Assembly: GCA_903928685.1 (NCBI GenBank)
Contig: CAIYRS010000115.1
Coordinates: 1 to 64,000, forward strand
Direction of reading: 5' to 3'
Length of the DNA stretch: 64,000 bases
Source of the DNA: an uncultured Methylococcaceae bacterium
GTDB lineage: Bacteria > Pseudomonadota > Gammaproteobacteria > Methylococcales > Methylomonadaceae
A program made the position numbers and the translations under genes. Shown piece after piece: positions 1 through 64,000 of the stretch (the stretch's first letter is position 1; the number at the start of each line of letters is the position of its first letter). Under the pieces are notes generated by a model, which worked only from the letters and a program-made list of their open reading frames with translations, was not told the DNA's origin and did not search any database.

Positions 1-178
1 AGACATGAGCGGTAATCGGGCCGCCTTTTCTTTGGCTACTTGCTTTTCGACTGCATGGATGCAGGAGGTAGAGCAACGCAGGAGCAGTTGCCGAGGCGGC
101 GCAAAAGAAAGTAGCTCGCCTTCGGGTGCGAGAACCCGATTTAAATAACATCGCGATAGCGATACATTATTAATTATG
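1..178 (+). repeat. Dispersed repeat A, copy 1 (left part cut by window edge)
   Basis: This stretch matches the right half of two other copies in the window (40346-40637, opposite orientation, and 59503-59785, same orientation). Shared blocks are the region around GGGCCGCCTTTTCTTTGGC, the stretch AAAGAAAGTAGCTCGCCTTC and GGGTGCGAGAACCCGATTTA. Copy 1 carries about 45 extra bases (near 49-93) that the other copies lack; these begin with the short palindrome CTGCATGGATGCAG. It ends in a short hairpin (ATCGCGATAGCGAT). The element starts before the window. No gene is seen in 1-227. Confidence 0.85.
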
Positions 179-227
179 TTCGTCCCACAAAATGTGAGTG
201 CGTAACATCAGTTAGGTATTTCAACTC

Positions 228-1388
228 ATGAATCATATTGCCATAAAAATGCTGATGGGTGACACAGGCAAATACATCGGCATTATCATGGGATTAACCT
301 TCGCTTCGCTGATTATGACCCAACAACCAGCAATTTTTTTGGGATTGATGGCAAGGTCATACAGCTTTGTTTCAGATGTCGGCTTGCCAGATATTTGGGT
401 GATGGATCCCAAAGTACAATTTGTCGATGACATTAAACCAATGCAAGACACCGAATTGTATCGGGTGCGCGGCGTTGCTGGCGTTGAATGGGCCATGCCC
501 ATGTACAAAGGCTTGTTGAAAGTGCGCTTAACCGACGGCACTTTCCAAACCTGCAACGTTATAGGTTTGGATGACACCACCTTAATCGGCGGGCCAGCTA
601 GGATACTGCAAGGCGGATTAGCGGATTTACGCCGTAGCGATAGCGTGATTGTTGATGTCGATGGTGCGAAAGATAAGCTTGGCAAACCGTCTGCCATCGC
701 AGGCGGCAAACGCACACCGCTTAAAGTCGGCGACAGTTTAGAGCTAAATGACCATCGCGCCATTGTCGTCGGCGTTGCCAAAGTTACCCGCACTTTCCAA
801 TCGCAACCCGTGATTTACACCACCTACTCCCGCGCCAAAAGTTATGCTCCGCGCGAACGCAAATTGCTCACTTTTGTGCTGGTGAAAGCCAGAGCCGGGC
901 AAAATCTGCAAGAACTAACCCAGCGCATCCGCCAATCCACAGGCTTAGCGGCGTACACCCGCGAAGAATTTAAAGAACTCACCTATAACTATTTCTTAAA
1001 AAATACTGGTATCCCGATTAATTTTGGCATTTCCGTTACCTTGGGATTTATTGTGGGTGCGGCGATTGCCGGGCAAACGTTTTACAACTTCACCCTAGAA
1101 AACCTGCGGCAATTCGGCGTATTAAAAGCCATGGGCACAGGCAACTGGACGTTACTGCGGATGATTTTATTGCAAGCCGTTATGGTTGGTAGCATCGGCT
1201 ATGGCTTGGGCGTGGGCTTAACCGCCTTGTTTGGCTATTTAATGCGCCACAGTATTTTGGCGTTTAAATTCCCGTGGCAACTACTGGTGTTTAGCGGCGC
1301 TGGGGTAAGCCTTATTTGCGTGTTGGCGGCAGTTATCAGCATCATCAAAGTCATCCGTTTAGAACCCGCGATTGTATTTAAAGGATAA
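228..1388 (+). CDS. ABC transporter permease, DevC/FtsX-like
   Basis: Inner-membrane permease of a tripartite ABC exporter. The 386 residues have one membrane segment near the N-terminus (about 16-36), a large extracytoplasmic domain and three C-terminal membrane segments (about 265-288, 312-335, 350-372), the FtsX/MacB-type layout. Length and neighbours fit the DevC subfamily. The ATPase gene starts 3 bases downstream, followed by a membrane-fusion protein and an outer-membrane factor, so the four genes form one export operon. The substrate cannot be told; DevBCA systems export glycolipids or other envelope material in cyanobacteria. The ATG at 228 precedes the first membrane helix by about 15 residues, which is normal. 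Confidence 0.85.
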   Translation: MNHIAIKMLMGDTGKYIGIIMGLTFASLIMTQQPAIFLGLMARSYSFVSDVGLPDIWVMDPKVQFVDDIKPMQDTELYRVRGVAGVEWAMPMYKGLLKVRLTDGTFQTCNVIGLDDTTLIGGPARILQGGLADLRRSDSVIVDVDGAKDKLGKPSAIAGGKRTPLKVGDSLELNDHRAIVVGVAKVTRTFQSQPVIYTTYSRAKSYAPRERKLLTFVLVKARAGQNLQELTQRIRQSTGLAAYTREEFKELTYNYFLKNTGIPINFGISVTLGFIVGAAIAGQTFYNFTLENLRQFGVLKAMGTGNWTLLRMILLQAVMVGSIGYGLGVGLTALFGYLMRHSILAFKFPWQLLVFSGAGVSLICVLAAVISIIKVIRLEPAIVFKG

Positions 1389-1391
1389 CGG

Positions 1392-2102
1392 ATGGCAGCG
1401 CAATTATTGGCGGTACGTTGCCAAAACCTCACCAAAACCTATGATGCTGGCGGACAAAAAGTCATTGCCTTAAACCAAATCAATCTGGACATTGCCACAG
1501 GCGAGCTGATGATGTTGGTCGGCCCATCCGGTTGCGGCAAAACCACGTTAATTTCCGTGATTGCTGGCATTCTTGACCAAGATAGCGGCAGCTGCGAATT
1601 GTTTGGTGAAAACCTGCAACAATTAAGTAGCCGCGATAAATTGCGCTTTCGGGCGAAGAATATCGGCTTTGTCTTTCAGGCTTTTAATTTACTACCCGCG
1701 TTGACGGCGGTGGAAAACGTTTCCGTACCGTTGATTATTAACGGTATGAAACGCCAAGCCGCCGAACAAAAAGCCTTAAGCTTGTTGGAACAAGTCGGCT
1801 TAGGCGATAGGTCAAAATCCATGCCTTCGCAACTGTCCGGCGGACAGCAACAACGGGTCGCCATCGCCCGTGCTTTAGTGCATAGCCCGCGCTTGATTGT
1901 CTGTGATGAACCCACCAGCGCTTTGGATCATAAAACGGGTAATACTGTGATGAATTTGCTGAAAGAAGTGGCTTTGCAACAAGATCGCGCCTTGGTCATC
2001 GTCACCCACGATGCGCGGATTTTTGAATTTGCCGACCGCATTGCCGAAATGGATGATGGGCATATTGTTAGCGTGCAGGCACAGCAACGAAATCAGGGTT
2101 AA
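1392..2102 (+). CDS. ABC transporter ATP-binding protein, DevA/LolD/MacB-like
   Basis: ATPase that drives the exporter encoded by the flanking genes. Walker A GPSGCGKTT is at residues 44-52, the signature LSGGQQQR starts at 148 and Walker B LIVCDEP with the D-loop SALD lies at about 168-179. The 236-residue length is typical of the single-domain LolD/MacB/DevA type. It begins 3 bases after the permease stop and is followed by the membrane-fusion gene after a 39-base gap. The domain assignment is certain; the DevA subgroup is inferred from gene order. Confidence 0.93.
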   Translation: MAAQLLAVRCQNLTKTYDAGGQKVIALNQINLDIATGELMMLVGPSGCGKTTLISVIAGILDQDSGSCELFGENLQQLSSRDKLRFRAKNIGFVFQAFNLLPALTAVENVSVPLIINGMKRQAAEQKALSLLEQVGLGDRSKSMPSQLSGGQQQRVAIARALVHSPRLIVCDEPTSALDHKTGNTVMNLLKEVALQQDRALVIVTHDARIFEFADRIAEMDDGHIVSVQAQQRNQG

Positions 2103-2141
2103 ATCACCCTCAATACTTTTTGATCTTTAAACTGAATCCCT

Positions 2142-3098
2142 ATGAAACCTAAACACCTACTGCCTTTGCTGGCGATCATCGGATTTAGCTTTGCAGCGTA
2201 TACCGTGGTCAGCAGCAGCAAGCCTACGCCGATTGCCCCTGCGGTCGTGCAACCCGCGTCGGCACCTTTTCCAAACTACATTGCGGGTTCGGGCATTATT
2301 GAAGCCAAAAGCCGTAACATCAGCATTGGCACGCCGTTATCGGGTATTGTCGCCACGCTTTACGCCAAAGTTGGCGATAACCTAAGCGCAGATGCGCCGT
2401 TGTTTGTTTTAGACGACCGCGAAGTGAAAGCCGAATTGGTGGTGCGGCAAGCGGATTTGGCAAAAGCGCAGGCGGAAGTGGCTATCGCCCAAGCCAGTTT
2501 GCAAGATGCCCGCTCTTTACTGCGGCTGGCGGAGGCGGTCACCGATAAACGCGCGATCAGCCGCGAAGATTTGTTAAAACGCAGTAATGCGGTCGCGGTT
2601 GCCAATGCCAAATTGGCAGGTGCAATGGCGGCGGTGCAACAAGCCGAAGCCGCTGTGCTTGCCACCAAAACCACTATGGCGCGGTTGACGGTACGCGCAC
2701 CTGTCGCCGGACAAGTGCTGCAAGTTAATATCCGCCCCGGCGAATTTGCCCAAGCAGGCGGGCAAAACCCCGCGCTATTGGTGTTGGGTAATTTGGAACA
2801 ACTGCATGTGCGTGTCGATATTGACGAAAACGATGCCTGGCGGTTTTTACCGCAAAGTAAAGCCGTTGCTTTTTTGCGCGGTAATCGCCGCTTTAAAGTA
2901 GATTTGGAATTAGCCTATGTTGAACCGTACGTGGTGCCGAAAAAATCCTTAACGGGTGATAGCACCGAGCGTGTTGATACCCGCGTATTACAAGCTTTGT
3001 ACCATTTTGACCGCCAACAATTGCCAATTTATGTGGGCCAGCAAATGGATGTGTTTATAGAAGCCAAAGAAACTGTTGATGAGGCGGGGGCGTTATGA
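2142..3098 (+). CDS. Membrane fusion protein, HlyD/DevB family
   Basis: Periplasmic adaptor linking the inner-membrane ABC complex to the outer-membrane channel. One N-terminal membrane anchor (about residues 5-22) is followed by a half lipoyl domain (IGTPLSGIVATLYAKVGD), an alanine- and glutamine-rich coiled coil (about 85-180), the second half lipoyl domain (VRAPVAGQVLQVNIRPGE) and a beta-barrel domain. At 318 residues it is a short HlyD/DevB-type protein. Its end overlaps the start of the outer-membrane factor by 4 bases, so translation is probably coupled. Confidence 0.9.
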   Translation: MKPKHLLPLLAIIGFSFAAYTVVSSSKPTPIAPAVVQPASAPFPNYIAGSGIIEAKSRNISIGTPLSGIVATLYAKVGDNLSADAPLFVLDDREVKAELVVRQADLAKAQAEVAIAQASLQDARSLLRLAEAVTDKRAISREDLLKRSNAVAVANAKLAGAMAAVQQAEAAVLATKTTMARLTVRAPVAGQVLQVNIRPGEFAQAGGQNPALLVLGNLEQLHVRVDIDENDAWRFLPQSKAVAFLRGNRRFKVDLELAYVEPYVVPKKSLTGDSTERVDTRVLQALYHFDRQQLPIYVGQQMDVFIEAKETVDEAGAL

Positions 3099-4537
3099 GG
3101 CTAGTGCCTGTGGCGATGGTTTCGGCGCTGTGTTTGGCTGGCTGCATGAAAGTCGGGCCAGATTATCAAACCCCAAAACTGCCGATTGCCAAGCAATGGG
3201 CGACTCCCGTATCGGCAAGCGCAACAACGCAACAATCATTACAAACCTGGTGGCAACAATTTAATGATGCCGAATTGAACCGCTTGGTAAATGATGCCTT
3301 GCTCGCCAATTTAGATTTGCGGCAATCGCTCATCAAAATAAAAGATTTACGCGCTCAACGCGCTAGCATTTTTGCCGATGCTTTGCCGGAAGTGTCTGCC
3401 AAAAGCAATATCAGCCGCCGCTATAACAACAGTGCGGGTGCCGCGCAATCGGGTGCTAATCAAGGTGGTGGCTTTGGTATTGGCAATAACCTCACCACTA
3501 TTTTTCAAAGCGGCTTTGATGCCCAATGGGAGCTGGATTTTTTCGGCGGTGTGCAACGCGCGTTGGAAGCTGCCGATGCCACCATCGCCAGCGAGCAAGA
3601 AAACAGCCGCGCGGTGCAAGTGACATTGTTGGCGGAAGTGGCGCGGTATTATCTGCAATTGCGGCAAAACCAACAGCTCTTGGCAATAACCCAAAGCAAT
3701 CTGCAAAGCCAATTGCAAACTTGGCAGTTGCTGCAAGTGCGCCAACAAGCGGGTTTTACCAGCCAGTTGGAAGCCAGCCAAGCCGAAGCACAAGCGGCAG
3801 AAATCCAGGCGCAGTTGCCGCTGTATCAAATCCAAATTCAACAAGCGATACACGCGCTCAGTGTGTTATTGGCAAAACAACCGCAAGAATTGGCAAACCG
3901 CTTGCTGAATGCGGCGGATATTCCCGAACCTAAATCGGCGATCTGGCCTGATTTGCCGTCGGAATTGCTGCAACGCCGCCCCGATATTCGCCGGGCAGAA
4001 CGGCAATTGGCTGCCGCTACCGCCAATATCGGCGTAGCCACGTCAGCGTTGTATCCTAAGTTGAATCTCACCGCGTTTTTAGGGCTGCAAAACATGAAAA
4101 TTACCGATGCCACACCGATTGGTAAGTCCTGGTCTACGGCGGCATCGTTGTCTATGCCACTCTTTAATTGGGGAAAATTATCCGCCAATATCGACAGCAA
4201 AAAAGCCCAAGCGGAACAATTGGGCTTGGCGTATCAAGCGGCGGTGTTGGTGGCATTCAAGGAAGTAGAAGATGCTTTGGTGGCCTATAACCAAGAGCAA
4301 CAACGCAGGCAAGCTTTGCAGCAAGCGGTTGCCGCCAACCAATTGGCAGTCAGCTTGGCGCAGGAACGTTATCAAAAAGGTTTGACTGTATTTTTAGATG
4401 TGTTGCTTAGCCAACAAGCCTTGTATCAGGCGCAAACTAAGTTGGTGAACAGCAAAGCGGCGGTATCTGCCGATTTGGTGGGCTTGTATAAAGCCTTGGG
4501 CGGCGGTTGGCAGGCATCGGCTGCGCTTAGCCAATAG
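3095..4537 (+). CDS. Outer-membrane efflux lipoprotein, NodT/TolC family
   Basis: Outer-membrane channel of the export system. The N-terminus is a lipoprotein signal with lipobox LAGC, Cys17 being the predicted lipidation site, followed by the NodT-type start MKVGPDYQTPKLP. Two OEP repeats give the long Gln/Ala-rich helices, and the motif LLQRRPDIRRAERQL typical of NodT proteins is near residue 290. The 480-residue length is normal. The start overlaps the adaptor gene by 4 bases. It is the last gene of the four-gene export operon. Confidence 0.93.
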   Translation: MRLVPVAMVSALCLAGCMKVGPDYQTPKLPIAKQWATPVSASATTQQSLQTWWQQFNDAELNRLVNDALLANLDLRQSLIKIKDLRAQRASIFADALPEVSAKSNISRRYNNSAGAAQSGANQGGGFGIGNNLTTIFQSGFDAQWELDFFGGVQRALEAADATIASEQENSRAVQVTLLAEVARYYLQLRQNQQLLAITQSNLQSQLQTWQLLQVRQQAGFTSQLEASQAEAQAAEIQAQLPLYQIQIQQAIHALSVLLAKQPQELANRLLNAADIPEPKSAIWPDLPSELLQRRPDIRRAERQLAAATANIGVATSALYPKLNLTAFLGLQNMKITDATPIGKSWSTAASLSMPLFNWGKLSANIDSKKAQAEQLGLAYQAAVLVAFKEVEDALVAYNQEQQRRQALQQAVAANQLAVSLAQERYQKGLTVFLDVLLSQQALYQAQTKLVNSKAAVSADLVGLYKALGGGWQASAALSQ

Positions 4538-4557
4538 TAAAAGGATTATTATGCGTA

Positions 4558-4632
4558 GCTTGGGTTGCGCTGTTTGCAACCCAACGGGATTGGTGCAAAT
4601 GTTGGGTTGCGAAAAGCATGCAACCCAACCTA
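4558..4632. repeat. Tandem pair of GTTGGGTTGC hairpins
   Basis: Two hairpins lie side by side after the export operon: TTGGGTTGC (4560-4568) with GCAACCCAA (4576-4584), and GTTGGGTTGC (4601-4610) with GCAACCCAAC (4620-4629). No T-tract follows on the plus strand, so this looks more like a short dispersed palindromic repeat than a strong terminator. It may still protect or end the operon transcript. No second copy was seen in the window. Confidence 0.7.
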
Positions 4633-4667
4633 CATAAAAACTAACTTTTCAATAGCTTGTTAATATT

Positions 4668-5354
4668 TTAAGGTCGGTTGTATAAGGATTGTTTGGCTTT
4701 GGTAACGATTTGTTTCCCTAAAGATTTTAACGCTTGTAGGCTTGCTTCAGATTGCCCAGTGTCATAATCGGCGTACATAAAAGGGCGGATTTTATTCGCT
4801 TCACCTTCGCCTCTGGCAACACTGTAGATGTAGCCATTTTTGGTGTCTATCAATGCCGCTTCATAAATGGCGTATGAATCTCTATGGTGTCCAGGCGCTA
4901 TCCACATGCCGATCAGGGTGATATTTAAAAAACTCAGCGGGTTAATATAGCGGTCAGTAATTACCGATTGACCAATAGAGATGATGGCATCGGCTTGTAG
5001 CTGTGCGGCAGCCGCGCGGGGGCAATCGCTAGTGATATAAAAACAGCCTTCTTGCAGGGATTTTGGTATTACCACAAGGTCGGTTGCCAGGCCTGCGGCT
5101 TTCAATTCTGGTAGCCACGATTCAATTTCGTGAATTTCTTCCGAAGTCCATTCTTTATTTCTGGCTGGTTGGGCAACGGCAATTTTTATGGGTGGCTTGA
5201 TTTGTGGTTTAAGCTTGCCGATTTCTTCCACTGATTTCAGCGTAATTTGCGGCTTTTGCGAGTGCAGGTTTGCAACCATCGCAGATTTAATGTTTTCGGT
5301 AGGGGAGCATGCGGTAAGCGAAATAAGGGCAATGGCTAATACAAGTTTCTTCAT
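4668..5354 (-). CDS. Putative lipoprotein of unknown function
   Basis: The 228-residue product starts with MKKLVLAIALISLTAC, a clear lipoprotein signal with Cys16 as the lipidation site. The mature part is soluble, with no further membrane segment, and contains a mixed alpha/beta core with stretches such as IKIAVAQPA and ADAIISIGQSVITD, and two cysteines (LQEGCFYITSDC) that could pair. I do not recognise the family. It is transcribed alone, convergent with the export operon, and its stop lies 36 bases from the hairpin pair. Confidence 0.75.
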   Translation of the reverse strand: MKKLVLAIALISLTACSPTENIKSAMVANLHSQKPQITLKSVEEIGKLKPQIKPPIKIAVAQPARNKEWTSEEIHEIESWLPELKAAGLATDLVVIPKSLQEGCFYITSDCPRAAAAQLQADAIISIGQSVITDRYINPLSFLNITLIGMWIAPGHHRDSYAIYEAALIDTKNGYIYSVARGEGEANKIRPFMYADYDTGQSEASLQALKSLGKQIVTKAKQSLYNRP

Positions 5355-5446
5355 GGAAAAATCCCCAGTTATTAATCACATCAAAGCCTGTCTAGCGGTG
5401 AACCGCTTGTAGGGTTTTGTTTTAAGGTGTTAGGCATATGGTTTTA

Positions 5447-5480
5447 AAAAAGCCCCAAACACCGTGTTTGGGGCTTTTGT
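5447..5480 (-). terminator. Rho-independent terminator of the yciB-yciI-bolA-ppi operon
   Basis: A GC-rich hairpin, AAGCCCCAAACAC paired with GTGTTTGGGGCTT, is followed on the minus strand by a run of T (plus-strand A run at 5446-5450). It lies about 10 bases after the isomerase stop codon. T residues also follow on the plus strand, but no plus-strand gene ends here. Confidence 0.85.
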
Positions 5481-5489
5481 TAGTACGGT

Positions 5490-6518
5490 TTATTTTTTCT
5501 TTTCAACCGCTTTGGCTTTTTCTTCTTTTGGTGCTGGTGCTGCTTGTTGGGCTGCTGCTGGTGCTTTTTCTTCTGTCACTTCTTCTACGACAGTTTCTTT
5601 GGCAACGGTTTTGCCTTCAGCATTTTTTACTTCTTCTTCAACTACCACTTCTTCAGTGACAGGTTTTGGTGCTTCGGCTTTTGGTGCTTCTTCAGTTAAT
5701 GGAATCAGGATTTCCACTTTCGCTTCTTTGCGTTTGCTGGTCAGCATGTCTTGCACTTTTTTACGTTGCAAGTATGGCAGCAATTGTTCTTTTACGGCTT
5801 CCAACGGTGGTGGTGTTTGTGCGCGTGAATCTTCGCGCAAAATAACGTGCCAGCCGAATTGGGTTTGTACTGGGGCTTTGGTGTATTTGCCTTTTTCCAA
5901 TGCAATAACGGCTTTGGAGAATGGTTCAACCATTTGTCCGGCAGCAAACCAACCTAAATCGCCGCCGTTTTGTGCTTCTTTGCCATCCAAAGAATTTTTG
6001 TTAGCCAATTTGGCAAAATCGCCGCCTTTGTCGAGTTCAGCAATGATTTTTTTCGCTTCATCTTCAGTTTTTACCAAGATGTGGCGGGCTTTGTATTCGG
6101 TGCCGTTAGCGCCGCCGACTTTGCTTTCGTATTCGGCTTTAATTTCAGCATCTGTTACTGGGTTGGCTTTGATGAAAGCTTGCACGTCTGCTTGGGTCAA
6201 CAAAGTTTTTTTGGTTTGTTCCAAACGTTCAGCAACTTCAGGTGATTTATCCAATTGGTTTTTAATGGCATCTTGTACCAAGATTTCTTGTTGGATCAGT
6301 TCTTCAACAATTTTTTCTTTTGGGAAAGATTGGCCTTGGGCGCGTTCTGCTAATTCTTTTTCCAGTGTTGCCAAAGTGGCTTTAGAGATATAAACGCCGT
6401 TGACAGAAGCAATGGCATCTTCTTTTTTTACTACAGGCGCGGTATTGCCGGCATTTTTGTCACAAGCGGTCGCCAGTACAGCACCAACAACCAACAGGGG
6501 GATAAACTGTGCTTTCAT
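5490..6518 (-). CDS. Peptidylprolyl isomerase, PpiC/SurA-like periplasmic foldase
   Basis: Parvulin-type isomerase that probably helps fold exported proteins. The N-terminus is a lipoprotein signal (LATAC, Cys19), so it is likely anchored to a membrane. A SurA-like helical region (about 35-135) precedes the PpiC domain (about 140-245), recognisable from KARHILVKTEDEA, GGDLGWFAAGQMVEPF and FGWHVILRED. The last ~70 residues are rich in Glu, Lys, Ala and Val and look disordered, which is unusual for the family. It is the last gene of a four-gene minus-strand operon and starts directly after bolA. Confidence 0.9.
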   Translation of the reverse strand: MKAQFIPLLVVGAVLATACDKNAGNTAPVVKKEDAIASVNGVYISKATLATLEKELAERAQGQSFPKEKIVEELIQQEILVQDAIKNQLDKSPEVAERLEQTKKTLLTQADVQAFIKANPVTDAEIKAEYESKVGGANGTEYKARHILVKTEDEAKKIIAELDKGGDFAKLANKNSLDGKEAQNGGDLGWFAAGQMVEPFSKAVIALEKGKYTKAPVQTQFGWHVILREDSRAQTPPPLEAVKEQLLPYLQRKKVQDMLTSKRKEAKVEILIPLTEEAPKAEAPKPVTEEVVVEEEVKNAEGKTVAKETVVEEVTEEKAPAAAQQAAPAPKEEKAKAVEKKK

Positions 6519-6797
6519 TTAGATATTTCCTTTTGTTTCTTCAGAGGGTGAGAGGGCATTTATGCCAAGGGCATGAATTTGTTGCTTCATCATATCGCCT
6601 AGGGCTTTGTAGACTAATTGGTGGCGTTGCACCAAGCTTTTGCCTTCAAAGGCATCGGCGACGATGGTGACGTGGTAATGTCCGCCACCTGTGCGTGCGC
6701 CTGCATGTCCGGCATGGGCGGCGCTGTTGTCGATGATTTCTAAAGTTTCGGGTTTAAAGGCATCGGTTAATAGCTTTCTGATTGATTCTGTAGTCAT
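6519..6797 (-). CDS. BolA family protein
   Basis: Small 92-residue BolA-fold protein; the family works with monothiol glutaredoxins in iron-sulfur trafficking and stress morphology. The core is visible as [33 protein letters not shown] and [13 protein letters not shown], ending with [11 protein letters not shown]. It overlaps the upstream yciI-like gene by 4 bases and abuts the isomerase gene, so all are cotranscribed. The sequence is closer to BolA than to the shorter IbaG type, but I would not fix the subgroup. Confidence 0.93.
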
Positions 6798-7096
6798 TGG
6801 GGGAATACTTTTTTGAAGGGTTTGACGGTGACGCTGGCATAGACGCCGGCATCAATATAAGGGTCAGCATCCGCCCATTGTTGGGCGGCTGCGAGGTGTT
6901 CAAATTCGGCGACAATCAGGCTGCCAGTAAAGCCAGCATCACCGGGATTGTCGGTGTCAATCGCTGGATGTGGGCCAGCCAGCAGTAATCTTCCGGCATC
7001 TTGTAAGGCTTGCAGTCTAGCGAGGTGTGCCGGACGGGCTGCGAGCCGTTTGCTTAAGCTGTCGGCGTTATCTTCGCTAATGATGGCGTATAACAA
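6794..7096 (-). CDS. yciI: YciI-like protein
   Basis: A 100-residue ferredoxin-like alpha/beta protein of the YciI family (function not settled; dimeric, with a conserved His/Asp pocket). Typical features are the start [32 protein letters not shown] and the C-terminal [11 protein letters not shown]. It lies 4 bases after yciB and overlaps bolA by 4 bases. The order yciB-yciI-bolA-isomerase is common in gammaproteobacteria and supports the call. Confidence 0.92.
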
Positions 7097-7100
7097 AGCT

Positions 7101-7637
7101 TTATTCCTCGGTGTTGGGGACGTATTTGTACAGGTAAACCATTTGCCCTGCGATAAACAGCACCATTAATGCAGGTACGCCAAAGGTTTTGAAGGCGACC
7201 CAGTCATCGGTGTTGTAGTTATACATGACATATAAATTGATAAAGCCGACGCTGGTAAAAAAGCTGCCCCACATAAAGTTGAGGCGTCTCCAGACCGGTT
7301 CTGGCAATGTCAGGTTAGTGGACATCATCCGTTCCACAAAAGTTTTCTTGCCGATCACTTGGCTGCTAAAAAAAGCCACACCGAATAGCCATTCAATAAT
7401 CGACAATTTCCATTTGATGAATTGCTCGTCTTGCAAATATAAAGTCAATCCCCCCATCACAACTACCAAGGCCAAGGTGATCCATTGCATGGTTTCCACT
7501 TTACGGTGGCGTATCCAACTATAGGTGACTTGTAAGATGGTGGCGATCATCACTACCGCAGTGGCGATATAGATGTCGTAGGCTTTGTAGGCGATGAAGA
7601 ATAGAACTATCGGAAAAAATTCAACAAGTTGCTTCAT
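7101..7637 (-). CDS. yciB: Inner-membrane protein YciB (intracellular septation protein A)
   Basis: Multi-pass inner-membrane protein of 178 residues with about five membrane segments. Diagnostic stretches are [15 protein letters not shown] at the N-terminus, [26 protein letters not shown] and [16 protein letters not shown]. YciB is linked to cell-envelope synthesis and division. It is the first gene of the operon; the start ATG at 7637 has the usual hydrophobic beginning. Divergent from the DUF1244 gene. Confidence 0.95.
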
Positions 7638-7754
7638 GGTTTTATTAGGTTTTAAAAGCAGGCAGGGCTGCTTTAATGGCGGTTATCGCAGGGATAAGTA
7701 GTCAGCTATTGTAAAATCTTTGCTAGCTAATGTACATGGCTGCCAATAGCTTTC

Positions 7755-7763
7755 TGCTAGAAT
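7755..7763 (+). promoter_or_regulatory. Possible extended -10 promoter of the DUF1244 gene
   Basis: TGCTAGAAT matches an extended -10 box (TG-n-TAGAAT). Transcription would begin near 7770, after the upstream in-frame ATG at 7762 and before the ATG at 7786, which fits the start chosen for the gene. No good -35 box was seen. This is a sequence match only. Confidence 0.4.
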
Positions 7764-7785
7764 GCGCGGTCTTTGGGAGGGGATT

Positions 7786-8091
7786 ATGAACGATAGCCAA
7801 CAAATTGAATTGGAAGCCGCCGCTTTCCGGCGCTTGCTTGCACATTTGCAACAACACACGGACGTACAGAATATTGATTTAATGATAACAGCGGATTTTT
7901 GCCGTAATTGTTTGGCGAAATGGTATGCAGCGGCGGCTGAAGAGCAAGGCTTGGCGGTGGATTATGAGCAGGCCAGGGACTTGGTTTATGGCATGCCGTT
8001 TGCCGAATGGAAGCAGCAATTTCAACTAGAGGCTACGCCAGAGCAGTTGGCTGCGTACAACCAAAAGCTGCAAAACAAACAAGGGCATTGA
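7786..8091 (+). CDS. DUF1244 family protein
   Basis: Small 101-residue helical protein recognised by the DUF1244 hallmark ITADFCRNCLAKWY, followed by ARDLVYGMPFAEWK. The function is unknown; the two cysteines of CRNC could bind metal. An in-frame ATG at 7762 exists, but the ATG at 7786 is preceded at the right distance by a strong ribosome site (GGGAGGGG), so the shorter form is preferred. It stands alone, upstream of the heat-shock operon. Confidence 0.88.
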   Translation: MNDSQQIELEAAAFRRLLAHLQQHTDVQNIDLMITADFCRNCLAKWYAAAAEEQGLAVDYEQARDLVYGMPFAEWKQQFQLEATPEQLAAYNQKLQNKQGH

Positions 8092-8143
8092 GAAGATTTC
8101 GACTGCTGCGGCTTAGAAATCACTGGTCAGCCTGCCTATACAA

Positions 8144-8172
8144 TTGACAGCTTGAAAATGAGCTGTTATTTT
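8144..8172 (+). promoter_or_regulatory. Sigma-70-type promoter of the hrcA operon
   Basis: TTGACA (8144-8149) and TATTTT (8167-8172) are separated by exactly 17 bases. A CTTGAAA at 8151-8157 also resembles a heat-shock sigma -35 box, but I see no convincing matching -10 (best is CCGCCCTTGG at 8175). The CIRCE operator starts 8 bases downstream of the -10, where bound HrcA would block initiation. Confidence 0.7.
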
Positions 8173-8179
8173 TCCGCCC

Positions 8180-8206
8180 TTGGCACTCAGCTTGTTAGAG
8201 TGCTGA
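8180..8206 (+). promoter_or_regulatory. CIRCE operator (HrcA binding site)
   Basis: TTGGCACTC-N9-GAGTGCTGA matches the CIRCE consensus TTAGCACTC-N9-GAGTGCTAA at 16 of 18 arm positions and keeps the exact 9-base spacer. It sits just after the promoter and 24 bases before the hrcA start, as expected for HrcA autoregulation. It is the only CIRCE seen in the window. Confidence 0.95.
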
Positions 8207-8229
8207 TTTTGTTCTGATTGAGGTGGGGT

Positions 8230-9288
8230 ATGGGCAAAAATACGCAAATGTTAAATGAGCGCTCGCTACAGTTACTGAAAACATTGGTGGAGCGCTATAT
8301 CAACGACGGGCAGCCAGTGGGTTCGCGTGCTTTGTCGAAAGATTCTGACCTAAACCTAAGTCCGGCAACTATCCGTAATGTGATGGCAGATTTGGAAGAA
8401 TTAGGCTTGGTGCAATCGCCGCACACCTCGGCAGGGCGTGTGCCGACCGCCAGTGGCTACCGTTTGTTTGTTGATAGCCTGCTAACCGTCGGGCCGCTGA
8501 ATGCGGAGGAATTGTCGCGCTTACATCAAGGCTTGATTGTGCCTGAAGATAGCAGCCAAGTGATTGGCATGGCATCTAGGTTATTGTCCGAGCTGACGCA
8601 AATGGCGGGCGTGGTGACTTTGCCGAAGCGGGAAATTGTCTGCCTGCGCCATGTGGAATTTTTGCCGTTGTCCAATACCCGCGTACTGGTGATATTTGTC
8701 ACCAATGAACAGGAAGTCCACAACCGCATCATTCACACCACGCGGGTGTTTAACCAAGCCGAATTGCAATATGCAGGCAATTACCTCAATTCCATTTATG
8801 CAGGCCAAAGCCTTGCCAGTGTGATGGATGCCTTGGTGAAAGATTTGCAAACCACCCAAGAACATATCAACCAAGGCATGTTGGATGCCATCAAAATGGC
8901 GCAATTGGCATTCAGCCAAGAAACCACAAAAGATGATTATGTGCTGACCGGAGAAACCAATTTGATGGGTTTTTCTGAGCTTTCTGATATGGATAAATTA
9001 AAACAATTATTTGAAGCCTTCAGCCAAAAACAAGGTGTTATCCATTTGCTCGACCAAAGCATGAAAGCCGATGGCGTACAAATATTTATCGGCGAAGAAT
9101 CCGGTTATCAGGCTTTTAAGGATTGCAGCTTGGTGACTTCATCGTATTCCATTAGTGATGAAGTGGTGGGCGTATTAGGCGTGATTGGCCCGACCCGCAT
9201 GAACTATCAAAAAATTATTCCGTTTGTTGATGTCACCGCAAAATTATTAGGCGCAGCCTTGAATCCTAAAAGCGCATCCCCATTGTAA
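8230..9288 (+). CDS. hrcA: Heat-inducible transcription repressor HrcA
   Basis: Repressor of class I heat-shock genes; it binds CIRCE and is kept active by GroEL. The N-terminal winged helix is seen in LNERSLQLLKTLVERYINDG and LSPATIRNVMADLEELG, followed by the conserved SPHTSAGRVPTASGYR; the C-terminus has GEESGYQAF and the GVLGVIGPTRMNY motif. About 352 residues is normal. The ATG at 8230 is chosen over an in-frame TTG at 8218 because GAGGTGG lies just upstream of it. First gene of hrcA-grpE-dnaK-dnaJ. Confidence 0.96.
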   Translation: MGKNTQMLNERSLQLLKTLVERYINDGQPVGSRALSKDSDLNLSPATIRNVMADLEELGLVQSPHTSAGRVPTASGYRLFVDSLLTVGPLNAEELSRLHQGLIVPEDSSQVIGMASRLLSELTQMAGVVTLPKREIVCLRHVEFLPLSNTRVLVIFVTNEQEVHNRIIHTTRVFNQAELQYAGNYLNSIYAGQSLASVMDALVKDLQTTQEHINQGMLDAIKMAQLAFSQETTKDDYVLTGETNLMGFSELSDMDKLKQLFEAFSQKQGVIHLLDQSMKADGVQIFIGEESGYQAFKDCSLVTSSYSISDEVVGVLGVIGPTRMNYQKIIPFVDVTAKLLGAALNPKSASPL

Positions 9289-9299
9289 GCGGCTGAGAA

Positions 9300-9347
9300 G
9301 GTGTTTTAAAAGCGGCAACGCCGATCGTCGTGCACTTTTAAAACACC
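9300..9347 (+). promoter_or_regulatory. 13-bp inverted repeat between hrcA and grpE
   Basis: GGTGTTTTAAAAG (9300-9312) and CTTTTAAAACACC (9335-9347) pair perfectly around a 22-base loop that itself holds a small CGGC/GCCG stem. It lies in the 100-base gap between hrcA and grpE. There is no T-tract after it. It could be an RNA processing or stabilising hairpin that sets the ratio of repressor to chaperone, or a protein site; the role is inferred only from position. Confidence 0.65.
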
Positions 9348-9389
9348 ATCTTCATAACCTAACTAACATTTATCTTTTAAGGTACAGCG

Positions 9390-10007
9390 ATGAGTACAAA
9401 TCAGGACGCGCCAATTGAGGAAACGCCAGTAGCGGCGGAGCCGGCACTGGAAGAAACCGTGGTAACAGGCGAAATTGTTGAAGACGATATTGCAGAAGAC
9501 ACATTAACCGCTGAGGCAGCGCCGCAAGCCAGTATTGAAGTCTTACAAAAAGCGTTGCTGGAAAGCCAGCAAGCGGCCCAAGAAAATTGGGATAAGGCAT
9601 TACGTATCCAAGCGGAAATGGAAAATTTGAAACGGCGCACCCAAAAAGATTTGGATGATGCCCGTAAATACGCCTTGACCAGTTTTTCTAAAGAATTGTT
9701 GCCCGTTTTGGATAGCTTAGTTTTAGGCTTGCAAGCGGCAACAGGCGATGGCGAAGACGTACAGAAATTCCGCGAAGGCAGCGAGTTGACTTTGCGCCAA
9801 TTGGAAACGGCATTTACTAAATTTAATATCACCGAAATCAATCCGGTTGGTGAAGTGTTTAATGCCGAACAGCACCAAGCGATGGTGATGCAAGCAGTAG
9901 AAGGCGCAGAGCCGAATACCGTCGTTAACGTATTCCAAAAAGGCTATCTTTTAAACGGACGGTTATTGCGTCCGGCATTGGTTGTCGTAGCCAAAGCAGC
10001 AGAATAA
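9390..10007 (+). CDS. grpE: Nucleotide exchange factor GrpE
   Basis: Exchange factor that releases ADP from DnaK. The first ~50 residues are acidic and probably disordered; a long coiled coil follows (about 55-125, including RIQAEMENLKRRTQKDLDDA), then the four-helix and beta-wing part with INPVGEVFNAEQHQAM and VVNVFQKGYLLNGRLLRPA. The 205-residue length is typical. It lies between hrcA and dnaK in the standard heat-shock order, with AAGG upstream of the ATG. Confidence 0.96.
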   Translation: MSTNQDAPIEETPVAAEPALEETVVTGEIVEDDIAEDTLTAEAAPQASIEVLQKALLESQQAAQENWDKALRIQAEMENLKRRTQKDLDDARKYALTSFSKELLPVLDSLVLGLQAATGDGEDVQKFREGSELTLRQLETAFTKFNITEINPVGEVFNAEQHQAMVMQAVEGAEPNTVVNVFQKGYLLNGRLLRPALVVVAKAAE

Positions 10008-10086
10008 TTTAGGCTTGAAATAAAAATAAACAGCCTCATATCGACAACAACATTAACAAAAACAAATTCAAGTCTGGAGACATTCA

Positions 10087-12003
10087 ATGGCTAAAATCAT
10101 AGGTATAGATTTAGGAACAACTAATTCTTGCGTTGCGGTGCTAGAAAACGGCGTAGCGAAAGTAATTGAAAACAGCGAAGGCGCGCGTACTACGCCGTCT
10201 ATTATTGCTTTCACTAGCGATGACGAAGTACTGGTTGGTCAATCAGCAAAACGCCAAGCGGTAACCAATCCACAAAACACTTTGTTTGCGATCAAACGTT
10301 TAATCGGTCGCCGTTTTAAAGATGATGTTGTACAAAAAGACATCAAAATGGTGCCTTACAACATCGTAGAAGCAGAAAACGGCGATGCCTGGGTTGAAGT
10401 TCGTGGCAAAAAAATGGCCTCACCTGAAATTTCAGCACGTATCTTAATGAAGTTGAAAAAAGATGCCGAAGCGTATTTGGGTGAAGAAGTGACCGAAGCG
10501 GTTATCACCGTACCGGCTTACTTCAACGACTCACAACGCCAAGCCACCAAAGATGCCGGACGTATCGCTGGTTTGGATGTAAAACGTATCATCAACGAAC
10601 CAACCGCATCTGCATTAGCGTTCGGTATGGATAAGCCAAAAGGCGACACCAAAATTGCCGTTTATGACTTAGGTGGCGGTACTTTTGACGTATCTATCAT
10701 CGAGATTGCTGAAATCGACGGCGAACATCAATTTGAAGTATTGGCAACCAATGGCGATACTTTCTTAGGTGGTGAAGATTTTGACGCCCGCATTATCGAA
10801 TTCTTGGTAAGCGAATTCAAAAAAGACAGCGGCGTGGATTTGCACAGCGATCCTTTGGCGTTGCAACGTTTGAAAGAAGCGGCAGAAAAAGCCAAAATCG
10901 AATTGTCGTCTAGCCAACAAACCGATATTAACTTGCCGTACATCACTGCTGATGCCACCGGCCCTAAGCATTTAAATATCAAGCTGACCCGCGCCAAATT
11001 GGAATCGTTGGTTGAAGAATTGATTAACCGCACCAAAGGCCCTTGTGAAATGGCCTTGAAAGACGCGGGCTTAAGCGCTGCACAAATTGACGACGTTATT
11101 TTGGTTGGCGGTCAAACCCGTATGCCAAAAGTACAAGACATGGTAAAAACCATTTTTGGTAAAGAGCCACGCAAAGACGTTAACCCAGACGAAGCAGTAG
11201 CTTTGGGCGCGGCTATCCAAGCGGGCGTTTTAGGCGGCGAAGTCAAAGACGTGTTGCTGCTGGACGTTATCCCGTTATCACTGGGTATTGAAACCATGGG
11301 CGGTGTGTTGACCAAATTGATTGAGAAAAACACCACTATCCCAACCAATGCCGCGCAAGTGTTCTCAACAGCTGATGATAACCAAACCGCCGTAACCATC
11401 CATGTGTTGCAAGGCGAGCGGGAAATGGCAGCGGCTAACAAATCTTTAGGCCGTTTCGATTTGGCAGATATTCCACCTGCACCACGTGGCGTACCGCAAA
11501 TTGAAGTATCTTTTGATATTGATGCCAACGGTATTTTGAATGTATCAGCAAAAGACAAAGCCACTGGCAAAAAACAATCTATCGTCATCAAAGCGTCTAG
11601 CGGTTTGTCGGATGAAGAAGTTGATCGCATGATTAAAGATGCCGAAGCCCATGCTGATGAAGACCGTAAATTGGTTGAATTGGTACAGGCCCGTAACCAT
11701 GCCGATGGCATGATCCACGCCACTGAAAAATCCCTGAAAGAATTGGGCGAACAAGTGGACGCGGCAGAAAAATCATCAATTGAAGCGGCTATCGAAGCGC
11801 TGAAAGAAGTGGTCAGAGGCGATGATAAAGCGGTAATTGAAGAAAAAACCAACGCCCTGACAGAAATCGCTGGAAAATTGGCGGAGCGCGTTTACGCACA
11901 AGCAGGCGCAGGCGATGCTTCTGCCGCCGATAACCAAAGCCACGCGGCTGACGACAATGTTGTCGATGCTGAGTTTGAAGAAGTGAAGGACGATAAAAAA
12001 TAA
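10087..12003 (+). CDS. dnaK: Molecular chaperone DnaK (Hsp70)
   Basis: ATP-dependent chaperone. The nucleotide domain begins [18 protein letters not shown] and contains [29 protein letters not shown] and [14 protein letters not shown]; the interdomain linker [18 protein letters not shown] leads to the substrate domain and lid. The C-terminus ends with the acidic tail EEVKDDKK. 638 residues is the standard length. A GGAGA ribosome site precedes the ATG. It is followed by a strong terminator, so dnaJ may be made partly by read-through. Confidence 0.98.
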
Positions 12004-12026
12004 TTTTATCGGCTAATTAAATTATG

Positions 12027-12062
12027 GGCAGGATTTAACCATCGTTGAATCCTGCCTTTTTC
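12027..12062 (+). terminator. Rho-independent terminator between dnaK and dnaJ
   Basis: GGCAGGATT (12027-12035) pairs with AATCCTGCC (12048-12056) and is followed by TTTTTCC. It lies 24 bases after the dnaK stop. It would lower dnaJ expression relative to dnaK unless dnaJ has its own promoter. Confidence 0.85.
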
Positions 12063-12086
12063 CTTTTATGATAGGGCAACTCTAAT

Positions 12087-12132
12087 TAATTTTAATAATC
12101 GGTCAATTTCTTGTGGACGATTATTAAAATTA
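12087..12132 (+). promoter_or_regulatory. Perfect 15-bp AT-rich inverted repeat upstream of dnaJ
   Basis: TAATTTTAATAATCG (12087-12101) and CGATTATTAAAATTA (12118-12132) are exact complements around a 16-base spacer. The repeat ends 21 bases before the dnaJ ATG. It could be a binding site for a dimeric regulator or a leader hairpin in the dnaJ transcript; no T-tract follows, so it is not a terminator. No other copy was seen. Confidence 0.7.
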
Positions 12133-12153
12133 AATAACCAAGGCTAAATAAAC

Positions 12154-13287
12154 ATGGCAGCAAAAGAAGATTTTTACAAACTGCTGGGCGTGGAGCGTAA
12201 CGCCAGTGATGAGGAAATCAAAAAAAGCTATCGCAAGATGGCGATGAAATTCCATCCTGACCGTAACAAAGATGATCCGGAAACCGCAGAAGCCAAATTT
12301 AAGCAAATTAAAGAGGCTTACGAAATATTGTCCGACGCGAAAAAGCGTGCCGCTTATGACCAGTTTGGCCATGCAGGCGTTGACCCTTCTATGGGTGGGC
12401 GTGGCGGTGCAGGTGGTTTTGGCGCAGAAGGCTTTAGCGATATTTTTGGCGATGTTTTTGGCGATATTTTCGGTGGCGGCGGACGTTCGCGTGGCGGTGT
12501 CCAACGTGGCGCAGATTTACGCTATAACTTGGAAATCACTTTAGAAGAAGCCGTTGCTGGCACGGAGCAAAAAATCCGTATTCCGGTGTTAACCGCTTGT
12601 GGCGAATGTGCCGGAACTGGTGCCAAAAAAGGCTCTTCCCCTATCATTTGTACAACCTGCCACGGTCACGGTCAGGTGCGTATGCAGCAAGGCTTTTTCT
12701 CGGTGCAGCAAGCCTGTCCGACTTGCCGTGGTACAGGCAAACAAATTAAAGACCCTTGCGGGAAATGTTATGGCCAAGGTCGGGTGCAGGAATCAAAAAC
12801 CTTGTCGGCAAAAATCCCCGCAGGCGTCGATACTGGCGACCGTATCCGTTTGACAGGTGAAGGTGAAGCTGGCGAACGTGGTGGTCCGGCAGGTGATTTG
12901 TATGTGGAAATCCGCGTTAAACAACACGATATTTTTGTGCGTGATGGCGCTAACTTGTATTGCGAAGTGCCGATTAGTTTTGTTACCGCCTGTTTAGGTG
13001 ATGAAATTAAAGTGCCTACCTTGGATGGTAGCGTCATGCTGAAAATCCCGGCGGAAACCCAAACAGCCAAGCAGTTTAGATTGCGCGGCAAAGGCGTTAA
13101 GCCAGTTCGCGGCGGCCCAGTGGGCGATTTGTTGTGTAAAGTGCTGGTGGAAACTCCTGTTAATCTGACTAAGGAACAAAAAGCCTTAGTGGAAAAATTA
13201 GGTGAATCTTTAACTGGCGGTGGTAAGCACCATAGTCCGCAAGAGCATTCCTTTTTAGACCGGGTAAAAAACTTTTTTGATTTGTAA
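12154..13287 (+). CDS. dnaJ: Co-chaperone DnaJ (Hsp40)
   Basis: Activates the ATPase of DnaK and delivers substrates. The J domain (1-70) has the HPD motif (KFHPDRN); a Gly/Phe-rich linker follows (about 75-115); then four zinc-binding CxxCxGxG repeats ([32 protein letters not shown]), and the C-terminal substrate domains. 377 residues is standard. The start has AAGG upstream. Last of the hrcA-grpE-dnaK-dnaJ group and 10 bases ahead of dapB. Confidence 0.98.
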
Positions 13288-13294
13288 TGGATAG

Positions 13295-14104
<810 letters not shown>

Positions 14105-14181
14105 ATGCCAGGTTTTTGCACTTTCTGGATGGCTTGTCGGTCATTAGGTTTTGATAGGGACATCCAGCAAGTGCATTAATT

Positions 14182-15141
14182 ATGGCTAAGGTATTAGTAA
14201 CAGGGGCTAGTGGTTTTATCGGCAAGGCGTTGTGTTTGGCCTTAGCTAAACAAGCGGATGTTTATGCCGTTGTCCGCCAATTTATTCAGGATGACTCGTT
14301 AGCCTCTGTCCAGCAAATTCAAGTTGCCAACATTGATGGCGATACCGATTGGTCAGCGGAATTACAAGGGATTGATGTTGTTGTCCATCTTGCTGCTAGA
14401 GTCCATGTTTTAAATGATACCGCCGCTGATCCGCTAGCGGCGTTTCGCAAAACCAATGTTGATGGCACGGTTAATCTTGCCAAGCAAGCACAACAAGCCG
14501 GAGTATCGCGCTTTGTTTTTCTCAGCTCTATTAAAGTAAATGGCGAAGCTACCGAGTCGGGCAAGCCATTCACCCCTGAAGACAATCCCAATCCTTCCGA
14601 TGCCTACGGCCAATCTAAACTAGAAGCCGAGCAAGCTTTGTTGGCTTTCAGTGCTAATCAGGCCATGTCTGTGGTCATCATCCGCCCACCGCTAGTTTAC
14701 GGGCCAGGTGTTAAAGCCAATTTTCTCGCGTTGATACGCATTTTAAACCAGCGTATGCCCTTGCCGTTTGCCGCTGTCCATAATCGTCGTAGCCTTGTTG
14801 CCCTCGATAATTTGGTCGATTTAATTATCACCTGCTGTTGGCATCCGGCGGCGGCAAACCAGATTTTTTTGGTAAGTGATGGTGATGATTTATCCACTAC
14901 CCGGTTATTGCGGGAAATTTCCCAAGCGTTAGCAAAGCCAGCGCTGCTGCTTGCTGTGCCGACAAAATGGCTATTATTGGTCGCAAAATTACTGGGTAAA
15001 CAAGCGGTGCTTTCGCGTTTATGTGGCAATTTACAGGTGGATATTAGTAAAACCCGGCGACTATTGGCTTGGCAGCCGCCAGTCAGTGTTGACCAAGGCA
15101 TACAAAAAACCGTGCAACATTATTTAAATTCATGCAAATAA
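14182..15141 (+). CDS. NAD-dependent nucleotide-sugar epimerase/dehydratase
   Basis: Extended short-chain dehydrogenase acting on a nucleotide sugar for surface polysaccharide. Rossmann motif GASGFIGKAL is near residue 7, the NAD-binding region contains VVHLAARVHV, the catalytic serines appear in FLSSIKVNGE and the YxxxK motif is YGQSK. 319 residues; resembles the WbpK/GalE-like epimerases that stand next to WbpL-type transferases. It overlaps the downstream transferase by 10 bases. The exact sugar cannot be read from the sequence. Confidence 0.9.
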   Translation: MAKVLVTGASGFIGKALCLALAKQADVYAVVRQFIQDDSLASVQQIQVANIDGDTDWSAELQGIDVVVHLAARVHVLNDTAADPLAAFRKTNVDGTVNLAKQAQQAGVSRFVFLSSIKVNGEATESGKPFTPEDNPNPSDAYGQSKLEAEQALLAFSANQAMSVVIIRPPLVYGPGVKANFLALIRILNQRMPLPFAAVHNRRSLVALDNLVDLIITCCWHPAAANQIFLVSDGDDLSTTRLLREISQALAKPALLLAVPTKWLLLVAKLLGKQAVLSRLCGNLQVDISKTRRLLAWQPPVSVDQGIQKTVQHYLNSCK

Positions 15142-16154
15142 TCAAAATTGCGGCATTTGCTATCACGGCATTTGGCCTATCATCTGCGTTAACTGGCTGG
15201 ATATGCCGACACGCACTCACCAATAGCTTGCTTGATGTGCCTAATGACCGAAGTTCCCATAAAATCCCGACACCCAGAGGCGGTGGCTTAGCCATTGTGG
15301 TGATTTTTTTGCTCGGCTTGCCGTTATTGTCGATAAACGCAGCAATCGCCGATCATTTATTTTGGGCGTTGTTGGGTTCAGGGGCTTTAGTGGCGGCGGT
15401 CGGTTTTATTGATGATCGCCAATCTGTCGCCGCCCGTTACCGATTGCTGGTGCATTTTGCTGCTGCGGCTTGGGCGCTGGTGTGTTTAGGCGGCATACCT
15501 GCTATCGTCATTTTTGGCTGGCCTATAGGTTCAGCGTGGGTTTTGTTTCCGCTTGCTATGGTCTACCTCGTTTGGTTATTAAACCTGTATAACTTTATGG
15601 ATGGCATTGATGGGCTTGCTGGCATAGAAGCCATTAGCGTTTGTTTGGGCGGTATTATCGTGGCTTTTATTACCGATAATGGGCAGTTTTGGGAATTGGT
15701 GTTGTTGGCAACGGTAACGGCTGGTTTTTTAGTCTGGAATTTTCCGCCTGCAAAGATTTTTATGGGTGATGTCGGTAGCGGCTTTATGGGCATAGTGCTG
15801 GCGATTTTTTCCTTACATGCCGCTAGTTTTTCCGCTGCGTCGTTTTCAGCTTGGTTAATTTTATTGGGTGTATTTATCGTCGATGCCAGTTGGACTTTAG
15901 CTAGACGTTTTCTACAAGGTGAAAAAGTCTATCAAGCCCATCGCAGCCATGCTTATCAACACGCTGCTAGCCATTATCAAAGCCATCGGCAAGTAACTTT
16001 AGCGGTAGCGGCAATCAATCTGTGTTGGTTATTGCCGCTGGCTTTGCTGGTTGCAATGCAATACTTAGATGGCTTGGTTGGTTTATTAATTGCTTATTGC
16101 CCATTAGTATTATTGGTAATGAAATTTAAAGCGGGAATTAAAGGCGAGTTTTGA
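15132..16154 (+). CDS. Polyprenyl-phosphate sugar-1-phosphate transferase, WecA/WbpL-like (GT4)
   Basis: Multi-pass membrane enzyme that starts a lipid-linked glycan by moving a sugar phosphate to undecaprenyl phosphate. About ten membrane segments are visible, with the family motifs FIDDRQSV, NLYNFMDGIDGLAG, IFMGDVGSGFMG and HRSHAYQ. The early sequence DRSSHKIPTPRGGG is also typical. 340 residues is normal. It overlaps the epimerase gene upstream and the dehydratase gene downstream (TGATG), so the three are translated together. Confidence 0.93.
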   Translation: MQIIKIAAFAITAFGLSSALTGWICRHALTNSLLDVPNDRSSHKIPTPRGGGLAIVVIFLLGLPLLSINAAIADHLFWALLGSGALVAAVGFIDDRQSVAARYRLLVHFAAAAWALVCLGGIPAIVIFGWPIGSAWVLFPLAMVYLVWLLNLYNFMDGIDGLAGIEAISVCLGGIIVAFITDNGQFWELVLLATVTAGFLVWNFPPAKIFMGDVGSGFMGIVLAIFSLHAASFSAASFSAWLILLGVFIVDASWTLARRFLQGEKVYQAHRSHAYQHAASHYQSHRQVTLAVAAINLCWLLPLALLVAMQYLDGLVGLLIAYCPLVLLVMKFKAGIKGEF

Positions 16155-18100
16155 TGGAATCTCAATTAGCGTATTGGTTTATTGGTTTATCGAGAACAAA
16201 GAAAGCCTGCATTTTAATAAGTGCCGATGTGTTTTTTTCGGTTTTTGCTCTGTGGGTGGCGTTCTCGCTACGCTGGGGGTATTTCTATGTGCCTAAAAAT
16301 AATGAATGGTTGTTGTTTGTTGCCGCACCGTTCATCGCCGTTCCGGTATTTATTCGCTTAGGCTTATATCGGGCGATTATCCGTTATATCGAGATACGGG
16401 CTTTATGGACGATTGTTCAAGCCACCGTTATTTATTCATTGATTTTTGCTGTCGTTATTTTTGAGTCAAGCATTTTAGGCATTCCCAGAACAGTGCCACC
16501 GTTAAACTGGTTGTTGATGTTGTTATTGGTGGGTAGTAGCCGATTTTTTGCCCGATGGTGGTTGCGGGATATTTATTTCCAAGTGACTGGTAAACGCAGT
16601 ATTACTAATGGCTACAAAAAAAATGTCATTATTTATGGTGCGGGTAGTGCGGGTATCCAGCTGGTTTCGGCATTAGCTCAAGGCCGTGAATTTCATCCTG
16701 TGGCTTTTGTTGATGATGACGTTTCGTTGCATAAACAAAAAATCAACGGTATAAAAATTTATCCGTTTTCTGCGTTGGGTTTTTTGATTAAGCGTTTTGC
16801 CGTCACCGATATTCTGTTGGCAATCCCTTCCGCTTCAAGGATGCGGGTCAGTGAAATCATCGGTTTACTTGAGCCGTATGCCGTACATGTGATGTCCATG
16901 CCGGGTCTGTCGGATATTGCCCAAGGTAAAGTCACTTTTGATGCTCTTCAAGAAATCAGTGTCGCGGATTTGTTGGGGCGTGATTGCGTGCCGCCAAACC
17001 CTGCGTTACTGCAAGCGAATATCATTAATCAAGTGGTGATGGTGACAGGTGCTGGCGGGTCAATTGGTTCTGAATTATGTCGGCAGATTATTTGTTTGCA
17101 ACCGACGACCTTGGTGTTGTTTGAGGCTTGCGAGTTTGCTTTGTACTCAGTCGAAAAAGAGCTAAGGCATCGGCTTGAGAAGGTTAAAAATGGTCAAGAC
17201 ATTAAAATAATTGCTATTTTGGGCTCGGTGGTTAACAAAGAAAGGCTGGTAAAAGTTTGCCAAACATTTGAAGTCCGAACCATTTATCACACGGCGGCCT
17301 ATAAGCATGTGCCGATTGTGGAAAAAAATCCTGGCGAAGCTATCTGGAATAATGTTTTCGGGACTTTAAATGCCGCCCAAGCGGCAATCGCTGCCAATGT
17401 CGGGACTTTTGTTTTAATTTCTACCGATAAAGCCGTGCGCCCAACAAATACCATGGGCGCTACTAAACGTTTTGGTGAGTTAATTTTACAAGCCTTAAGT
17501 TTGGAAAGGGCAAATCAATCCGGCACGCGATTTACTATGGTGAGGTTTGGCAATGTCTTGGATTCTTCTGGCTCTGTTGTGCCGTTGTTTCGTGAGCAAA
17601 TAGCCAGAGGCGGGCCAGTAACGGTGACTGATGCCAATATCACCCGTTATTTTATGACTATTCCAGAAGCCGCCCAGTTGGTTATCCAAGCGGGGGCAAT
17701 GGGGCAGGGCGGTGATGTCTTTGTTTTAGATATGGGTGAGCCGATACGCATTTTGGATTTGGCAAAACGCATGATCCATTTGAGTGGTTTAGAAATAAAA
17801 GATATAGATCATCCACATGGTGAGATTGAAATTTGTTTTACAGGCCTAAGGCCAGGTGAAAAGCTTTACGAAGAATTGCTGATTGGTGATAAGGTTTGCG
17901 AAACCGAACACCCCCGTATTATGCGGGCTGAGGAACAAGTCATTACTTGGCAAGCCTTGTCTTTATCGCTAAGCGCTTTGGAGCAAGCAACCTTAAATGA
18001 TGACTTTGAGACGGTAAGGTCGATATTTAAAGAGACTGTCGCCGGATTTAATCCCCAATGCGAAATACGGGATTTATTGTGGAAACAAAACAAAAAATAA
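16154..18100 (+). CDS. Membrane nucleotide-sugar 4,6-dehydratase, WbpM/CapD-like
   Basis: Large membrane-bound dehydratase making 4-keto-6-deoxy sugars for O-antigen or capsule. Four N-terminal membrane segments, a first Rossmann region (GAGSAGIQLVSAL) and a second catalytic SDR domain (VTGAGGSIGSELCRQI). The catalytic motif reads TDKAVRPTNTMGATK, with Met where other SDR enzymes have Tyr, as is usual for WbpM/FlaA1 relatives. About 648 residues. The ATG at 16154 overlaps the previous stop and is preferred over the TTG at 16151. End of a three-gene polysaccharide operon. Confidence 0.93.
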   Translation: MESQLAYWFIGLSRTKKACILISADVFFSVFALWVAFSLRWGYFYVPKNNEWLLFVAAPFIAVPVFIRLGLYRAIIRYIEIRALWTIVQATVIYSLIFAVVIFESSILGIPRTVPPLNWLLMLLLVGSSRFFARWWLRDIYFQVTGKRSITNGYKKNVIIYGAGSAGIQLVSALAQGREFHPVAFVDDDVSLHKQKINGIKIYPFSALGFLIKRFAVTDILLAIPSASRMRVSEIIGLLEPYAVHVMSMPGLSDIAQGKVTFDALQEISVADLLGRDCVPPNPALLQANIINQVVMVTGAGGSIGSELCRQIICLQPTTLVLFEACEFALYSVEKELRHRLEKVKNGQDIKIIAILGSVVNKERLVKVCQTFEVRTIYHTAAYKHVPIVEKNPGEAIWNNVFGTLNAAQAAIAANVGTFVLISTDKAVRPTNTMGATKRFGELILQALSLERANQSGTRFTMVRFGNVLDSSGSVVPLFREQIARGGPVTVTDANITRYFMTIPEAAQLVIQAGAMGQGGDVFVLDMGEPIRILDLAKRMIHLSGLEIKDIDHPHGEIEICFTGLRPGEKLYEELLIGDKVCETEHPRIMRAEEQVITWQALSLSLSALEQATLNDDFETVRSIFKETVAGFNPQCEIRDLLWKQNKK

Positions 18101-18121
18101 TCTGATACAGAAATCGTGGGC

Positions 18122-18157
18122 AAAAAAAACCTCCAAATGCCAACTGGCAGAAGGAGG
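18122..18157 (-). terminator. Rho-independent terminator of the small membrane ORF
   Basis: On the minus strand CCTCC-TTC-TGCCA pairs with TGGCA-TTT-GGAGG and is followed by eight T (plus-strand A run 18122-18129). It lies about 75 bases after the stop of the 50-residue ORF at 18233-18385. Another stem, AAGCAGTA with TACTGCTT (18165-18195), lies between them. Confidence 0.8.
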
Positions 18158-18232
18158 TGAAAATCAAGCAGTATGTTATGAGGAGTTACTGCTTGTGGGT
18201 ATAACACCAGGAGGTAGTTAAATCGACAGCAC

Positions 18233-18385
18233 CTAACTTTTCAGTTGGGCTCTGATGACAATGTTGCTATAAATGGCAGCACTGGCAAATAATACGGTGG
18301 AAACAATGAACTGTCCGGAAATGAAACTCCAAATGCCGGCAATAAACATCAAGCCAATAAGGATGTCTTTTTTGTAGTCGTTCAT
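18233..18385 (-). CDS. Small membrane protein, 50 residues, unknown function
   Basis: An ORF of 50 codons reads MNDYKKDILIGLMF at the N-terminus and ends with VIRAQLKS. Two hydrophobic stretches (about residues 8-24 and 26-43) suggest a small double-pass or hairpin membrane protein. AGAGG lies 8 bases before the ATG and a good terminator follows, so this has all signs of a real short gene. It is divergent from the LysR gene. I do not recognise the family. Confidence 0.7.
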   Translation of the reverse strand: MNDYKKDILIGLMFIAGIWSFISGQFIVSTVLFASAAIYSNIVIRAQLKS

Positions 18386-18704
18386 GGGTAAAGCCTCTAA
18401 GATTAATGAAAATCCGTTGTTTTAGGCAGCTATTGCTTAAATAACTTATCGATAGATTGCATCTAGTGCCAACTTGCTGGTTATAATACAGAGATATTTT
18501 TTGGATACAATGTCCGTATTAATAAATGGATTATCAATTTTTGTGAAATAATTAAAATGTCAAGAACTTTATTGGTATATTTGAACTAATTTTCAAAACC
18601 CCAATACCAGCAGCGAAGACAGGATACCCAAGCAAAAGCGGTGATTTTTGCTCAAATAATAATTAATCGTGGTAACTATTTTTCTAGGAATGCGAGGAGC
18701 ATAA
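18386..18704. other. Intergenic region between the small ORF and the LysR gene
   Basis: AT-rich region holding the divergent control signals of the small minus-strand ORF and the LysR gene. On the plus strand TTGCAT (18457-18462) and TATAAT (18482-18487), 19 bases apart, could be a promoter. No gene or clear repeat was seen. Confidence 0.45.
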
Positions 18705-19616
18705 GTGGACAAACTAACCAGCATGAACGTTTTCGTACGTGTAGCCAAAGCAGGCAGTTTTGCCGGTGGGGCGCGTGAATTGGATATTTCCCGCGCCATG
18801 GCGACTAAGCATATTATGCAATTAGAAAGCAGCTTGGGTACGCGCTTATTCAATCGGACTACCCGCAGTTTAAGTTTGACCGATGTTGGCGCATCCTATT
18901 TAGAGCGTTGCCAGCAGGTGCTCCAAGATGTTGATGAAATGGAGGCTGCCGTCACGCATTTACAAACTGAGCCGCGAGGCGTGCTAAAAATTAGCGCGCC
19001 ACCAGTGATTGGCGCAACCCACATCACTAGTGCAATTGCCGAATTTATCAAGATACATTCTGACTTGACCGTCGATTTGATCTTGCAATCCAGCCCAGGC
19101 GATATGATCGATGAAGGTATAGACATCGCCATTTACTTGGGTGCACTGGATGACACCAGCATGGTTGCCCGAAAGCTTGCCAGTTCATCAATGATAGTTT
19201 GCGGTTCACCCGACTATCTGGCACGTCACGGTATCCCAGAAAAGCCAGAAGATTTATATGAACACAGTTGCCTAGTGAATTGGGCGAGTGCCCCGCGCAA
19301 TAAATGGCATTTTAAAAGTGATTCGGGCAACGTCACCATCCCAGTTACCGGGCGTATGCAAGCCAATGTCGCCGATGCCTTACGCTTAGCGGCTATCGAA
19401 GGCTTAGGTTTGGTGATGTTGGCATCCTACGTAGTCAGTCGGGATATAGAAAAAGGCAAACTAAAACCAGTCTTAGAAAACTACACCTTGCCGCCACTAG
19501 ACATCCATGCCGTCTATCCTCACAGAAAATATTTATCAGCCAAAGTTAGGCGGTTTTTGGAGTTTTTACAGGTTTGGTTAGGGCCAAGAGTCAGTATGCC
19601 TAGCATCGATTCTTGA
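18705..19616 (+). CDS. LysR family transcriptional regulator
   Basis: DNA-binding regulator. The N-terminal winged helix (1-60) shows the LysR pattern FVRVAKAGSFAGGARELDIS and LGTRLFNRTTRSLSLTDVG; the rest is a periplasmic-binding-type effector domain with VDLILQSSPGDMIDEGIDIA. 303 residues is typical. The start is GTG with GAGGAG 5 bases upstream. The nearest divergent gene is the 50-residue membrane ORF, a possible target. The subgroup resembles the DsdC/AaeR-like group with unknown ligand. Confidence 0.93.
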   Translation: MDKLTSMNVFVRVAKAGSFAGGARELDISRAMATKHIMQLESSLGTRLFNRTTRSLSLTDVGASYLERCQQVLQDVDEMEAAVTHLQTEPRGVLKISAPPVIGATHITSAIAEFIKIHSDLTVDLILQSSPGDMIDEGIDIAIYLGALDDTSMVARKLASSSMIVCGSPDYLARHGIPEKPEDLYEHSCLVNWASAPRNKWHFKSDSGNVTIPVTGRMQANVADALRLAAIEGLGLVMLASYVVSRDIEKGKLKPVLENYTLPPLDIHAVYPHRKYLSAKVRRFLEFLQVWLGPRVSMPSIDS

Positions 19617-19898
19617 CCATATCTGAATGGATGCGATAATAGGCGGATTACTCTGTTGGCTAGTCGAATTATCTTGCTAAACGGCTGAATCCGCATCATG
19701 TTGATAATTAACGTCTTGCCAGCTATCAATTTGCAAACCTAACCGATAGCTAATCATATACTGTCAATTCGCCGCACTAAATACCAAATAGAAATGGCTT
19801 GAGCCAATAGCTTGTGTTTTTTCTGCCTAGGTTTTTTGTTGATTGTGTTCTGGCACATCAGCAGTCTAATTTATTTATAACTCTCAAGAGAAATCCAA

Positions 19899-21710
19899 GT
19901 GATTGAAAAATTAAGAAACATCGCCATCATCGCTCACGTTGACCACGGTAAGACGACCTTGGTTGACAAATTGCTCCAACAATCAGGCACGTTCGCCGCA
20001 CATGCTAAAGTGACTGAACGGATGATGGACTCCAACGACATTGAAAAAGAACGTGGCATTACCATCTTGGCAAAAAACACCGCCTTAGATTGGAACGGCT
20101 ACCATATCAACATCGTTGACACCCCAGGCCATGCTGACTTTGGTGGTGAAGTAGAGCGCGTTTTGTCGATGGTCGATTCGGTTTTGTTGTTAGTTGATGC
20201 GGTTGATGGCCCCATGCCACAAACCCGTTTCGTTACCCAAAAAGCTTTTGCTTTAGGCTTGAAACCGATTGTCGTCATCAACAAAATTGACCGTCCAGGC
20301 GCTCGCCCTGATTGGGTTGTTGACCAAACCTTTGATTTATTTGATCGTTTAGGCGCAACTGACGAACAATTAGATTTCCCTATCGTTTACGCTTCGGCAA
20401 TCAACGGTTACGCAGGCTTGGAACACACCATTACCGGTGGCGACATGACCCCGTTGTTTGAAACCATCGTGTCGAAAGTAAATCCACCGCCAGTTGATAT
20501 TGATGGCCCGTTTCAAATGCAGGTCTCCAGCCTTGATTACAACACCTATGTGGGCGTAATTGGCGTAGGCCGTATCCAACGCGGCACCATTAAACCCAAC
20601 CAACAATTGGTGATTGTTAACCGCGAAGGCGTTGAACGTAAAGGCCGTATGCTACAAATTTACGGTTTCCACGGTTTAGAACGCGTTGAAGTCACCGAAG
20701 CACGCGCGGGCGACATCATTGCCTTTGCTGGTATCGAAAAATTAGAAATTTCAGACACCATCTGTAACCCAGAAGCGGTTGAAATCATGAAGCCATTGTC
20801 AGTTGATGAACCGACTGTGACTATGACTTTCCAAGTCAACAATTCCCCGTTTGCTGGCAGGGAAGGTAAATTTGTCACTACTCGGCAAATTCGTGACCGT
20901 CTGGAAAAAGAGTTGCAACATAACGTCGCCTTAAAAGTTGAAGATACCGCTGACCCTGATAAATTTAAAGTATCTGGTCGTGGCGAATTGCATTTATCGG
21001 TGTTGATCGAAAACATGCGCCGCGAAGGCTTTGAAATGGGTGTGTCGCGTCCAGAAGTTATCCTGAAAGAAATTGATGGCAAAAAATGCGAACCCTTCGA
21101 AATGGTTACTATCGAAGTGGAAGAAGAGCATCAAGGCTCCATCATGGAAAAATTGGGCGACCGCAAAGGTGATTTGACCAATATGGTGCCCGATGGCAAA
21201 GGCCGAATCCGTTTGGAATACATGATGCCGTCACGTGGCTTGATTGGTTTCCAAACAGAATTCATGACCGCAACCTCAGGTTCAGGCTTGCTGTACCACG
21301 TTTTCGACCATTACGGCCCAATGAAAGCAGGCGAAGTCGGCAGTCGCCAACGTGGTGTAATGATTTCTATGGTAGCGGGTAAAGCGGTGACTTATTCATT
21401 GCATCCTTTACAAGAACGTGGCGAATTGTTGTTAGTCAACGGCGATGAAGTTTACGAAGGCATGTTAGTTGGCCTGCATTCACGCAGTAATGACCTGTGT
21501 GTTAACCCATGTAAACCTAAGCAGTTAACCAACGTCCGCGCTTCCGGTACAGATGAAAGTTTAGTGCTGGCCCGTATCCAAAAATTGACCTTGGAACAAG
21601 CGTTGGAATTTATTGCGGAAGATGAATTGGTAGAAGTTACGCCTAAATCGATTCGTTTGCGTAAGAAGTTGTTGACGGAAAATGAGCGTAAACGCGCATC
21701 GAAAAATTAA
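19899..21710 (+). CDS. typA: Ribosome-associated GTPase TypA/BipA
   Basis: Translational GTPase needed for ribosome assembly and growth at low temperature. G1 [11 protein letters not shown]2 region RGITI, G3 [10 protein letters not shown] and G4 [10 protein letters not shown] are all present, followed by EF-G-like domains II, III and V and the BipA-specific C-terminal domain ([32 protein letters not shown]). 603 residues is standard. The start codon is GTG, with a weak upstream ribosome site. Monocistronic by spacing. Confidence 0.97.
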
Positions 21711-21727
21711 AGTTTTTGGATAAACCT

Positions 21728-21750
21728 ATGTGGGCGGTTTTCGCCCACAT
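21728..21750 (+). terminator. Hairpin after typA
   Basis: ATGTGGGCG (21728-21736) pairs with CGCCCACAT (21742-21750) around GTTTT. It lies 18 bases after the typA stop and just before the HicB-like gene. It lacks a T-tract on the plus strand, so termination is possible but not sure. Confidence 0.5.
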
Positions 21751-21767
21751 CTTGAGGTAAACCCGCT

Positions 21768-21953
21768 ATGAAACTAAAAGTTGTTATCCATGATGCTGAG
21801 GAAGGCGGTTTCTGGGCGGAAGTTCCCTCTATAACAGGTTGCGCTACCCAAGGAGACACTTACGAACAATTGATTGCCAATATTTATGAGGCAGTTGAGG
21901 CTTGCTTTAGTATTGATCTTGATTCTTTCTATGAAAGCAGCTGGTGTCGTTGA
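21768..21953 (+). CDS. HicB-like antitoxin domain protein, short or truncated
   Basis: A 61-residue protein with the partial RNase H-like HicB fold: [27 protein letters not shown] is split by the typical [10 protein letters not shown] pattern, then [19 protein letters not shown]. After residue 50 the sequence ends abruptly in SFYESSWCR, unlike the usual C-terminus. The +1 frame stays open to a stop at 21970-21972, four bases before the next ATG, so a frameshift near the end is possible. Followed by a second antitoxin-like gene and a HicA-like gene. Confidence 0.75.
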
Positions 21954-21975
21954 AAAAGTTTTTAATCGGTGAAAC

Positions 21976-22182
21976 ATGAACGAAATAATTTTCCTAGTTG
22001 AAGAAGCACCTGAAGGCGGTTTTATTGCTAGAGCTTTAGGCGCATCTATGTTCACCCAAGCTGATGATATAAATGAGTTGCATCAAAACTTGCGGGAAGC
22101 GGTAGATTGTCATTTCGAACCGATGAATAAGCCTAAAATCATCCGTTTACATTTTGTCCGTGAAGAAGTGATTGCGGCGTGA
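21976..22182 (+). CDS. HicB-like small protein (second antitoxin candidate)
   Basis: A 68-residue HicB/DUF1902-like protein. The pattern FLVEEAPEGGFIARALG and the helix DDINELHQNLREAVDCHF match the HicB N-terminal fold, and it ends KIIRLHFVREEVIAA. It overlaps the HicA-like toxin gene by 4 bases, as expected for a translationally coupled antitoxin. A GGTGA ribosome site lies just before the ATG. It is probably the cognate antitoxin of the downstream toxin. Confidence 0.82.
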   Translation: MNEIIFLVEEAPEGGFIARALGASMFTQADDINELHQNLREAVDCHFEPMNKPKIIRLHFVREEVIAA

Positions 22183-22418
22183 AATTGCCCCGTGATATAT
22201 CCGGTTTGGAATTGGCAAACAAATTAACTGTATTGGGTTATGACGTCACTCGCCAGAACGGTAGCCACATTCGCTTAACAACGCTGCGGAATGGCGAGCA
22301 TCATATTACTGTGCCCCAACATGTTCCGTTAAAAGTAGGAACTTTTTCGGCAATTTTGAATGATGTCGCCAAACATTTTTCAATAAGCCGGGATGAATTG
22401 TTGCAACAATTGTTTTAA
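22179..22418 (+). CDS. HicA-like mRNA interferase toxin
   Basis: A 79-residue dsRBD-fold protein of the HicA type. The catalytic-histidine region RQNGSHIRLTT is at about residues 25-35, with LANKLTVLGYDV before it and the second strand/helix VPQHVPLKVGTFSAILNDV after it. HicA proteins cleave mRNA in a ribosome-independent way. The order is antitoxin then toxin, overlapping by 4 bases, the reverse of the classical hicA-hicB order. Located just upstream of hisB. Confidence 0.88.
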   Translation: MKLPRDISGLELANKLTVLGYDVTRQNGSHIRLTTLRNGEHHITVPQHVPLKVGTFSAILNDVAKHFSISRDELLQQLF

Positions 22419-22443
22419 TTAATAATGAGTTTTAAGCCAAACC

Positions 22444-23037
22444 ATGACCCCACGCACCGCCACCGTAGAGCGCAACACGCTCGAAACCCAAATTAAAATA
22501 GCCATTAATGTCGATGGCACAGGCCAAGCTAGTTTTACCACCGGCGTGCCATTCCTTGACCATATGCTCGACCAAATTGCCCGCCACGGTTTAATCGATA
22601 TGGACATCGTCGCCCACGGCGATTTGCAAATTGACGCGCACCACACCGTGGAAGATGTTGGCATTACCCTAGGCCAAGCGGTTGCGAAAGCCATTGGCGA
22701 TAAAAAAGGCATTGTCCGTTACGGTCATTCTTATGTGCCGCTGGATGAAGCCTTGTCGCGGGTGGTCGTGGATTTTTCCGGTCGCCCCGGTTTGCATTAC
22801 AACGTCACTTTTCCCCGTGGCATGATCGGTTCGTTTGATGTCGATTTATTCCGCGAATTTTTTCAAGGTTTCGTCAATCACGCAGGATTAACCTTGCACA
22901 TTGACAACCTGAAAGGTGTCAATGCCCACCATATCGCCGAAACGGTGTTTAAAGCCTTTGGGCGCGCGCTGCGGGTGGCGATGACTGCCGATGAACGCAT
23001 GGCAGGCATTATGCCATCAACAAAAGGGTCGCTTTAA
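22444..23037 (+). CDS. hisB: Imidazoleglycerol-phosphate dehydratase HisB
   Basis: Catalyses the sixth step of histidine synthesis. Manganese-binding histidine motifs are clear: [22 protein letters not shown], and the second repeat [17 protein letters not shown]. The 197-residue monofunctional form (no phosphatase domain) is normal outside the enterics. First his gene of the group hisB-hisH-hisA-hisF-hisI; a repeat element separates it from hisH. Confidence 0.97.
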
Positions 23038-23045
23038 GCGACTGT

Positions 23046-23193
23046 TGATTGTCCACGAAAGCCAACAGTAGGCGCAGTAGGCGACACGAAATTTACGAAA
23101 AATGTGCAACACACTAACGCGTTTGCTCTGTTAAACCTTTAAAAAATTAAAATGTTAATTTCGTGCTTTTCGTGTCTTTCGTGGACAAAAATC
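23046..23193. repeat. Dispersed repeat B (CACGAAAA type), copy 1
   Basis: Bounded by the inverted ends GTCCACGAAAG (23051-23061) and CTTTCGTGGAC (23176-23186), with more CACGAAA/TTTCGTG motifs inside. It occupies most of the hisB-hisH gap. A second element with the same kind of ends is at 41228-41427. No ORF inside. Confidence 0.75.
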
Positions 23194-23223
23194 ATCTATA
23201 ACCTCATCCTTAACTGAGTCGAT

Positions 23224-23859
23224 ATGTCATCTGTTGCTGTAATTGATTATGGAATGGGCAATTTGCATTCAATTGCCAAAGCCTTGCAACACGCCTCGCC
23301 TGAAACCACGGTCATCGTCACCGCTGACACCCAAACAATTTTGCAAGCTGACCGCGTGGTATTCCCAGGCGTTGGCGCAATCCGCGAGTGTATGCAGGCG
23401 CTGCAACAAACAGGCTTGGATGACGTTATCCAAACCGTCGCCAAAACCAAGCCTTTATTAGGCATTTGTTTAGGGATGCAAGCCTTGCTGACCGATAGTG
23501 CCGAAAACGGGCATAACACCTGCCTCAATATTTTTCCCGGACATGTGCTGCGCTTTGCTGACGATTTGCAGGATGCTGACGGCTTACGCCTGAAAATCCC
23601 GCACATGGGTTGGAATCAAGTCCGGCAAAATCCACACGCTTTATGGCAAGACATTCCCCAAGACAGCCGCTTTTATTTTGTCCATAGCTATTACGCGCAG
23701 CCAGAAGATGCGAAAGTGATAGCCGCGACGAGTGAATATCCCACGCCGTTCGCCTGTGCATTAGCGCAAGATAATGTCTTTGCCGTACAATTCCACCCCG
23801 AAAAAAGCCAAGCCGTAGGCTTGCAATTGCTAAACAATTTTTTGCACTGGGATGTGTAG
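23224..23859 (+). CDS. hisH: Imidazole glycerol phosphate synthase, glutaminase subunit HisH
   Basis: Class I glutamine amidotransferase that feeds ammonia to HisF. The nucleophile elbow LLGICLGMQALL (catalytic Cys) and the His/Glu pair in FHPEKSQ are present; the start VAVIDYGMGNLHSI is typical. 211 residues. It is separated from hisA by about 110 bases that hold a GC-rich hairpin, and its partner hisF lies 1.6 kb downstream in the same direction. Confidence 0.97.
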   Translation: MSSVAVIDYGMGNLHSIAKALQHASPETTVIVTADTQTILQADRVVFPGVGAIRECMQALQQTGLDDVIQTVAKTKPLLGICLGMQALLTDSAENGHNTCLNIFPGHVLRFADDLQDADGLRLKIPHMGWNQVRQNPHALWQDIPQDSRFYFVHSYYAQPEDAKVIAATSEYPTPFACALAQDNVFAVQFHPEKSQAVGLQLLNNFLHWDV

Positions 23860-23861
23860 CG

Positions 23862-23926
23862 GCGCGGGTTCCCTACCCGCCGCCGCACTTCCGCCATCCG
23901 TGGCGGTCGGCGGTGGGGATTTTCTT
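23862..23926 (+). repeat. GC-rich palindromic repeat between hisH and hisA
   Basis: A REP-like segment with CCGCC/GGCGG stems (CCGCCATCCGTGGCGG core) fills much of the gap. It may form a stable hairpin in the his transcript. No other copy was seen in the window and there is no T-tract. Confidence 0.5.
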
Positions 23927-23967
23927 GTTTCCACCACCATGCCCGTTTTAACTGAGGAAGTTTTTTT

Positions 23968-24702
23968 ATGTTGTTGATACCCGCGATTGATTTAAAAGAA
24001 GGTAAATGTGTGCGCCTGCGTCAAGGCCGCATGGAAGATGACACAGTATTTTCTGATGATCCGGTGGCAGTAGCAGGGCGTTGGGTACAAGCGGGCGCCA
24101 AGCGTCTGCATCTGGTGGATTTGGACGGCGCATTTGCTGGCAAACCACGCAATGCCGATGTCATCCACGCCATTGTTGAAGCTTACCCTGGCCTTATCGT
24201 ACAAATCGGTGGCGGTATCCGCGATGAAGAAACTATCGAAGCCTATTTAAATGCGGGTGTTGAATACGTCATCATCGGCACCAAAGCCGTTAACGAACCT
24301 CATTTTGTCCGCGATATAGCCTTGGAATATCCACGTCGCATCATCGTTGGCCTCGATGCTAAAGACGGCAAAGTAGCGATTGACGGCTGGTCAAAGCTTT
24401 CGAAACATGACGTCATTGATCTGGCACAACATTTTGAAGCCGACGGCGTAGAAGCCATCATTTACACCGACATCAGCCGCGATGGCATGATGCAAGGTGT
24501 CAACGTCGAAGCCACCGCCCGTTTGGCACGGGCCATCAAAATTCCCGTGATTGCCTCCGGCGGCATCACAAATCTGGATGATATTCGCGCGTTAGGCGAG
24601 TTCGCCCACGAAGGGATTATGGGTGCAATCACCGGACGCGCAATTTATGAAGGCACGCTGGATTTTGAAGAGGGGCAGAAAATTGCAGAAGCTTATTCAT
24701 GA
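23968..24702 (+). CDS. hisA: Phosphoribosylformimino-AICAR-phosphate isomerase HisA
   Basis: TIM-barrel isomerase of the fourth histidine step. The start [17 protein letters not shown], the first catalytic Asp in that motif, [12 protein letters not shown], the phosphate-binding [12 protein letters not shown], and the second half with [14 protein letters not shown] and [13 protein letters not shown] are all seen. 244 residues. Its stop overlaps the start of the HEPN gene (ATGA at 24699-24702). Confidence 0.97.
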
Positions 24703-25178
24703 GAAATGCGGCTGAAATACAGCAGTTGGCTAAAGCGCGATTAGAAGAGGCGGATATATTGTGCGAGGCTGGTAAGTATGATGGTGCGTTTTATTTGGCT
24801 GGATATAGTGTTGAACTGATGTTAAAAGCCAAAATTTGTGAAAATTTTGGTATTGATGCTTTATTTGACGAAAGCTTGCAAAAGCCTTATGGCATTAAAA
24901 CCGTCAGGGACTCCGTCAAAAAACATGATATTAGGGTGTTGTTCATTTATAGCGGGCTGTTAATTGAATTTCAAAAAGCAAAAGCGCGTAAACAGAAACT
25001 GATGACAGCCTATAGTTATTTGATTAAGGCATCAGGACAAGACACAAAAGAAGATACCTTATGGAGCGAACAGGTTAGATATTTGCCCATCGGCTCTAAA
25101 AAACAGCAAGAAGTCCAAGAGCTTATTGAATTGTTAAAAGATGATGAAGGGTTATTGAAATGGATAAGAGACAATTAA
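24699..25178 (+). CDS. HEPN domain protein inside the his operon
   Basis: A 159-residue all-helical protein. The stretch [20 protein letters not shown] (about 32-51) is a strong HEPN signature, and Arg70 and His76 (VRDSVKKHD) fit the R-x(4-6)-H motif of HEPN ribonucleases. HEPN proteins are often toxins or RNA-cutting parts of conflict systems, usually with a nucleotidyltransferase partner; here the partner is a different, unknown protein. It overlaps hisA by 4 bases and the next ORF by 19 bases, so it is translated with the his genes. Activity is inferred, not shown. Confidence 0.85.
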
Positions 25179-25477
25179 CGTCAGAGCTGGAAGCTTTCAA
25201 ACAAGCATGTATTCATGAAGGCTGTATCCGCGCAGATAATGAATATGGTTTTGAGTTTGAAGAAACCTATCCAGGCATATTTATTATTAATGTCAACGCT
25301 ACAAAAGTTTGGTTAGATAGTAAATACAATGTCTCCGCATTAAATGATCTGATCGGATTGCTTTATAGAACAACCGAGCCTGAAACACGAGAAAGTATCC
25401 TTACTCTCCGGCTGTGCCAAGAAGACGAATTTAACCCAGTTACCTACGATAGCCTACCACCCCCAAAAGCCGCATGA
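25160..25477 (+). CDS. Unknown 105-residue acidic protein paired with the HEPN gene
   Basis: Overlaps the HEPN gene by 19 bases and hisF by 4 (ATGA), so the two unknown genes behave as a coupled pair. The protein is acidic ([23 protein letters not shown]), with an apparent alpha-beta-beta-alpha pattern: helix ([13 protein letters not shown]), strands ([14 protein letters not shown]), helix ([12 protein letters not shown]). It has no nucleotidyltransferase motif (no GSxxxG...D-x-D). I do not recognise the family; its position suggests an antitoxin or regulator of the HEPN protein, which is inference. Confidence 0.75.
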
Positions 25478-26247
25478 CCCTAGCCAAACGCATCATACCC
25501 TGCCTAGACGTAGACAACGGTCGCGTCGTTAAAGGCGTAAAGTTCGTAGACATCCGCGACGCTGGCGATCCGGTTGAAATCGCCCGCCGTTACGACCGTG
25601 AAGGCGCGGACGAAATCACCTTCCTCGACATCACCGCCACCCACGACAACCGCGACACCATCGTCCATGTGGTCGAACAAGTCGCCAGCGAAGTGTTTAT
25701 CCCGCTGACTGTTGGCGGTGGTATTCGTGTCTTGGAAGACATACGCCGTATGCTCAATGCTGGTGCAGACAAAGTTGGCATCAACAGTGCCGCAGTGTTT
25801 CGCCCCGAATTTGTCCAAGAAGCCGCCGACCGCTTTGGCTCGCAATGTATCGTGGTTGCCATCGACGCCAAAAAAGTCAGCCAAGCAGGCGAAGCAGACC
25901 GTTGGGAAATCTTCACCCACGGCGGACGTAAATCCACAGGCATCAACGCTATAGAATGGGCGGAAAAAATGGTCGCCTACGGGGCAGGGGAGATACTGCT
26001 GACCAGCATGGATCGCGACGGCACCCGCGAAGGCTTCGATTTGCCCTTAACCCGCGCCATTAGCGAAGCCGTCGCCGTGCCAGTGATTGCCTCCGGCGGC
26101 GTTGGCAACTTGGATCATCTGGCAGATGGCGTTATCCAAGGCAAAGCCGATGCGGTACTGGCGGCGAGCATTTTCCATTTCGCCGAATATACCGTGCAAC
26201 AAGCCAAAGAACATATGCGAAGCCGTGGTATTGAGGTGCGCTTATGA
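25474..26247 (+). CDS. hisF: Imidazole glycerol phosphate synthase, cyclase subunit HisF
   Basis: TIM-barrel cyclase that joins PRFAR and ammonia from HisH. The start [18 protein letters not shown] with the catalytic Asp, [25 protein letters not shown] and [15 protein letters not shown] (second catalytic Asp) are all present. 257 residues. Its start overlaps the unknown 105-residue gene, and its stop overlaps hisI (ATGA), so five genes from hisA to hisI are translationally linked. Confidence 0.98.
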
Positions 26248-26636
26248 GCGACGCTTGGCTAGATGAAATACGCTGGACTAGCGACGGCTTAATCCCCGTC
26301 ATCGCCCAACAAACTGGCAGCGGCAGGGTGGTGATGTTCGCGTGGATGAACCGGGAATCCCTCGCCTTAACCGCCCAAGAAGGCTATGCCGTGTACTGGT
26401 CACGTTCGCGCGGCAAACTGTGGCGTAAAGGTGAAGAATCCGGACATCGGCAAAAAGTCATCAGTATCCAACTCGATTGCGATGAAGATGTGATTTTGCT
26501 GGAAATTGAACAAGAAGGCGGCATCGCCTGCCACACCGGACGGCAAAGCTGTTTTTATCGGCAATTGGTTGATGGGCAATGGCAAGCCGTTGATCCCGTT
26601 TTGAAAAATCCTGAAGAAATATATCCCGCAGCTTGA
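26244..26636 (+). CDS. hisI: Phosphoribosyl-AMP cyclohydrolase HisI
   Basis: Zinc enzyme of the third histidine step. Recognisable motifs: [33 protein letters not shown] and the metal-binding [15 protein letters not shown] and [10 protein letters not shown]. The 130-residue form has no fused HisE domain, and no hisE gene follows in the window. Last gene of the his group; the convergent DUF1877 gene ends 51 bases away. Confidence 0.96.
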
Positions 26637-26686
26637 GTTTGGTGAAAAGCGCACACCAGTAAAATATCAACATCATGATTATTGGT

Positions 26687-27181
26687 TTAGCAAAGCCAAA
26701 GCACTGCGCCATCACCATTTTCAGCAGTTTGCTGATAAAAAAACACCATTTGACGATAGTTTTCCAGTAGATATTCAAGAGCTTCATACCCGTCCCTTAC
26801 CCAAATACCCGTTGGATATATCTCTGCCGCTTCCATCGCTTCCGGCAAAAACTGTTCACAAAAATGCGTTTCATCAAGTTCAGATAGCGAAGTAGCCACC
26901 GCTTTTACTTGCTGTGCTGTTAGAAAACGCGCTGGCCCATAACCGACATCATCACCAACTTCTTCACCACCAAGAACGGCTAAGGCAAACGCCATCTGCT
27001 GTTGTCCGATTTGAGACAACATAAAATGGATGCCATGCCAGGCTTTATCTATATCCATATAACCAGGCGGTTCGTAAGCACCGTCGTTTGGATACAGATA
27101 ATCTTCAATTTGATCAGGATGGTTTTTTAGTTCCAGTAAAGTTTCAGCATTTACTGGTGCAAAACACGCCGTCATCCCCAT
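26687..27181 (-). CDS. DUF1877 family protein (YfbM-like)
   Basis: A 164-residue soluble protein starting MGMTACFAPVNAETLLEL and containing DIDKAWHGIHFML, LGGEEVGDDVGYGPARFL and a YPTGIWVRDGYEALEYL helix, the pattern of the DUF1877/YfbM family. The function is unknown. AGGAG lies before the ATG. It is downstream of the 257-residue gene on the same strand, 31 bases apart. Confidence 0.88.
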   Translation of the reverse strand: MGMTACFAPVNAETLLELKNHPDQIEDYLYPNDGAYEPPGYMDIDKAWHGIHFMLSQIGQQQMAFALAVLGGEEVGDDVGYGPARFLTAQQVKAVATSLSELDETHFCEQFLPEAMEAAEIYPTGIWVRDGYEALEYLLENYRQMVFFYQQTAENGDGAVLWLC

Positions 27182-27212
27182 AAAAAACTCCTAAGTGATT
27201 AAATCGCAGATA

Positions 27213-27986
27213 TTAATTATCAAAGTGCTGGTCAATTTCCTTAGCAATGGCTTCTTTATTTATAAAAACCACTTTCTCAGCATCAAACGCCATTTCAATC
27301 TCAGTGCAATGCCCGCTTGCTTCAAGAAAAGTCATCGTATTAGTTCGTCTATCTTTCGGCAAAATGCCAATATGTGCTTGGTCGCCAAGTCCCGATTTGA
27401 ATATCAACGTCTTTTGGCATGCGGTATGAAGTGTTGCTTGGGAAGGTAGCTGTTGGCCTCGCCAATTTAATACAGAAAAAACAGGTTCGATGCTTTTTTC
27501 AAGTTCAATAAAGCCGACTAAGGCAAACAATGCCTTATTGCCACTTGGAAGTGCCATAAAAAACAAAGTGCCAAGTGGCTCGCTAGTGCGTATTTTTTTG
27601 GGTTTGGGTTTTGATATTTTGATGAGTTTTGGGGCGGGCTGATTGGAAAGTAAACGTGATGCTAATGCGCCCAAGATTTTCTGGCGTGTTTTTGCATCAA
27701 TTGGTGAATCCCGTTCCCAAACAAACACATCACCACCTTCTTCGATTAATTTCAGTGCTTGGGATTTAAGGCTTTCAGTAAGCCGTCCGTATTTCCAAGC
27801 GGTATCTGCCAATGCAAAATAAACTAAGCATGCAATTTCTTTATCGTCTAGCAGCTCGGCATAGTTCAGCAAAATGCGTTCATAAGCTTCGGTATCAGAA
27901 AACCCATACTTTAGATTTGATATATAGCTATCTCGCACATCGCAAGTGGTGTCGTCTGAGTAAAGTGCAGTTCCCCATGTACCCAT
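27213..27986 (-). CDS. Unknown protein with MGTWGT (DUF4259-like) N-terminus
   Basis: 257 residues. The N-terminus MGTWGTALYSDDTTCDVRDSY is of the kind found in many uncharacterised bacterial proteins (DUF4259-like), followed by a helical part (CLVYFALADTAWKYGRL, FVWERDSPIDAKTRQKIL). A basic, proline-rich linker near residues 120-135 leads to a C-terminal alpha/beta domain. Some proteins with this start are immunity-like, but nothing here proves that. Lies between the DUF1877 gene and the large exported protein, all on the minus strand. Confidence 0.75.
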   Translation of the reverse strand: MGTWGTALYSDDTTCDVRDSYISNLKYGFSDTEAYERILLNYAELLDDKEIACLVYFALADTAWKYGRLTESLKSQALKLIEEGGDVFVWERDSPIDAKTRQKILGALASRLLSNQPAPKLIKISKPKPKKIRTSEPLGTLFFMALPSGNKALFALVGFIELEKSIEPVFSVLNWRGQQLPSQATLHTACQKTLIFKSGLGDQAHIGILPKDRRTNTMTFLEASGHCTEIEMAFDAEKVVFINKEAIAKEIDQHFDN

Positions 27987-28050
27987 ATTTTATGGCTCTA
28001 TGTTAATTGTTGATTTTAGATTAAATCTGTTAGTAATCGGATTTGAATAA

Positions 28051-30492
28051 TTATTTAAACCAATAAGGTGTTGCTTTTGCCCAAACAGTATCGCTGTATT
28101 GTTTTTGCAAAATGACGAACGCTCTTTTTGAACTCGGCCCGTGTCCGGTGCAACCATAACGGGTGGTGCGTACAGCATGATGCAAGTTTGCCGCGTGTTG
28201 GTTGCGAATGGTGTCGGGATACCAAAAGTTCCAAGCGAAAGGTATTTCTATTTCCCTGGAAATGACTGCTTCGCTAAGGTATTGCGGGGCGTCCGGTATG
28301 CCCTCAAGCTGACTTAGTTCTATTGGATTGACCTGTTGGTGATAAGGATGTTGTTCCATTAAAGCTTTTTGCTTTTCAAGGTAAGGCTTAACTTCTGTTT
28401 CTAACTCTGGCGTACCTTTAAAATTGCGGTGATCGTAAGGATTTACACCATCAAAAATTTGATTTCCATAGGGCAAAATCCGCGCTGTTTGAAATAGGTT
28501 GTTTTCCAAAGCTTGGCGGTCAAACTGGCACCACCAATTATTGTCCTTGTGGTTATGGGTATCTATGGTGATTAAATCCGCCATATCGTCGTCGGATGCC
28601 GCTACATCGGTAAATGGTTGAGGGCGAAAACGGGGCATACGTAGCATAAAATCAACATAATCTGCTTGCTGATGTTGGCTAATGCTAGTTAAAAGATGCT
28701 CTCGGATGGCAGGATGATATTTGGCGACTAGCACGGCATACTGGTCAATCAACGCTTTATCCGACTTTAACAAAAATGCCCGTGTTAGTGCGGCTCTGGC
28801 TAGAGATTTTCGGAAATATTGAGGAAGCTGTGGGTTGTTTGCCAAACTAAACAGGTCTTTGGATGGCAATAAATTGGCAATTTTTTCCCAAAGTTCAACG
28901 CCTTTGCCGGTATCAACTTTCCAATCATTCCAGCCATATTTATCTGGTGTATATAAGGCAGCAACTGTTTCCGACCAGTTGGTCGCCAACAAAATGCGCC
29001 AATGATTAAATGCGTGAGGGTTTAGTTGCAAAATAGATTTTAAGAGCTGGCGGGCGGAATCTGTTTCACCTGTGTACACCAGCCAGCGTAAGGATTGTTC
29101 CAAGCTTACATCGTGTTTATGGTGAGAACTTGGAAAGTTATTATTTCTCAATAAATCTTTAAAATCAGCGTGCCGCTCTATCAAGGCTATGACGGATAAA
29201 TAGTCTTTACGCCCTAAATGGATTCGGATTAAATTTTCCCAAAGATCAAACAACCATTCTTGATAAATCTGTGTTTCACCTTGCCATTGGCTGGCTAAAT
29301 AAGGGTTCGCCGCCTGAACAATTTCTACAGCCAGCGGGTCTTGCGGATGCACCCGTTTAATAGCCAATTGCAACCATTCCCCACCGTCGCCTTGCCGCCA
29401 GCGAGACCACGCATGAGCCACAATACGCTGGTTTTGTTGCCAATACGGATGATTTTGCTGGTGCAATGCCCACAGCCAGTCTGAACTAAAAACGTTATAA
29501 GCCCAATGTGTCTGAAACCAATCCACTACTTCCAACTGGGGTGCCAGCGCCTTAACCGCTTGCATACGCGGAGAAAGCCCTATATTGCTTTCGGTCAGCC
29601 ACCAATCGACAGACCGGGATTTGGGATGATACAGCGGAAAATAAACGTCCAATTGTTCTAAAGCATCAAAATAATCCTCGAGAGCCTGTTTTAAATTAGT
29701 AGCAGTTAATGGTGATGCTTGTGTCAAGCTGATTAGCCAATGTAAATGCTTAGTGGCTAATTCAGTTGTAAGTGTAATCCCTGGCCAGTCTGAGTCATTC
29801 ATGATAATGAACTTGTAATTAGCAGCAAGGGTATGAATGGCTTTAAAAGTGTTGTTAGCGAGGATTTTATCGATTTTTTCGTAGGCTTCATTGGCGCGCC
29901 CCTGTTTTTTGAGGCTACGTAAGATCATATATGCGGCGTAGGCTTGTAATGGGGCTTTAGGATTGTTTTCTACCTGCTGGTACAAAGCCAGTGCCTCGTC
30001 GTACTTTCCGTGATAAAAATGCCAACTCGCCAATTGATAAAGAAAATCGCTTTGCGCCCTTTGCGGCAAATTTTTTATGGCTGCCACCGTTTTTGGCGGC
30101 GAAGAGTTTTGACGGCGTTGATCGCAAGCGGAAAACACCGCGTCTTGATTTTTTGCCCAAATTTTTTGGTACGGTGTTGATACGCCTAATTCCTCCCGGA
30201 TTTGCTGCAAAACGGTCAACGCTGATTCATAGCGGCAACTTGAAAAGCTCGGCCTAGCATTTAAAGGTGCGATATTTTTAATGTCCATGCTTAGCAGCAG
30301 CCCATGCCAGATATTTTCTATTTTATCTTTACCATTGAAGTCATAGGGGTCGTAATCTCTGCTTTCTGAATGATTGGCATAAAAGCTTTCTTCAATCAAC
30401 TTCGGCCTTTCAACTGCAAATGTAGGTGGTATAGCCAGAAAAGTGTTGCTTATGACAATGATTTTTGTAAGTAACTTTATAATTTTAAACAT
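28051..30492 (-). CDS. Large exported helical-repeat protein, unknown function
   Basis: 813 residues with an N-terminal signal peptide (about 1-26, cut probably after PTFA). The region from about 145 to 240 reads like TPR units (YQLASWHFYHGKYDEALALY, then YMILRSLKKQGRANEAYEKI); more helices follow, and the C-terminal third is rich in aromatic residues, Asn, His and Asp. It is probably periplasmic. I do not recognise the family beyond the repeat character. It may be cotranscribed with the two smaller minus-strand genes downstream. Confidence 0.75.
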   Translation of the reverse strand: MFKIIKLLTKIIVISNTFLAIPPTFAVERPKLIEESFYANHSESRDYDPYDFNGKDKIENIWHGLLLSMDIKNIAPLNARPSFSSCRYESALTVLQQIREELGVSTPYQKIWAKNQDAVFSACDQRRQNSSPPKTVAAIKNLPQRAQSDFLYQLASWHFYHGKYDEALALYQQVENNPKAPLQAYAAYMILRSLKKQGRANEAYEKIDKILANNTFKAIHTLAANYKFIIMNDSDWPGITLTTELATKHLHWLISLTQASPLTATNLKQALEDYFDALEQLDVYFPLYHPKSRSVDWWLTESNIGLSPRMQAVKALAPQLEVVDWFQTHWAYNVFSSDWLWALHQQNHPYWQQNQRIVAHAWSRWRQGDGGEWLQLAIKRVHPQDPLAVEIVQAANPYLASQWQGETQIYQEWLFDLWENLIRIHLGRKDYLSVIALIERHADFKDLLRNNNFPSSHHKHDVSLEQSLRWLVYTGETDSARQLLKSILQLNPHAFNHWRILLATNWSETVAALYTPDKYGWNDWKVDTGKGVELWEKIANLLPSKDLFSLANNPQLPQYFRKSLARAALTRAFLLKSDKALIDQYAVLVAKYHPAIREHLLTSISQHQQADYVDFMLRMPRFRPQPFTDVAASDDDMADLITIDTHNHKDNNWWCQFDRQALENNLFQTARILPYGNQIFDGVNPYDHRNFKGTPELETEVKPYLEKQKALMEQHPYHQQVNPIELSQLEGIPDAPQYLSEAVISREIEIPFAWNFWYPDTIRNQHAANLHHAVRTTRYGCTGHGPSSKRAFVILQKQYSDTVWAKATPYWFK

Positions 30493-30746
30493 ACGAAATT
30501 TCTGCCTAATTATCTGTAGTCTATAAGGTGAATTTAGTTGGCAATTTTTTATTTTGCATCTTTAGTATCGTATTAGGCTTAGTTTTTTACAGGCGTGAAA
30601 CTATTCCGCTAGTGGCATTGTTACATTGGTTATTAAGTGCTCCAGCTTACCACTGGGCATAAATAGAAACCTAAGCAAGTGCTTAACTAATAGATGCCCT
30701 GAGTGGATTACTTGTTTTGAGAATAAGTCAAAGTAGCCAATAGCTT

Positions 30747-31505
30747 TTAGCTTTTAGCCTTTTGCTGCATCAATTGGGAAAACTCCCTGGCTAAGTTGAC
30801 GAAATCGGACGGCATTAACACGATAGTGGTGGTGTTTTGTTCAGCACCTACTTCGGCGATCATTTGCATGCGTCTTAATTCCAGGGCAATGGGGTTTTCA
30901 GCCATTTGCCTTGCCCCGTCGGACAGTTTAAACGACGCTTCCTGTTCCGCTTCGGCTTTAATTAGACGGGCGCGTTTTTCCCGGAAGGCTTCCGCTTCCC
31001 TTGCCATAGCCCTTTGCATGGCTTCGGGGATTTCCACATCTTTCATTTCCACCAATTCCACCTCAATGCCCCAATCCTCGGTTGCGCCATCGACAATGTT
31101 TTTTAGGGCTTTGTTGATGGTGTCACGGTCTTTTAAGACTTCATCCAGTTGGTGCTGGCCTATGATGTTGCGTAAGCTGGTCAGGGCAATTTGGTGTACT
31201 GCCAAATTGTAATTTTCTACTGCAATGATAGCTTTGGCAGGGTCAACCACGCGATACCAGAGCACGGCATCAACTTTAACGGTGACACTGTCTTTGGTAA
31301 TAGTTTCTTGGCGTTCAACGGTGACGGTGCGGGTGCGGATGTCGATACGTTTTTGCCATTCAAACAAGGGGATGAGCCAATACAGGCCAGGGCCTTTTAC
31401 ATTGGTGAAACGCCCTAGGCGGAATGCCACCCCGCGCTCGTATTCATTGGCAATCCGAAAGCCTGTTAAGGCGATGACAAATATCACAATTACAACTATC
31501 AGCAT
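30747..31505 (-). CDS. Slipin (stomatin-like SPFH protein)
   Basis: Membrane scaffold protein of the stomatin group. One N-terminal membrane segment (LIVVIVIFVIALTGFRI) is followed by the SPFH domain: NEYERGVAFRLGRF, GPGLYWLIPLFE and TVTVERQETITKDSVTV, then a helical tail. The ATG at 31505 is preferred over 31550 because GGAGG lies 5 bases upstream of it; this gives about 252 residues. Usually a NfeD partner is next door; none is present. Lies downstream of glnS, with a GGGTTG/CAACCC hairpin in between. Confidence 0.92.
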   Translation of the reverse strand: MLIVVIVIFVIALTGFRIANEYERGVAFRLGRFTNVKGPGLYWLIPLFEWQKRIDIRTRTVTVERQETITKDSVTVKVDAVLWYRVVDPAKAIIAVENYNLAVHQIALTSLRNIIGQHQLDEVLKDRDTINKALKNIVDGATEDWGIEVELVEMKDVEIPEAMQRAMAREAEAFREKRARLIKAEAEQEASFKLSDGARQMAENPIALELRRMQMIAEVGAEQNTTTIVLMPSDFVNLAREFSQLMQQKAKS

Positions 31506-31580
31506 GGCGGCCTCCATTTTTGGAAGTGGTTGGGCGGGTTGGTTTTTCAACCCACCATTTGGGTATATCTATTAAACAAC

Positions 31581-33242
31581 TTAATCTTTCACCCAATTAT
31601 CCCTTAAGGTCACAGTACGGTTGAAGACCATCAACTCGGCTGTGCTGTCTTTATCCACACAAAAATACCCTGTGCGTTCAAATTGGTAGCGGCTTTCTAT
31701 TGCGGCACCGCTTAGGCTGGGTTCAACGCGGCAACCTTGCAATATTTCTAAGGAATTTGGGTTAACCACGGTGAGGAAATTTTCTTCATTATCCGGGTTG
31801 GGCACGGTGAACAGGCGGTTGTACAAACGCACTTCGGCGGCTTGCGCGTGCGCTTCGGATACCCAGTGGATAACGCCTTTCACTTTGCGGCCTTCGGGGT
31901 TTTTGCCTAGGGTGTCGGGGTCATAGCTGCAACGTAATTCAATAATATTGCCTGCGCTGTCTTTGATGATTTCATTGCAGCGGATCACATAAGAGCCGCG
32001 CAAGCGCACTTCACCACCTTCAACTAAGCGTTTGTATTTTGGTGGCGGCACTTCGGCAAAATCGTCTTGTTCAATCAAGATGGTTTTCGCAAACGGGATT
32101 TGCCGTTTACCCAGTTCCGGCTTTTGCGGATGGTTGCTGACTTCTAACAACTCGGTTTGGTCGTCTGGGTAATTGTCGATTACCACGCGCAACGGTTGTA
32201 ACACTGCCATCGCGCGTAAGGCATTTTCGTTCAGGTCTTCGCGGATGCAATATTCCAAAACGCCCATTTCAATCCAAGAATTTTGCTTGGTCAGGCCGAT
32301 GCGTTCGCAAAAATCGCGGATAGCGGCGGGCGTTACGCCAGCGCGGCGCAGGCCAGCGATGGTCGGCATACGCGGATCATCCCAGCCGTTGACGTGTTTT
32401 TCCATCACCAATTGATTGAGTTTGCGTTTGCTGACGATGGTGTATTCCAATTGCAAACGCGCAAATTCAATTTGTTGCGGATGGCGCGGGGTTTGTAACT
32501 CGTCCAACACCCAATCGTAAAGCGGGCGGTGGTCTTCAAATTCTAAAGTACAAATGGAGTGGGTGATGCCTTCCAACGCGTCGGAAATGCAATGGGTGTA
32601 ATCGTACATCGGGTACAAGCACCAGTTGTCACCAGTGCGTTGGTGATGGACGCGGCGGATGCGGTAAATGGTTGGGTCGCGCATATTCATGTTCGGCGAA
32701 GCCATGTCGATTTTTGCCCGCAACACATATTGCCCATCGGCAAACTCACCCGCCCGCATCCGGGTGAATAAATCGAGATTGTCTGCAATGCTGCGCTCGC
32801 GGTCTGGGCTGGCTTTGCCGGGTTCGGTCAACGAGCCGCGATTGGCACGCATTTGCTCAGGCGTGGAGCTGTCTACATAAGCTTTGCCGTCTTTAATCAA
32901 TTGCACCGCGTAATCGTAAAGCTGCTCAAAATAATCGGAGGCGTGGCGCAGTTCATGCCACTGAAAGCCCAGCCATTCCACATCGCGCATGATGGCTTGC
33001 ACATATTCGTCACTTTCTTTTTCGGGATTAGTGTCGTCAAAACGCAGATTACAAGTGCCGTTATAAGCAGCGGCAATACCAAAGTTTAAGCAGATGGATT
33101 TCGCGTGGCCTATGTGCAGATAGCCATTCGGCTCTGGCGGAAACCGGGTGACGACCTGGCCTTGGTTTTTACCGATTTTTAAATCGTTATCAATAATATG
33201 GCGGATAAAATTTACAGGCGTGGCGTTTTCGTTAGTGGTCAT
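31581..33242 (-). CDS. glnS: Glutaminyl-tRNA synthetase
   Basis: Class I synthetase charging tRNA-Gln. The HIGH motif is in [17 protein letters not shown], the KMSKS equivalent is VSKRKL, and [11 protein letters not shown] and [10 protein letters not shown] are characteristic. C-terminal anticodon-binding beta-barrels contain [12 protein letters not shown] and [10 protein letters not shown]. 553 residues is standard. The ATG at 33242 follows a normal leader. Presence of GlnS suggests that tRNA-Gln is charged directly. Confidence 0.98.
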
Positions 33243-33472
33243 GAGTGTGAAGAATGCTGTGGGGTTGGCTAAGAAATTATGCTTGGCAGTCTACTGTAAT
33301 TGCCAAATTCAGTAAAGCGAGGGGCTTCCTGCCGTCATCCCATCGTATAAAAAGATAAATACGGGCGATTGTATTTTGTCCACTTTTATTTCATGTTATA
33401 AGTGCCGCTCTGATACTTAGAAAGCTTTTGTTTTATCAGAAAAACGCCACTTTATAAATCACAAGGGTATTT

Positions 33473-35140
33473 ATGAAAAATGTATTATTAAGTACAGCTA
33501 TTTCCGCTACGTTATTGAGCGGAACGGCGCATGCAACCATCACAGTTAATGCAGACGGCACGCCCACGGCTGCAACACTAGCAGCGACTACCAGAGTCTA
33601 CTTATCAGGCTCATCGGCTTACCAAAAGTTAATAGAGAGTGCCTTATTAGATGACAGCCAAAATGGCATTTGCAAAACAGGGACGGTACATAAGTATCAA
33701 GATGCCCTGATCGCAGGCAGCAGCAACCAAGTGGCTTACCTTTGTGAATTAAATGTCGATAGCACAACGCCAAATCCCGTGTTAACTAAATTAAAAACCA
33801 AACCAGCGACATGGAAAGACAACTTGTTGTTATATAAACGTAACAATGGAGAGTCATTAAAAGGCACGTTCCCTGTTGCCAACAACCAAGCGATTGAGTT
33901 TTTAAATGTCGAAGCCAATGCGGGCACTTGTACATTAGCGGGGGTATTTGGTGTTAATTCTAGTGTTACCTGTGATTACAACGAATTATCAAACAGCCAG
34001 ATAGCTATCCCCGATTTTGGTGTTTCTGATGTAGAGCCTAAAATCTTCACCATTGCCAGTGGCAACGCACCAGCAGGTACTGCCAACCTAGCAACAAGTT
34101 ATAAAATTTCAACAGGTGTGGCGACGGTTTATGGTGTTGCCGTCACAACCAAATTGCGTAATGCCTTGCAAGAAGCCCAATTTGGCAAAGTTGATGCCTG
34201 TATTGGCGCTGAAACCGAGGCATGTATGCCGAGCTTGTCATCAAGGCAAATCGCTGAAATTTTTGCCGCTTATCCTGCACCTACCGCACCGGTGACAAAC
34301 CCAGTCGTTGGCGCAGGTAAAATCCACAATTGGCACCAATTGAAAGTGGGCACATCTGATTTGTTTTCTAATGCCAGTGTCCAACCCGCTTCCTCGAAGG
34401 TGCATATCTGTAGCCGTACTAGCGGTTCTGGTGTTAAAGCCCAATTTGGTATCCGTTTCTTGAACAATGTCTGCAATAGGTCAGGTTCTCAAGTAGTTAG
34501 CCAGGCGGATTATGTGGGTTCTAATGAAACGGGGTCTCCGCAGATAACCGAAGTCAGTGTAAGGCCAATCGTCCATGTGATGGCCTCTTCGGGTGGTGTT
34601 AATGAATGTATGGATGAGCTGGATTTAGATGCCAACAATATCTCTGGGTCATTTAACAGTAGTCAATATGCGGGTGGGCGTTGGGCTATTGGTTTTTCTT
34701 CATTAGACATAAATACGGATAGAAGCAAAAGTTTCCGTTTTATCAAAGTTGATGGCTTTGCCCCAACGATACAAAACGTGGCTAACGGTTCTTATCCTGA
34801 TTGGGTGGAGTCAACCTACATCTATCGTAAAGGCACGGTTAATCCGTTAATAGGTGATAAATTGACCTTGGTTAATGAAATGATTAATTCGTTTGGCAAA
34901 CCTGAAGTGGTTGGTAGTTTTAATACGGCTAACGCGACCCACAGTTTTGGTACCAGCGGATTTTTATCTGTGCCTAATGCGCAGCATGCAGCGAATGTGG
35001 ATGGCTCGATTACTTTAAGTGGCCCTGTTAATCCTTTGAGTTATGCAATTTCCGCGACAAAACCAACTGACAATTGCCGTGTTCCTTTAGTATATTCAAC
35101 AACTAATAACAACAATCAAGGCTTGCAATTAGTGCCTTAA
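33473..35140 (+). CDS. Secreted PstS-like (periplasmic-binding fold) protein
   Basis: 555 residues with a clear signal peptide (MKNVLLSTAISATLLSGTAHA). Parts resemble phosphate-binding PstS proteins: the loop VYLSGSSAYQKLI near the N-terminus, LSSRQIAEIFAAYP, and CSRTSGSGVKAQFGIRF, similar to the RSDGSGTT loop. It has ten cysteines in the mature part, so disulfides are likely. No pst transport genes are nearby. It may be a surface or periplasmic binding protein; the ligand is unknown. Confidence 0.7.
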   Translation: MKNVLLSTAISATLLSGTAHATITVNADGTPTAATLAATTRVYLSGSSAYQKLIESALLDDSQNGICKTGTVHKYQDALIAGSSNQVAYLCELNVDSTTPNPVLTKLKTKPATWKDNLLLYKRNNGESLKGTFPVANNQAIEFLNVEANAGTCTLAGVFGVNSSVTCDYNELSNSQIAIPDFGVSDVEPKIFTIASGNAPAGTANLATSYKISTGVATVYGVAVTTKLRNALQEAQFGKVDACIGAETEACMPSLSSRQIAEIFAAYPAPTAPVTNPVVGAGKIHNWHQLKVGTSDLFSNASVQPASSKVHICSRTSGSGVKAQFGIRFLNNVCNRSGSQVVSQADYVGSNETGSPQITEVSVRPIVHVMASSGGVNECMDELDLDANNISGSFNSSQYAGGRWAIGFSSLDINTDRSKSFRFIKVDGFAPTIQNVANGSYPDWVESTYIYRKGTVNPLIGDKLTLVNEMINSFGKPEVVGSFNTANATHSFGTSGFLSVPNAQHAANVDGSITLSGPVNPLSYAISATKPTDNCRVPLVYSTTNNNNQGLQLVP

Positions 35141-35177
35141 AATTTGAAATATTACAATATTTTGGTATTGCGATTTG

Positions 35178-35202
35178 GGTGGGCAGCGTTTTTCTGCCCA
35201 CC
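35178..35202 (+). terminator. Hairpin after the PstS-like gene
   Basis: GGTGGGCAG (35178-35186) pairs with CTGCCCACC (35194-35202) around a T-rich loop and is followed by ATTTG. It lies 38 bases after the stop and is a probable terminator, though its T-tract is weak. Confidence 0.55.
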
Positions 35203-35587
35203 ATTTGCCGCATAATCGTTGTACCTAAAGGCAAAAGCTGTAGAGATTTAACCCAAGCCCTTATTTTTTACAGTGGTGTTTTTTGCCGCCAGCCAATCTT
35301 ATCTGATAAGTCGTGTTGGTCTCTTTGCGGAATACGATTGTGATATCTTCAAACAAAAACGCTCACCTGATGAGAGTGCGATTTTATCTGACCACTTACA
35401 TTACAACAGTTGCTGCTTGCAAACACAGAGCTAACTAGCATTGCTCCAAATATCCAAGTTACAACCCCACCAAACCCAAAACCAACTCAAAGCAATAGAT
35501 TGCATGATTCAAAACGAATTTTGCTAAACTGCAAGTCAACCCTTTCTTTGGTTTGCCGACGGCGGCCTTCGCTGATGATCTGACACT
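35203..35587. other. Intergenic region before tgpA
   Basis: About 385 bases with no ORF that shows a ribosome site and coding pattern, no tRNA-like fold and no repeat shared with the rest of the window. I see nothing specific in it. Confidence 0.5.
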
Positions 35588-37540
35588 ATGCATATAACTA
35601 TCGATAAGCAATTGCTGGTTTTTCTGTTCACTTCCTTGGCATTAATTGTTTTTCCGCATTTTGAGCATTTACCCGCTAGCATTTTTGGCTATTACTACTT
35701 TTTGCTGATTTGGCGGTTTGTGGGTATTTGGCGGGTGCAGTGGTTGCCCAACCGCTGGGTGCTGGCGTTGTTGATGGTTTTTGGGATTTATTTAATGTTT
35801 AGTCTGCATCAGGGCATTTTTGGGCGCGATGCGGGGACGCGGCTGTTTATTGTCGCTTTGGGCTTAAAGTTGATGGAGATTAAGAGCAAACGGGATTTGT
35901 TTTTGGTGGCGTATTTGGCGTTTATTGTTGCCGCATCGCAGTTTTTGTATGAGCAAAGTTTGTTGATGGGCGGTTACATTTTGCTGGTTTGTTGTTTGTT
36001 GTTGGCAACTTTGGTGATGATTAATGGTTACAAACTCAGTGCCGTTAAAGCCTTAAAAACCGCCGGGCTTATCCTGATGCAAGCTTTGCCGATAGCGGTG
36101 GCCTTGTTTGTATTGTTCCCGCGTTTTGAAGCACCGCGCTGGTCGTTGTTTGACGAAGGTGGGCAGGCGCGGATTGGTTTAAGCGATAGCATGGAACCAG
36201 GTTCAATCAGTGAATTGGGCATGTCTGATGAATTGGTGTTTCGGGTGCAGTTTAAAAATGGTTTGCCGCCGCCAGCGGAGCGTTATTGGCGCGGGCCGGT
36301 GCTGACTTTTACCGATGGCAGACGTTGGTTGCCAGGTGAAATCCGCCATCCGGTGTTTTTGGATGAACCGCGTTTTTCCGGCAAGGCTTACCAATACACC
36401 TTATTAATGGAGCCGCAAAATAAAAACTGGGTGTTCGCTTTGGATATGCCTGCGGAAATTCCTGAGCAATTACGGCAAACCAAAGATTATCGTTTGCTTA
36501 GCGATGGCAATCCCGATCGCCGCGCCGAATATCCGCTGGTTTCTTATCCTGAGTTTAATACTGGGCGCATCAGCCGTCTTGAATATAAAGAGACGGTGCA
36601 GTTGCCGAAACAGCGTTCCGAAAAAATCACTGAATTGGTCAAACAATTGCATGGTTTTGAGCAGCCGCCTGCGGTATTTATCCAAAATGTCTTGAACCAT
36701 TTTCGCCAAGAAAAATTTTATTACACCTTAACGCCGCCGCTTATGGGTGGTGAAAATCACTTGGAAGAATTCTTGTTTACCAGCCGACACGGTTTTTGCA
36801 GCCATTATGCCGCCGCGTTTGTTTATATGATGCGGCTTGCCGAGATTCCGGCGCGAGTGGTTACGGGGTATCAGGGCGGCGAATGGAATCCGGTCGGTAG
36901 TTTTTTAGAAATCCGCCAAGCCGATGCCCACGCTTGGGCGGAAGTGTGGCTGGAAAACCGTGGTTGGGTTCGGTTTGATCCTACCGCTGCGATTGCTCCG
37001 GAGCGTATTGAGCAATCTATTGATGTTGGTGGATTGTCTTCGGAAGGCGCTATTCGTTTTGCGCTGCCTGCTAATGGCGCGGTCAGTTGGTTGAAACAAA
37101 CCCAGCAATTGTGGGGCAAGGTTGATTACAGTTGGCAACGTTGGGTCATCAATTACAACAACAAAAACCAAGGCGATTTTTTGGCGAGCTTGGGCATTAT
37201 GGATATTGCCGCGATGATGCGCTGGCTGTTGGCGATTGTCGGCACAGTTGTGATGGTGATTACCGTGGTTATGTTGTGGCCTAAACCGATGCAGCGCGAT
37301 GCGGCGCGTTTGGTGTATACGCGCTTCACCAAAAAACTGGCGAAGTACGGGGTGTTGAAAGCCGATACCGAAGGCGAAAGCGATTTTGCCGTCCGCGCCG
37401 CTTTGCAATTGCCTGATAGGGCAGGGGAAATCCAGCAGATTACTGATGCCTTTGTGCGTTTGCGTTACGGGCGCGAGGCTGATGCGGCGGTTATTAAGCA
37501 GCTATCACGGTTGGTGTCGGGATTTCGGGTTAAGCATTGA
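35588..37540 (+). CDS. Membrane transglutaminase-like protein, TgpA family (DUF3488)
   Basis: Inner-membrane protein with several N-terminal membrane segments (about residues 5-180, DUF3488), a periplasmic transglutaminase-like domain and one further segment near 550. The Cys-His-Asp triad is visible in HGFCSHYAAAFVYMMR, DAHAWAEVWLE and WVRFDPTAA. The C-terminal cytoplasmic part matches DUF4129. 650 residues is normal for TgpA. The usual companions (MoxR ATPase, DUF58) are not upstream in this window, so the gene is separated from them. Confidence 0.92.
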   Translation: MHITIDKQLLVFLFTSLALIVFPHFEHLPASIFGYYYFLLIWRFVGIWRVQWLPNRWVLALLMVFGIYLMFSLHQGIFGRDAGTRLFIVALGLKLMEIKSKRDLFLVAYLAFIVAASQFLYEQSLLMGGYILLVCCLLLATLVMINGYKLSAVKALKTAGLILMQALPIAVALFVLFPRFEAPRWSLFDEGGQARIGLSDSMEPGSISELGMSDELVFRVQFKNGLPPPAERYWRGPVLTFTDGRRWLPGEIRHPVFLDEPRFSGKAYQYTLLMEPQNKNWVFALDMPAEIPEQLRQTKDYRLLSDGNPDRRAEYPLVSYPEFNTGRISRLEYKETVQLPKQRSEKITELVKQLHGFEQPPAVFIQNVLNHFRQEKFYYTLTPPLMGGENHLEEFLFTSRHGFCSHYAAAFVYMMRLAEIPARVVTGYQGGEWNPVGSFLEIRQADAHAWAEVWLENRGWVRFDPTAAIAPERIEQSIDVGGLSSEGAIRFALPANGAVSWLKQTQQLWGKVDYSWQRWVINYNNKNQGDFLASLGIMDIAAMMRWLLAIVGTVVMVITVVMLWPKPMQRDAARLVYTRFTKKLAKYGVLKADTEGESDFAVRAALQLPDRAGEIQQITDAFVRLRYGREADAAVIKQLSRLVSGFRVKH

Positions 37541-37700
37541 AGGCAACCTAACGATTTGAAGGACGAATAATCGGGTTAGTATGAAGTGTAATTTAATACG
37601 AAGGTATCGGAGTCACGAAATCCCGTATTACGCAAGCGCCATATAGGCTACTTTCTTATTAAGCATATTAAAATTTTGTTGCTGAGGTTTTGAGGTTGTT

Positions 37701-38165
37701 ATGGATGAAAGTAATTTAGTCAAAGTAGTGTTTCGGCAAGAATATGAAGGCGACGACGAAGTGGATGTTGAATGCCCTTGGGCGGAAGCTTTAGGAGGCA
37801 ATAAATATCGGCTAAAAAATTTCCCGTTTTATACCTATGGCATTTCCTTCGATGATGTTTTTGAAGCCGAACCAGCCTACGATGATGAGCGGCCTTATTT
37901 AACCAAGGTTATAGAAAAATCCGGACACAAAACACTGCGCTTGCAATTGCCGCAGTCCATACAAGAATCCCCCGAATGCCGACAAATCTTGGATGACCTT
38001 AACGCCATGGACTGTGGATACGAAGGTAATGGTCATCGGTTTTTTGTTATCAATGTCCAGCCGCATTGTGATTTTGATGCGGTTGTCGGTTTTATCAATG
38101 GCTGTGACCTCGATTGGGAATATGCCGACCCAACTTACGAACAATTATTTCCCAATGGCGAATAA
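37701..38165 (+). CDS. DUF4265 domain protein
   Basis: 154-residue soluble acidic protein with the DUF4265 pattern: VDVECPWAEALG, YRLKNFPFYTYGISFDDVFEAEP and a C-terminal ferredoxin-like half (HRFFVINVQPHCDFDAVVGF). Function unknown; members are often found near toxin or immunity genes, but no such partner is seen here. It stands alone between the tgpA-like gene and metG. Confidence 0.82.
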   Translation: MDESNLVKVVFRQEYEGDDEVDVECPWAEALGGNKYRLKNFPFYTYGISFDDVFEAEPAYDDERPYLTKVIEKSGHKTLRLQLPQSIQESPECRQILDDLNAMDCGYEGNGHRFFVINVQPHCDFDAVVGFINGCDLDWEYADPTYEQLFPNGE

Positions 38166-38229
38166 CCACATCCCCCAACAATAAGCACACAAAAACCACC
38201 GCCGACAAAACCAGCAAGCCGTCAATTTA

Positions 38230-38238
38230 TGCGATAAT
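38230..38238 (+). promoter_or_regulatory. Possible extended -10 promoter of metG
   Basis: TGCGATAAT fits an extended -10 box; transcription would start near 38245, 30 bases before the metG start. No good -35 box was found. Sequence match only. Confidence 0.35.
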
Positions 38239-38274
38239 GCCGCTATTTTCCGTAGCCAAATTGACACGCAAACC

Positions 38275-40293
38275 ATGACCAATAGAAAAATCCTCGTCAC
38301 CAGCGCGTTACCTTACGCCAACGGCCCAATCCACTTAGGCCATCTTGTTGAATACATCCAAACCGACATCTGGGTACGCTTCCAAAAACAACGTGGTTTG
38401 GCGTGCTATTACGTTTGCGCCGACGATACCCACGGCACGCCGATTATGCTCCGCGCCGATAAAGAAGGCATTACGCCTGAAACCTTAATCGCTAAAGTCT
38501 GGGAACAGCATTTTGCCGATTTTAGTGATTTCGGGGTTGCATTCGACAATTACCACAGCACACATTCGGAAGAAAACAAACAATTGTCCGCAATGGTTTA
38601 TACGCGTTTGCGCGATGGCGGGCATATCAGCTCGCGCACCATTACCCAAGCTTACGATCCGGTAAAAGAAATGTTTTTGCCAGACCGCTTCATTAAAGGC
38701 GATTGCCCAAAATGCGGTGCTAAAGATCAATATGGCGATAACTGCGAAGTTTGCGGCGCGACTTATTCACCGACCGAATTAAAAAATGCGGTATCTGCCA
38801 TTTCTGGCGAAAAACCCATCGCCAAAGATTCTGAGCATTACTTTTTTGATCTCAGTGATTTTGCCGAACAGCTGGCAGCGTGGATTAACGCCGACCATTT
38901 ACAACCGGAAGTCGCCAATAAAATGGCTGAATGGTTACAAAGTGGTTTACAGCAATGGGATATTTCCCGCGATGCGCCGTATTTTGGTTTTGAAATCCCC
39001 GATGCGCCCGGCAAATATTTTTATGTGTGGCTGGATGCGCCGATAGGCTATATGGCGAGCTTTAAAAACCTTTGCGCTAAAAACGGCTTGGATTTTGACG
39101 AGTTTTGGCAAAAAGACAGCAGCACCGAGCTGTACCATTTTATTGGTAAAGACATCATTTATTTCCACGCCTTATTCTGGCCTGCGATGCTGACGGGCGC
39201 GAATTTACGCACCCCGACAGCGATTTTTGCCCACGGCTTTTTAACCGTCAATGGCGAAAAAATGTCCAAATCCCGTGGTACGTTTATCACCGCGCGTACC
39301 TATCTGGAACATTTAAACCCCGAATATCTGCGTTATTATTTCGCCGCCAAACTCAGCGCAGGCATTGATGATATTGATTTGAATTTTGACGATTTCAGCC
39401 AGCGGGTTAATTCCGATTTGGTCGGCAAAGTGGTCAATATCGCTAGCCGTTGCAGTGGTTTTATTGCGAAACGATTTGACGGTATGTTGTCTGCTCAGTG
39501 TGTGGAAACGGAACTGTTTCAGCAATTTATCTCAGCAGCACCTGTTATCGCCGACTTTTATGAAAGCCGTGAGTTTGGGAAGGCAATGCGGGAAATCATG
39601 GCCTTAGCCGATAAAGCCAATGCCTATATTGACGATAAAAAACCGTGGTTACTGGCAAAACAAGAAGGCGAAGAGCAAGCCTTGCAAGATGTTTGTAGCG
39701 TGGGCATCAACTTGTTCCGTTTGTTGGTCGCTTATTTGAAACCGGTATTGCCAGCGTTGGCACAACAAGCGCAAGTGTTTTTTAACGATGAAATCAGCTC
39801 ATGGGTTGATAGTTTGCAACCGTTGTTGAACCATAAAATCAACGAATTTAAACCGCTGATGACCCGTGTGGATGCCGATAAAATCGCCGCGATTGTTGAA
39901 GCTTCCAAAGAAAATCTGGAAAAATCCGCGACTGTCGCCGCTGTAAAACAATTTGAAGCCATCGCCGATACCATTAGTTTTGACGATTTCGCCAAACTGG
40001 ATTTGCGGATCGCCAAAATCATCAAAGCCGATCATGTCGAAGGCTCGGACAAATTACTGCAATTGACCGTGGACATCGGCGATGAAACCCGCACGATATT
40101 TTCCGGCATTAAATCCGCTTATCAGCCAGAAGATTTGCAAGGCCGTTTAACTTTGGTAATCGCCAATCTAGCGCCAAGAAAAATGCGCTTTGGTGTTTCC
40201 GAAGGCATGGTGCTGGCAGCAGGCCCAGGGGATAAGGAAATATGGTTGTTGTCGCCGGATTCTGGGGCAGTAGCTGGTATGCGGGTGAAGTGA
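38275..40293 (+). CDS. metG: Methionyl-tRNA synthetase
   Basis: Class I synthetase. The HIGH-type motif is [14 protein letters not shown], the zinc knuckle is [18 protein letters not shown] and KMSKS is intact (KMSKSRGTF). The C-terminus carries an EMAP/Trbp111-like tRNA-binding domain ([24 protein letters not shown]). 672 residues is the long, two-part form. An RnfB-like ferredoxin gene follows after a repeat element. Confidence 0.98.
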
Positions 40294-40345
40294 TTTTAGT
40301 GCATCAATATTTAGTAACTAACGATGCCTAATGCAAATTAATAAT

Positions 40346-40637
40346 GAATCGCTACCGCGATGTTTTTTAAATCGGGTTCTCGCACCCGAAGGCGAGCTAC
40401 TTTCTTTTGCGCCGCCAAAAGCAAGTAGCCAAAGAAAAGGCGGCCCGATCGCCGCTCATGTCTTGCGCTCCTCGCACTTGTGCCCTGTGGGGTATTTTTC
40501 GGGGGACGGCAAAAGGGGCTTCCTGCCCCTTTGCCGCCGTGCGGCTTCCCTGCCGCACCCCTTCGGGCTATTCCCGACAAATACTCCGGTGCTCGACGCG
40601 GCAAACGGGAGAAAAGCGCGTTACTGCGTAACACCAG
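40346..40637 (-). repeat. Dispersed repeat A, copy 2 (full length, reverse orientation)
   Basis: The reverse complement of this region matches 59503-59785 along its whole length and 1-178 in its right part. One end is the palindrome-like GTTACGCAGTAACG, the other holds GGGTGCGAGAACCCGATT followed by an ATCGCG stem. It contains several strong hairpins and an ORF (plus strand 40407-40631) whose first 14 residues, MRRQKQVAKEKAAR, are the same as in copy 3. It sits between metG and the ferredoxin gene. Confidence 0.88.
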
Positions 40638-40650
40638 CTAGCAGTGTGAA

Positions 40651-41205
40651 ATGATGACAGTATCTGAACAAATCAATGCTTTATTGCCGCAAACCCAATG
40701 CGGTCAGTGCAGTTATAAAGGTTGCCGTCCTTATGCGGAGGCGATTGCCGAAGGTAATGCGGATATAAACCAATGTCCGCCAGGTGGTGACGACGGCATT
40801 CATGCTTTGGCGGCATTTTTGGATGTGCCGTTTAAGCCGTTGAATCCAGCATTTGGCGTGCATAAACCAAGGCAAGTGGCGTTTATTATTGAGCAAGATT
40901 GTATCGGTTGCGTGAAGTGCCTTGCTGCTTGTCCAGTCGATGCCATTATCGGTGCCGCTAAGTTTATGCACACGGTAATCGCCGATGAATGCACGGGCTG
41001 TGAATTGTGCATTGCGCCTTGTCCGGTAGATTGCATAGTCATGGAAGCTGCTGATGAATTAGATGTGCTGGCTAAACGAGAAAAAGCCGATTTTGCCAAA
41101 CGCCGTTTTGAAGCTAGGGAATTGCGTAAATTACAGGAAGCGGCAGAAAAAGCAGAACGCGCTAGGTTGAAAAAAGCGGCTTTGCTGCAAAAGCAATCGG
41201 TGTGA
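40651..41205 (+). CDS. RnfB/RsxB-like ferredoxin
   Basis: Iron-sulfur protein of 184 residues resembling the electron-transport complex subunit RnfB but without the N-terminal membrane helix. An N-terminal [4Fe-4S] motif of the RnfB type (CGQCSYKGC then CPPGG) is followed by two ferredoxin clusters, [12 protein letters not shown] and [12 protein letters not shown]. The C-terminus is a charged helix (about 140-180). In many gammaproteobacteria this gene follows metG, as here. The ATG at 40651 or 40654 could be used. The other rnf genes are not in the window. Confidence 0.9.
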
Positions 41206-41227
41206 GGTATTTAAGAATTTTATTTTT

Positions 41228-41427
41228 CCACGAAAAACACGAAAAGCACGAAAAAGTCTTAAGGATTTTGTCGGTATCAACTTCACGATGATAAGACCTT
41301 TTAGGTTTTAAAAACCTGAACGGCCTGTGGTTTGGGTGATGAGTTCAATCTGTAATTGGAGCAAAAACCGCCAGCATAAGTTAGCAAGCAATAGAAAAAC
41401 TTTTCGTGCTTTTCGTGTTTTTCGTGG
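41228..41427. repeat. Dispersed repeat B (CACGAAAA type), copy 2
   Basis: Inverted ends: CCACGAAAAACACGAAAAG on the left (arm 41228-41257) and its complement on the right (arm 41399-41427), differing by one indel. The ends are built of CACGAAAA-like units. About 140 bases lie between the arms with no ORF. It fills the gap between the ferredoxin gene and efpL; copy 1 is at 23046-23193. Confidence 0.8.
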
Positions 41428-41459
41428 ACATATTTCAATACTTACAATGAGGAATAAGT

Positions 41460-42026
41460 GTGGCTAAAGCGAGTGATTTAAAACGGGGCATGGTGGTGGA
41501 TATTGACGGTGTGCCGCATATTGTTAAAAACGTCGATGTTAAAAGCCCATCTTCGCGTGGCGGGACAACCTTGTATAAAGTCCGTTTCACCAATATGAAA
41601 ACCGGGTTGAAGCTCGATGAGTCGCTAAAAGGCGAGGATATGTTTAGGGATGCGGAATTGGTTCGTGCCAAGGTACAGTATTCTTACAAAGACGATAATA
41701 ATTATGTGTTTATGAATTCCGAAGATTACAGCCAATATACCTTGTCGGCTGAAGATTTGGAGGGGCAGACCGAGTATCTGACCGAAAGCTTGGAAGGTAT
41801 TGTGGTGTTGTTGATTGACGATGCGCCATTAGGGATTGAGTTGCCGTCAACCGTGGTATTGGAAATTATTGAAACACCGCCGACAATTAAAGGCTCTGGG
41901 GCAACCGCACGGACGAAAACGGCAAAGCTATCAACGGGATTGGAAGTGCAAGTCCCTGAATATCTGGAAACAGGTGAGTTGATAAAAGTGCATACTGAAA
42001 CCGGAAAGTTTTCTTCGCGTGCTTAA
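41460..42026 (+). CDS. yeiP: Elongation factor P-like protein EfpL (YeiP)
   Basis: EF-P paralogue that helps ribosomes past proline-rich stretches. Three beta-barrel domains over 188 residues. The loop SPSSRGGTTLYK carries Arg33 where EF-P has the modified lysine, the hallmark of the YeiP/EfpL group. The C-terminal signature GLEVQVPEYLETGELIKVHTETG is split across residues 160-183. The start codon is GTG with GAGGA upstream. Seven bases separate it from rlmG. Confidence 0.93.
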   Translation: MAKASDLKRGMVVDIDGVPHIVKNVDVKSPSSRGGTTLYKVRFTNMKTGLKLDESLKGEDMFRDAELVRAKVQYSYKDDNNYVFMNSEDYSQYTLSAEDLEGQTEYLTESLEGIVVLLIDDAPLGIELPSTVVLEIIETPPTIKGSGATARTKTAKLSTGLEVQVPEYLETGELIKVHTETGKFSSRA

Positions 42027-42032
42027 CACGAG

Positions 42033-43175
42033 ATGACCGAGCAGTTGCTTGAAGTCCCGCAAGGGCAATTTATGCTGCGGCGTTTGCCGGAGCGACCTAG
42101 GGAGTTGTTACAGGCTTGGGATGCTGCCGACGAATATCTGTTGGCGCATGTGGCTGCCGCTAAACCTGCTGATAACGCCAGTATTTTGGTTGTCAATGAT
42201 ACTTTTGGCGCGTTGGCGGTGGCCTTAAGCCGTTATCAATTGCAGGCTTGGTCGGATTCATTTTTGTCCCAGCAAGCAACCCGCTTAAATTTGCAAGCCA
42301 ACCAATTGCCGATAGAGCAAGTAACGCTGGTCAATAGCCTAGCCATGCCAGCAGCACCATTCGATTGGGTGCTGATTAAAGCGCCAAAAACGCTGGCATT
42401 GCTGGAATATCAGTTGTTGCAGTTACGGCCTTATTTGTCAGCTAATACCCAGATTGTGGTTGCGGGCATGGTAAAGGCGTTGTCGTCTTCGGTTTGGACG
42501 CTTTTGGCGCGGCTTATCGGTACAACCAGTACGTCGTTGGCGAAAAAAAAGGCTAGATTGATTTTTGCCCAGCTGGATTCAAATTTAATTACGCCCGCGA
42601 ATCCTTATCCTATTTGCTATACGCTAGAAAATACCGCTTACCGAATCGCCAATCATGCCAATGTGTTTTCACGGGATAGTTTGGATATAGGCACGCGGTT
42701 TTTTTTGCAGCATTTACCCGCTAGCAATTTGCCGCTAGATGTCATTGATTTAGGTTGCGGTAACGGCGTGGTTGGTTTGATGGCGGCGGTCAGCAATCCA
42801 GCGGCGGCGGTGCATTTTGTCGATGAGTCGTTTATGGCGGTTGCTTCTGCACAAGAGAATTTCCACGCGGCATTTGCGGATACGCGGCAGGCAACATTTG
42901 TCGTCGGCGATGGTTTAACTGGGTTTACTTCAGCATCAGCGGATTTGATTTTATGCAATCCGCCATTTCATCAGCACAATACGGTCGGCGATCAGCTCGC
43001 ACAGAGTATGTTCAGGGAATCACTGCGGGTATTGCGTAACGGCGGGGAATTATGGGTAGTTGGCAATCGCCATTTGGATTACCACGCTAATTTGAAGCGC
43101 TTATTTAAAAATTGTACTTTGGTGGCTAGTAATGCCAAGTTTGTCGTGCTTAAGGCAAGGCTTATCAGACAATGA
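42033..43175 (+). CDS. rlmG: 23S rRNA (guanine-1835-N2)-methyltransferase RlmG
   Basis: RNA methyltransferase with an inactive N-terminal methyltransferase-like half and a catalytic C-terminal half. The SAM site IDLGCGNGVVGLMAA is near residue 238, and the N2-guanine motif is LCNPPFHQHNTVGDQ; GGELWVVGNRHLDYH and ASNAKFVVLKA match RlmG rather than the shorter RsmC. 380 residues. It follows efpL closely, so both translation genes are probably cotranscribed. Confidence 0.93.
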   Translation: MTEQLLEVPQGQFMLRRLPERPRELLQAWDAADEYLLAHVAAAKPADNASILVVNDTFGALAVALSRYQLQAWSDSFLSQQATRLNLQANQLPIEQVTLVNSLAMPAAPFDWVLIKAPKTLALLEYQLLQLRPYLSANTQIVVAGMVKALSSSVWTLLARLIGTTSTSLAKKKARLIFAQLDSNLITPANPYPICYTLENTAYRIANHANVFSRDSLDIGTRFFLQHLPASNLPLDVIDLGCGNGVVGLMAAVSNPAAAVHFVDESFMAVASAQENFHAAFADTRQATFVVGDGLTGFTSASADLILCNPPFHQHNTVGDQLAQSMFRESLRVLRNGGELWVVGNRHLDYHANLKRLFKNCTLVASNAKFVVLKARLIRQ

Positions 43176-43192
43176 AAATGCGGGTGCTAGAT

Positions 43193-43227
43193 AAAACAAA
43201 ACCTAAAAGCATGATTGCTTTTAGGTT
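43193..43227 (-). terminator. Terminator of the cold-shock gene
   Basis: AACCTAAAAGC and GCTTTTAGGTT form an 11-bp stem (43200-43210 with 43217-43227). On the minus strand it is followed by TTGTTTT, fitting the cold-shock gene that ends at 43246. It may also end the convergent rlmG transcript. Confidence 0.82.
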
Positions 43228-43245
43228 CTGTTAATTTCTGGGGTA

Positions 43246-43455
43246 TTACGCAGGGGTTACATTTTCAGCTTGCGGGCCTTTTTGACCTTGAGTCACCTGC
43301 ATGGTAACTTTTTGGCCTTCGCGCAGGGTTTTGCGACCAGTGCCGTTAATTGCGCTGTGGTGGACGAAAACATCTTTGCCACCTTCTTGCTCAATAAATC
43401 CAAAACCTTTTTCATCATTGAACCACTTAACGGTACCTACAACTTGATCTGACAT
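43246..43455 (-). CDS. Cold shock protein, CspA family
   Basis: A 69-residue single cold-shock domain, a nucleic-acid chaperone. RNP1 KGFGFI and RNP2 VFVHHSAI are intact, with [12 protein letters not shown] at the start and the [19 protein letters not shown] end. Starts at the ATG at 43455 with a GAGTG-rich leader; a long AT-rich 5' region follows upstream, as is usual for csp genes. Convergent with rlmG. Which csp paralogue it is cannot be told. Confidence 0.96.
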
Positions 43456-43727
43456 ATCACACTCTTAACTTAAAAAATCGCCAATTGGCTGGCTTACAAA
43501 TCCCAGCTTTAGAATAAAGCCGGCTTAAACTTTAACTGCAAGCCATAGTAGCACTAAAAATAAGTAAGGGGCAAAAACATTTTAGTTAGAATGAGATTAT
43601 CCCTAGGCATTTATTCTACTTGGCTTTGCTATTAGCAATTATTATCAAGCCAGCGCATTTTTACCGACAATATTTACTGCCACCCTAGTGTAAAATGATT
43701 GCCTTATTAAGTAGGGCGATCATTAAA

Positions 43728-44225
43728 ATGAGTAAACAAGAAAAAACCTTATCTATGACGGTGTTGATGACACCAGACATGGCTAACTTTGCAGGTAATG
43801 TACATGGCGGTACTTTACTGAAATTATTGGATCAGGCGGCTTATGCCTGTGCCGCAAAATATTGTAAAAATTATGTAGTTACCGCTGCGTTGGACCAGGT
43901 GTTCTTTAAGCAGAATGTCAATGTTGGCGAGTTGGTCACATTTTATGCCCGGGTTAATTATGTCGGACGCTCGTCCATGGAAATCGGCGTTAAAGTGGTT
44001 GCCGAACACTTGCGGACTTACGAAAAACGCTACACCACCTCCTGTTTTTTCACCATGGTGGCGATTGATGAAAACGGCAAATCAATAGAAGTGCCACGCC
44101 TAGAATTAGAAACCGACGCAGAAAAGCGTTTATATGCAGCAGCACAAATGCGTAAACAACTGCGCCAAGAAAGCTTGGAAAGAAGCCGCGCCCTGCAAGC
44201 AGAAATTGATGAGGATGAAATTTAA
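43728..44225 (+). CDS. Acyl-CoA thioesterase, hotdog fold
   Basis: About 165 residues with one hotdog domain of the YciA/ACOT type: MTPDMANFAGNVHGGTLLKLLDQAA, with the catalytic NxxGxxHGG-like pattern in FAGNVHGG, and VYARVNYVGR-like strand FYARVNYVGRSSMEIG. A charged helical tail follows (RKQLRQESLERSRALQ). The ATG at 43728 is preferred over 43695 because it fits the family start. Directly followed by parC with no gap. Confidence 0.93.
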   Translation: MSKQEKTLSMTVLMTPDMANFAGNVHGGTLLKLLDQAAYACAAKYCKNYVVTAALDQVFFKQNVNVGELVTFYARVNYVGRSSMEIGVKVVAEHLRTYEKRYTTSCFFTMVAIDENGKSIEVPRLELETDAEKRLYAAAQMRKQLRQESLERSRALQAEIDEDEI

Positions 44226-46457
44226 GTGCGAGTCGCAGAAAATTTTGAACAACTGCCGTTAAAGGATTTTGCCGAAAAAGCTTACTTGGATTACTCCATG
44301 TATGTGATTTTAGACCGCGCCTTGCCGCATATTGCCGACGGTCTCAAACCTGTACAGCGGCGTATTATCTACGCCATGTCAGAATTGGGTTTGACCGCCT
44401 TGGCGAAATACAAAAAATCCGCCCGTACTGTCGGTGATGTTTTAGGTAAATACCATCCGCATGGCGATTCTGCCTGTTATGAAGCCATGGTACTGATGGC
44501 GCAGAATTTCTCTTACCGCTATCCGTTGATAGACGGTCAGGGCAATTGGGGATCGCCAGACGACCCAAAATCGTTTGCCGCCATGCGTTATACCGAATCT
44601 AGGCTGACGGGTTACGCCCAAACTTTACTCAATGAATTAGGGCAGGGCACTGTCGGCTGGACAGACAATTTCGACGGCACTTTAGAAGAGCCCTCTTTAT
44701 TGCCCGCGCGTTTACCCAATCTTTTGCTCAATGGCACGATGGGGATTGCCGTGGGTATGGCGACCGATATTCCACCCCACAATCTGCGTGAAGTTGCGGC
44801 GGCCTGTATCCAACTGCTTGATGAACCGGATAGCAGCCTTGAAACCTTGATGACCCACATTAAAGGCCCGGATTACCCAACCGCCGCAGAAATCGTCACC
44901 GCTAACGAAGACATCCAAAAAATGTACCTTACCGGTGGCGGTTCGATAAAAATGCGCGCCGTTTACGAAGTGGAAGACGGCAATATTGTCATCACCGCCT
45001 TGCCGTACCAAGTGTCCGGCTCAAAACTGCAAGAACAAGTTGCCGCGCTGATGATGGCGAAAAAACTGCCCATGATTGACGACTTGCGCGATGAGTCCGA
45101 CCATGAAAATCCCACCCGCATCGTGCTGATGCCAAAATCCAAACGATTGGATGTCGATGCTGTGATGTCGCATCTGTTTGCCAGCACCGATTTAGAAAAA
45201 AGCTACCGCGTCAACATCAACATGATTGGCTTGGATGGCAGGCCGAAAGTGAAGGGCCTGCGGGAAATTTTGGTTGAATGGCTGGAATTCCGTACCGAAA
45301 CTGTGCGCCGCCGTCTGCAATACCGTTTAGATAAAGTGCTGGCAAGGTTACATATTTTGGATGGCTTATTAATCGCTTATTTGAATATAGACGAAGTCAT
45401 CGCCATCATCCGCAACGAAGAAAAACCCAAGCCAGTGTTAATGGCGCGGTTTAATTTGACCGATACCCAAGCCGAAGCCATTTTGGAATTAAAGCTGCGC
45501 CATCTCGCCAAATTGGAAGAGATGAAAATTCGCGGCGAACAAGATGAATTGGCGCAAGAACGCGACAGCCTGCAAGAAATCTTAGGCTCCAAAATCTTGC
45601 TTAACCAATTGATACGCTCTGAGCTTGCCAGTGATGCGGAAAAATTTGGTGATTCGCGCCGTTCACCGATTGTCGCCAGAGATGCCGCCCAAGCTATGGC
45701 AACCACGGCGCTCATCAGTAACGAACCGATGACGGTGATACTCTCGGAAAAAGGCTGGATTCGAGCCGCCAAAGGCCACGATATAGATGTCGCCAGTTTA
45801 AATTACCGTTCTGGCGACAGCTTTTTGGATGCCGTCAAATGCCGCTCCACGCAATCGGTCATTATCCTGGATTCTACCGGACGCGCTTATAACTCCACCG
45901 TGCATGACCTGCCTTCCGCCCGTACCCAAGGCGAGCCGTTGACAGGGCGATTGAATCCACCAGCGGGCGCGGTATTCCAGCATTTGTTAACGGGAAATGC
46001 CGAAGATTGGCATGTCTTGGTTAGCCATATCGGCTACGGTTTTCGGGTGCAATTGCAAGAATTGGCAACCAAAAACAAAGCCGGAAAAACCGTGATAACC
46101 TTAAGCGAAGGCGCAAAACTGCTAAAACCCGCTTATCTACAAAATCCTGAAGATTTATTGGCAGTGGTAACCTTACAAGGCCGATTGCTAATTTTCCCTG
46201 CCAGTGATTTACCTGCGCTATCAAAAGGCAAAGGCAATAAATTAATACAATTTACCAGCGCAGAATTGACGGCAGGTAAAGATGGCATCGTTGCCGTGGT
46301 GGCACTCACTGCCCAAAGCCAATTAAAAGTGTTATCTGGCAAACGTTTCTTAACCTTGAAAGCCGCCGATATAGCGCATTATTCCAGTACTCGCGGCAAA
46401 CGCGGCCTGCATTTACCCAAAGGATTCCAACGGGTTGATGGTTTGGTGACTGAATAA
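44226..46457 (+). CDS. parC: DNA topoisomerase IV subunit A
   Basis: Breakage-reunion subunit that unlinks replicated chromosomes. The catalytic Tyr is in [10 protein letters not shown] (about residue 120); the QRR region [15 protein letters not shown] and [16 protein letters not shown] are typical of ParC. The C-terminal beta-pinwheel follows after residue 490. 743 residues matches ParC rather than GyrA. The start is GTG with GAGGATG upstream, right after the thioesterase stop. parE is not in the window. Confidence 0.97.
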
Positions 46458-46511
46458 TCTTATCTGCCATAATGCCAAGCAAAGCCTGAACAACGCTTTC
46501 TGATGGTTAAT

Positions 46512-46619
46512 GAATCGCTGAACAAAGCCTTCGACAAGCTCAGGCCGAACAGTAACTAATTGATTCCGTTCGTGCTGAGCTTGTCGAAGCATGAATGGAA
46601 TCAATTAGCTCAGCGATTC
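46512..46619. repeat. Nested cruciform repeat between parC and hpnN
   Basis: Three nested inverted pairs: GAATCGCTGA (46512-46521) with TCAGCGATTC (46610-46619); CTTCGACAAGCTCAGG-type arm (46529-46550) with its partner (46568-46589), the widespread bacterial GAGCTTGTCGAAG repeat; and TAATTGATTCC (46557-46567) with GGAATCAATTA (46597-46607), which overlap the inner loop. The pairs cannot all form at once, so alternative folds exist. No ORF inside. Confidence 0.75.
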
Positions 46620-46683
46620 CTTAATCCCACAAAATGCGTTTTTACAAGCATCCTTCTTTTTCCTATTAAATACCATAACCGTT

Positions 46684-49353
46684 ATGTCGCTAAAAACACT
46701 TGGACACAATCTGCTTTCCCGCTGGGGCAACTGGAGCCTTAGTCATCCTTGGTCAGTGTTATTGCTGGCTGCGATTTTCACCAGCTTAGCTTGGCAATAC
46801 ACTGCCAATAATCTGAGTGTAAATACCGATACCGCCGAGTTGGTTGCCCCAGAAGCGCCATTCCAACAAAACCGCCGCAAATTTGAAAAGCAATTTTCCC
46901 AAGACATGCAAACTTTGTTGCTGGTGGTGAAATCGGATTCGCCGGAACTCACCAAAGCGGCAACCAAGCGTTTAGGGCGATTGTTACAAGCAGACCAAGA
47001 CAATTTTGGCTCGGTATATTTACCCAACGACAACCGTTTTTTCCATAAAAACGGTTTGTTGTATTTAGATGTTGGCGATTTGCAAGAGCTGTCCGATACC
47101 TTATCGCAAGCCCAACCATTTATCGGCAGGTTGTATCAGCAAACCGATTTAAATGGCTTTTTCTCTATCTTTGAAGATGCCTTAACGCAAAAAGACAGCA
47201 ACCAAGATTTACCTGTGGACTTGCCATCTTTATTAGAAAAAGTCGCTGGTGCGTTGCATAAAACCACCAATGGGCACAATGCTTTGTTGTCTTGGGAAGC
47301 CCTGATAACCGACAAGAAAAAATTCGCCAGCGATAACGGTTATATCCTCGCCTTACCCAAGTTTGATTACACCAAAATCCGTCCCGCCGAAAACGCCGTT
47401 GTTGCCATCCGTAAAGCCGTCCAAGAAATACAAGACCCAAATTTACCGGAAGTGACTGTCACCATCACTGGCGAAGCTGGTTTGGAAGATGACGAATTGG
47501 CAGGCATGAGCAGCGGCACATTTACCGCCAGCATTTTCTCGGTAGTTTTAGTGCTGTTTATTTTGCTGTTGGCATACCGCTCGATGATGTTGACGGTGGC
47601 AACCTTATTTACCTTGGCGCTAGGCATGGTGTTTTGTGGCACGTTTGCCGCCGTCGCTGTTAAAGAACTCAATTTGATTTCCGTAGCCTTTGCGGTTTCG
47701 AACATTGGCTTAGGCGTGGAATATGCCATTCATTTTTGTTTGCGATACCGCGATTACATCTTGAACCATTGCAGCAAAACCCGCGCTTTGCATGGCGCGA
47801 TTATGGCGACCAGCCCATCTTTGATGTTATGCGCGGGGACAACGGCAATTGGTTTATATGCGTTTATTCCGACCGATTACAAAGGCGTATCGGAATTAGG
47901 CTTATTGGCAGGCACCAGTTTGTTTATCTGCGTGGGCGTTACGCTCACGGTTTTACCGGTGTTGTTGCGGATAATGCCTGCGCCATCGAATAGCCTGCCG
48001 AATGCCGATAAACCCGGTATGTTGTCAAAAATGCCAATCAAGCTGGCAGCGCTCACTCTGCATTTTGCCAAGCCTATCGTTATCGTTACCGTGCTTTTGG
48101 CGATAGTCGCCGGGGTGCTGATGACTCATGTACAAACCGATTTCAACCCCATCAACTTGCGTGATCCTAATTCCGAATCGGTAGTCGCCTTTAAAGAGCT
48201 GACCAAAGACAAAGACACCACGCCGATGACGCTGACGGTTTTGACCAAAGAAGCCGATAAAACCAAAGCCTTGCAGCAACAGTTAGAAAAGTTGTCAACG
48301 GTAGACCGCACCGTCAGCTTATTTGATTTTGTGCCAGCAGACCAAGAAAGCAAATTGGCGATTATTGAAGAAATGGTGACGGTGATGGGCTTTCAAGCGG
48401 CGCGTTTCCCCGATTTAAAAGCCGAAATTGACCCGACAGCCGCAATTGCCCACATGGTGGCAACCATAGGCCGCATCCTGCCAGAAAAAACCAATGCCCG
48501 CGAAATTGCTGCATTAACGGCATTTAAAACTGAGTTGCAAGGTTTGTTGCTGGAGTTTGAAAACCGCCAACAACCCGACCGCCGTGTGTTTGTGGAAAAA
48601 ATCCAAACCACTTTATTAGGTACTTTGCCAGGTGTGATGAACGAATTGCTGACGGGTTTAAATGCTGAAGAAATCACTTTAGATGCTTTGCCGCCAGATA
48701 TTAAAGAACGTTGGCTGAGCAAAGAAGGCTGGTACCGCATCCAAATCTATCCCAAAAAAGACCTGAACGATTTGGCGAATTTGGAAGAATTCATCACCCA
48801 AGTACAAGCACTTGCTCCAGAAACAACCGATTTGCCAGTGATGTATTGGGAATCGATGAAAGAAGTGGTCGGCGCATTCCAACAAGCCATCACCATTGCT
48901 TTAGTGACCATTGCGCTGGTGTTGTTCAGCATCCGCCGCAGCATTACCGATACTTTGTTAATCATGACGCCGTTAATATTGGCAGGCTTGTTTACCATGG
49001 CGAGCACCGTCATCACCCATACGCCCATCAATTTCGCCAACATCATCGCTTTGCCGTTGTTACTGGGTTTTGGTGTCGATAACGGCATCCACATGGTAGA
49101 AAAGCTACGCCATTCCTTATCGGAAAAACAAAACATCTACCAATCCAGCACCGCAAGGGCGATGTTCTACGGCGCACTAACCACCAGCTCCAGTTTTGCA
49201 GGCTTGGCGTTCTCACCACACCAAGGCATCGCCAGTATGGGGTTAGTGATTACCATGGGCATTTTCTGGATTATGACTTGTACGTTTGTGATATTGCCGG
49301 CTTTGAGTAAGTTGGTGTTGCAGGCTGAATTAAATGTAGAACATCCTGCTTAA
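46684..49353 (+). CDS. RND-superfamily transporter, HpnN-like (hopanoid export)
   Basis: 889-residue inner-membrane transporter of the MMPL/HpnN group. The N-terminal membrane segment (WSVLLLAAIFTSLAWQYTA) precedes NLSVNTDTAELVAPEAPFQQ; two sets of about six membrane segments flank two large periplasmic loops. The sterol-sensing-like regions contain AFAVSNIGLGVEYAIHF and LPLLLGFGVDNGIHMVE. HpnN moves hopanoids to the outer membrane. No other hpn genes are in the window, so the assignment rests on sequence alone. Confidence 0.88.
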   Translation: MSLKTLGHNLLSRWGNWSLSHPWSVLLLAAIFTSLAWQYTANNLSVNTDTAELVAPEAPFQQNRRKFEKQFSQDMQTLLLVVKSDSPELTKAATKRLGRLLQADQDNFGSVYLPNDNRFFHKNGLLYLDVGDLQELSDTLSQAQPFIGRLYQQTDLNGFFSIFEDALTQKDSNQDLPVDLPSLLEKVAGALHKTTNGHNALLSWEALITDKKKFASDNGYILALPKFDYTKIRPAENAVVAIRKAVQEIQDPNLPEVTVTITGEAGLEDDELAGMSSGTFTASIFSVVLVLFILLLAYRSMMLTVATLFTLALGMVFCGTFAAVAVKELNLISVAFAVSNIGLGVEYAIHFCLRYRDYILNHCSKTRALHGAIMATSPSLMLCAGTTAIGLYAFIPTDYKGVSELGLLAGTSLFICVGVTLTVLPVLLRIMPAPSNSLPNADKPGMLSKMPIKLAALTLHFAKPIVIVTVLLAIVAGVLMTHVQTDFNPINLRDPNSESVVAFKELTKDKDTTPMTLTVLTKEADKTKALQQQLEKLSTVDRTVSLFDFVPADQESKLAIIEEMVTVMGFQAARFPDLKAEIDPTAAIAHMVATIGRILPEKTNAREIAALTAFKTELQGLLLEFENRQQPDRRVFVEKIQTTLLGTLPGVMNELLTGLNAEEITLDALPPDIKERWLSKEGWYRIQIYPKKDLNDLANLEEFITQVQALAPETTDLPVMYWESMKEVVGAFQQAITIALVTIALVLFSIRRSITDTLLIMTPLILAGLFTMASTVITHTPINFANIIALPLLLGFGVDNGIHMVEKLRHSLSEKQNIYQSSTARAMFYGALTTSSSFAGLAFSPHQGIASMGLVITMGIFWIMTCTFVILPALSKLVLQAELNVEHPA

Positions 49354-49374
49354 TTAAAATAATTACTTTTTAGG

Positions 49375-49403
49375 TTGTAAAAGTAAAAGGTTTCAACCAT
49401 AAT
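49375..49403 (+). promoter_or_regulatory. Probable promoter of the SRP RNA gene
   Basis: TTGTAA (49375-49380) and CATAAT (49398-49403) are separated by 17 bases. A leader of about 30 bases with a small CCTTTA/TAAAGG stem lies before the mature RNA, fitting a 5'-processed precursor. Confidence 0.55.
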
Positions 49404-49438
49404 AGTCGGCCTTTAGCCAGTAAAGGCTAAACCATTAT

Positions 49439-49548
<110 letters not shown>

Positions 49549-49579
49549 GCCCATAAGTACATCTACTTTTGAGCCTGCA

Positions 49580-51187
49580 ATGAAGTATCAGGTTCTCGCC
49601 AGAAAATGGCGGCCCCATAATTTCTCAGAAGTTGTCGGACAGGAGCATGTGGTCAAGTCGTTATCTAACGCTTTGCATCACGATCGCCTCCATCATGCCT
49701 ATTTGTTCACCGGAACGCGCGGTGTCGGCAAAACTACCCTCGCAAGAATCTTAGCCAAAGCCATCAATTGTGAAAACCGCCAGGATTTTAATCCCTGTGG
49801 CGTTTGCCCGATTTGTGTTGCGCTAGACGAAGGTCGGTTTATGGACTTGATCGAAGTCGATGCTGCCTCCCGCACCAAAGTTGAAGATACCCGCGACTTA
49901 CTCGACAACGCCCAATACGCGCCCAACCAAGGCCGTTACAAAGTCTATCTAATAGACGAAGTGCACATGCTATCCAGCCATAGTTTCAATGCCTTGTTGA
50001 AAACCTTGGAGGAGCCGCCTGCACATGTCAAATTCCTCTTGGCAACAACCGACCCGCAAAAAATCCCCGTTACCGTGCTATCGCGCTGCCTGCAACTGAA
50101 TTTAAAACAACTGTTGCCTAGCCAAATTTTTACCCAGATGGCGCATATTCTTGGTCAAGAGGGCATTGCTTTTGAAGACGCGGCGCTGAAAACTTTATCC
50201 CGCGCTGCCGATGGCAGTATGCGCGACGGCCTCAGCTTGTTAGATCAAGCCATTGTTTACAGCAACAGTAATATCCGCGTTGAAGACATTAACGCCATGT
50301 TGGGCACGGTTGCCCAGCAACCTGTAGAACAATTGCTCGGCGCATTGGCAGACAATAATGCCGCCGCAATTTTTGCCAGCATTGATGAAATAGCCAATTT
50401 AACCCCTGATTTTAGCCACATCGTCCAGCAAATCCTGCAAGTATTCCAACGCATCGCCTTATTGCAACACTATCCTGCCGCCGTCACCGACGACTTTGAT
50501 GCCGACATGCTCGCCGATTTAGCTGCCCGTATTAGCCGCGAAGACGTGCAATTGTTTTATCAAATCGCCCTACTAGGCCAACGCGATTTGGAATTAGCGC
50601 CAGACCCACGCAGCGGTTTTGAAATGCTGATGTTACGGATGCTGACATTCCGTCCTGCCAACGTGGCAATGCCCGACAGCATCCAGCCACCCGCTAAGCC
50701 CAAACCGCAACAAGCGCCATCACTCGCGCCGACCCCAGCCAAACCCGCCCCGGCAGCAATCCAAGAACCACCCCCAGCAGCACAGCCAGCCAGCGTAAAC
50801 AACACTAACGGCGAGCTAAATTGGGCGGATATGATTACCGCCATGCGCCTAGAAAGCCTTACTAAACAACTGGCTAACAACTGCGTATTAGAACAATTGG
50901 ATGATTTAGTCTGCAAGCTATCTTTAGATGCCGCGCACCAGCATTTGCTATCGGCAATGCGCGTAGAAAAACTGCAAAAAGCCTTGCAAGCCTACCGTGG
51001 CACACCGCTAAAATTGCACATCAACACCGTAACTGCCATCGCCGATACTCCCGCCATCCAACAAGAAATACAACGCGAAAACCAACAACAAGCGGCGGTA
51101 GACAGTATCAACGCGGACCCGCAAATACACGCCATAATCAACCAATTTGATGCCCGAATTTTACCTGGCAGCATAGAGCCAAACTAA
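49580..51187 (+). CDS. dnaX: DNA polymerase III subunits tau/gamma
   Basis: Clamp-loader ATPase. Walker [14 protein letters not shown], zinc motif CGVCPIC, Walker B DEVHML and sensor motif [16 protein letters not shown] are all present in the first ~220 residues, followed by the lid and collar, a Pro/Ala-rich linker (about 375-420) and a tau-like C-terminus. The ATG at 49580 is chosen because the upstream in-frame ATG at 49529 lies inside the SRP RNA; this gives about 535 residues. I saw no convincing A-rich slippery site for gamma. Followed by ybaB and recR. Confidence 0.97.
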
Positions 51188-51228
51188 TCGCTTCCCATGG
51201 CTGCCAACCACACCAAAAGGAGACCCTT

Positions 51229-51552
51229 ATGAAAAACCCACTGGGCGCATTGATGCAACAAGCCCAAAAAATGCAAGAAGACATCAAAAAAGCCCAAGAA
51301 GAAATCGCCGCCTTAGAAGTGCATGGCGAATCTGGCGGCGGCCTAGTCACCATCATCATGAACGGCAAACGCGAAGCTAGAAAAGTCACCATCGACGACT
51401 CCTTATTGGGCGAAGACAAAGACATGTTAGAAGACCTCGTTGCCGCCGCCATTAACGATGCCGTCAACAAAGTCGGCAAATTAAAGAAAGAAAAAATGTC
51501 CGCCTTAACCGCCGGTATGCCCTTGCCCCCTGGATTCCAAATGCCGTTCTGA
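51229..51552 (+). CDS. ybaB: Nucleoid-associated protein YbaB/EbfC
   Basis: A 107-residue DNA-binding dimer. The N-terminal helix ([19 protein letters not shown]), the [20 protein letters not shown] strands and [16 protein letters not shown] are characteristic. A strong AAGGAG site precedes the ATG. Between dnaX and recR, with only 1 base before recR, the usual order of this replication-repair cluster. Confidence 0.96.
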
Positions 51553-51553
51553 T

Positions 51554-52150
51554 ATGCAAAAAAAAGGCTTGCTAGGTCAATTAATATACAGCCTATGCTG
51601 CCTGCCAGGCGTAGGGCCAAAAACCGCCCAACGCATGGCGTTCCACATATTGCAGCGCGACCGCAACAGCGCCAAACACCTCGCAGAAACCTTATTGGCA
51701 GCCATAGAAAAAATGGGCTACTGCCAACAATGCCGCACCTTAACCGAATACCCCCTATGCGAACTCTGCCAAGACACTAGCAGGGAAGGGCAGAGCTTGT
51801 GCGTAGTAGAAAGCCCCGCCGACGTCTGGCTAATCAACCAAGCCACCCAATTTAAAGGCCAATATTTTGTCCTGCACGGGCGGCTATCGCCCTTAGACGG
51901 CATTGGCCCCGATGAACTTGGGCTGGCGCAACTGGAACAAAAACTCGCATCCGGACAAATCACCGAACTCATCCTCGCCACCAACTCCACCGTAGAAGGC
52001 GAAGCCACCGCCTATTTTATTGGCGAATTGGCAAAAAAATACCAAGTGCAAGCCAGCCGCATAGCCCACGGCGTCCCCATGGGCGGCGAATTGGAATTTA
52101 TCGACAGCGGCACCTTAGCCCATGCCTTCAACGGGCGAAAAGTTTTATAA
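51554..52150 (+). CDS. recR: Recombination protein RecR
   Basis: Works with RecF and RecO to load RecA at gaps. The helix-hairpin-helix [17 protein letters not shown], the C4 zinc finger [16 protein letters not shown] and the Toprim domain ([29 protein letters not shown]) are in order. 198 residues is standard. It starts 1 base after the ybaB stop. A 24-bp palindrome lies 26 bases after its stop. Confidence 0.97.
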
Positions 52151-52690
52151 GTAGCCGGGCAAGTTGGCTTTTCAGGCGTGCAAAACATGTTTTGCACGCT
52201 TAAATCAAAGTTCTTCAATAAGCGTTATTGTTAAAAAACGTTTGAATGGTTGGAGAAGCCTAATACGTAGTCATTGTTGAATTATCGGTATTCTGTTCGT
52301 GGCGGCGAGCGGCTGCTCGTCTTTTCGTAGCAGAATTTTGCACGCGGTTTTAAAAAAGCGGACAGCCGTCCGCCCCTACAGGCTTGGATTAAAATTATTA
52401 TAGTTCCCATGCTCCGGCGTCACCGCCATTAAATTAATAAAATTTATTTTAAAATCAAATTGTTAAGGATTTCGCAAAGCACCTATTTTAGGGTGCAATA
52501 GGCGATAGCCGTATTGCACCGCATGTTGGATTTCAAGCATCCGGAGCATTACGCTATCGCTAATGCGCTCTACAATATTCTTATCTTTTTGAAATTAAAG
52601 GCATAAATCCTTAACTTAACGTCATTGACGCCGGAGCGTAGGAACGGTAGTCAAAAATCAATAAAAAACTACGCGCAACAAACCCTAAGA
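52151..52690. repeat. Repeat-rich intergenic region with several palindromes
   Basis: No gene is seen. It holds a perfect 24-bp palindrome (52176-52199, half-site GCGTGCAAAACA), a GCGGAC/GTCCGC hairpin (52358-52373), GGTGCAATA with TATTGCACC (52493-52501, 52513-52521) and GCATTA with TAATGC (52547-52567). The last two are like short dispersed repeats common in gammaproteobacteria. The first may end the dnaX-ybaB-recR transcript. Confidence 0.7.
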
Positions 52691-52707
52691 CTAACGGAGA
52701 TGAAAAA

Positions 52708-53046
52708 ATGAGTGATTGTTTATTTTGCAAAATCGTCGCTGGCAGCATAAAACCTGATGTGGTTTTTGAAAGCGATAACATCCTGGCATTCAGAGACATA
52801 AACCCCCAAGCGCCCACGCATATCTTAATCATCCCCAAAACCCACATAGCCAGTTTAAACGAACTGCAAGACCCGCAATTGGCAGGCGAATTATTACAGG
52901 CAGCCAGCCACATCGCCCAGCAACACGGCCTAGCCGAAGATGGTTACCGCACCGTCATCAATTGCAACCAAAATGGTGGGCAAACCGTTTACCACTTACA
53001 CCTACATTTATTGGGCGGTCGGCAACTGGCTTGGCCGCCGGGTTAA
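52708..53046 (+). CDS. HIT family nucleotide-binding protein, HinT-like
   Basis: A 112-residue purine-nucleoside phosphoramidase-type protein. The start CLFCKIVAGSIKPDVVFE, the central PTHILIIPKTHI and the catalytic histidine triad HLHLHLLGG are intact, together with NGGQTVYHLH. The ribosome site CGGAGATG lies before the ATG. It follows the repeat-rich gap and stands alone. Confidence 0.95.
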   Translation: MSDCLFCKIVAGSIKPDVVFESDNILAFRDINPQAPTHILIIPKTHIASLNELQDPQLAGELLQAASHIAQQHGLAEDGYRTVINCNQNGGQTVYHLHLHLLGGRQLAWPPG

Positions 53047-53193
53047 TTTCAGCAATGCTTGATGGCGAAACATGAAAGCCATTAAGCCCAAGCCTGTTGC
53101 GGAGTAAAAAAACAGGTTTTTTACGCTGTTAAATTTCCGGTAATGGTAAAAATCAACGTGAAGTTGTTTTTCAAAGATCCCATCAAAAAACAT
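53008..53193 (-). CDS. Doubtful small ORF antisense to the HIT gene end
   Basis: A 61-codon ORF whose ATG has GAGGAG at a proper distance, formed by the left 24-nt repeat. It has one hydrophobic stretch (LFFYSATGLGLMAFMF). Its last 13 codons lie antisense to the HIT gene. It resembles no family known to me and may be chance. Confidence 0.2.
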   Translation of the reverse strand: MFFDGIFEKQLHVDFYHYRKFNSVKNLFFYSATGLGLMAFMFRHQALLKLTRRPSQLPTAQ

Positions 53194-53206
53194 GTTTTTT
53201 GACTCC
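53183..53206 (-). repeat. 24-nt inverted flanking repeat, left copy
   Basis: On the minus strand this reads GGAGTCAAAAAACA followed by TGTTTTTTGA. It matches the right copy (56079-56102) at 23 of 24 positions in opposite orientation. Its core is itself a palindrome. The two copies enclose the Roc-COR gene and about 280 bases before it. Confidence 0.8.
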
Positions 53207-53467
53207 TCTTACGTGCGATCACTTAATTTTTTACCACTGCCATGTAGATAAGATTACAAACCAATACGGTTAAGTTGCAGTCGAGGACGAACGGAAAAAT
53301 CCTCAACTTAACGGCATTGGGGTACAAACTTTTCCAGCATGATATTACATCACCCAAAGTAGGATGAGCTGAAGCTAGGAAGCCCATCAAAATTAGTGGC
53401 CTAATGATGGGTTTCCTAACGCCAACTCATCGGCGATAGTATTCAATTTTAAACAGGGGTATTGGCT
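53207..53467. other. Leader region of the Roc-COR gene with a hairpin
   Basis: No ORF. A stem formed by AGGAAGCCCATCA and TGATGGGTTTCCT lies at about 53377-53418, and a further pair TGAGTTG-like arms surround it. No clear promoter was seen. AGGGG at 53455-53459 is the ribosome site of the gene that follows. Confidence 0.5.
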
Positions 53468-56065
53468 ATGGCATTGAGTAGACAGGAGGTTAAGGAGCGG
53501 TTACAGGGGATGCCGAAAGATAAATGTGCGGCATTTGCTGTGCGTTCGGCTATGCGGGTGTTGCCTGTACTGGCGATTGACAAATCGATCCAATTGGAGG
53601 TGTTCCCATTCTGGAAAAAGCAAGATAAGGAAAAATACTTATTGGCTATTTTTCAGGTTTATGGAGGGGTAATTGCCTATGCGATCAGTGGCCATGCTAG
53701 AGTTTACCTTGGCTCTAGTTACGACAGAGTCGGCGCAGCTGCAAGTCTAACTTACTCTGCAAATCCTATTTATCCCCTCTATGTGATTTATGCACTGATC
53801 TACGCAGCATCCAACGACGCGCCTTTCGCCGTCCACGCAGCCAACGTTGCCGCAAATTATGCGTTACCTGAAATCCTCCAAGATTTATCCGATTTACCCC
53901 ATTTATCAGCAATGGAATTACTCAACAAACCACTTTGGTCAGGCACTGCCCCATTAGAATGGCAACAGTTACTCAGCGATTTTAACCAAGCCGCCTTAAG
54001 TTTGGACGCGGGTTTTGAAGTCTGGTTGGCTTGGTATGAGCAACGATTATTGGGCAAGCCTATTGATATTGATTTGTTACAGCAATGGAATCGGATTCCT
54101 TCGGAAATTAATGCCCAAGGCCCGGTAGCCATTAATGCCTATCTTAAAAATATTTCCGAGAAAACCGCCACCCGCCCGTTAAATCGGGTACGCGCTATTT
54201 TTATAGGCTATGGCGAAGCAGGCAAGACTTCCTTGGTTAAGGTTTTAAATGGCGAGCCAGTCACCGAAGACTGTGTGGATATGACCGCAGGCATCGACAT
54301 CAGCGATTGGCGAGTTCCAAACACCGAGATTAACGCGCATTTTTGGGATTTTGGTGGGCAAGTGATGGCACATGCCACCCACCAATTTTTTCTGCGGGAA
54401 CGCTGTTTGTATGTGTTGGTTTTAAATGGGCGCAGCGAAATTAACGGCACAGAACAAGCCGAATATTGGTTGGAGCATGTAAAAAGTTTCGGTAAAAATG
54501 CCCCAGTGATGATCGTTGCCAATAAAGCGGATAAGGCTAGGTTGAGTGTCGATATGGGCTATTTAAAAACCAAATACCCCAGCATTATTGATTTGTATCC
54601 GCTGGCTTGCACCCAAGTAAAGGGCGCTTTTAAAGCTGAGTTTGAGCGGTTTTTCCGGGATTTTTGTCAGCACCTGCAATGCGTAGACACCCATAATATG
54701 CTGTTTACCGAACAACAGTTTGCGGTGCTGGAAGCTTTGCGGGTTTATTCGCCACAGTCGGCGTTTTTAAAGCAACAAGAATTTGCCGCTATTTGCCAAC
54801 AGCAGGGCATAGGCGCTGACGGAGTACAAAATCAAGCGTGGTTATTGGATATTCTGGATAAATTAGGCTTGGTAATCCATTTTCCCCAGCTGCCGTGTTT
54901 GGAAGAATTTGTGTTAAATCCCCGTTGGTTAACGCATGGTGTGTATACCTTGATGTATGGCGGACAAGCCAAACTCAGCGAAGCTGATGTTATAGAGCGC
55001 TTACGGAATAAATCTATTAGCGATGAAAACGGCATTAGATTGGAATACCCTGCCGAGAAATGCCGTTTTATTATGGATGCCATGCAGGAATTTAAGTTGT
55101 GTTATCCGTTACCGAATGACCGCAAAACCTTGATTATTCCTGAGTTGTTGCCCACCGATCAGCCAGCGGCAATCTCTTTTAATAAAACTGGGGCGTTGGC
55201 GTTTGAATTTGTGTTTCGCGGCTTTTTACCCCGCAACATCATGCCGGAGCTGATTGTTAACCGCCATGAAGAAATTGTTGAGGAGACGGTATGGCAGCGC
55301 GGTGTGTTGTTGGCGCATAAAACCGATGCCGCCCAAGCCTTGTTGCAAGTGGATTATCACGAGCGGGTGCTATCGATTTGGGTAACAGGCCACGATGCCA
55401 AAGATTATTTGTATCTGTTAAATAATGCGGTGTTAACCATCATTCGTCGATTGAATTTGGATTGTGAAGAGCTTGTTGAACTGCCGCTATCTGCGTGTAT
55501 AAATCAAGATGCGGTTGTGCAAATACCGGAAAAAGTGGACTATCGGCAATTACTAAATAGTTTTAAAAATGGCATTACTAATTTTCCTGCAAAACATAAT
55601 ATTTATGATTTACGCAAGGTATTGGGTGTCATCATGCCGGAAAGCAAGTTGGCAGAAAATTTATTCATAGGTCATATTGGCGACAAAGTAAGGGAGAAAC
55701 ACATGATAAATATTGGTGATGGTAATCATATTGGTGGTTCTGTTGTTGCGGCAGGAAAAATCGAAAACAGCTTTAACCAGTTGGGGCAATCCAAAGCTGA
55801 TGAGGGTGTTAAGCAGTTACTGGCTGACTTACTAAAGGAAATCGAAGCGTTAAATGCCAAAGTGCCTGCTAGCCAACATCAAAACCTTGAAGATATGACA
55901 AACGATGCAGAAACGTTGGTGAATGAAACTAAGCGCGAGTCGCCAAGAGCGGCGTGGTATCAATTAAGCCTGACAGGCATTAAAGATGCCGCTATTGCCT
56001 TAAAAGAATTCGGCGAGCCAGTTTATGAAATGGCAGAAAAGCTTTCACAAGTTTTGTTGGTTTAA
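53468..56065 (+). CDS. Roc-COR (Roco) GTPase with novel flanking domains
   Basis: 865 residues. Residues 1-235 form a mostly helical region with the stretch AFAVRSAMRVLPVL, not a leucine-rich repeat domain as in most bacterial Roco proteins. The Ras-like Roc domain follows: P-loop GYGEAGKTS (247-255), switch DMTAGIDI, WDFGGQ (293-298) and NKAD (352-355). A COR domain covers about 410-660. The C-terminus has a glycine-rich segment (INIGDGNHIGG, about 746) ending in KIENSFN, then a helical tail. The ATG at 53468 fits the AGGGG site better than the TTG at 53462. It stands alone next to tRNA-Ser, flanked by 24-nt inverted repeats. A defence or signalling role is inferred. Confidence 0.85.
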   Translation: MALSRQEVKERLQGMPKDKCAAFAVRSAMRVLPVLAIDKSIQLEVFPFWKKQDKEKYLLAIFQVYGGVIAYAISGHARVYLGSSYDRVGAAASLTYSANPIYPLYVIYALIYAASNDAPFAVHAANVAANYALPEILQDLSDLPHLSAMELLNKPLWSGTAPLEWQQLLSDFNQAALSLDAGFEVWLAWYEQRLLGKPIDIDLLQQWNRIPSEINAQGPVAINAYLKNISEKTATRPLNRVRAIFIGYGEAGKTSLVKVLNGEPVTEDCVDMTAGIDISDWRVPNTEINAHFWDFGGQVMAHATHQFFLRERCLYVLVLNGRSEINGTEQAEYWLEHVKSFGKNAPVMIVANKADKARLSVDMGYLKTKYPSIIDLYPLACTQVKGAFKAEFERFFRDFCQHLQCVDTHNMLFTEQQFAVLEALRVYSPQSAFLKQQEFAAICQQQGIGADGVQNQAWLLDILDKLGLVIHFPQLPCLEEFVLNPRWLTHGVYTLMYGGQAKLSEADVIERLRNKSISDENGIRLEYPAEKCRFIMDAMQEFKLCYPLPNDRKTLIIPELLPTDQPAAISFNKTGALAFEFVFRGFLPRNIMPELIVNRHEEIVEETVWQRGVLLAHKTDAAQALLQVDYHERVLSIWVTGHDAKDYLYLLNNAVLTIIRRLNLDCEELVELPLSACINQDAVVQIPEKVDYRQLLNSFKNGITNFPAKHNIYDLRKVLGVIMPESKLAENLFIGHIGDKVREKHMINIGDGNHIGGSVVAAGKIENSFNQLGQSKADEGVKQLLADLLKEIEALNAKVPASQHQNLEDMTNDAETLVNETKRESPRAAWYQLSLTGIKDAAIALKEFGEPVYEMAEKLSQVLLV

Positions 56066-56078
56066 GAAGCTTAAGGCT

Positions 56079-56102
56079 GGAGTCAAAAAACAAGTTTTTT
56101 GA
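56079..56102 (+). repeat. 24-nt inverted flanking repeat, right copy
   Basis: GGAGTCAAAAAACA followed by AGTTTTTTGA, beginning 13 bases after the Roc-COR stop. One base differs from the left copy. On its own it could act as a weak hairpin terminator, but the match to the left copy is longer than the stem requires. Confidence 0.8.
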
Positions 56103-56216
56103 GTAGGTAAGAAAAACCGTTGGACTTGAAATAGGGCGAAAATAGTTTTAAGGGATTAATAAGCGTCGTTGATGCCGTTATAATCCCGCGCTTTGGTGTG
56201 GCGATCCATTAGGCAT

Positions 56217-56250
56217 AAAAAAACCCGCTAAGCCTTATGGCTTGCAGGTT
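56217..56250 (-). terminator. Terminator of tRNA-Ser
   Basis: On the minus strand AACCTGCAAGCC pairs, with one small internal mismatch, with GGCTTAGCGGGTT and is followed by a run of T (plus-strand A run 56217-56223). It lies about 35 bases after the tRNA. Confidence 0.82.
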
Positions 56251-56284
56251 TATGTACTTCTTTGCATTTTCTTGAATGCTTAAA

Positions 56285-56374
56285 TGGCGGAGAGGCAGGG
56301 ATTCGAACCCTGGGAGGGGATCAACCCTCAACGGTTTTCAAGACCGCCGCATTCGGCCGCTCTGCCACCTCTCC
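56285..56374 (-). tRNA. tRNA-Ser(UGA)
   Basis: The acceptor stem GGAGAGG/CCTCTCC, a long serine-type variable arm (GAGGGTTGATCCCCTC), the T-loop GGTTCGAATCC and the encoded CCA end are all present. The anticodon TGA (plus-strand 56338-56340) lies in CTTGAAA. 90 bases including CCA. The gene is single and is the nearest stable-RNA gene to the Roc-COR locus. Confidence 0.97.
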
Positions 56375-56587
56375 AACAAGCCCGCTATAATAGCTTAAAA
56401 CGCTAAAAAGGCAATGACTATTTTTATTGTTTTAGTTTTGGATACTATTACCCGAAATGTAGTCGTAAACGCAGTCTGTTATTTTTAAGCGGATAGGGCA
56501 GGGCGACATGGTTCATTGTTATGATAGAATCAGTGGAATTTAAACCATGCCTGTTGTATCTGTGCAATCATCAAGTAAAAATACCCC

Positions 56588-58273
56588 ATGGTCTATGACG
56601 CTTTATTAAAGAACTTGCAAGATAAGGGCAAGTTATCACTGTCGGAATTAAAAAAAGTCGAACGGGTTAAAAAAACCGCGATTGCTGAAAGCTTTCCGCA
56701 GTTGTTGGTTAAGCTGGGTTTGTGTTCGGAATTGGATGTTGCCGATGCCTTTGTGGAAACAGGTCGGTTTGAAAAAGTCATCGCCGGACAGTATCCGCTA
56801 GAGCCGCAATTGCCAGAATCAGTTTCCCTACGTTTTCTTAAGCAATACCATGTGATTGGTTTGGCGCAAGACGAGGGTAATATTACTGTCAGCATGATGG
56901 ATCCGGAAGACCATTTTGTGGTTGATGCGTTAAAACTGGCGACAGGCAAACAAGTGTTGACCAAAGTGGGTTTGTTGTCAGAAATTGATAATGCCTTGGA
57001 AGTGCAATACGGCGAAGGTCGCTCGCAAATGGATAAGCTGGTTGATGGCTTGTCGATTGATGATTTGGGTGAGGAAGATTTAGAGCATCTGAAAGATTTA
57101 GCCAGCGAAGCGCCCGTTATTAAGATGGTCAACTTGATAATGCAACGGGCGATTGAAACCAAGGCCTCGGATATTCATATTGAACCGTTTGAACAAAGCC
57201 TAAAAGTCCGATTACGTATCGATGGTGTCTTACAAGAAATTGATGCCCCGCCTGTCAAATCGACCGCCGCTGTTATTTCCCGTATAAAAATCATGGCGAA
57301 GCTCAATATCGCCGAACGCCGCTTGCCGCAAGATGGGCGTATCAAAGTACAAATGCTCGGTAAAGAATTGGATTTACGGGTTTCTACTATTCCCACCATG
57401 TACGGCGAAAGTGTCGTTATCCGGCTATTGGATAAAGAAAACACCGTGCTGGATTTTACCGCACTGGGTTTTGCAGGCCGCCATCTGGATGCGTTTTTGG
57501 ATGTGTTGGCGATGCCGCATGGCATTATCCTGATTACAGGCCCTACCGGTAGCGGTAAATCCACCACCATGTACGCGGCCTTAAAACAATTAAACACCTC
57601 GGCACGCAAAATCATCACCGTTGAAGATCCGGTTGAATACCAAATGGAAGGCATCAACCAAATTCAAGCCAAGCCACAAATTGGCCTTACCTTCGCTTCC
57701 GCGTTGCGCTCCATTGTTCGGCAAGATCCTGACGTTATCATGATTGGTGAGATGCGCGACCTTGAAACCGCGCGTATCGCCGTACAATCAGCGCTTACCG
57801 GGCATTTGGTGTTGTCGACCTTACACACCAATGATGCCGCTGGCGGTGTTACCCGTCTCTTGGACATGGGCTTAGAAGAATATCTGCTCACCTCAACCGT
57901 TAACGGCATTTTGGCGCAACGTTTGGTAAGAAAGTTATGTGTCGCTTGTAAAGAAGCGCATCCAGCATCGCCAGAATTGGTGGATAGCTTGCGTTTACGG
58001 CGATTTGCCCCCACTGGCGATATTACTTTATTCAAGCCGATAGGTTGTTCTGCCTGCGGCGGTACGGGTTACCGTGGACGTATGGCGATTATTGAATTTT
58101 TGCCGATGACCGACCCTATCCGCAAACTGATTATGGCGCACGAAGAAGCCGGAAAAATCCAGAAACTGGCGATTGAAGAAGGTATGCAAACCTTGTATGA
58201 AAATGGTTTGGTGAAAGTTGTGCAAGGCATCACTACCTTAGAAGAAGTGATGCGGGTAACCACGGAAAACTGA
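56588..58273 (+). CDS. gspE: Type II secretion ATPase GspE
   Basis: Hexameric secretion ATPase. N-terminal MshEN/GspE-N domain (about 1-140), then SDIHIEP, Walker A GPTGSGKST (318-326), the Asp box VEDPVEY, Walker B VIMIGEMRD (Met in place of the usual Ile) and the His box STLHTND. A CVAC...CSAC zinc motif lies near residues 455-485, as in GspE. 561 residues. It overlaps gspF by 1 base and is the first gene of the secretion cluster. Confidence 0.95.
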   Translation: MVYDALLKNLQDKGKLSLSELKKVERVKKTAIAESFPQLLVKLGLCSELDVADAFVETGRFEKVIAGQYPLEPQLPESVSLRFLKQYHVIGLAQDEGNITVSMMDPEDHFVVDALKLATGKQVLTKVGLLSEIDNALEVQYGEGRSQMDKLVDGLSIDDLGEEDLEHLKDLASEAPVIKMVNLIMQRAIETKASDIHIEPFEQSLKVRLRIDGVLQEIDAPPVKSTAAVISRIKIMAKLNIAERRLPQDGRIKVQMLGKELDLRVSTIPTMYGESVVIRLLDKENTVLDFTALGFAGRHLDAFLDVLAMPHGIILITGPTGSGKSTTMYAALKQLNTSARKIITVEDPVEYQMEGINQIQAKPQIGLTFASALRSIVRQDPDVIMIGEMRDLETARIAVQSALTGHLVLSTLHTNDAAGGVTRLLDMGLEEYLLTSTVNGILAQRLVRKLCVACKEAHPASPELVDSLRLRRFAPTGDITLFKPIGCSACGGTGYRGRMAIIEFLPMTDPIRKLIMAHEEAGKIQKLAIEEGMQTLYENGLVKVVQGITTLEEVMRVTTEN

Positions 58274-59490
58274 TGCCGTTATTCACTTATAAAGCCATCA
58301 ACAGTTTGGGCGAAACCGAAGACGGCGTGCGCGATGCTGCCGATGAAGCCCAATTGCTAGCCAGCTTGCAAGCCGAAGGCTATCTGCCGCTGAAAATAGC
58401 CGCCGCCAACTCCCGGTCTTTTTTGGGTTTGGCATTAACGGGCAAACAAAAAAAATTGTCCGGTAAAGATATTGTTTTGTTTACTGGGGAATTGGCGACG
58501 CTGTTGGAATCCGGCTTACCATTAGATAAGTCATTATTAGTGTTGATGGATTTGACTGAAGACAATCCCCGCTTAACCAAGCTGATCGCCAAGGTGCTGG
58601 AAAAAGTTAAAGGCGGCTCATCCTTGGCGGATGCCTTAGAACTGCAAGCGGGCGTGTTCACTAAGTTTTATTTAAACATGGTACGCGCAGGTGAAGCAGG
58701 CGGCAGTTTAGGTGAGGTGTTGACGCGCTTGGCGGAATATCTGGAAAGCGCCCAAGAATTGAAAGATACCGTTAGCACTGCGTTAATTTACCCCGCTATT
58801 TTATTGGTGATGTCGCTGGCGTCCTTGTTCATCATGCTGACTTTCGTGGTGCCGCAATTTACCGAAATGTTCGCCAGTGCAGGTAAAGAATTGCCCGTTT
58901 CCACTCAGATTGTGGTCGGCATGGCGGAATGGCTGCAAAGCTATTGGTGGATTTTATTAGGCGGCGGCCTAGCTATCTCTAGCTATATGAAAATGCAGAT
59001 GGCAGACCCGGTACGCAAGAAAGTCTGGGATGGGCGGTTTTTAAAACTGCCCTTGTATGGCGAAATTTTGCTCAATAAAGAAACCGCCAATGTCAGCCGT
59101 ACACTGGGAACTTTGCTGGGCAATGGCGTTTCCATTGTCTCGGCGATGATGATCGCCCGCGAAACCGTGGATAATTTGGTGATTGCCGATGCCATCGCCG
59201 ATACCGAAGAGCAAATTAAACAAGGGCGGCATATCTCCGATGCCTTGTTGGAAAAAGCCATTTTCCCCAAAATGGCCACGCAAATGATAAAAATGGGCGA
59301 AGAAACCGGACGCTTGGAAGAAATGCTGTTGCGGGTGGCGGGGCTGTACGACAAACAATTGCGGGTTGCCATCCAGCGGATGCTGGCCTTACTAGAACCC
59401 GCGTTAATTATTACCTTGGGCTTGATGATAGGCGGCATTATCGTTTCGATATTACTGGCTATTTTAAGCGTCAATGATTTGGCTTTTTGA
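58273..59490 (+). CDS. gspF: Type II secretion inner-membrane protein GspF
   Basis: Polytopic platform protein with two T2SSF repeats and three membrane segments (about 170-192, 220-240, 372-395). Typical sequences: PLFTYKAINSLGETEDGV at the start, LATLLESGLPLDKSLLVL and FYLNMVRAGEAGGSLGEVL in the first repeat, FPKMATQMIKMGEETGRLEEML in the second, here given in parts. 405 residues. Follows gspE with a 1-base overlap; a dispersed repeat separates it from gspG. Confidence 0.95.
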   Translation: MPLFTYKAINSLGETEDGVRDAADEAQLLASLQAEGYLPLKIAAANSRSFLGLALTGKQKKLSGKDIVLFTGELATLLESGLPLDKSLLVLMDLTEDNPRLTKLIAKVLEKVKGGSSLADALELQAGVFTKFYLNMVRAGEAGGSLGEVLTRLAEYLESAQELKDTVSTALIYPAILLVMSLASLFIMLTFVVPQFTEMFASAGKELPVSTQIVVGMAEWLQSYWWILLGGGLAISSYMKMQMADPVRKKVWDGRFLKLPLYGEILLNKETANVSRTLGTLLGNGVSIVSAMMIARETVDNLVIADAIADTEEQIKQGRHISDALLEKAIFPKMATQMIKMGEETGRLEEMLLRVAGLYDKQLRVAIQRMLALLEPALIITLGLMIGGIIVSILLAILSVNDLAF

Positions 59491-59502
59491 AATATGACTA
59501 CT

Positions 59503-59785
59503 TGGCGTTACGCAGTAACGTTTTTTATTCCCGTTTACCGCGCCGAGCACCGCAGATTTTGTCGGAAATAGCCCGAAAGGGGCGCGGCATGGAAGCCGCG
59601 CGTCAGCAGGAGGGCAGGAAGCCCTCTCTGCTGACCTTCTGACAAAATCGAGGAGCACAGGGAGAAGCGGTAATCGGGCCGCCTTTTCTTTGGCTACTTG
59701 CTTTTGGCGGCGCAAAAGAAAGTAGCTCGCCTTCGGGTGCGAGAACCCGATTTAAAAGTGGTCGCGATAGCGACACATTATTAAT
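59503..59785 (+). repeat. Dispersed repeat A, copy 3 (full length)
   Basis: Full-length copy in the same orientation as copy 1 and opposite to copy 2. It begins with GTTACGCAGTAACG and ends with the hairpin GTCGCGATAGCGAC. The middle part (about 59555-59670) differs from copy 2 in sequence but has the same succession of GC-rich hairpins. A minus-strand ORF (59464-59715) starts with the same MRRQKQVAKEKAAR as in copy 2. It splits the gsp operon between gspF and gspG. Confidence 0.88.
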
Positions 59786-59836
59786 ATTTTTAATCGTAGA
59801 GAATATCTGCTTAACATCAGTGACTATGGAAAACTC

Positions 59837-60265
59837 ATGAGAAAACTAAAACACGTTGCACAATCCGGTTTCACATTATTGGAACTGTTGGTGGTATTAG
59901 GCATCATCGCCATGCTGGCGGGCATAGTTGGCCCACAAGTAATGAAACACATGGGCGAATCTAAAACCAAAGCCGCCAAAGTGCAGATTGAAGATTTATC
60001 CGCCACCATCGATATGTACAAACTCGATGTCGGTACTTACCCAACTACCAATGAAGGCCTAAATGCCCTAATTGAATCGCCAAATACCGCTAAACGCTGG
60101 AACGGCCCTTATCTACAAAAATCCAAAGTGCCGTTAGACCCATGGCAAAACGAATACCATTACCTTTCACCTGGCGAACATGGCAAATTTGATCTTTATT
60201 CTTATGGCGCTGACGGTAAAGAAGGCGGCGAAGGCGAAGATCAAGACGTTGTCAGCTGGGAATAA
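59837..60265 (+). CDS. gspG: Major pseudopilin GspG
   Basis: Main subunit of the type II secretion pseudopilus. The prepilin leader is cut before FTLLELLVVLGIIAMLAG, with Glu5 present. The GspG signature YKLDVGTYPTTNEGLNAL and the C-terminal calcium-loop region DLYSYGADGKEGGEGEDQD follow. 142 residues is normal. It starts a run of pseudopilin genes gspG-H-I-J-K. Confidence 0.96.
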   Translation: MRKLKHVAQSGFTLLELLVVLGIIAMLAGIVGPQVMKHMGESKTKAAKVQIEDLSATIDMYKLDVGTYPTTNEGLNALIESPNTAKRWNGPYLQKSKVPLDPWQNEYHYLSPGEHGKFDLYSYGADGKEGGEGEDQDVVSWE

Positions 60266-60313
60266 TATTGCCCAGTTTGGCATCCATAAAAGCGCGGCAC
60301 TAAAGGCGGTTTT

Positions 60314-60817
60314 ATGGTGCGCCTAGCCGCTAAGCAAATCCAAACCACTATGCCAGCCTACCAACAACGCGGTTTTACCCTGATTGAATTGATGGTGGTG
60401 CTGGTCATTATTGTGCTGGGTACTTCCATCGTTGCCATCAACTTTGCCTCTGGTAATGATCGCGCTGAGCTGAAAGCCGCTGCCCGCGATGTGGTGTCCG
60501 CGTTACGCTATGCCAGAGGTGAAGCCTTGATGGATCATCAAGAAACCACGGTTGATTTTGATTTGGAAAGCAACAGCTATACCGTCAGTGGCAGGGAAAA
60601 AACTTATGGCATCCCCGAATCGGTCGCCTTAACCATTGTCACCGCCGAAAGTGAATTGACCGGACAAGACCAAGGCAGTATCCGCTTTTATGCCGATGGT
60701 TCTTCCACAGGTGGACGCGTTAACTTAACGGCGGGTGCGGCAAAATGGCAGATAGATATTAATTGGTTAACCGGGCATATTAGCCTTAACGATGCCTCAG
60801 ACGATGCAGAAAACTAA
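60314..60817 (+). CDS. gspH: Minor pseudopilin GspH
   Basis: The prepilin peptidase site lies before FTLIELMVVLVIIVLGTSIV, preceded by a leader ending QQRG. The body has the GspH pattern RDVVSALRYARGEALMDHQE and SIRFYADGSSTGGRV. 167 residues counted from the ATG at 60314, which has AAAGGCGG upstream; an internal ATG (Met13) would give a shorter leader. Overlaps gspI by 26 bases. Confidence 0.9.
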   Translation: MVRLAAKQIQTTMPAYQQRGFTLIELMVVLVIIVLGTSIVAINFASGNDRAELKAAARDVVSALRYARGEALMDHQETTVDFDLESNSYTVSGREKTYGIPESVALTIVTAESELTGQDQGSIRFYADGSSTGGRVNLTAGAAKWQIDINWLTGHISLNDASDDAEN

Positions 60818-61223
60818 ACAACAGGGCTTTTCCTTATTGGAAGTGTTGGTGGCATTTGCCATTTTGGCGGTCTCGTTAGGCATTTTATTAAAGATTTTTT
60901 CCGGTGGCGCGAACACTGCCTTGCTTGCCGAAGAATATACCTCAGCGGTACAAATTGCCGAGTCGTTAATGGCAAATGAAATGGCAAAAGCTGAAATGCT
61001 GCCAGGAGAAACGGTTGGCGATGAAGATGACCGCTTTCATTGGCTGCTGTCGGTAACAAGAGCGCCCTTTACCATGGAAGACATTGATCTGGAAAAACTC
61101 AACGCAGAGTTTTTCCGCGTCGCGGTCACAGTCACTTGGGGCGACGATGGACGTGAATTGCATTTAAGCACGCTGAAATTACTGTCCAAAAAACCTGATG
61201 AAAGCAAAAATGAAAGCCAATAA
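60792..61223 (+). CDS. gspI: Minor pseudopilin GspI
   Basis: 143 residues. Prepilin motif QGFSLLEVLVAFAILAVSLG, then a short globular domain with MANEMAKAEMLPGE and a beta-rich end (FRVAVTVTWGDDGRELHLST). GspI forms the tip complex with GspJ and GspK. Overlaps gspH by 26 bases and gspJ by 26 bases, so translation is coupled. Confidence 0.9.
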   Translation: MPQTMQKTKQQGFSLLEVLVAFAILAVSLGILLKIFSGGANTALLAEEYTSAVQIAESLMANEMAKAEMLPGETVGDEDDRFHWLLSVTRAPFTMEDIDLEKLNAEFFRVAVTVTWGDDGRELHLSTLKLLSKKPDESKNESQ

Positions 61224-61905
61224 GGGTTTCACCCTGATTGAAGTGCTGATTGTTATGACTTTGCTGAGCATCATGGTCGTGCTTTTATTTGCCACTATTA
61301 AAATTAGCGCGGACAGCTGGGAAAAAGGCGAAAACAAAATCGCCGATGTTAATGAAATCGCGACCGTATATAGCTTTTTTCAACGGCATTTAAGTACCGC
61401 CAAGCCCGTGTGGGATGACTTTAGTAATAATCAAGAACGGGTTTTTGGCTTTCAAGGCTCGGAAACCTCCTTGCAATTTGTTTCTGAATTTCCAGCCAGT
61501 GCGGCAAGGCCGGGATTGCAATCATTTGATATTCGCTTAAGCACGGTTGAAACCGATACCCTAGTTATTACCACAAAAGCGTTTTTTCCTAGTGTTGAAG
61601 GCACAAGCTTTCCAGAAGAAAAAATCAATTTAATCAGTCATATTAAAACCTTTTCGATCAGCTATTTAGGCCAAGATACCAGCACAGACGAATTACTTTG
61701 GCAACAGGAATGGATAAACCGCGAGCAACAGCCAGAGCTGGTAAAAATTCATATCGGCTTAGAAAACGGCACATTTTGGCCTGATATGATTGTGCCGATA
61801 AAAATCGCCACGGCAGAGTTTTCTGAGGCGGCATCTGCATCGCCAGCGATTATTCAGGAAGAAACCGATCCTGAATCGGAAAACGGCGAAGGTACAGAGC
61901 AATGA
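61198..61905 (+). CDS. gspJ: Minor pseudopilin GspJ
   Basis: 235 residues. Prepilin motif KGFTLIEVLIVMTLLSIMVV, followed by a larger domain with FFQRHLSTAKPVWDDF and a beta-rich part ending in a Glu/Ser-rich tail. Position between gspI and gspK and length both fit GspJ. Overlaps its neighbours by 26 and 4 bases. Confidence 0.9.
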   Translation: MKAKMKANKGFTLIEVLIVMTLLSIMVVLLFATIKISADSWEKGENKIADVNEIATVYSFFQRHLSTAKPVWDDFSNNQERVFGFQGSETSLQFVSEFPASAARPGLQSFDIRLSTVETDTLVITTKAFFPSVEGTSFPEEKINLISHIKTFSISYLGQDTSTDELLWQQEWINREQQPELVKIHIGLENGTFWPDMIVPIKIATAEFSEAASASPAIIQEETDPESENGEGTEQ

Positions 61906-62933
61906 AGCCTGCTGTATTTGGCGGTTCTCGAAAACAGCACGGTTTTGCGTTAATACTGGTGCTGTGGGTATTAAGCTTAATGATAATTATGGCGGGCAGT
62001 TTTGCCCTGAGTATGCGCCGCGAAGCGGGTTTGGTAAGCAATATAAGAAATACCGCGCAAGCCCTAGCTATTGCTGAATCGGGTGTAAACATCGCCGAAA
62101 TGATGTTGTTATTGCCAGATGCCCTTAAACGCTGGCACACCGACGGCAGCATTTATCAAGTGGACATGGAAGAGGCCGTCATACGGATAAAATTATTATC
62201 AGAAAACGGCAAGATTGATATTAACAAAGCCGATGAAAAAGTCTTGAAAGCTTTATTATTAGCCGTGCCGAGCTTAGATGAAAAAGCCCAAAGCAAATTG
62301 TTAGGGGCGATCATGGATTGGCGCGATAGTGATGATTTGTTACATATTGATGGCGCAGAAAAAAAAGAATACCAAGATGCGGGCTTACGTTACGGGCCGC
62401 GCAATAAACCTTTCCAGTCGATAGACGAATTGCGTTTGGTATTAGGCTTTGATGAAGACATCTTTCAATGGATGTCGCCATTAATTACCGTGTATGGCAC
62501 AGCCAAAGTTAATCAACAAATGGCTAGTGTGGATGTGTTACGGGTATTGCCCGATTTGGACGAAGAGTTGATTGATGAATTTGTGGCGGCGCGGTTAGAT
62601 AGCGCCAGAAAAGATTTGCCAGTACCGGCATTTCCCAGTGCAATCACCCCGCTGGTACCGATAAAAAATGCGCCGCAAGTGCAGAACACCCAGGCGACAC
62701 CTAATAACCAAGTGATTACCGTTATATCGGAAGTGTTATTGGATGATGGCACAAGCGCTTCGTTAACCGCTGTTGTACAAAACGTCTCAGGTAGTAAAAC
62801 CCCATTTCAACTATTTAATTGGCAACGTAATGCCGTAAGTCACCAATCTTTATTTGCTGAGTCAGAAACCGATACCACCGCCGAGAGCGACTTACCTGTA
62901 AAACATTATGCTGAATCTGAATTCTTCCATTGA
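61902..62933 (+). CDS. gspK: Minor pseudopilin GspK
   Basis: 343 residues. The N-terminal stretch HGFALILVLWVLSLMIIMAG lacks the Glu5 of other pilins, as is normal for GspK at the pilus tip. The body has AQALAIAESGVNIAEMML, the inserted helical domain with INKADEKVLKALLLA and FQSIDELRLVLGFDED (SAM/HhH-like). Starts with a 4-base overlap with gspJ. The gspL gene starts 1 base after its stop. Confidence 0.93.
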   Translation: MKPAVFGGSRKQHGFALILVLWVLSLMIIMAGSFALSMRREAGLVSNIRNTAQALAIAESGVNIAEMMLLLPDALKRWHTDGSIYQVDMEEAVIRIKLLSENGKIDINKADEKVLKALLLAVPSLDEKAQSKLLGAIMDWRDSDDLLHIDGAEKKEYQDAGLRYGPRNKPFQSIDELRLVLGFDEDIFQWMSPLITVYGTAKVNQQMASVDVLRVLPDLDEELIDEFVAARLDSARKDLPVPAFPSAITPLVPIKNAPQVQNTQATPNNQVITVISEVLLDDGTSASLTAVVQNVSGSKTPFQLFNWQRNAVSHQSLFAESETDTTAESDLPVKHYAESEFFH

Positions 62934-62934
62934 T

Positions 62935-64000
62935 ATGGATTTTAAAACGTTTCTACGTTGGTGGAAGCGTGAATTAAGCCTGCTGATGCCGGAAAAACTT
63001 CGGCTGTTGGTCAATAGCCAACAAGGTTTTATCGTCGTCAAGCCGATAGCAAACCAGTTTCATATTAGCTATATCAATAATGGCGAAAGCCAAGCGCTGT
63101 GCCAATTATCGCGCACTGAGCTGCTGCCGCAGTATTTTCAAGAACTGCTAGCCAGTGACGAAAAATTCGCCAAAGCCAGTGTGCTGTTGCGCTTAAGTGG
63201 CGCTGATGCGTTGCTTAAAGAAGTGCTGCTGCCCATCGCTGCGAAAGATAATATCCAGCAAGTGTTGGTTTATGAGTTAGACCGTTACACGCCGTTTAAA
63301 ACTGAGCAAGTGTATTTTGCCGTCAAACCACTGGAAACCTTGGCAGATCAGGGCTTGATACGGGTTATGCTGGTGCTGACCACCCGTGAGCTGTTGGATG
63401 GCGTTTGTGAGGACTTAAAAAGCCTAGGAATTGCGCCGATTTTTGCCGATTATGATGCCTTTGCTAATGACCTCGATTATTACCACGGCGGCTATAATTT
63501 ATTGCCCGAACGTTATCGGCAAAAAACCGCGAAAACCCCTGGTTTAATCCAATCTGGGCTGATTGGCTTAACGGCATTATTGGGTATTTCTGTATTAGTG
63601 TTGCCGTTATGGTTTCAGCAAAATACTGTCAATACGTTAACGGAAAAAGTCCTGCGTATAGAAAAAGAAGCTAAGAAAATCAAACAAATGCAAGCCGAAG
63701 TGGATGCCGTCATTAAAGAAACCCAAGAGCTGCTGGCTGAAAAAAACGCTATGCCGCCTTTGGTTGTAGTGTTGAATACTTTGAGCACTATCATTAAAGA
63801 CGATACATCCTTGGCTTATATGCAATATGCCGATGGGCATTTGCAAATCCAAGGCGAGTCGCCAGCGGCATCAACCTTGATTGGTGTACTGGAAGAATCA
63901 GAGCTGTTTAATAACGCCCGGTTTGTGTCACCCGTTACCCAAGACACCATCAGCAAATTGGAACGCTTTCAAATTACTGTCGATGTAACCAAAAAAGGCG
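62935..64000 (+). CDS. gspL: Type II secretion protein GspL (PilN-domain), cut at window end
   Basis: The ATG at 62935 follows the gspK stop by one base and the frame stays open to the window edge (355 codons). The cytoplasmic actin-like part begins MDFKTFLRWWKRELSLLM and includes VLVYELDRYTPFKTEQVYF; a membrane segment (LIGLTALLGISVLVLPLWF) is followed by a coiled coil (about 225-265) and a ferredoxin-like PilN-type domain. GspL links the ATPase GspE to the pseudopilus. The C-terminus is outside the window. Confidence 0.88.
   Translation, partial: MDFKTFLRWWKRELSLLMPEKLRLLVNSQQGFIVVKPIANQFHISYINNGESQALCQLSRTELLPQYFQELLASDEKFAKASVLLRLSGADALLKEVLLPIAAKDNIQQVLVYELDRYTPFKTEQVYFAVKPLETLADQGLIRVMLVLTTRELLDGVCEDLKSLGIAPIFADYDAFANDLDYYHGGYNLLPERYRQKTAKTPGLIQSGLIGLTALLGISVLVLPLWFQQNTVNTLTEKVLRIEKEAKKIKQMQAEVDAVIKETQELLAEKNAMPPLVVVLNTLSTIIKDDTSLAYMQYADGHLQIQGESPAASTLIGVLEESELFNNARFVSPVTQDTISKLERFQITVDVTKKG

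What the first reader, a model, noticed from the sequence alone, without database searches (positions are those of the whole stretch)
53468..56065. Roc-COR GTPase with a non-LRR N-terminus and a glycine-rich tail, as a candidate conflict-system protein
The central Roc and COR domains are clear from the P-loop, WDFGGQ and NKAD motifs. Most bacterial Roco proteins carry leucine-rich repeats; here the N-terminal 235 residues are a different helical region, and the C-terminus has a GDGN-x-IGG segment ending in NSFN that looks like a modular sensor or effector tail. The gene is alone, beside a tRNA gene and in a repeat-bounded segment, as expected of an accessory gene.
Basis: partly seen in the sequence, partly recalled or inferred. 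Interest (0 to 1): 0.62.

Follow-up and report, generated by a model that had tools for sequence, protein, structure and literature searches.

The report
LRR-less Roc-COR GTPase, likely defence switch
A methane-oxidising bacterium carries a lone, sporadically distributed gene for a large GTPase switch of the LRRK2 (Roco) type, in which the usual leucine-rich sensor is replaced by an unnamed helical domain that also occurs on a KAP ATPase; it is probably an uncharacterised immune-type switch, but no activity has been shown.

Summary
The gene is real: window 53468-56065, 865 aa, with Roc, COR-A and COR-B far above Pfam cut-offs. The N-terminus has no LRRs. It is a helical domain (no Pfam or PDB match) whose middle expands into DNA-encoded Ala-rich repeats in relatives. 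The 'glycine-rich tail' does not end in NSFN; it continues into a predicted helical bundle of about 95 residues.

New evidence:
- Rocos with this N-domain form one fully supported clade.
- The N-domain also occurs on a Rhizobium plasmid, fused to a KAP NTPase (hhalign E 1e-20; survives masking of the Ala core).
- The tail also occurs on a Nitrosomonas plasmid protein beside a restriction-like cluster; that copy matches a PADLOC candidate-defence family.
- Only 3 of 20 same-genus genomes carry the gene, and none of the 18 relatives whose HIT locus was read has it there. Each relative I mapped is a lone gene in another context. The closest gene is from another genus.

Weaker points: the flanking repeat is a dispersed ~120-bp element with a 24-nt partial match on the right; no att duplication at the tRNA was found. 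Defence function is inferred, not shown.

Verdict: a new variant of the known bacterial Roco (AP-GTPase) conflict proteins.

The parts
53468..56065 (+). Roco gene, 865 aa (N-domain, Roc, COR-A, COR-B, glycine-rich segment, helical tail)
53468..54172 (+). N-domain, residues 1-235: helices only in a low-confidence model, no LRR; conserved ends (FAVRSAMRVLPVLA; GFEVWLAWYEQRL...NAYL) around a fast-evolving middle (41-140) that is an Ala-rich repeat in relatives
54173..54667 (+). Roc GTPase domain: P-loop 247-254 (54206-54229), WDFGGQ 293-298 (54344-54361), NKAD 352-355 (54521-54532), conserved Arg322 (54431-54433)
54722..55150 (+). COR-A (419-561)
55196..55597 (+). COR-B (577-710)
55700..55777 (+). 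Gly/Asn-rich segment HMINIGDGNHIGGSVVAAGKIENSFN (745-770)
55778..56062 (+). C-terminal helical bundle (771-865), shared with a Nitrosomonas plasmid protein
53120..53238 (.). copy of a dispersed ~120-bp genomic repeat containing the palindrome TCAAAAAACATGTTTTTTGA
56079..56102 (.). 24-nt partial inverted match to that repeat
56285..56374 (-). tRNA-Ser(TGA); neighbour, no att duplication found in the window

Best explanation
It is a single-gene, horizontally moving intracellular conflict switch of the Roco (AP-GTPase) type. Proposed cycle: the protein rests as a RocCOR dimer. The helical N-domain, which occupies the LRR position and diversifies by repeat expansion, detects a cue of infection or damage. 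Sensing shifts the GTP-driven dimer-monomer cycle of RocCOR and frees the C-terminal module. The tail, a Gly/Asn-rich segment plus helical bundle, then self-associates or recruits a partner to trigger the response (growth arrest or block of the invader). Shown here: the domain architecture, conserved GTPase motifs, a clade with a shared N-domain, sharing of the N-domain with a KAP NTPase protein and of the tail with a plasmid protein, patchy distribution. Known from others for C. tepidum Roco: the GTP-driven monomer-dimer cycle. Inferred: sensing by the N-domain, output by the tail, and the conflict role itself.
For: Architecture and motifs. Nine Rocos with the N-domain, or in one truncated contig part of it, are one clade, support 100/100, apart from LRR-Rocos including the second Roco of the same genome. 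N-domain fused to a KAP NTPase on a Rhizobium plasmid (PF07693 2.8e-26; hhalign score 139 against at most 20 in 40 shuffles, 105 with the Ala core masked). Kaur et al. 2021 (PMC8195603) report KAP ATPases and AP-GTPases displacing STAND NTPases in bacterial counter-invader systems, and Roc-COR proteins with variable N- and C-termini as a conflict system. Tail shared with a Nitrosomonas plasmid protein beside a TnsA-like/methyltransferase/helicase cluster (hhalign 83 against at most 19 shuffled); that tail matches PADLOC PDC-M14B at 8.9e-8. Divergence pattern against close relatives: Roc 69-78%, COR 61-64%, middle of N-domain 22-35%, tail helices 34-52% identity. Accessory: 3 of 20 genus genomes, not at the HIT locus of 18 relatives, closest gene from another genus (95/93; same-genus grouping rejected only marginally, AU p 0.042). 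GTP cycle of CtRoco: PMC5714945, PMC11052575.
Against: No known effector enzyme is present in the protein. No recognisable defence genes flank it or the mapped relatives (flanks read by eye and ORF list, not by a full defence scan). No second tail-bearing protein was found in the genome that it could recruit. The query's own match to PDC-M14B is weak (E 0.0011). Sporadic genes need not be defence genes. The KAP and Nitrosomonas fusions are one example each.
Confidence: 0.5

Rival explanations
1. The tail is itself the effector: on release the helical bundle inserts into or disrupts a membrane or binds an essential target directly.
For: C-terminal position equals the effector position of Kaur et al.; predicted helical bundle with two amphipathic helices (moments 0.61 and 0.58); tails differ in distant relatives (L033, L034).
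Against: No transmembrane segment (highest 19-residue KD mean in the whole protein is 1.49, and it lies in the N-domain); structure searches give only generic helical bundles.
Confidence: 0.2
2. It is a cellular signalling Roco with no conflict role (stress or growth regulation), spread by ordinary gene transfer.
For: Solitary gene beside housekeeping genes; little is known about Roco function in bacteria (PMC6337361).
Against: Rare and scattered, repeat-diversified N-domain, modules shared with KAP and plasmid proteins, other Rocos beside BREX, inside a CRISPR-associated transposon and beside MoxR/EAD10 genes.
Confidence: 0.22
3. The tail is an effector-associated adaptor (EAD) that pairs with a second copy on an effector encoded elsewhere.
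For: Kaur et al. report EADs at the C-terminus of bacterial AP-GTPases; tail is modular.
Against: No second copy in the genome by sequence or profile search; in relatives every tail hit lies in a Roco.
Confidence: 0.08

Closest known systems
Bacterial and archaeal Roco proteins with LRR-Roc-COR (C. tepidum Roco 6hlu/8r4b; M. barkeri Roco2 4wnr)
   Same: Roc, COR-A and COR-B align over residues 208-740 (8r4b) or 209-561 (4wnr); P-loop, DFGGQ, NK.D and the conserved arginine are kept.
   Different: No LRR; a different helical N-domain; extra C-terminal Gly/Asn-rich segment plus helical bundle.
AP-GTPase (Roc-COR) counter-invader systems of Kaur et al. 2021 (PMC8195603)
   Same: Central GTPase-COR with a fast-evolving N-terminus and variable C-terminus; sporadic distribution.
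   Different: Described with LRRs at the N-terminus and recognised effectors (TIR, caspase, GT4, EADs) at the C-terminus; neither is seen here.
KAP NTPase fusion on Rhizobium leguminosarum plasmid NZ_CP018229.1 (L113 3548-6709)
   Same: Homologous N-domain, with the Ala-rich repeats.
   Different: KAP P-loop NTPase in place of Roc-COR; no similar tail seen.
PADLOC PDC-M14B candidate defence family / Nitrosomonas plasmid protein WP_347889122.1
   Same: C-terminal Gly/Asn-rich segment plus helical module.
   Different: Unrelated N-terminal part, no GTPase; the query's direct match to PDC-M14B is weak (E 0.0011).
LRR-Roc-COR-TIR protein of the same genome (L035 6445-9201, G000:C53)
   Same: Roc-COR core (37% identity).
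   Different: LRR sensor and TIR effector; lies outside the clade of the query.

Membership tests
Roco (Roc-COR) family | Roc GTPase domain with P-loop, DxxG and NKxD | tested here: met
Roco (Roc-COR) family | COR domain directly after Roc | tested here: met
   COR-A and COR-B
Roco (Roc-COR) family | GTP binding and nucleotide-driven dimer-monomer cycle | not testable with these tools
   needs purified protein
Prokaryotic group-1 Roco (LRR-Roc-COR) | N-terminal leucine-rich repeats | tested here: not met
   no LRR by Pfam in the query or six relatives; 0-1 LRR-like motif matches against 5-14 in most LRR-Rocos
AP-GTPase counter-invader system (Kaur 2021) | fast-evolving N-terminal region on a conserved GTPase-COR | tested here: met
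   regional identities; the region is not LRR
AP-GTPase counter-invader system (Kaur 2021) | recognised effector or EAD at the C-terminus | tested here: inconclusive
   no Pfam match in the tail; tail relates to a PADLOC candidate family mainly through the Nitrosomonas protein
[quoted passage not shown]
   only the gene itself; sensitivity is limited for such a divergent tail
PADLOC PDC-M14B | match to the whole profile | tested here: not met
   only profile positions ~162-243 of 275 match, E 0.024 (whole protein) and 0.0011 (tail alone)
Anti-phage defence system | protects a host against phage or plasmid | not testable with these tools
   needs challenge assays

The most novel reading that the evidence does not exclude
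A class of LRR-free bacterial immune receptors in which an unnamed, repeat-expanding helical sensor domain is plugged into different NTPase switches (Roc-COR here, KAP in Rhizobium), with a new type of C-terminal output module shared with plasmid-borne candidate defence proteins.
Probability: 0.4. Interest if true: 0.65.

Novelty: new variant of a known kind. Interest (0 to 1): 0.45.

Why it matters
A 2019 review states that all identified prokaryotic Roco proteins carry LRRs (PMC6337361), and what bacterial Rocos do is essentially unknown although they are the model for human LRRK2. A clade that keeps RocCOR but swaps sensor and output gives a natural test of what the RocCOR switch transmits. 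A sensor domain shared between KAP and Roco NTPases would name a new immune module to look for. If defence is shown, it would place Roco GTPases beside NLR/STAND ATPases as bacterial immune receptors.

Tried and rejected
Island inserted at the tRNA with an att duplication: the tRNA 3' end has a single copy in the window. Clean transposon with terminal repeats: the palindrome has 12 genomic sites, the left copy is part of a ~120-bp dispersed repeat and the right match is only 24 nt. Phage or prophage carriage: no match in phage records or viral contigs. Direct link of the tail to AbiTii proteins through PDC-M14B: L116 is AbiTii (PF18864 2e-37) with a similar tail layout, but direct profile comparison is not significant. 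A hit of the tail profile in G764 is a chance match to an unrelated protein. The N-domain model is too poor to search with (mean pLDDT 45), so its fold is open. The tail model gives only generic helical bundles in the PDB and nothing significant in viral structures. PDLC04448 search gave no hit even in control genomes, so it says nothing. Promoter and terminator scans gave no more sites than shuffles. The structure tool's stated list of allowed sources does not name genome-search loci, so its alignments were limited to two sequences.

Full report
Observation. The ORF at 53468-56065 is intact and encodes 865 residues. Pfam finds Roc, COR-A and COR-B with strong scores and nothing in residues 1-235 or 720-865. 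Against solved structures the central part aligns with C. tepidum and M. barkeri Roco proteins. All GTPase motifs are kept, and Arg322 aligns with an arginine of both (LLLDSR in CtRoco, LVLDSR in MbRoco). From memory this is the catalytic arginine whose mutation abolishes GTPase activity; the review describes such a residue without giving its number in the passages I read (PMC6337361). Arg322 is invariant in all seven aligned proteins.

N-terminal domain. Seven sequences show one domain with two conserved ends and a variable middle. In several relatives the middle is a long Ala-rich array (AAYAAARDA...) encoded by short DNA tandem repeats of about 6-39 nt units; the query's copy is short and degenerate (Ala 14%, against 25-31% in L030, L034 and the Rhizobium protein). 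No LRR motif and no PDB match were found. AlphaFold with two sequences predicts helices only, at low confidence. A search of plasmids with one relative's domain found a Rhizobium leguminosarum plasmid protein of 1053 aa, which is a KAP NTPase. Profile comparison gives E 1e-20; shuffles reach a score of 20 against 139, and with the Ala core masked the score is still 105. So the match does not rest on composition.

Tail. Close relatives share the tail. L033 and L034 are very different there (13-20% identity to the query), and the similarity of their tails to the query's is marginal. The tail recurs at the C-terminus of a 480-aa protein on a Nitrosomonas europaea plasmid, next to a TnsA-like/methyltransferase/helicase cluster, with profile score 83 against at most 19 in shuffles. 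That protein matches PADLOC PDC-M14B at 8.9e-8 over the tail; the query itself matches that family only weakly. On the same plasmid a second, partial copy of the tail (52 residues, 92% identical) lies just downstream, which fits a shuffling module.

Distribution. In 61 genomes of the genus, family and order, the N-domain is found in 7 and the tail in 4. Within the genus 3 of 20 genomes carry the gene, one of them twice. In 369 genomes sampled over the class only one further genome has it. The HIT gene upstream is present in 19 of 20 genus genomes, and in none of the 18 others read is it followed by this gene. The relatives whose surroundings could be mapped lie alone in different contexts. In the Roc-COR tree the nine proteins of this kind form one clade (100/100), the query pairs with a gene from another genus (95/93), and grouping it with its genus mates is rejected marginally (AU p 0.042). 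This fits horizontal transfer.

Mobility marks. The left flank holds a copy of a ~120-bp dispersed repeat, the right flank only a 24-nt inverted match to it. The palindrome has 12 sites in the genome. No tRNA 3'-end duplication was seen in the window, and no integrase lies between the flanking housekeeping genes. The element-like framing is therefore weak, though the gene is clearly accessory.

Interpretation. Kaur et al. 2021 describe prokaryotic AP-GTPase-COR proteins as a conflict system with LRR sensors and at least 24 C-terminal domains, and note that KAP ATPases or AP-GTPases may take the place of STAND NTPases in related systems (PMC8195603). The present protein fits the plan but not the parts: its N-terminal region is not LRR and its tail is not a named effector. 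I therefore do not file it as a group-1 LRR-Roco or as an EAD protein, but as a new variant of the Roc-COR conflict type. The switching step is taken from C. tepidum Roco, which is dimeric without nucleotide and monomeric with GTP (PMC5714945, PMC11052575). Sensing, output and the conflict role are inference.

Other bacterial Rocos found here have defence company, which raises the prior: one beside BREX genes on a Haliscomenobacter plasmid, one inside a I-F CRISPR-associated transposon in Photobacterium, one beside a MoxR ATPase and an EAD10-WD40 protein in Nostoc, and an LRR-Roc-COR-TIR protein in the window's own genome.

Noticed in passing
L035 6445-9201 (G000:C53, own genome): Second Roco of the same genome: LRR-Roc-COR-TIR (TIR_2 9e-14; PADLOC ThsB 2.4e-32), a textbook AP-GTPase conflict protein.
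   Followed up: partly
L110 3305-6043 (Photobacterium toruni plasmid NZ_CP101696.1): An LRR-Roc-COR gene with an HTH gene sits between TniB and TniQ of a I-F CRISPR-associated Tn7-like transposon (Csy2 downstream).
   Followed up: no
L109 2378-8383 (Nostoc sp. UHCC 0926 plasmid pn3): SAV_2336-type N-terminus fused to Roc-COR, beside a MoxR ATPase and an EAD10-WD40 protein: a Roco apparently in a ternary conflict system.
   Followed up: partly
L124 1292-6113 (Haliscomenobacter hydrossis plasmid pHALHY02): Roco gene between a macro-domain protein and BREX genes (DUF1788, brxC).
   Followed up: no
L108 8437-8592 (Nitrosomonas europaea plasmid NZ_CP157070.1, record 13604-13759): Partial duplicate of the tail module (52 residues, 92% identical) just downstream of the full copy.
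   Followed up: partly
window 53120-53238 and L023-L027: Dispersed ~120-bp repeat with palindrome TCAAAAAACATGTTTTTTGA, 12 palindrome sites in the genome; in some copies it starts a short ORF MFFDGIFEKQ... after a GGAG; nature unknown.
   Followed up: partly
L116 1441-2331 (G750:C143): AbiTii protein with a C-terminal Gly/Asn-rich plus helical tail that matches PADLOC PDC-M14B; similar layout to the query's tail, homology not shown.
   Followed up: partly
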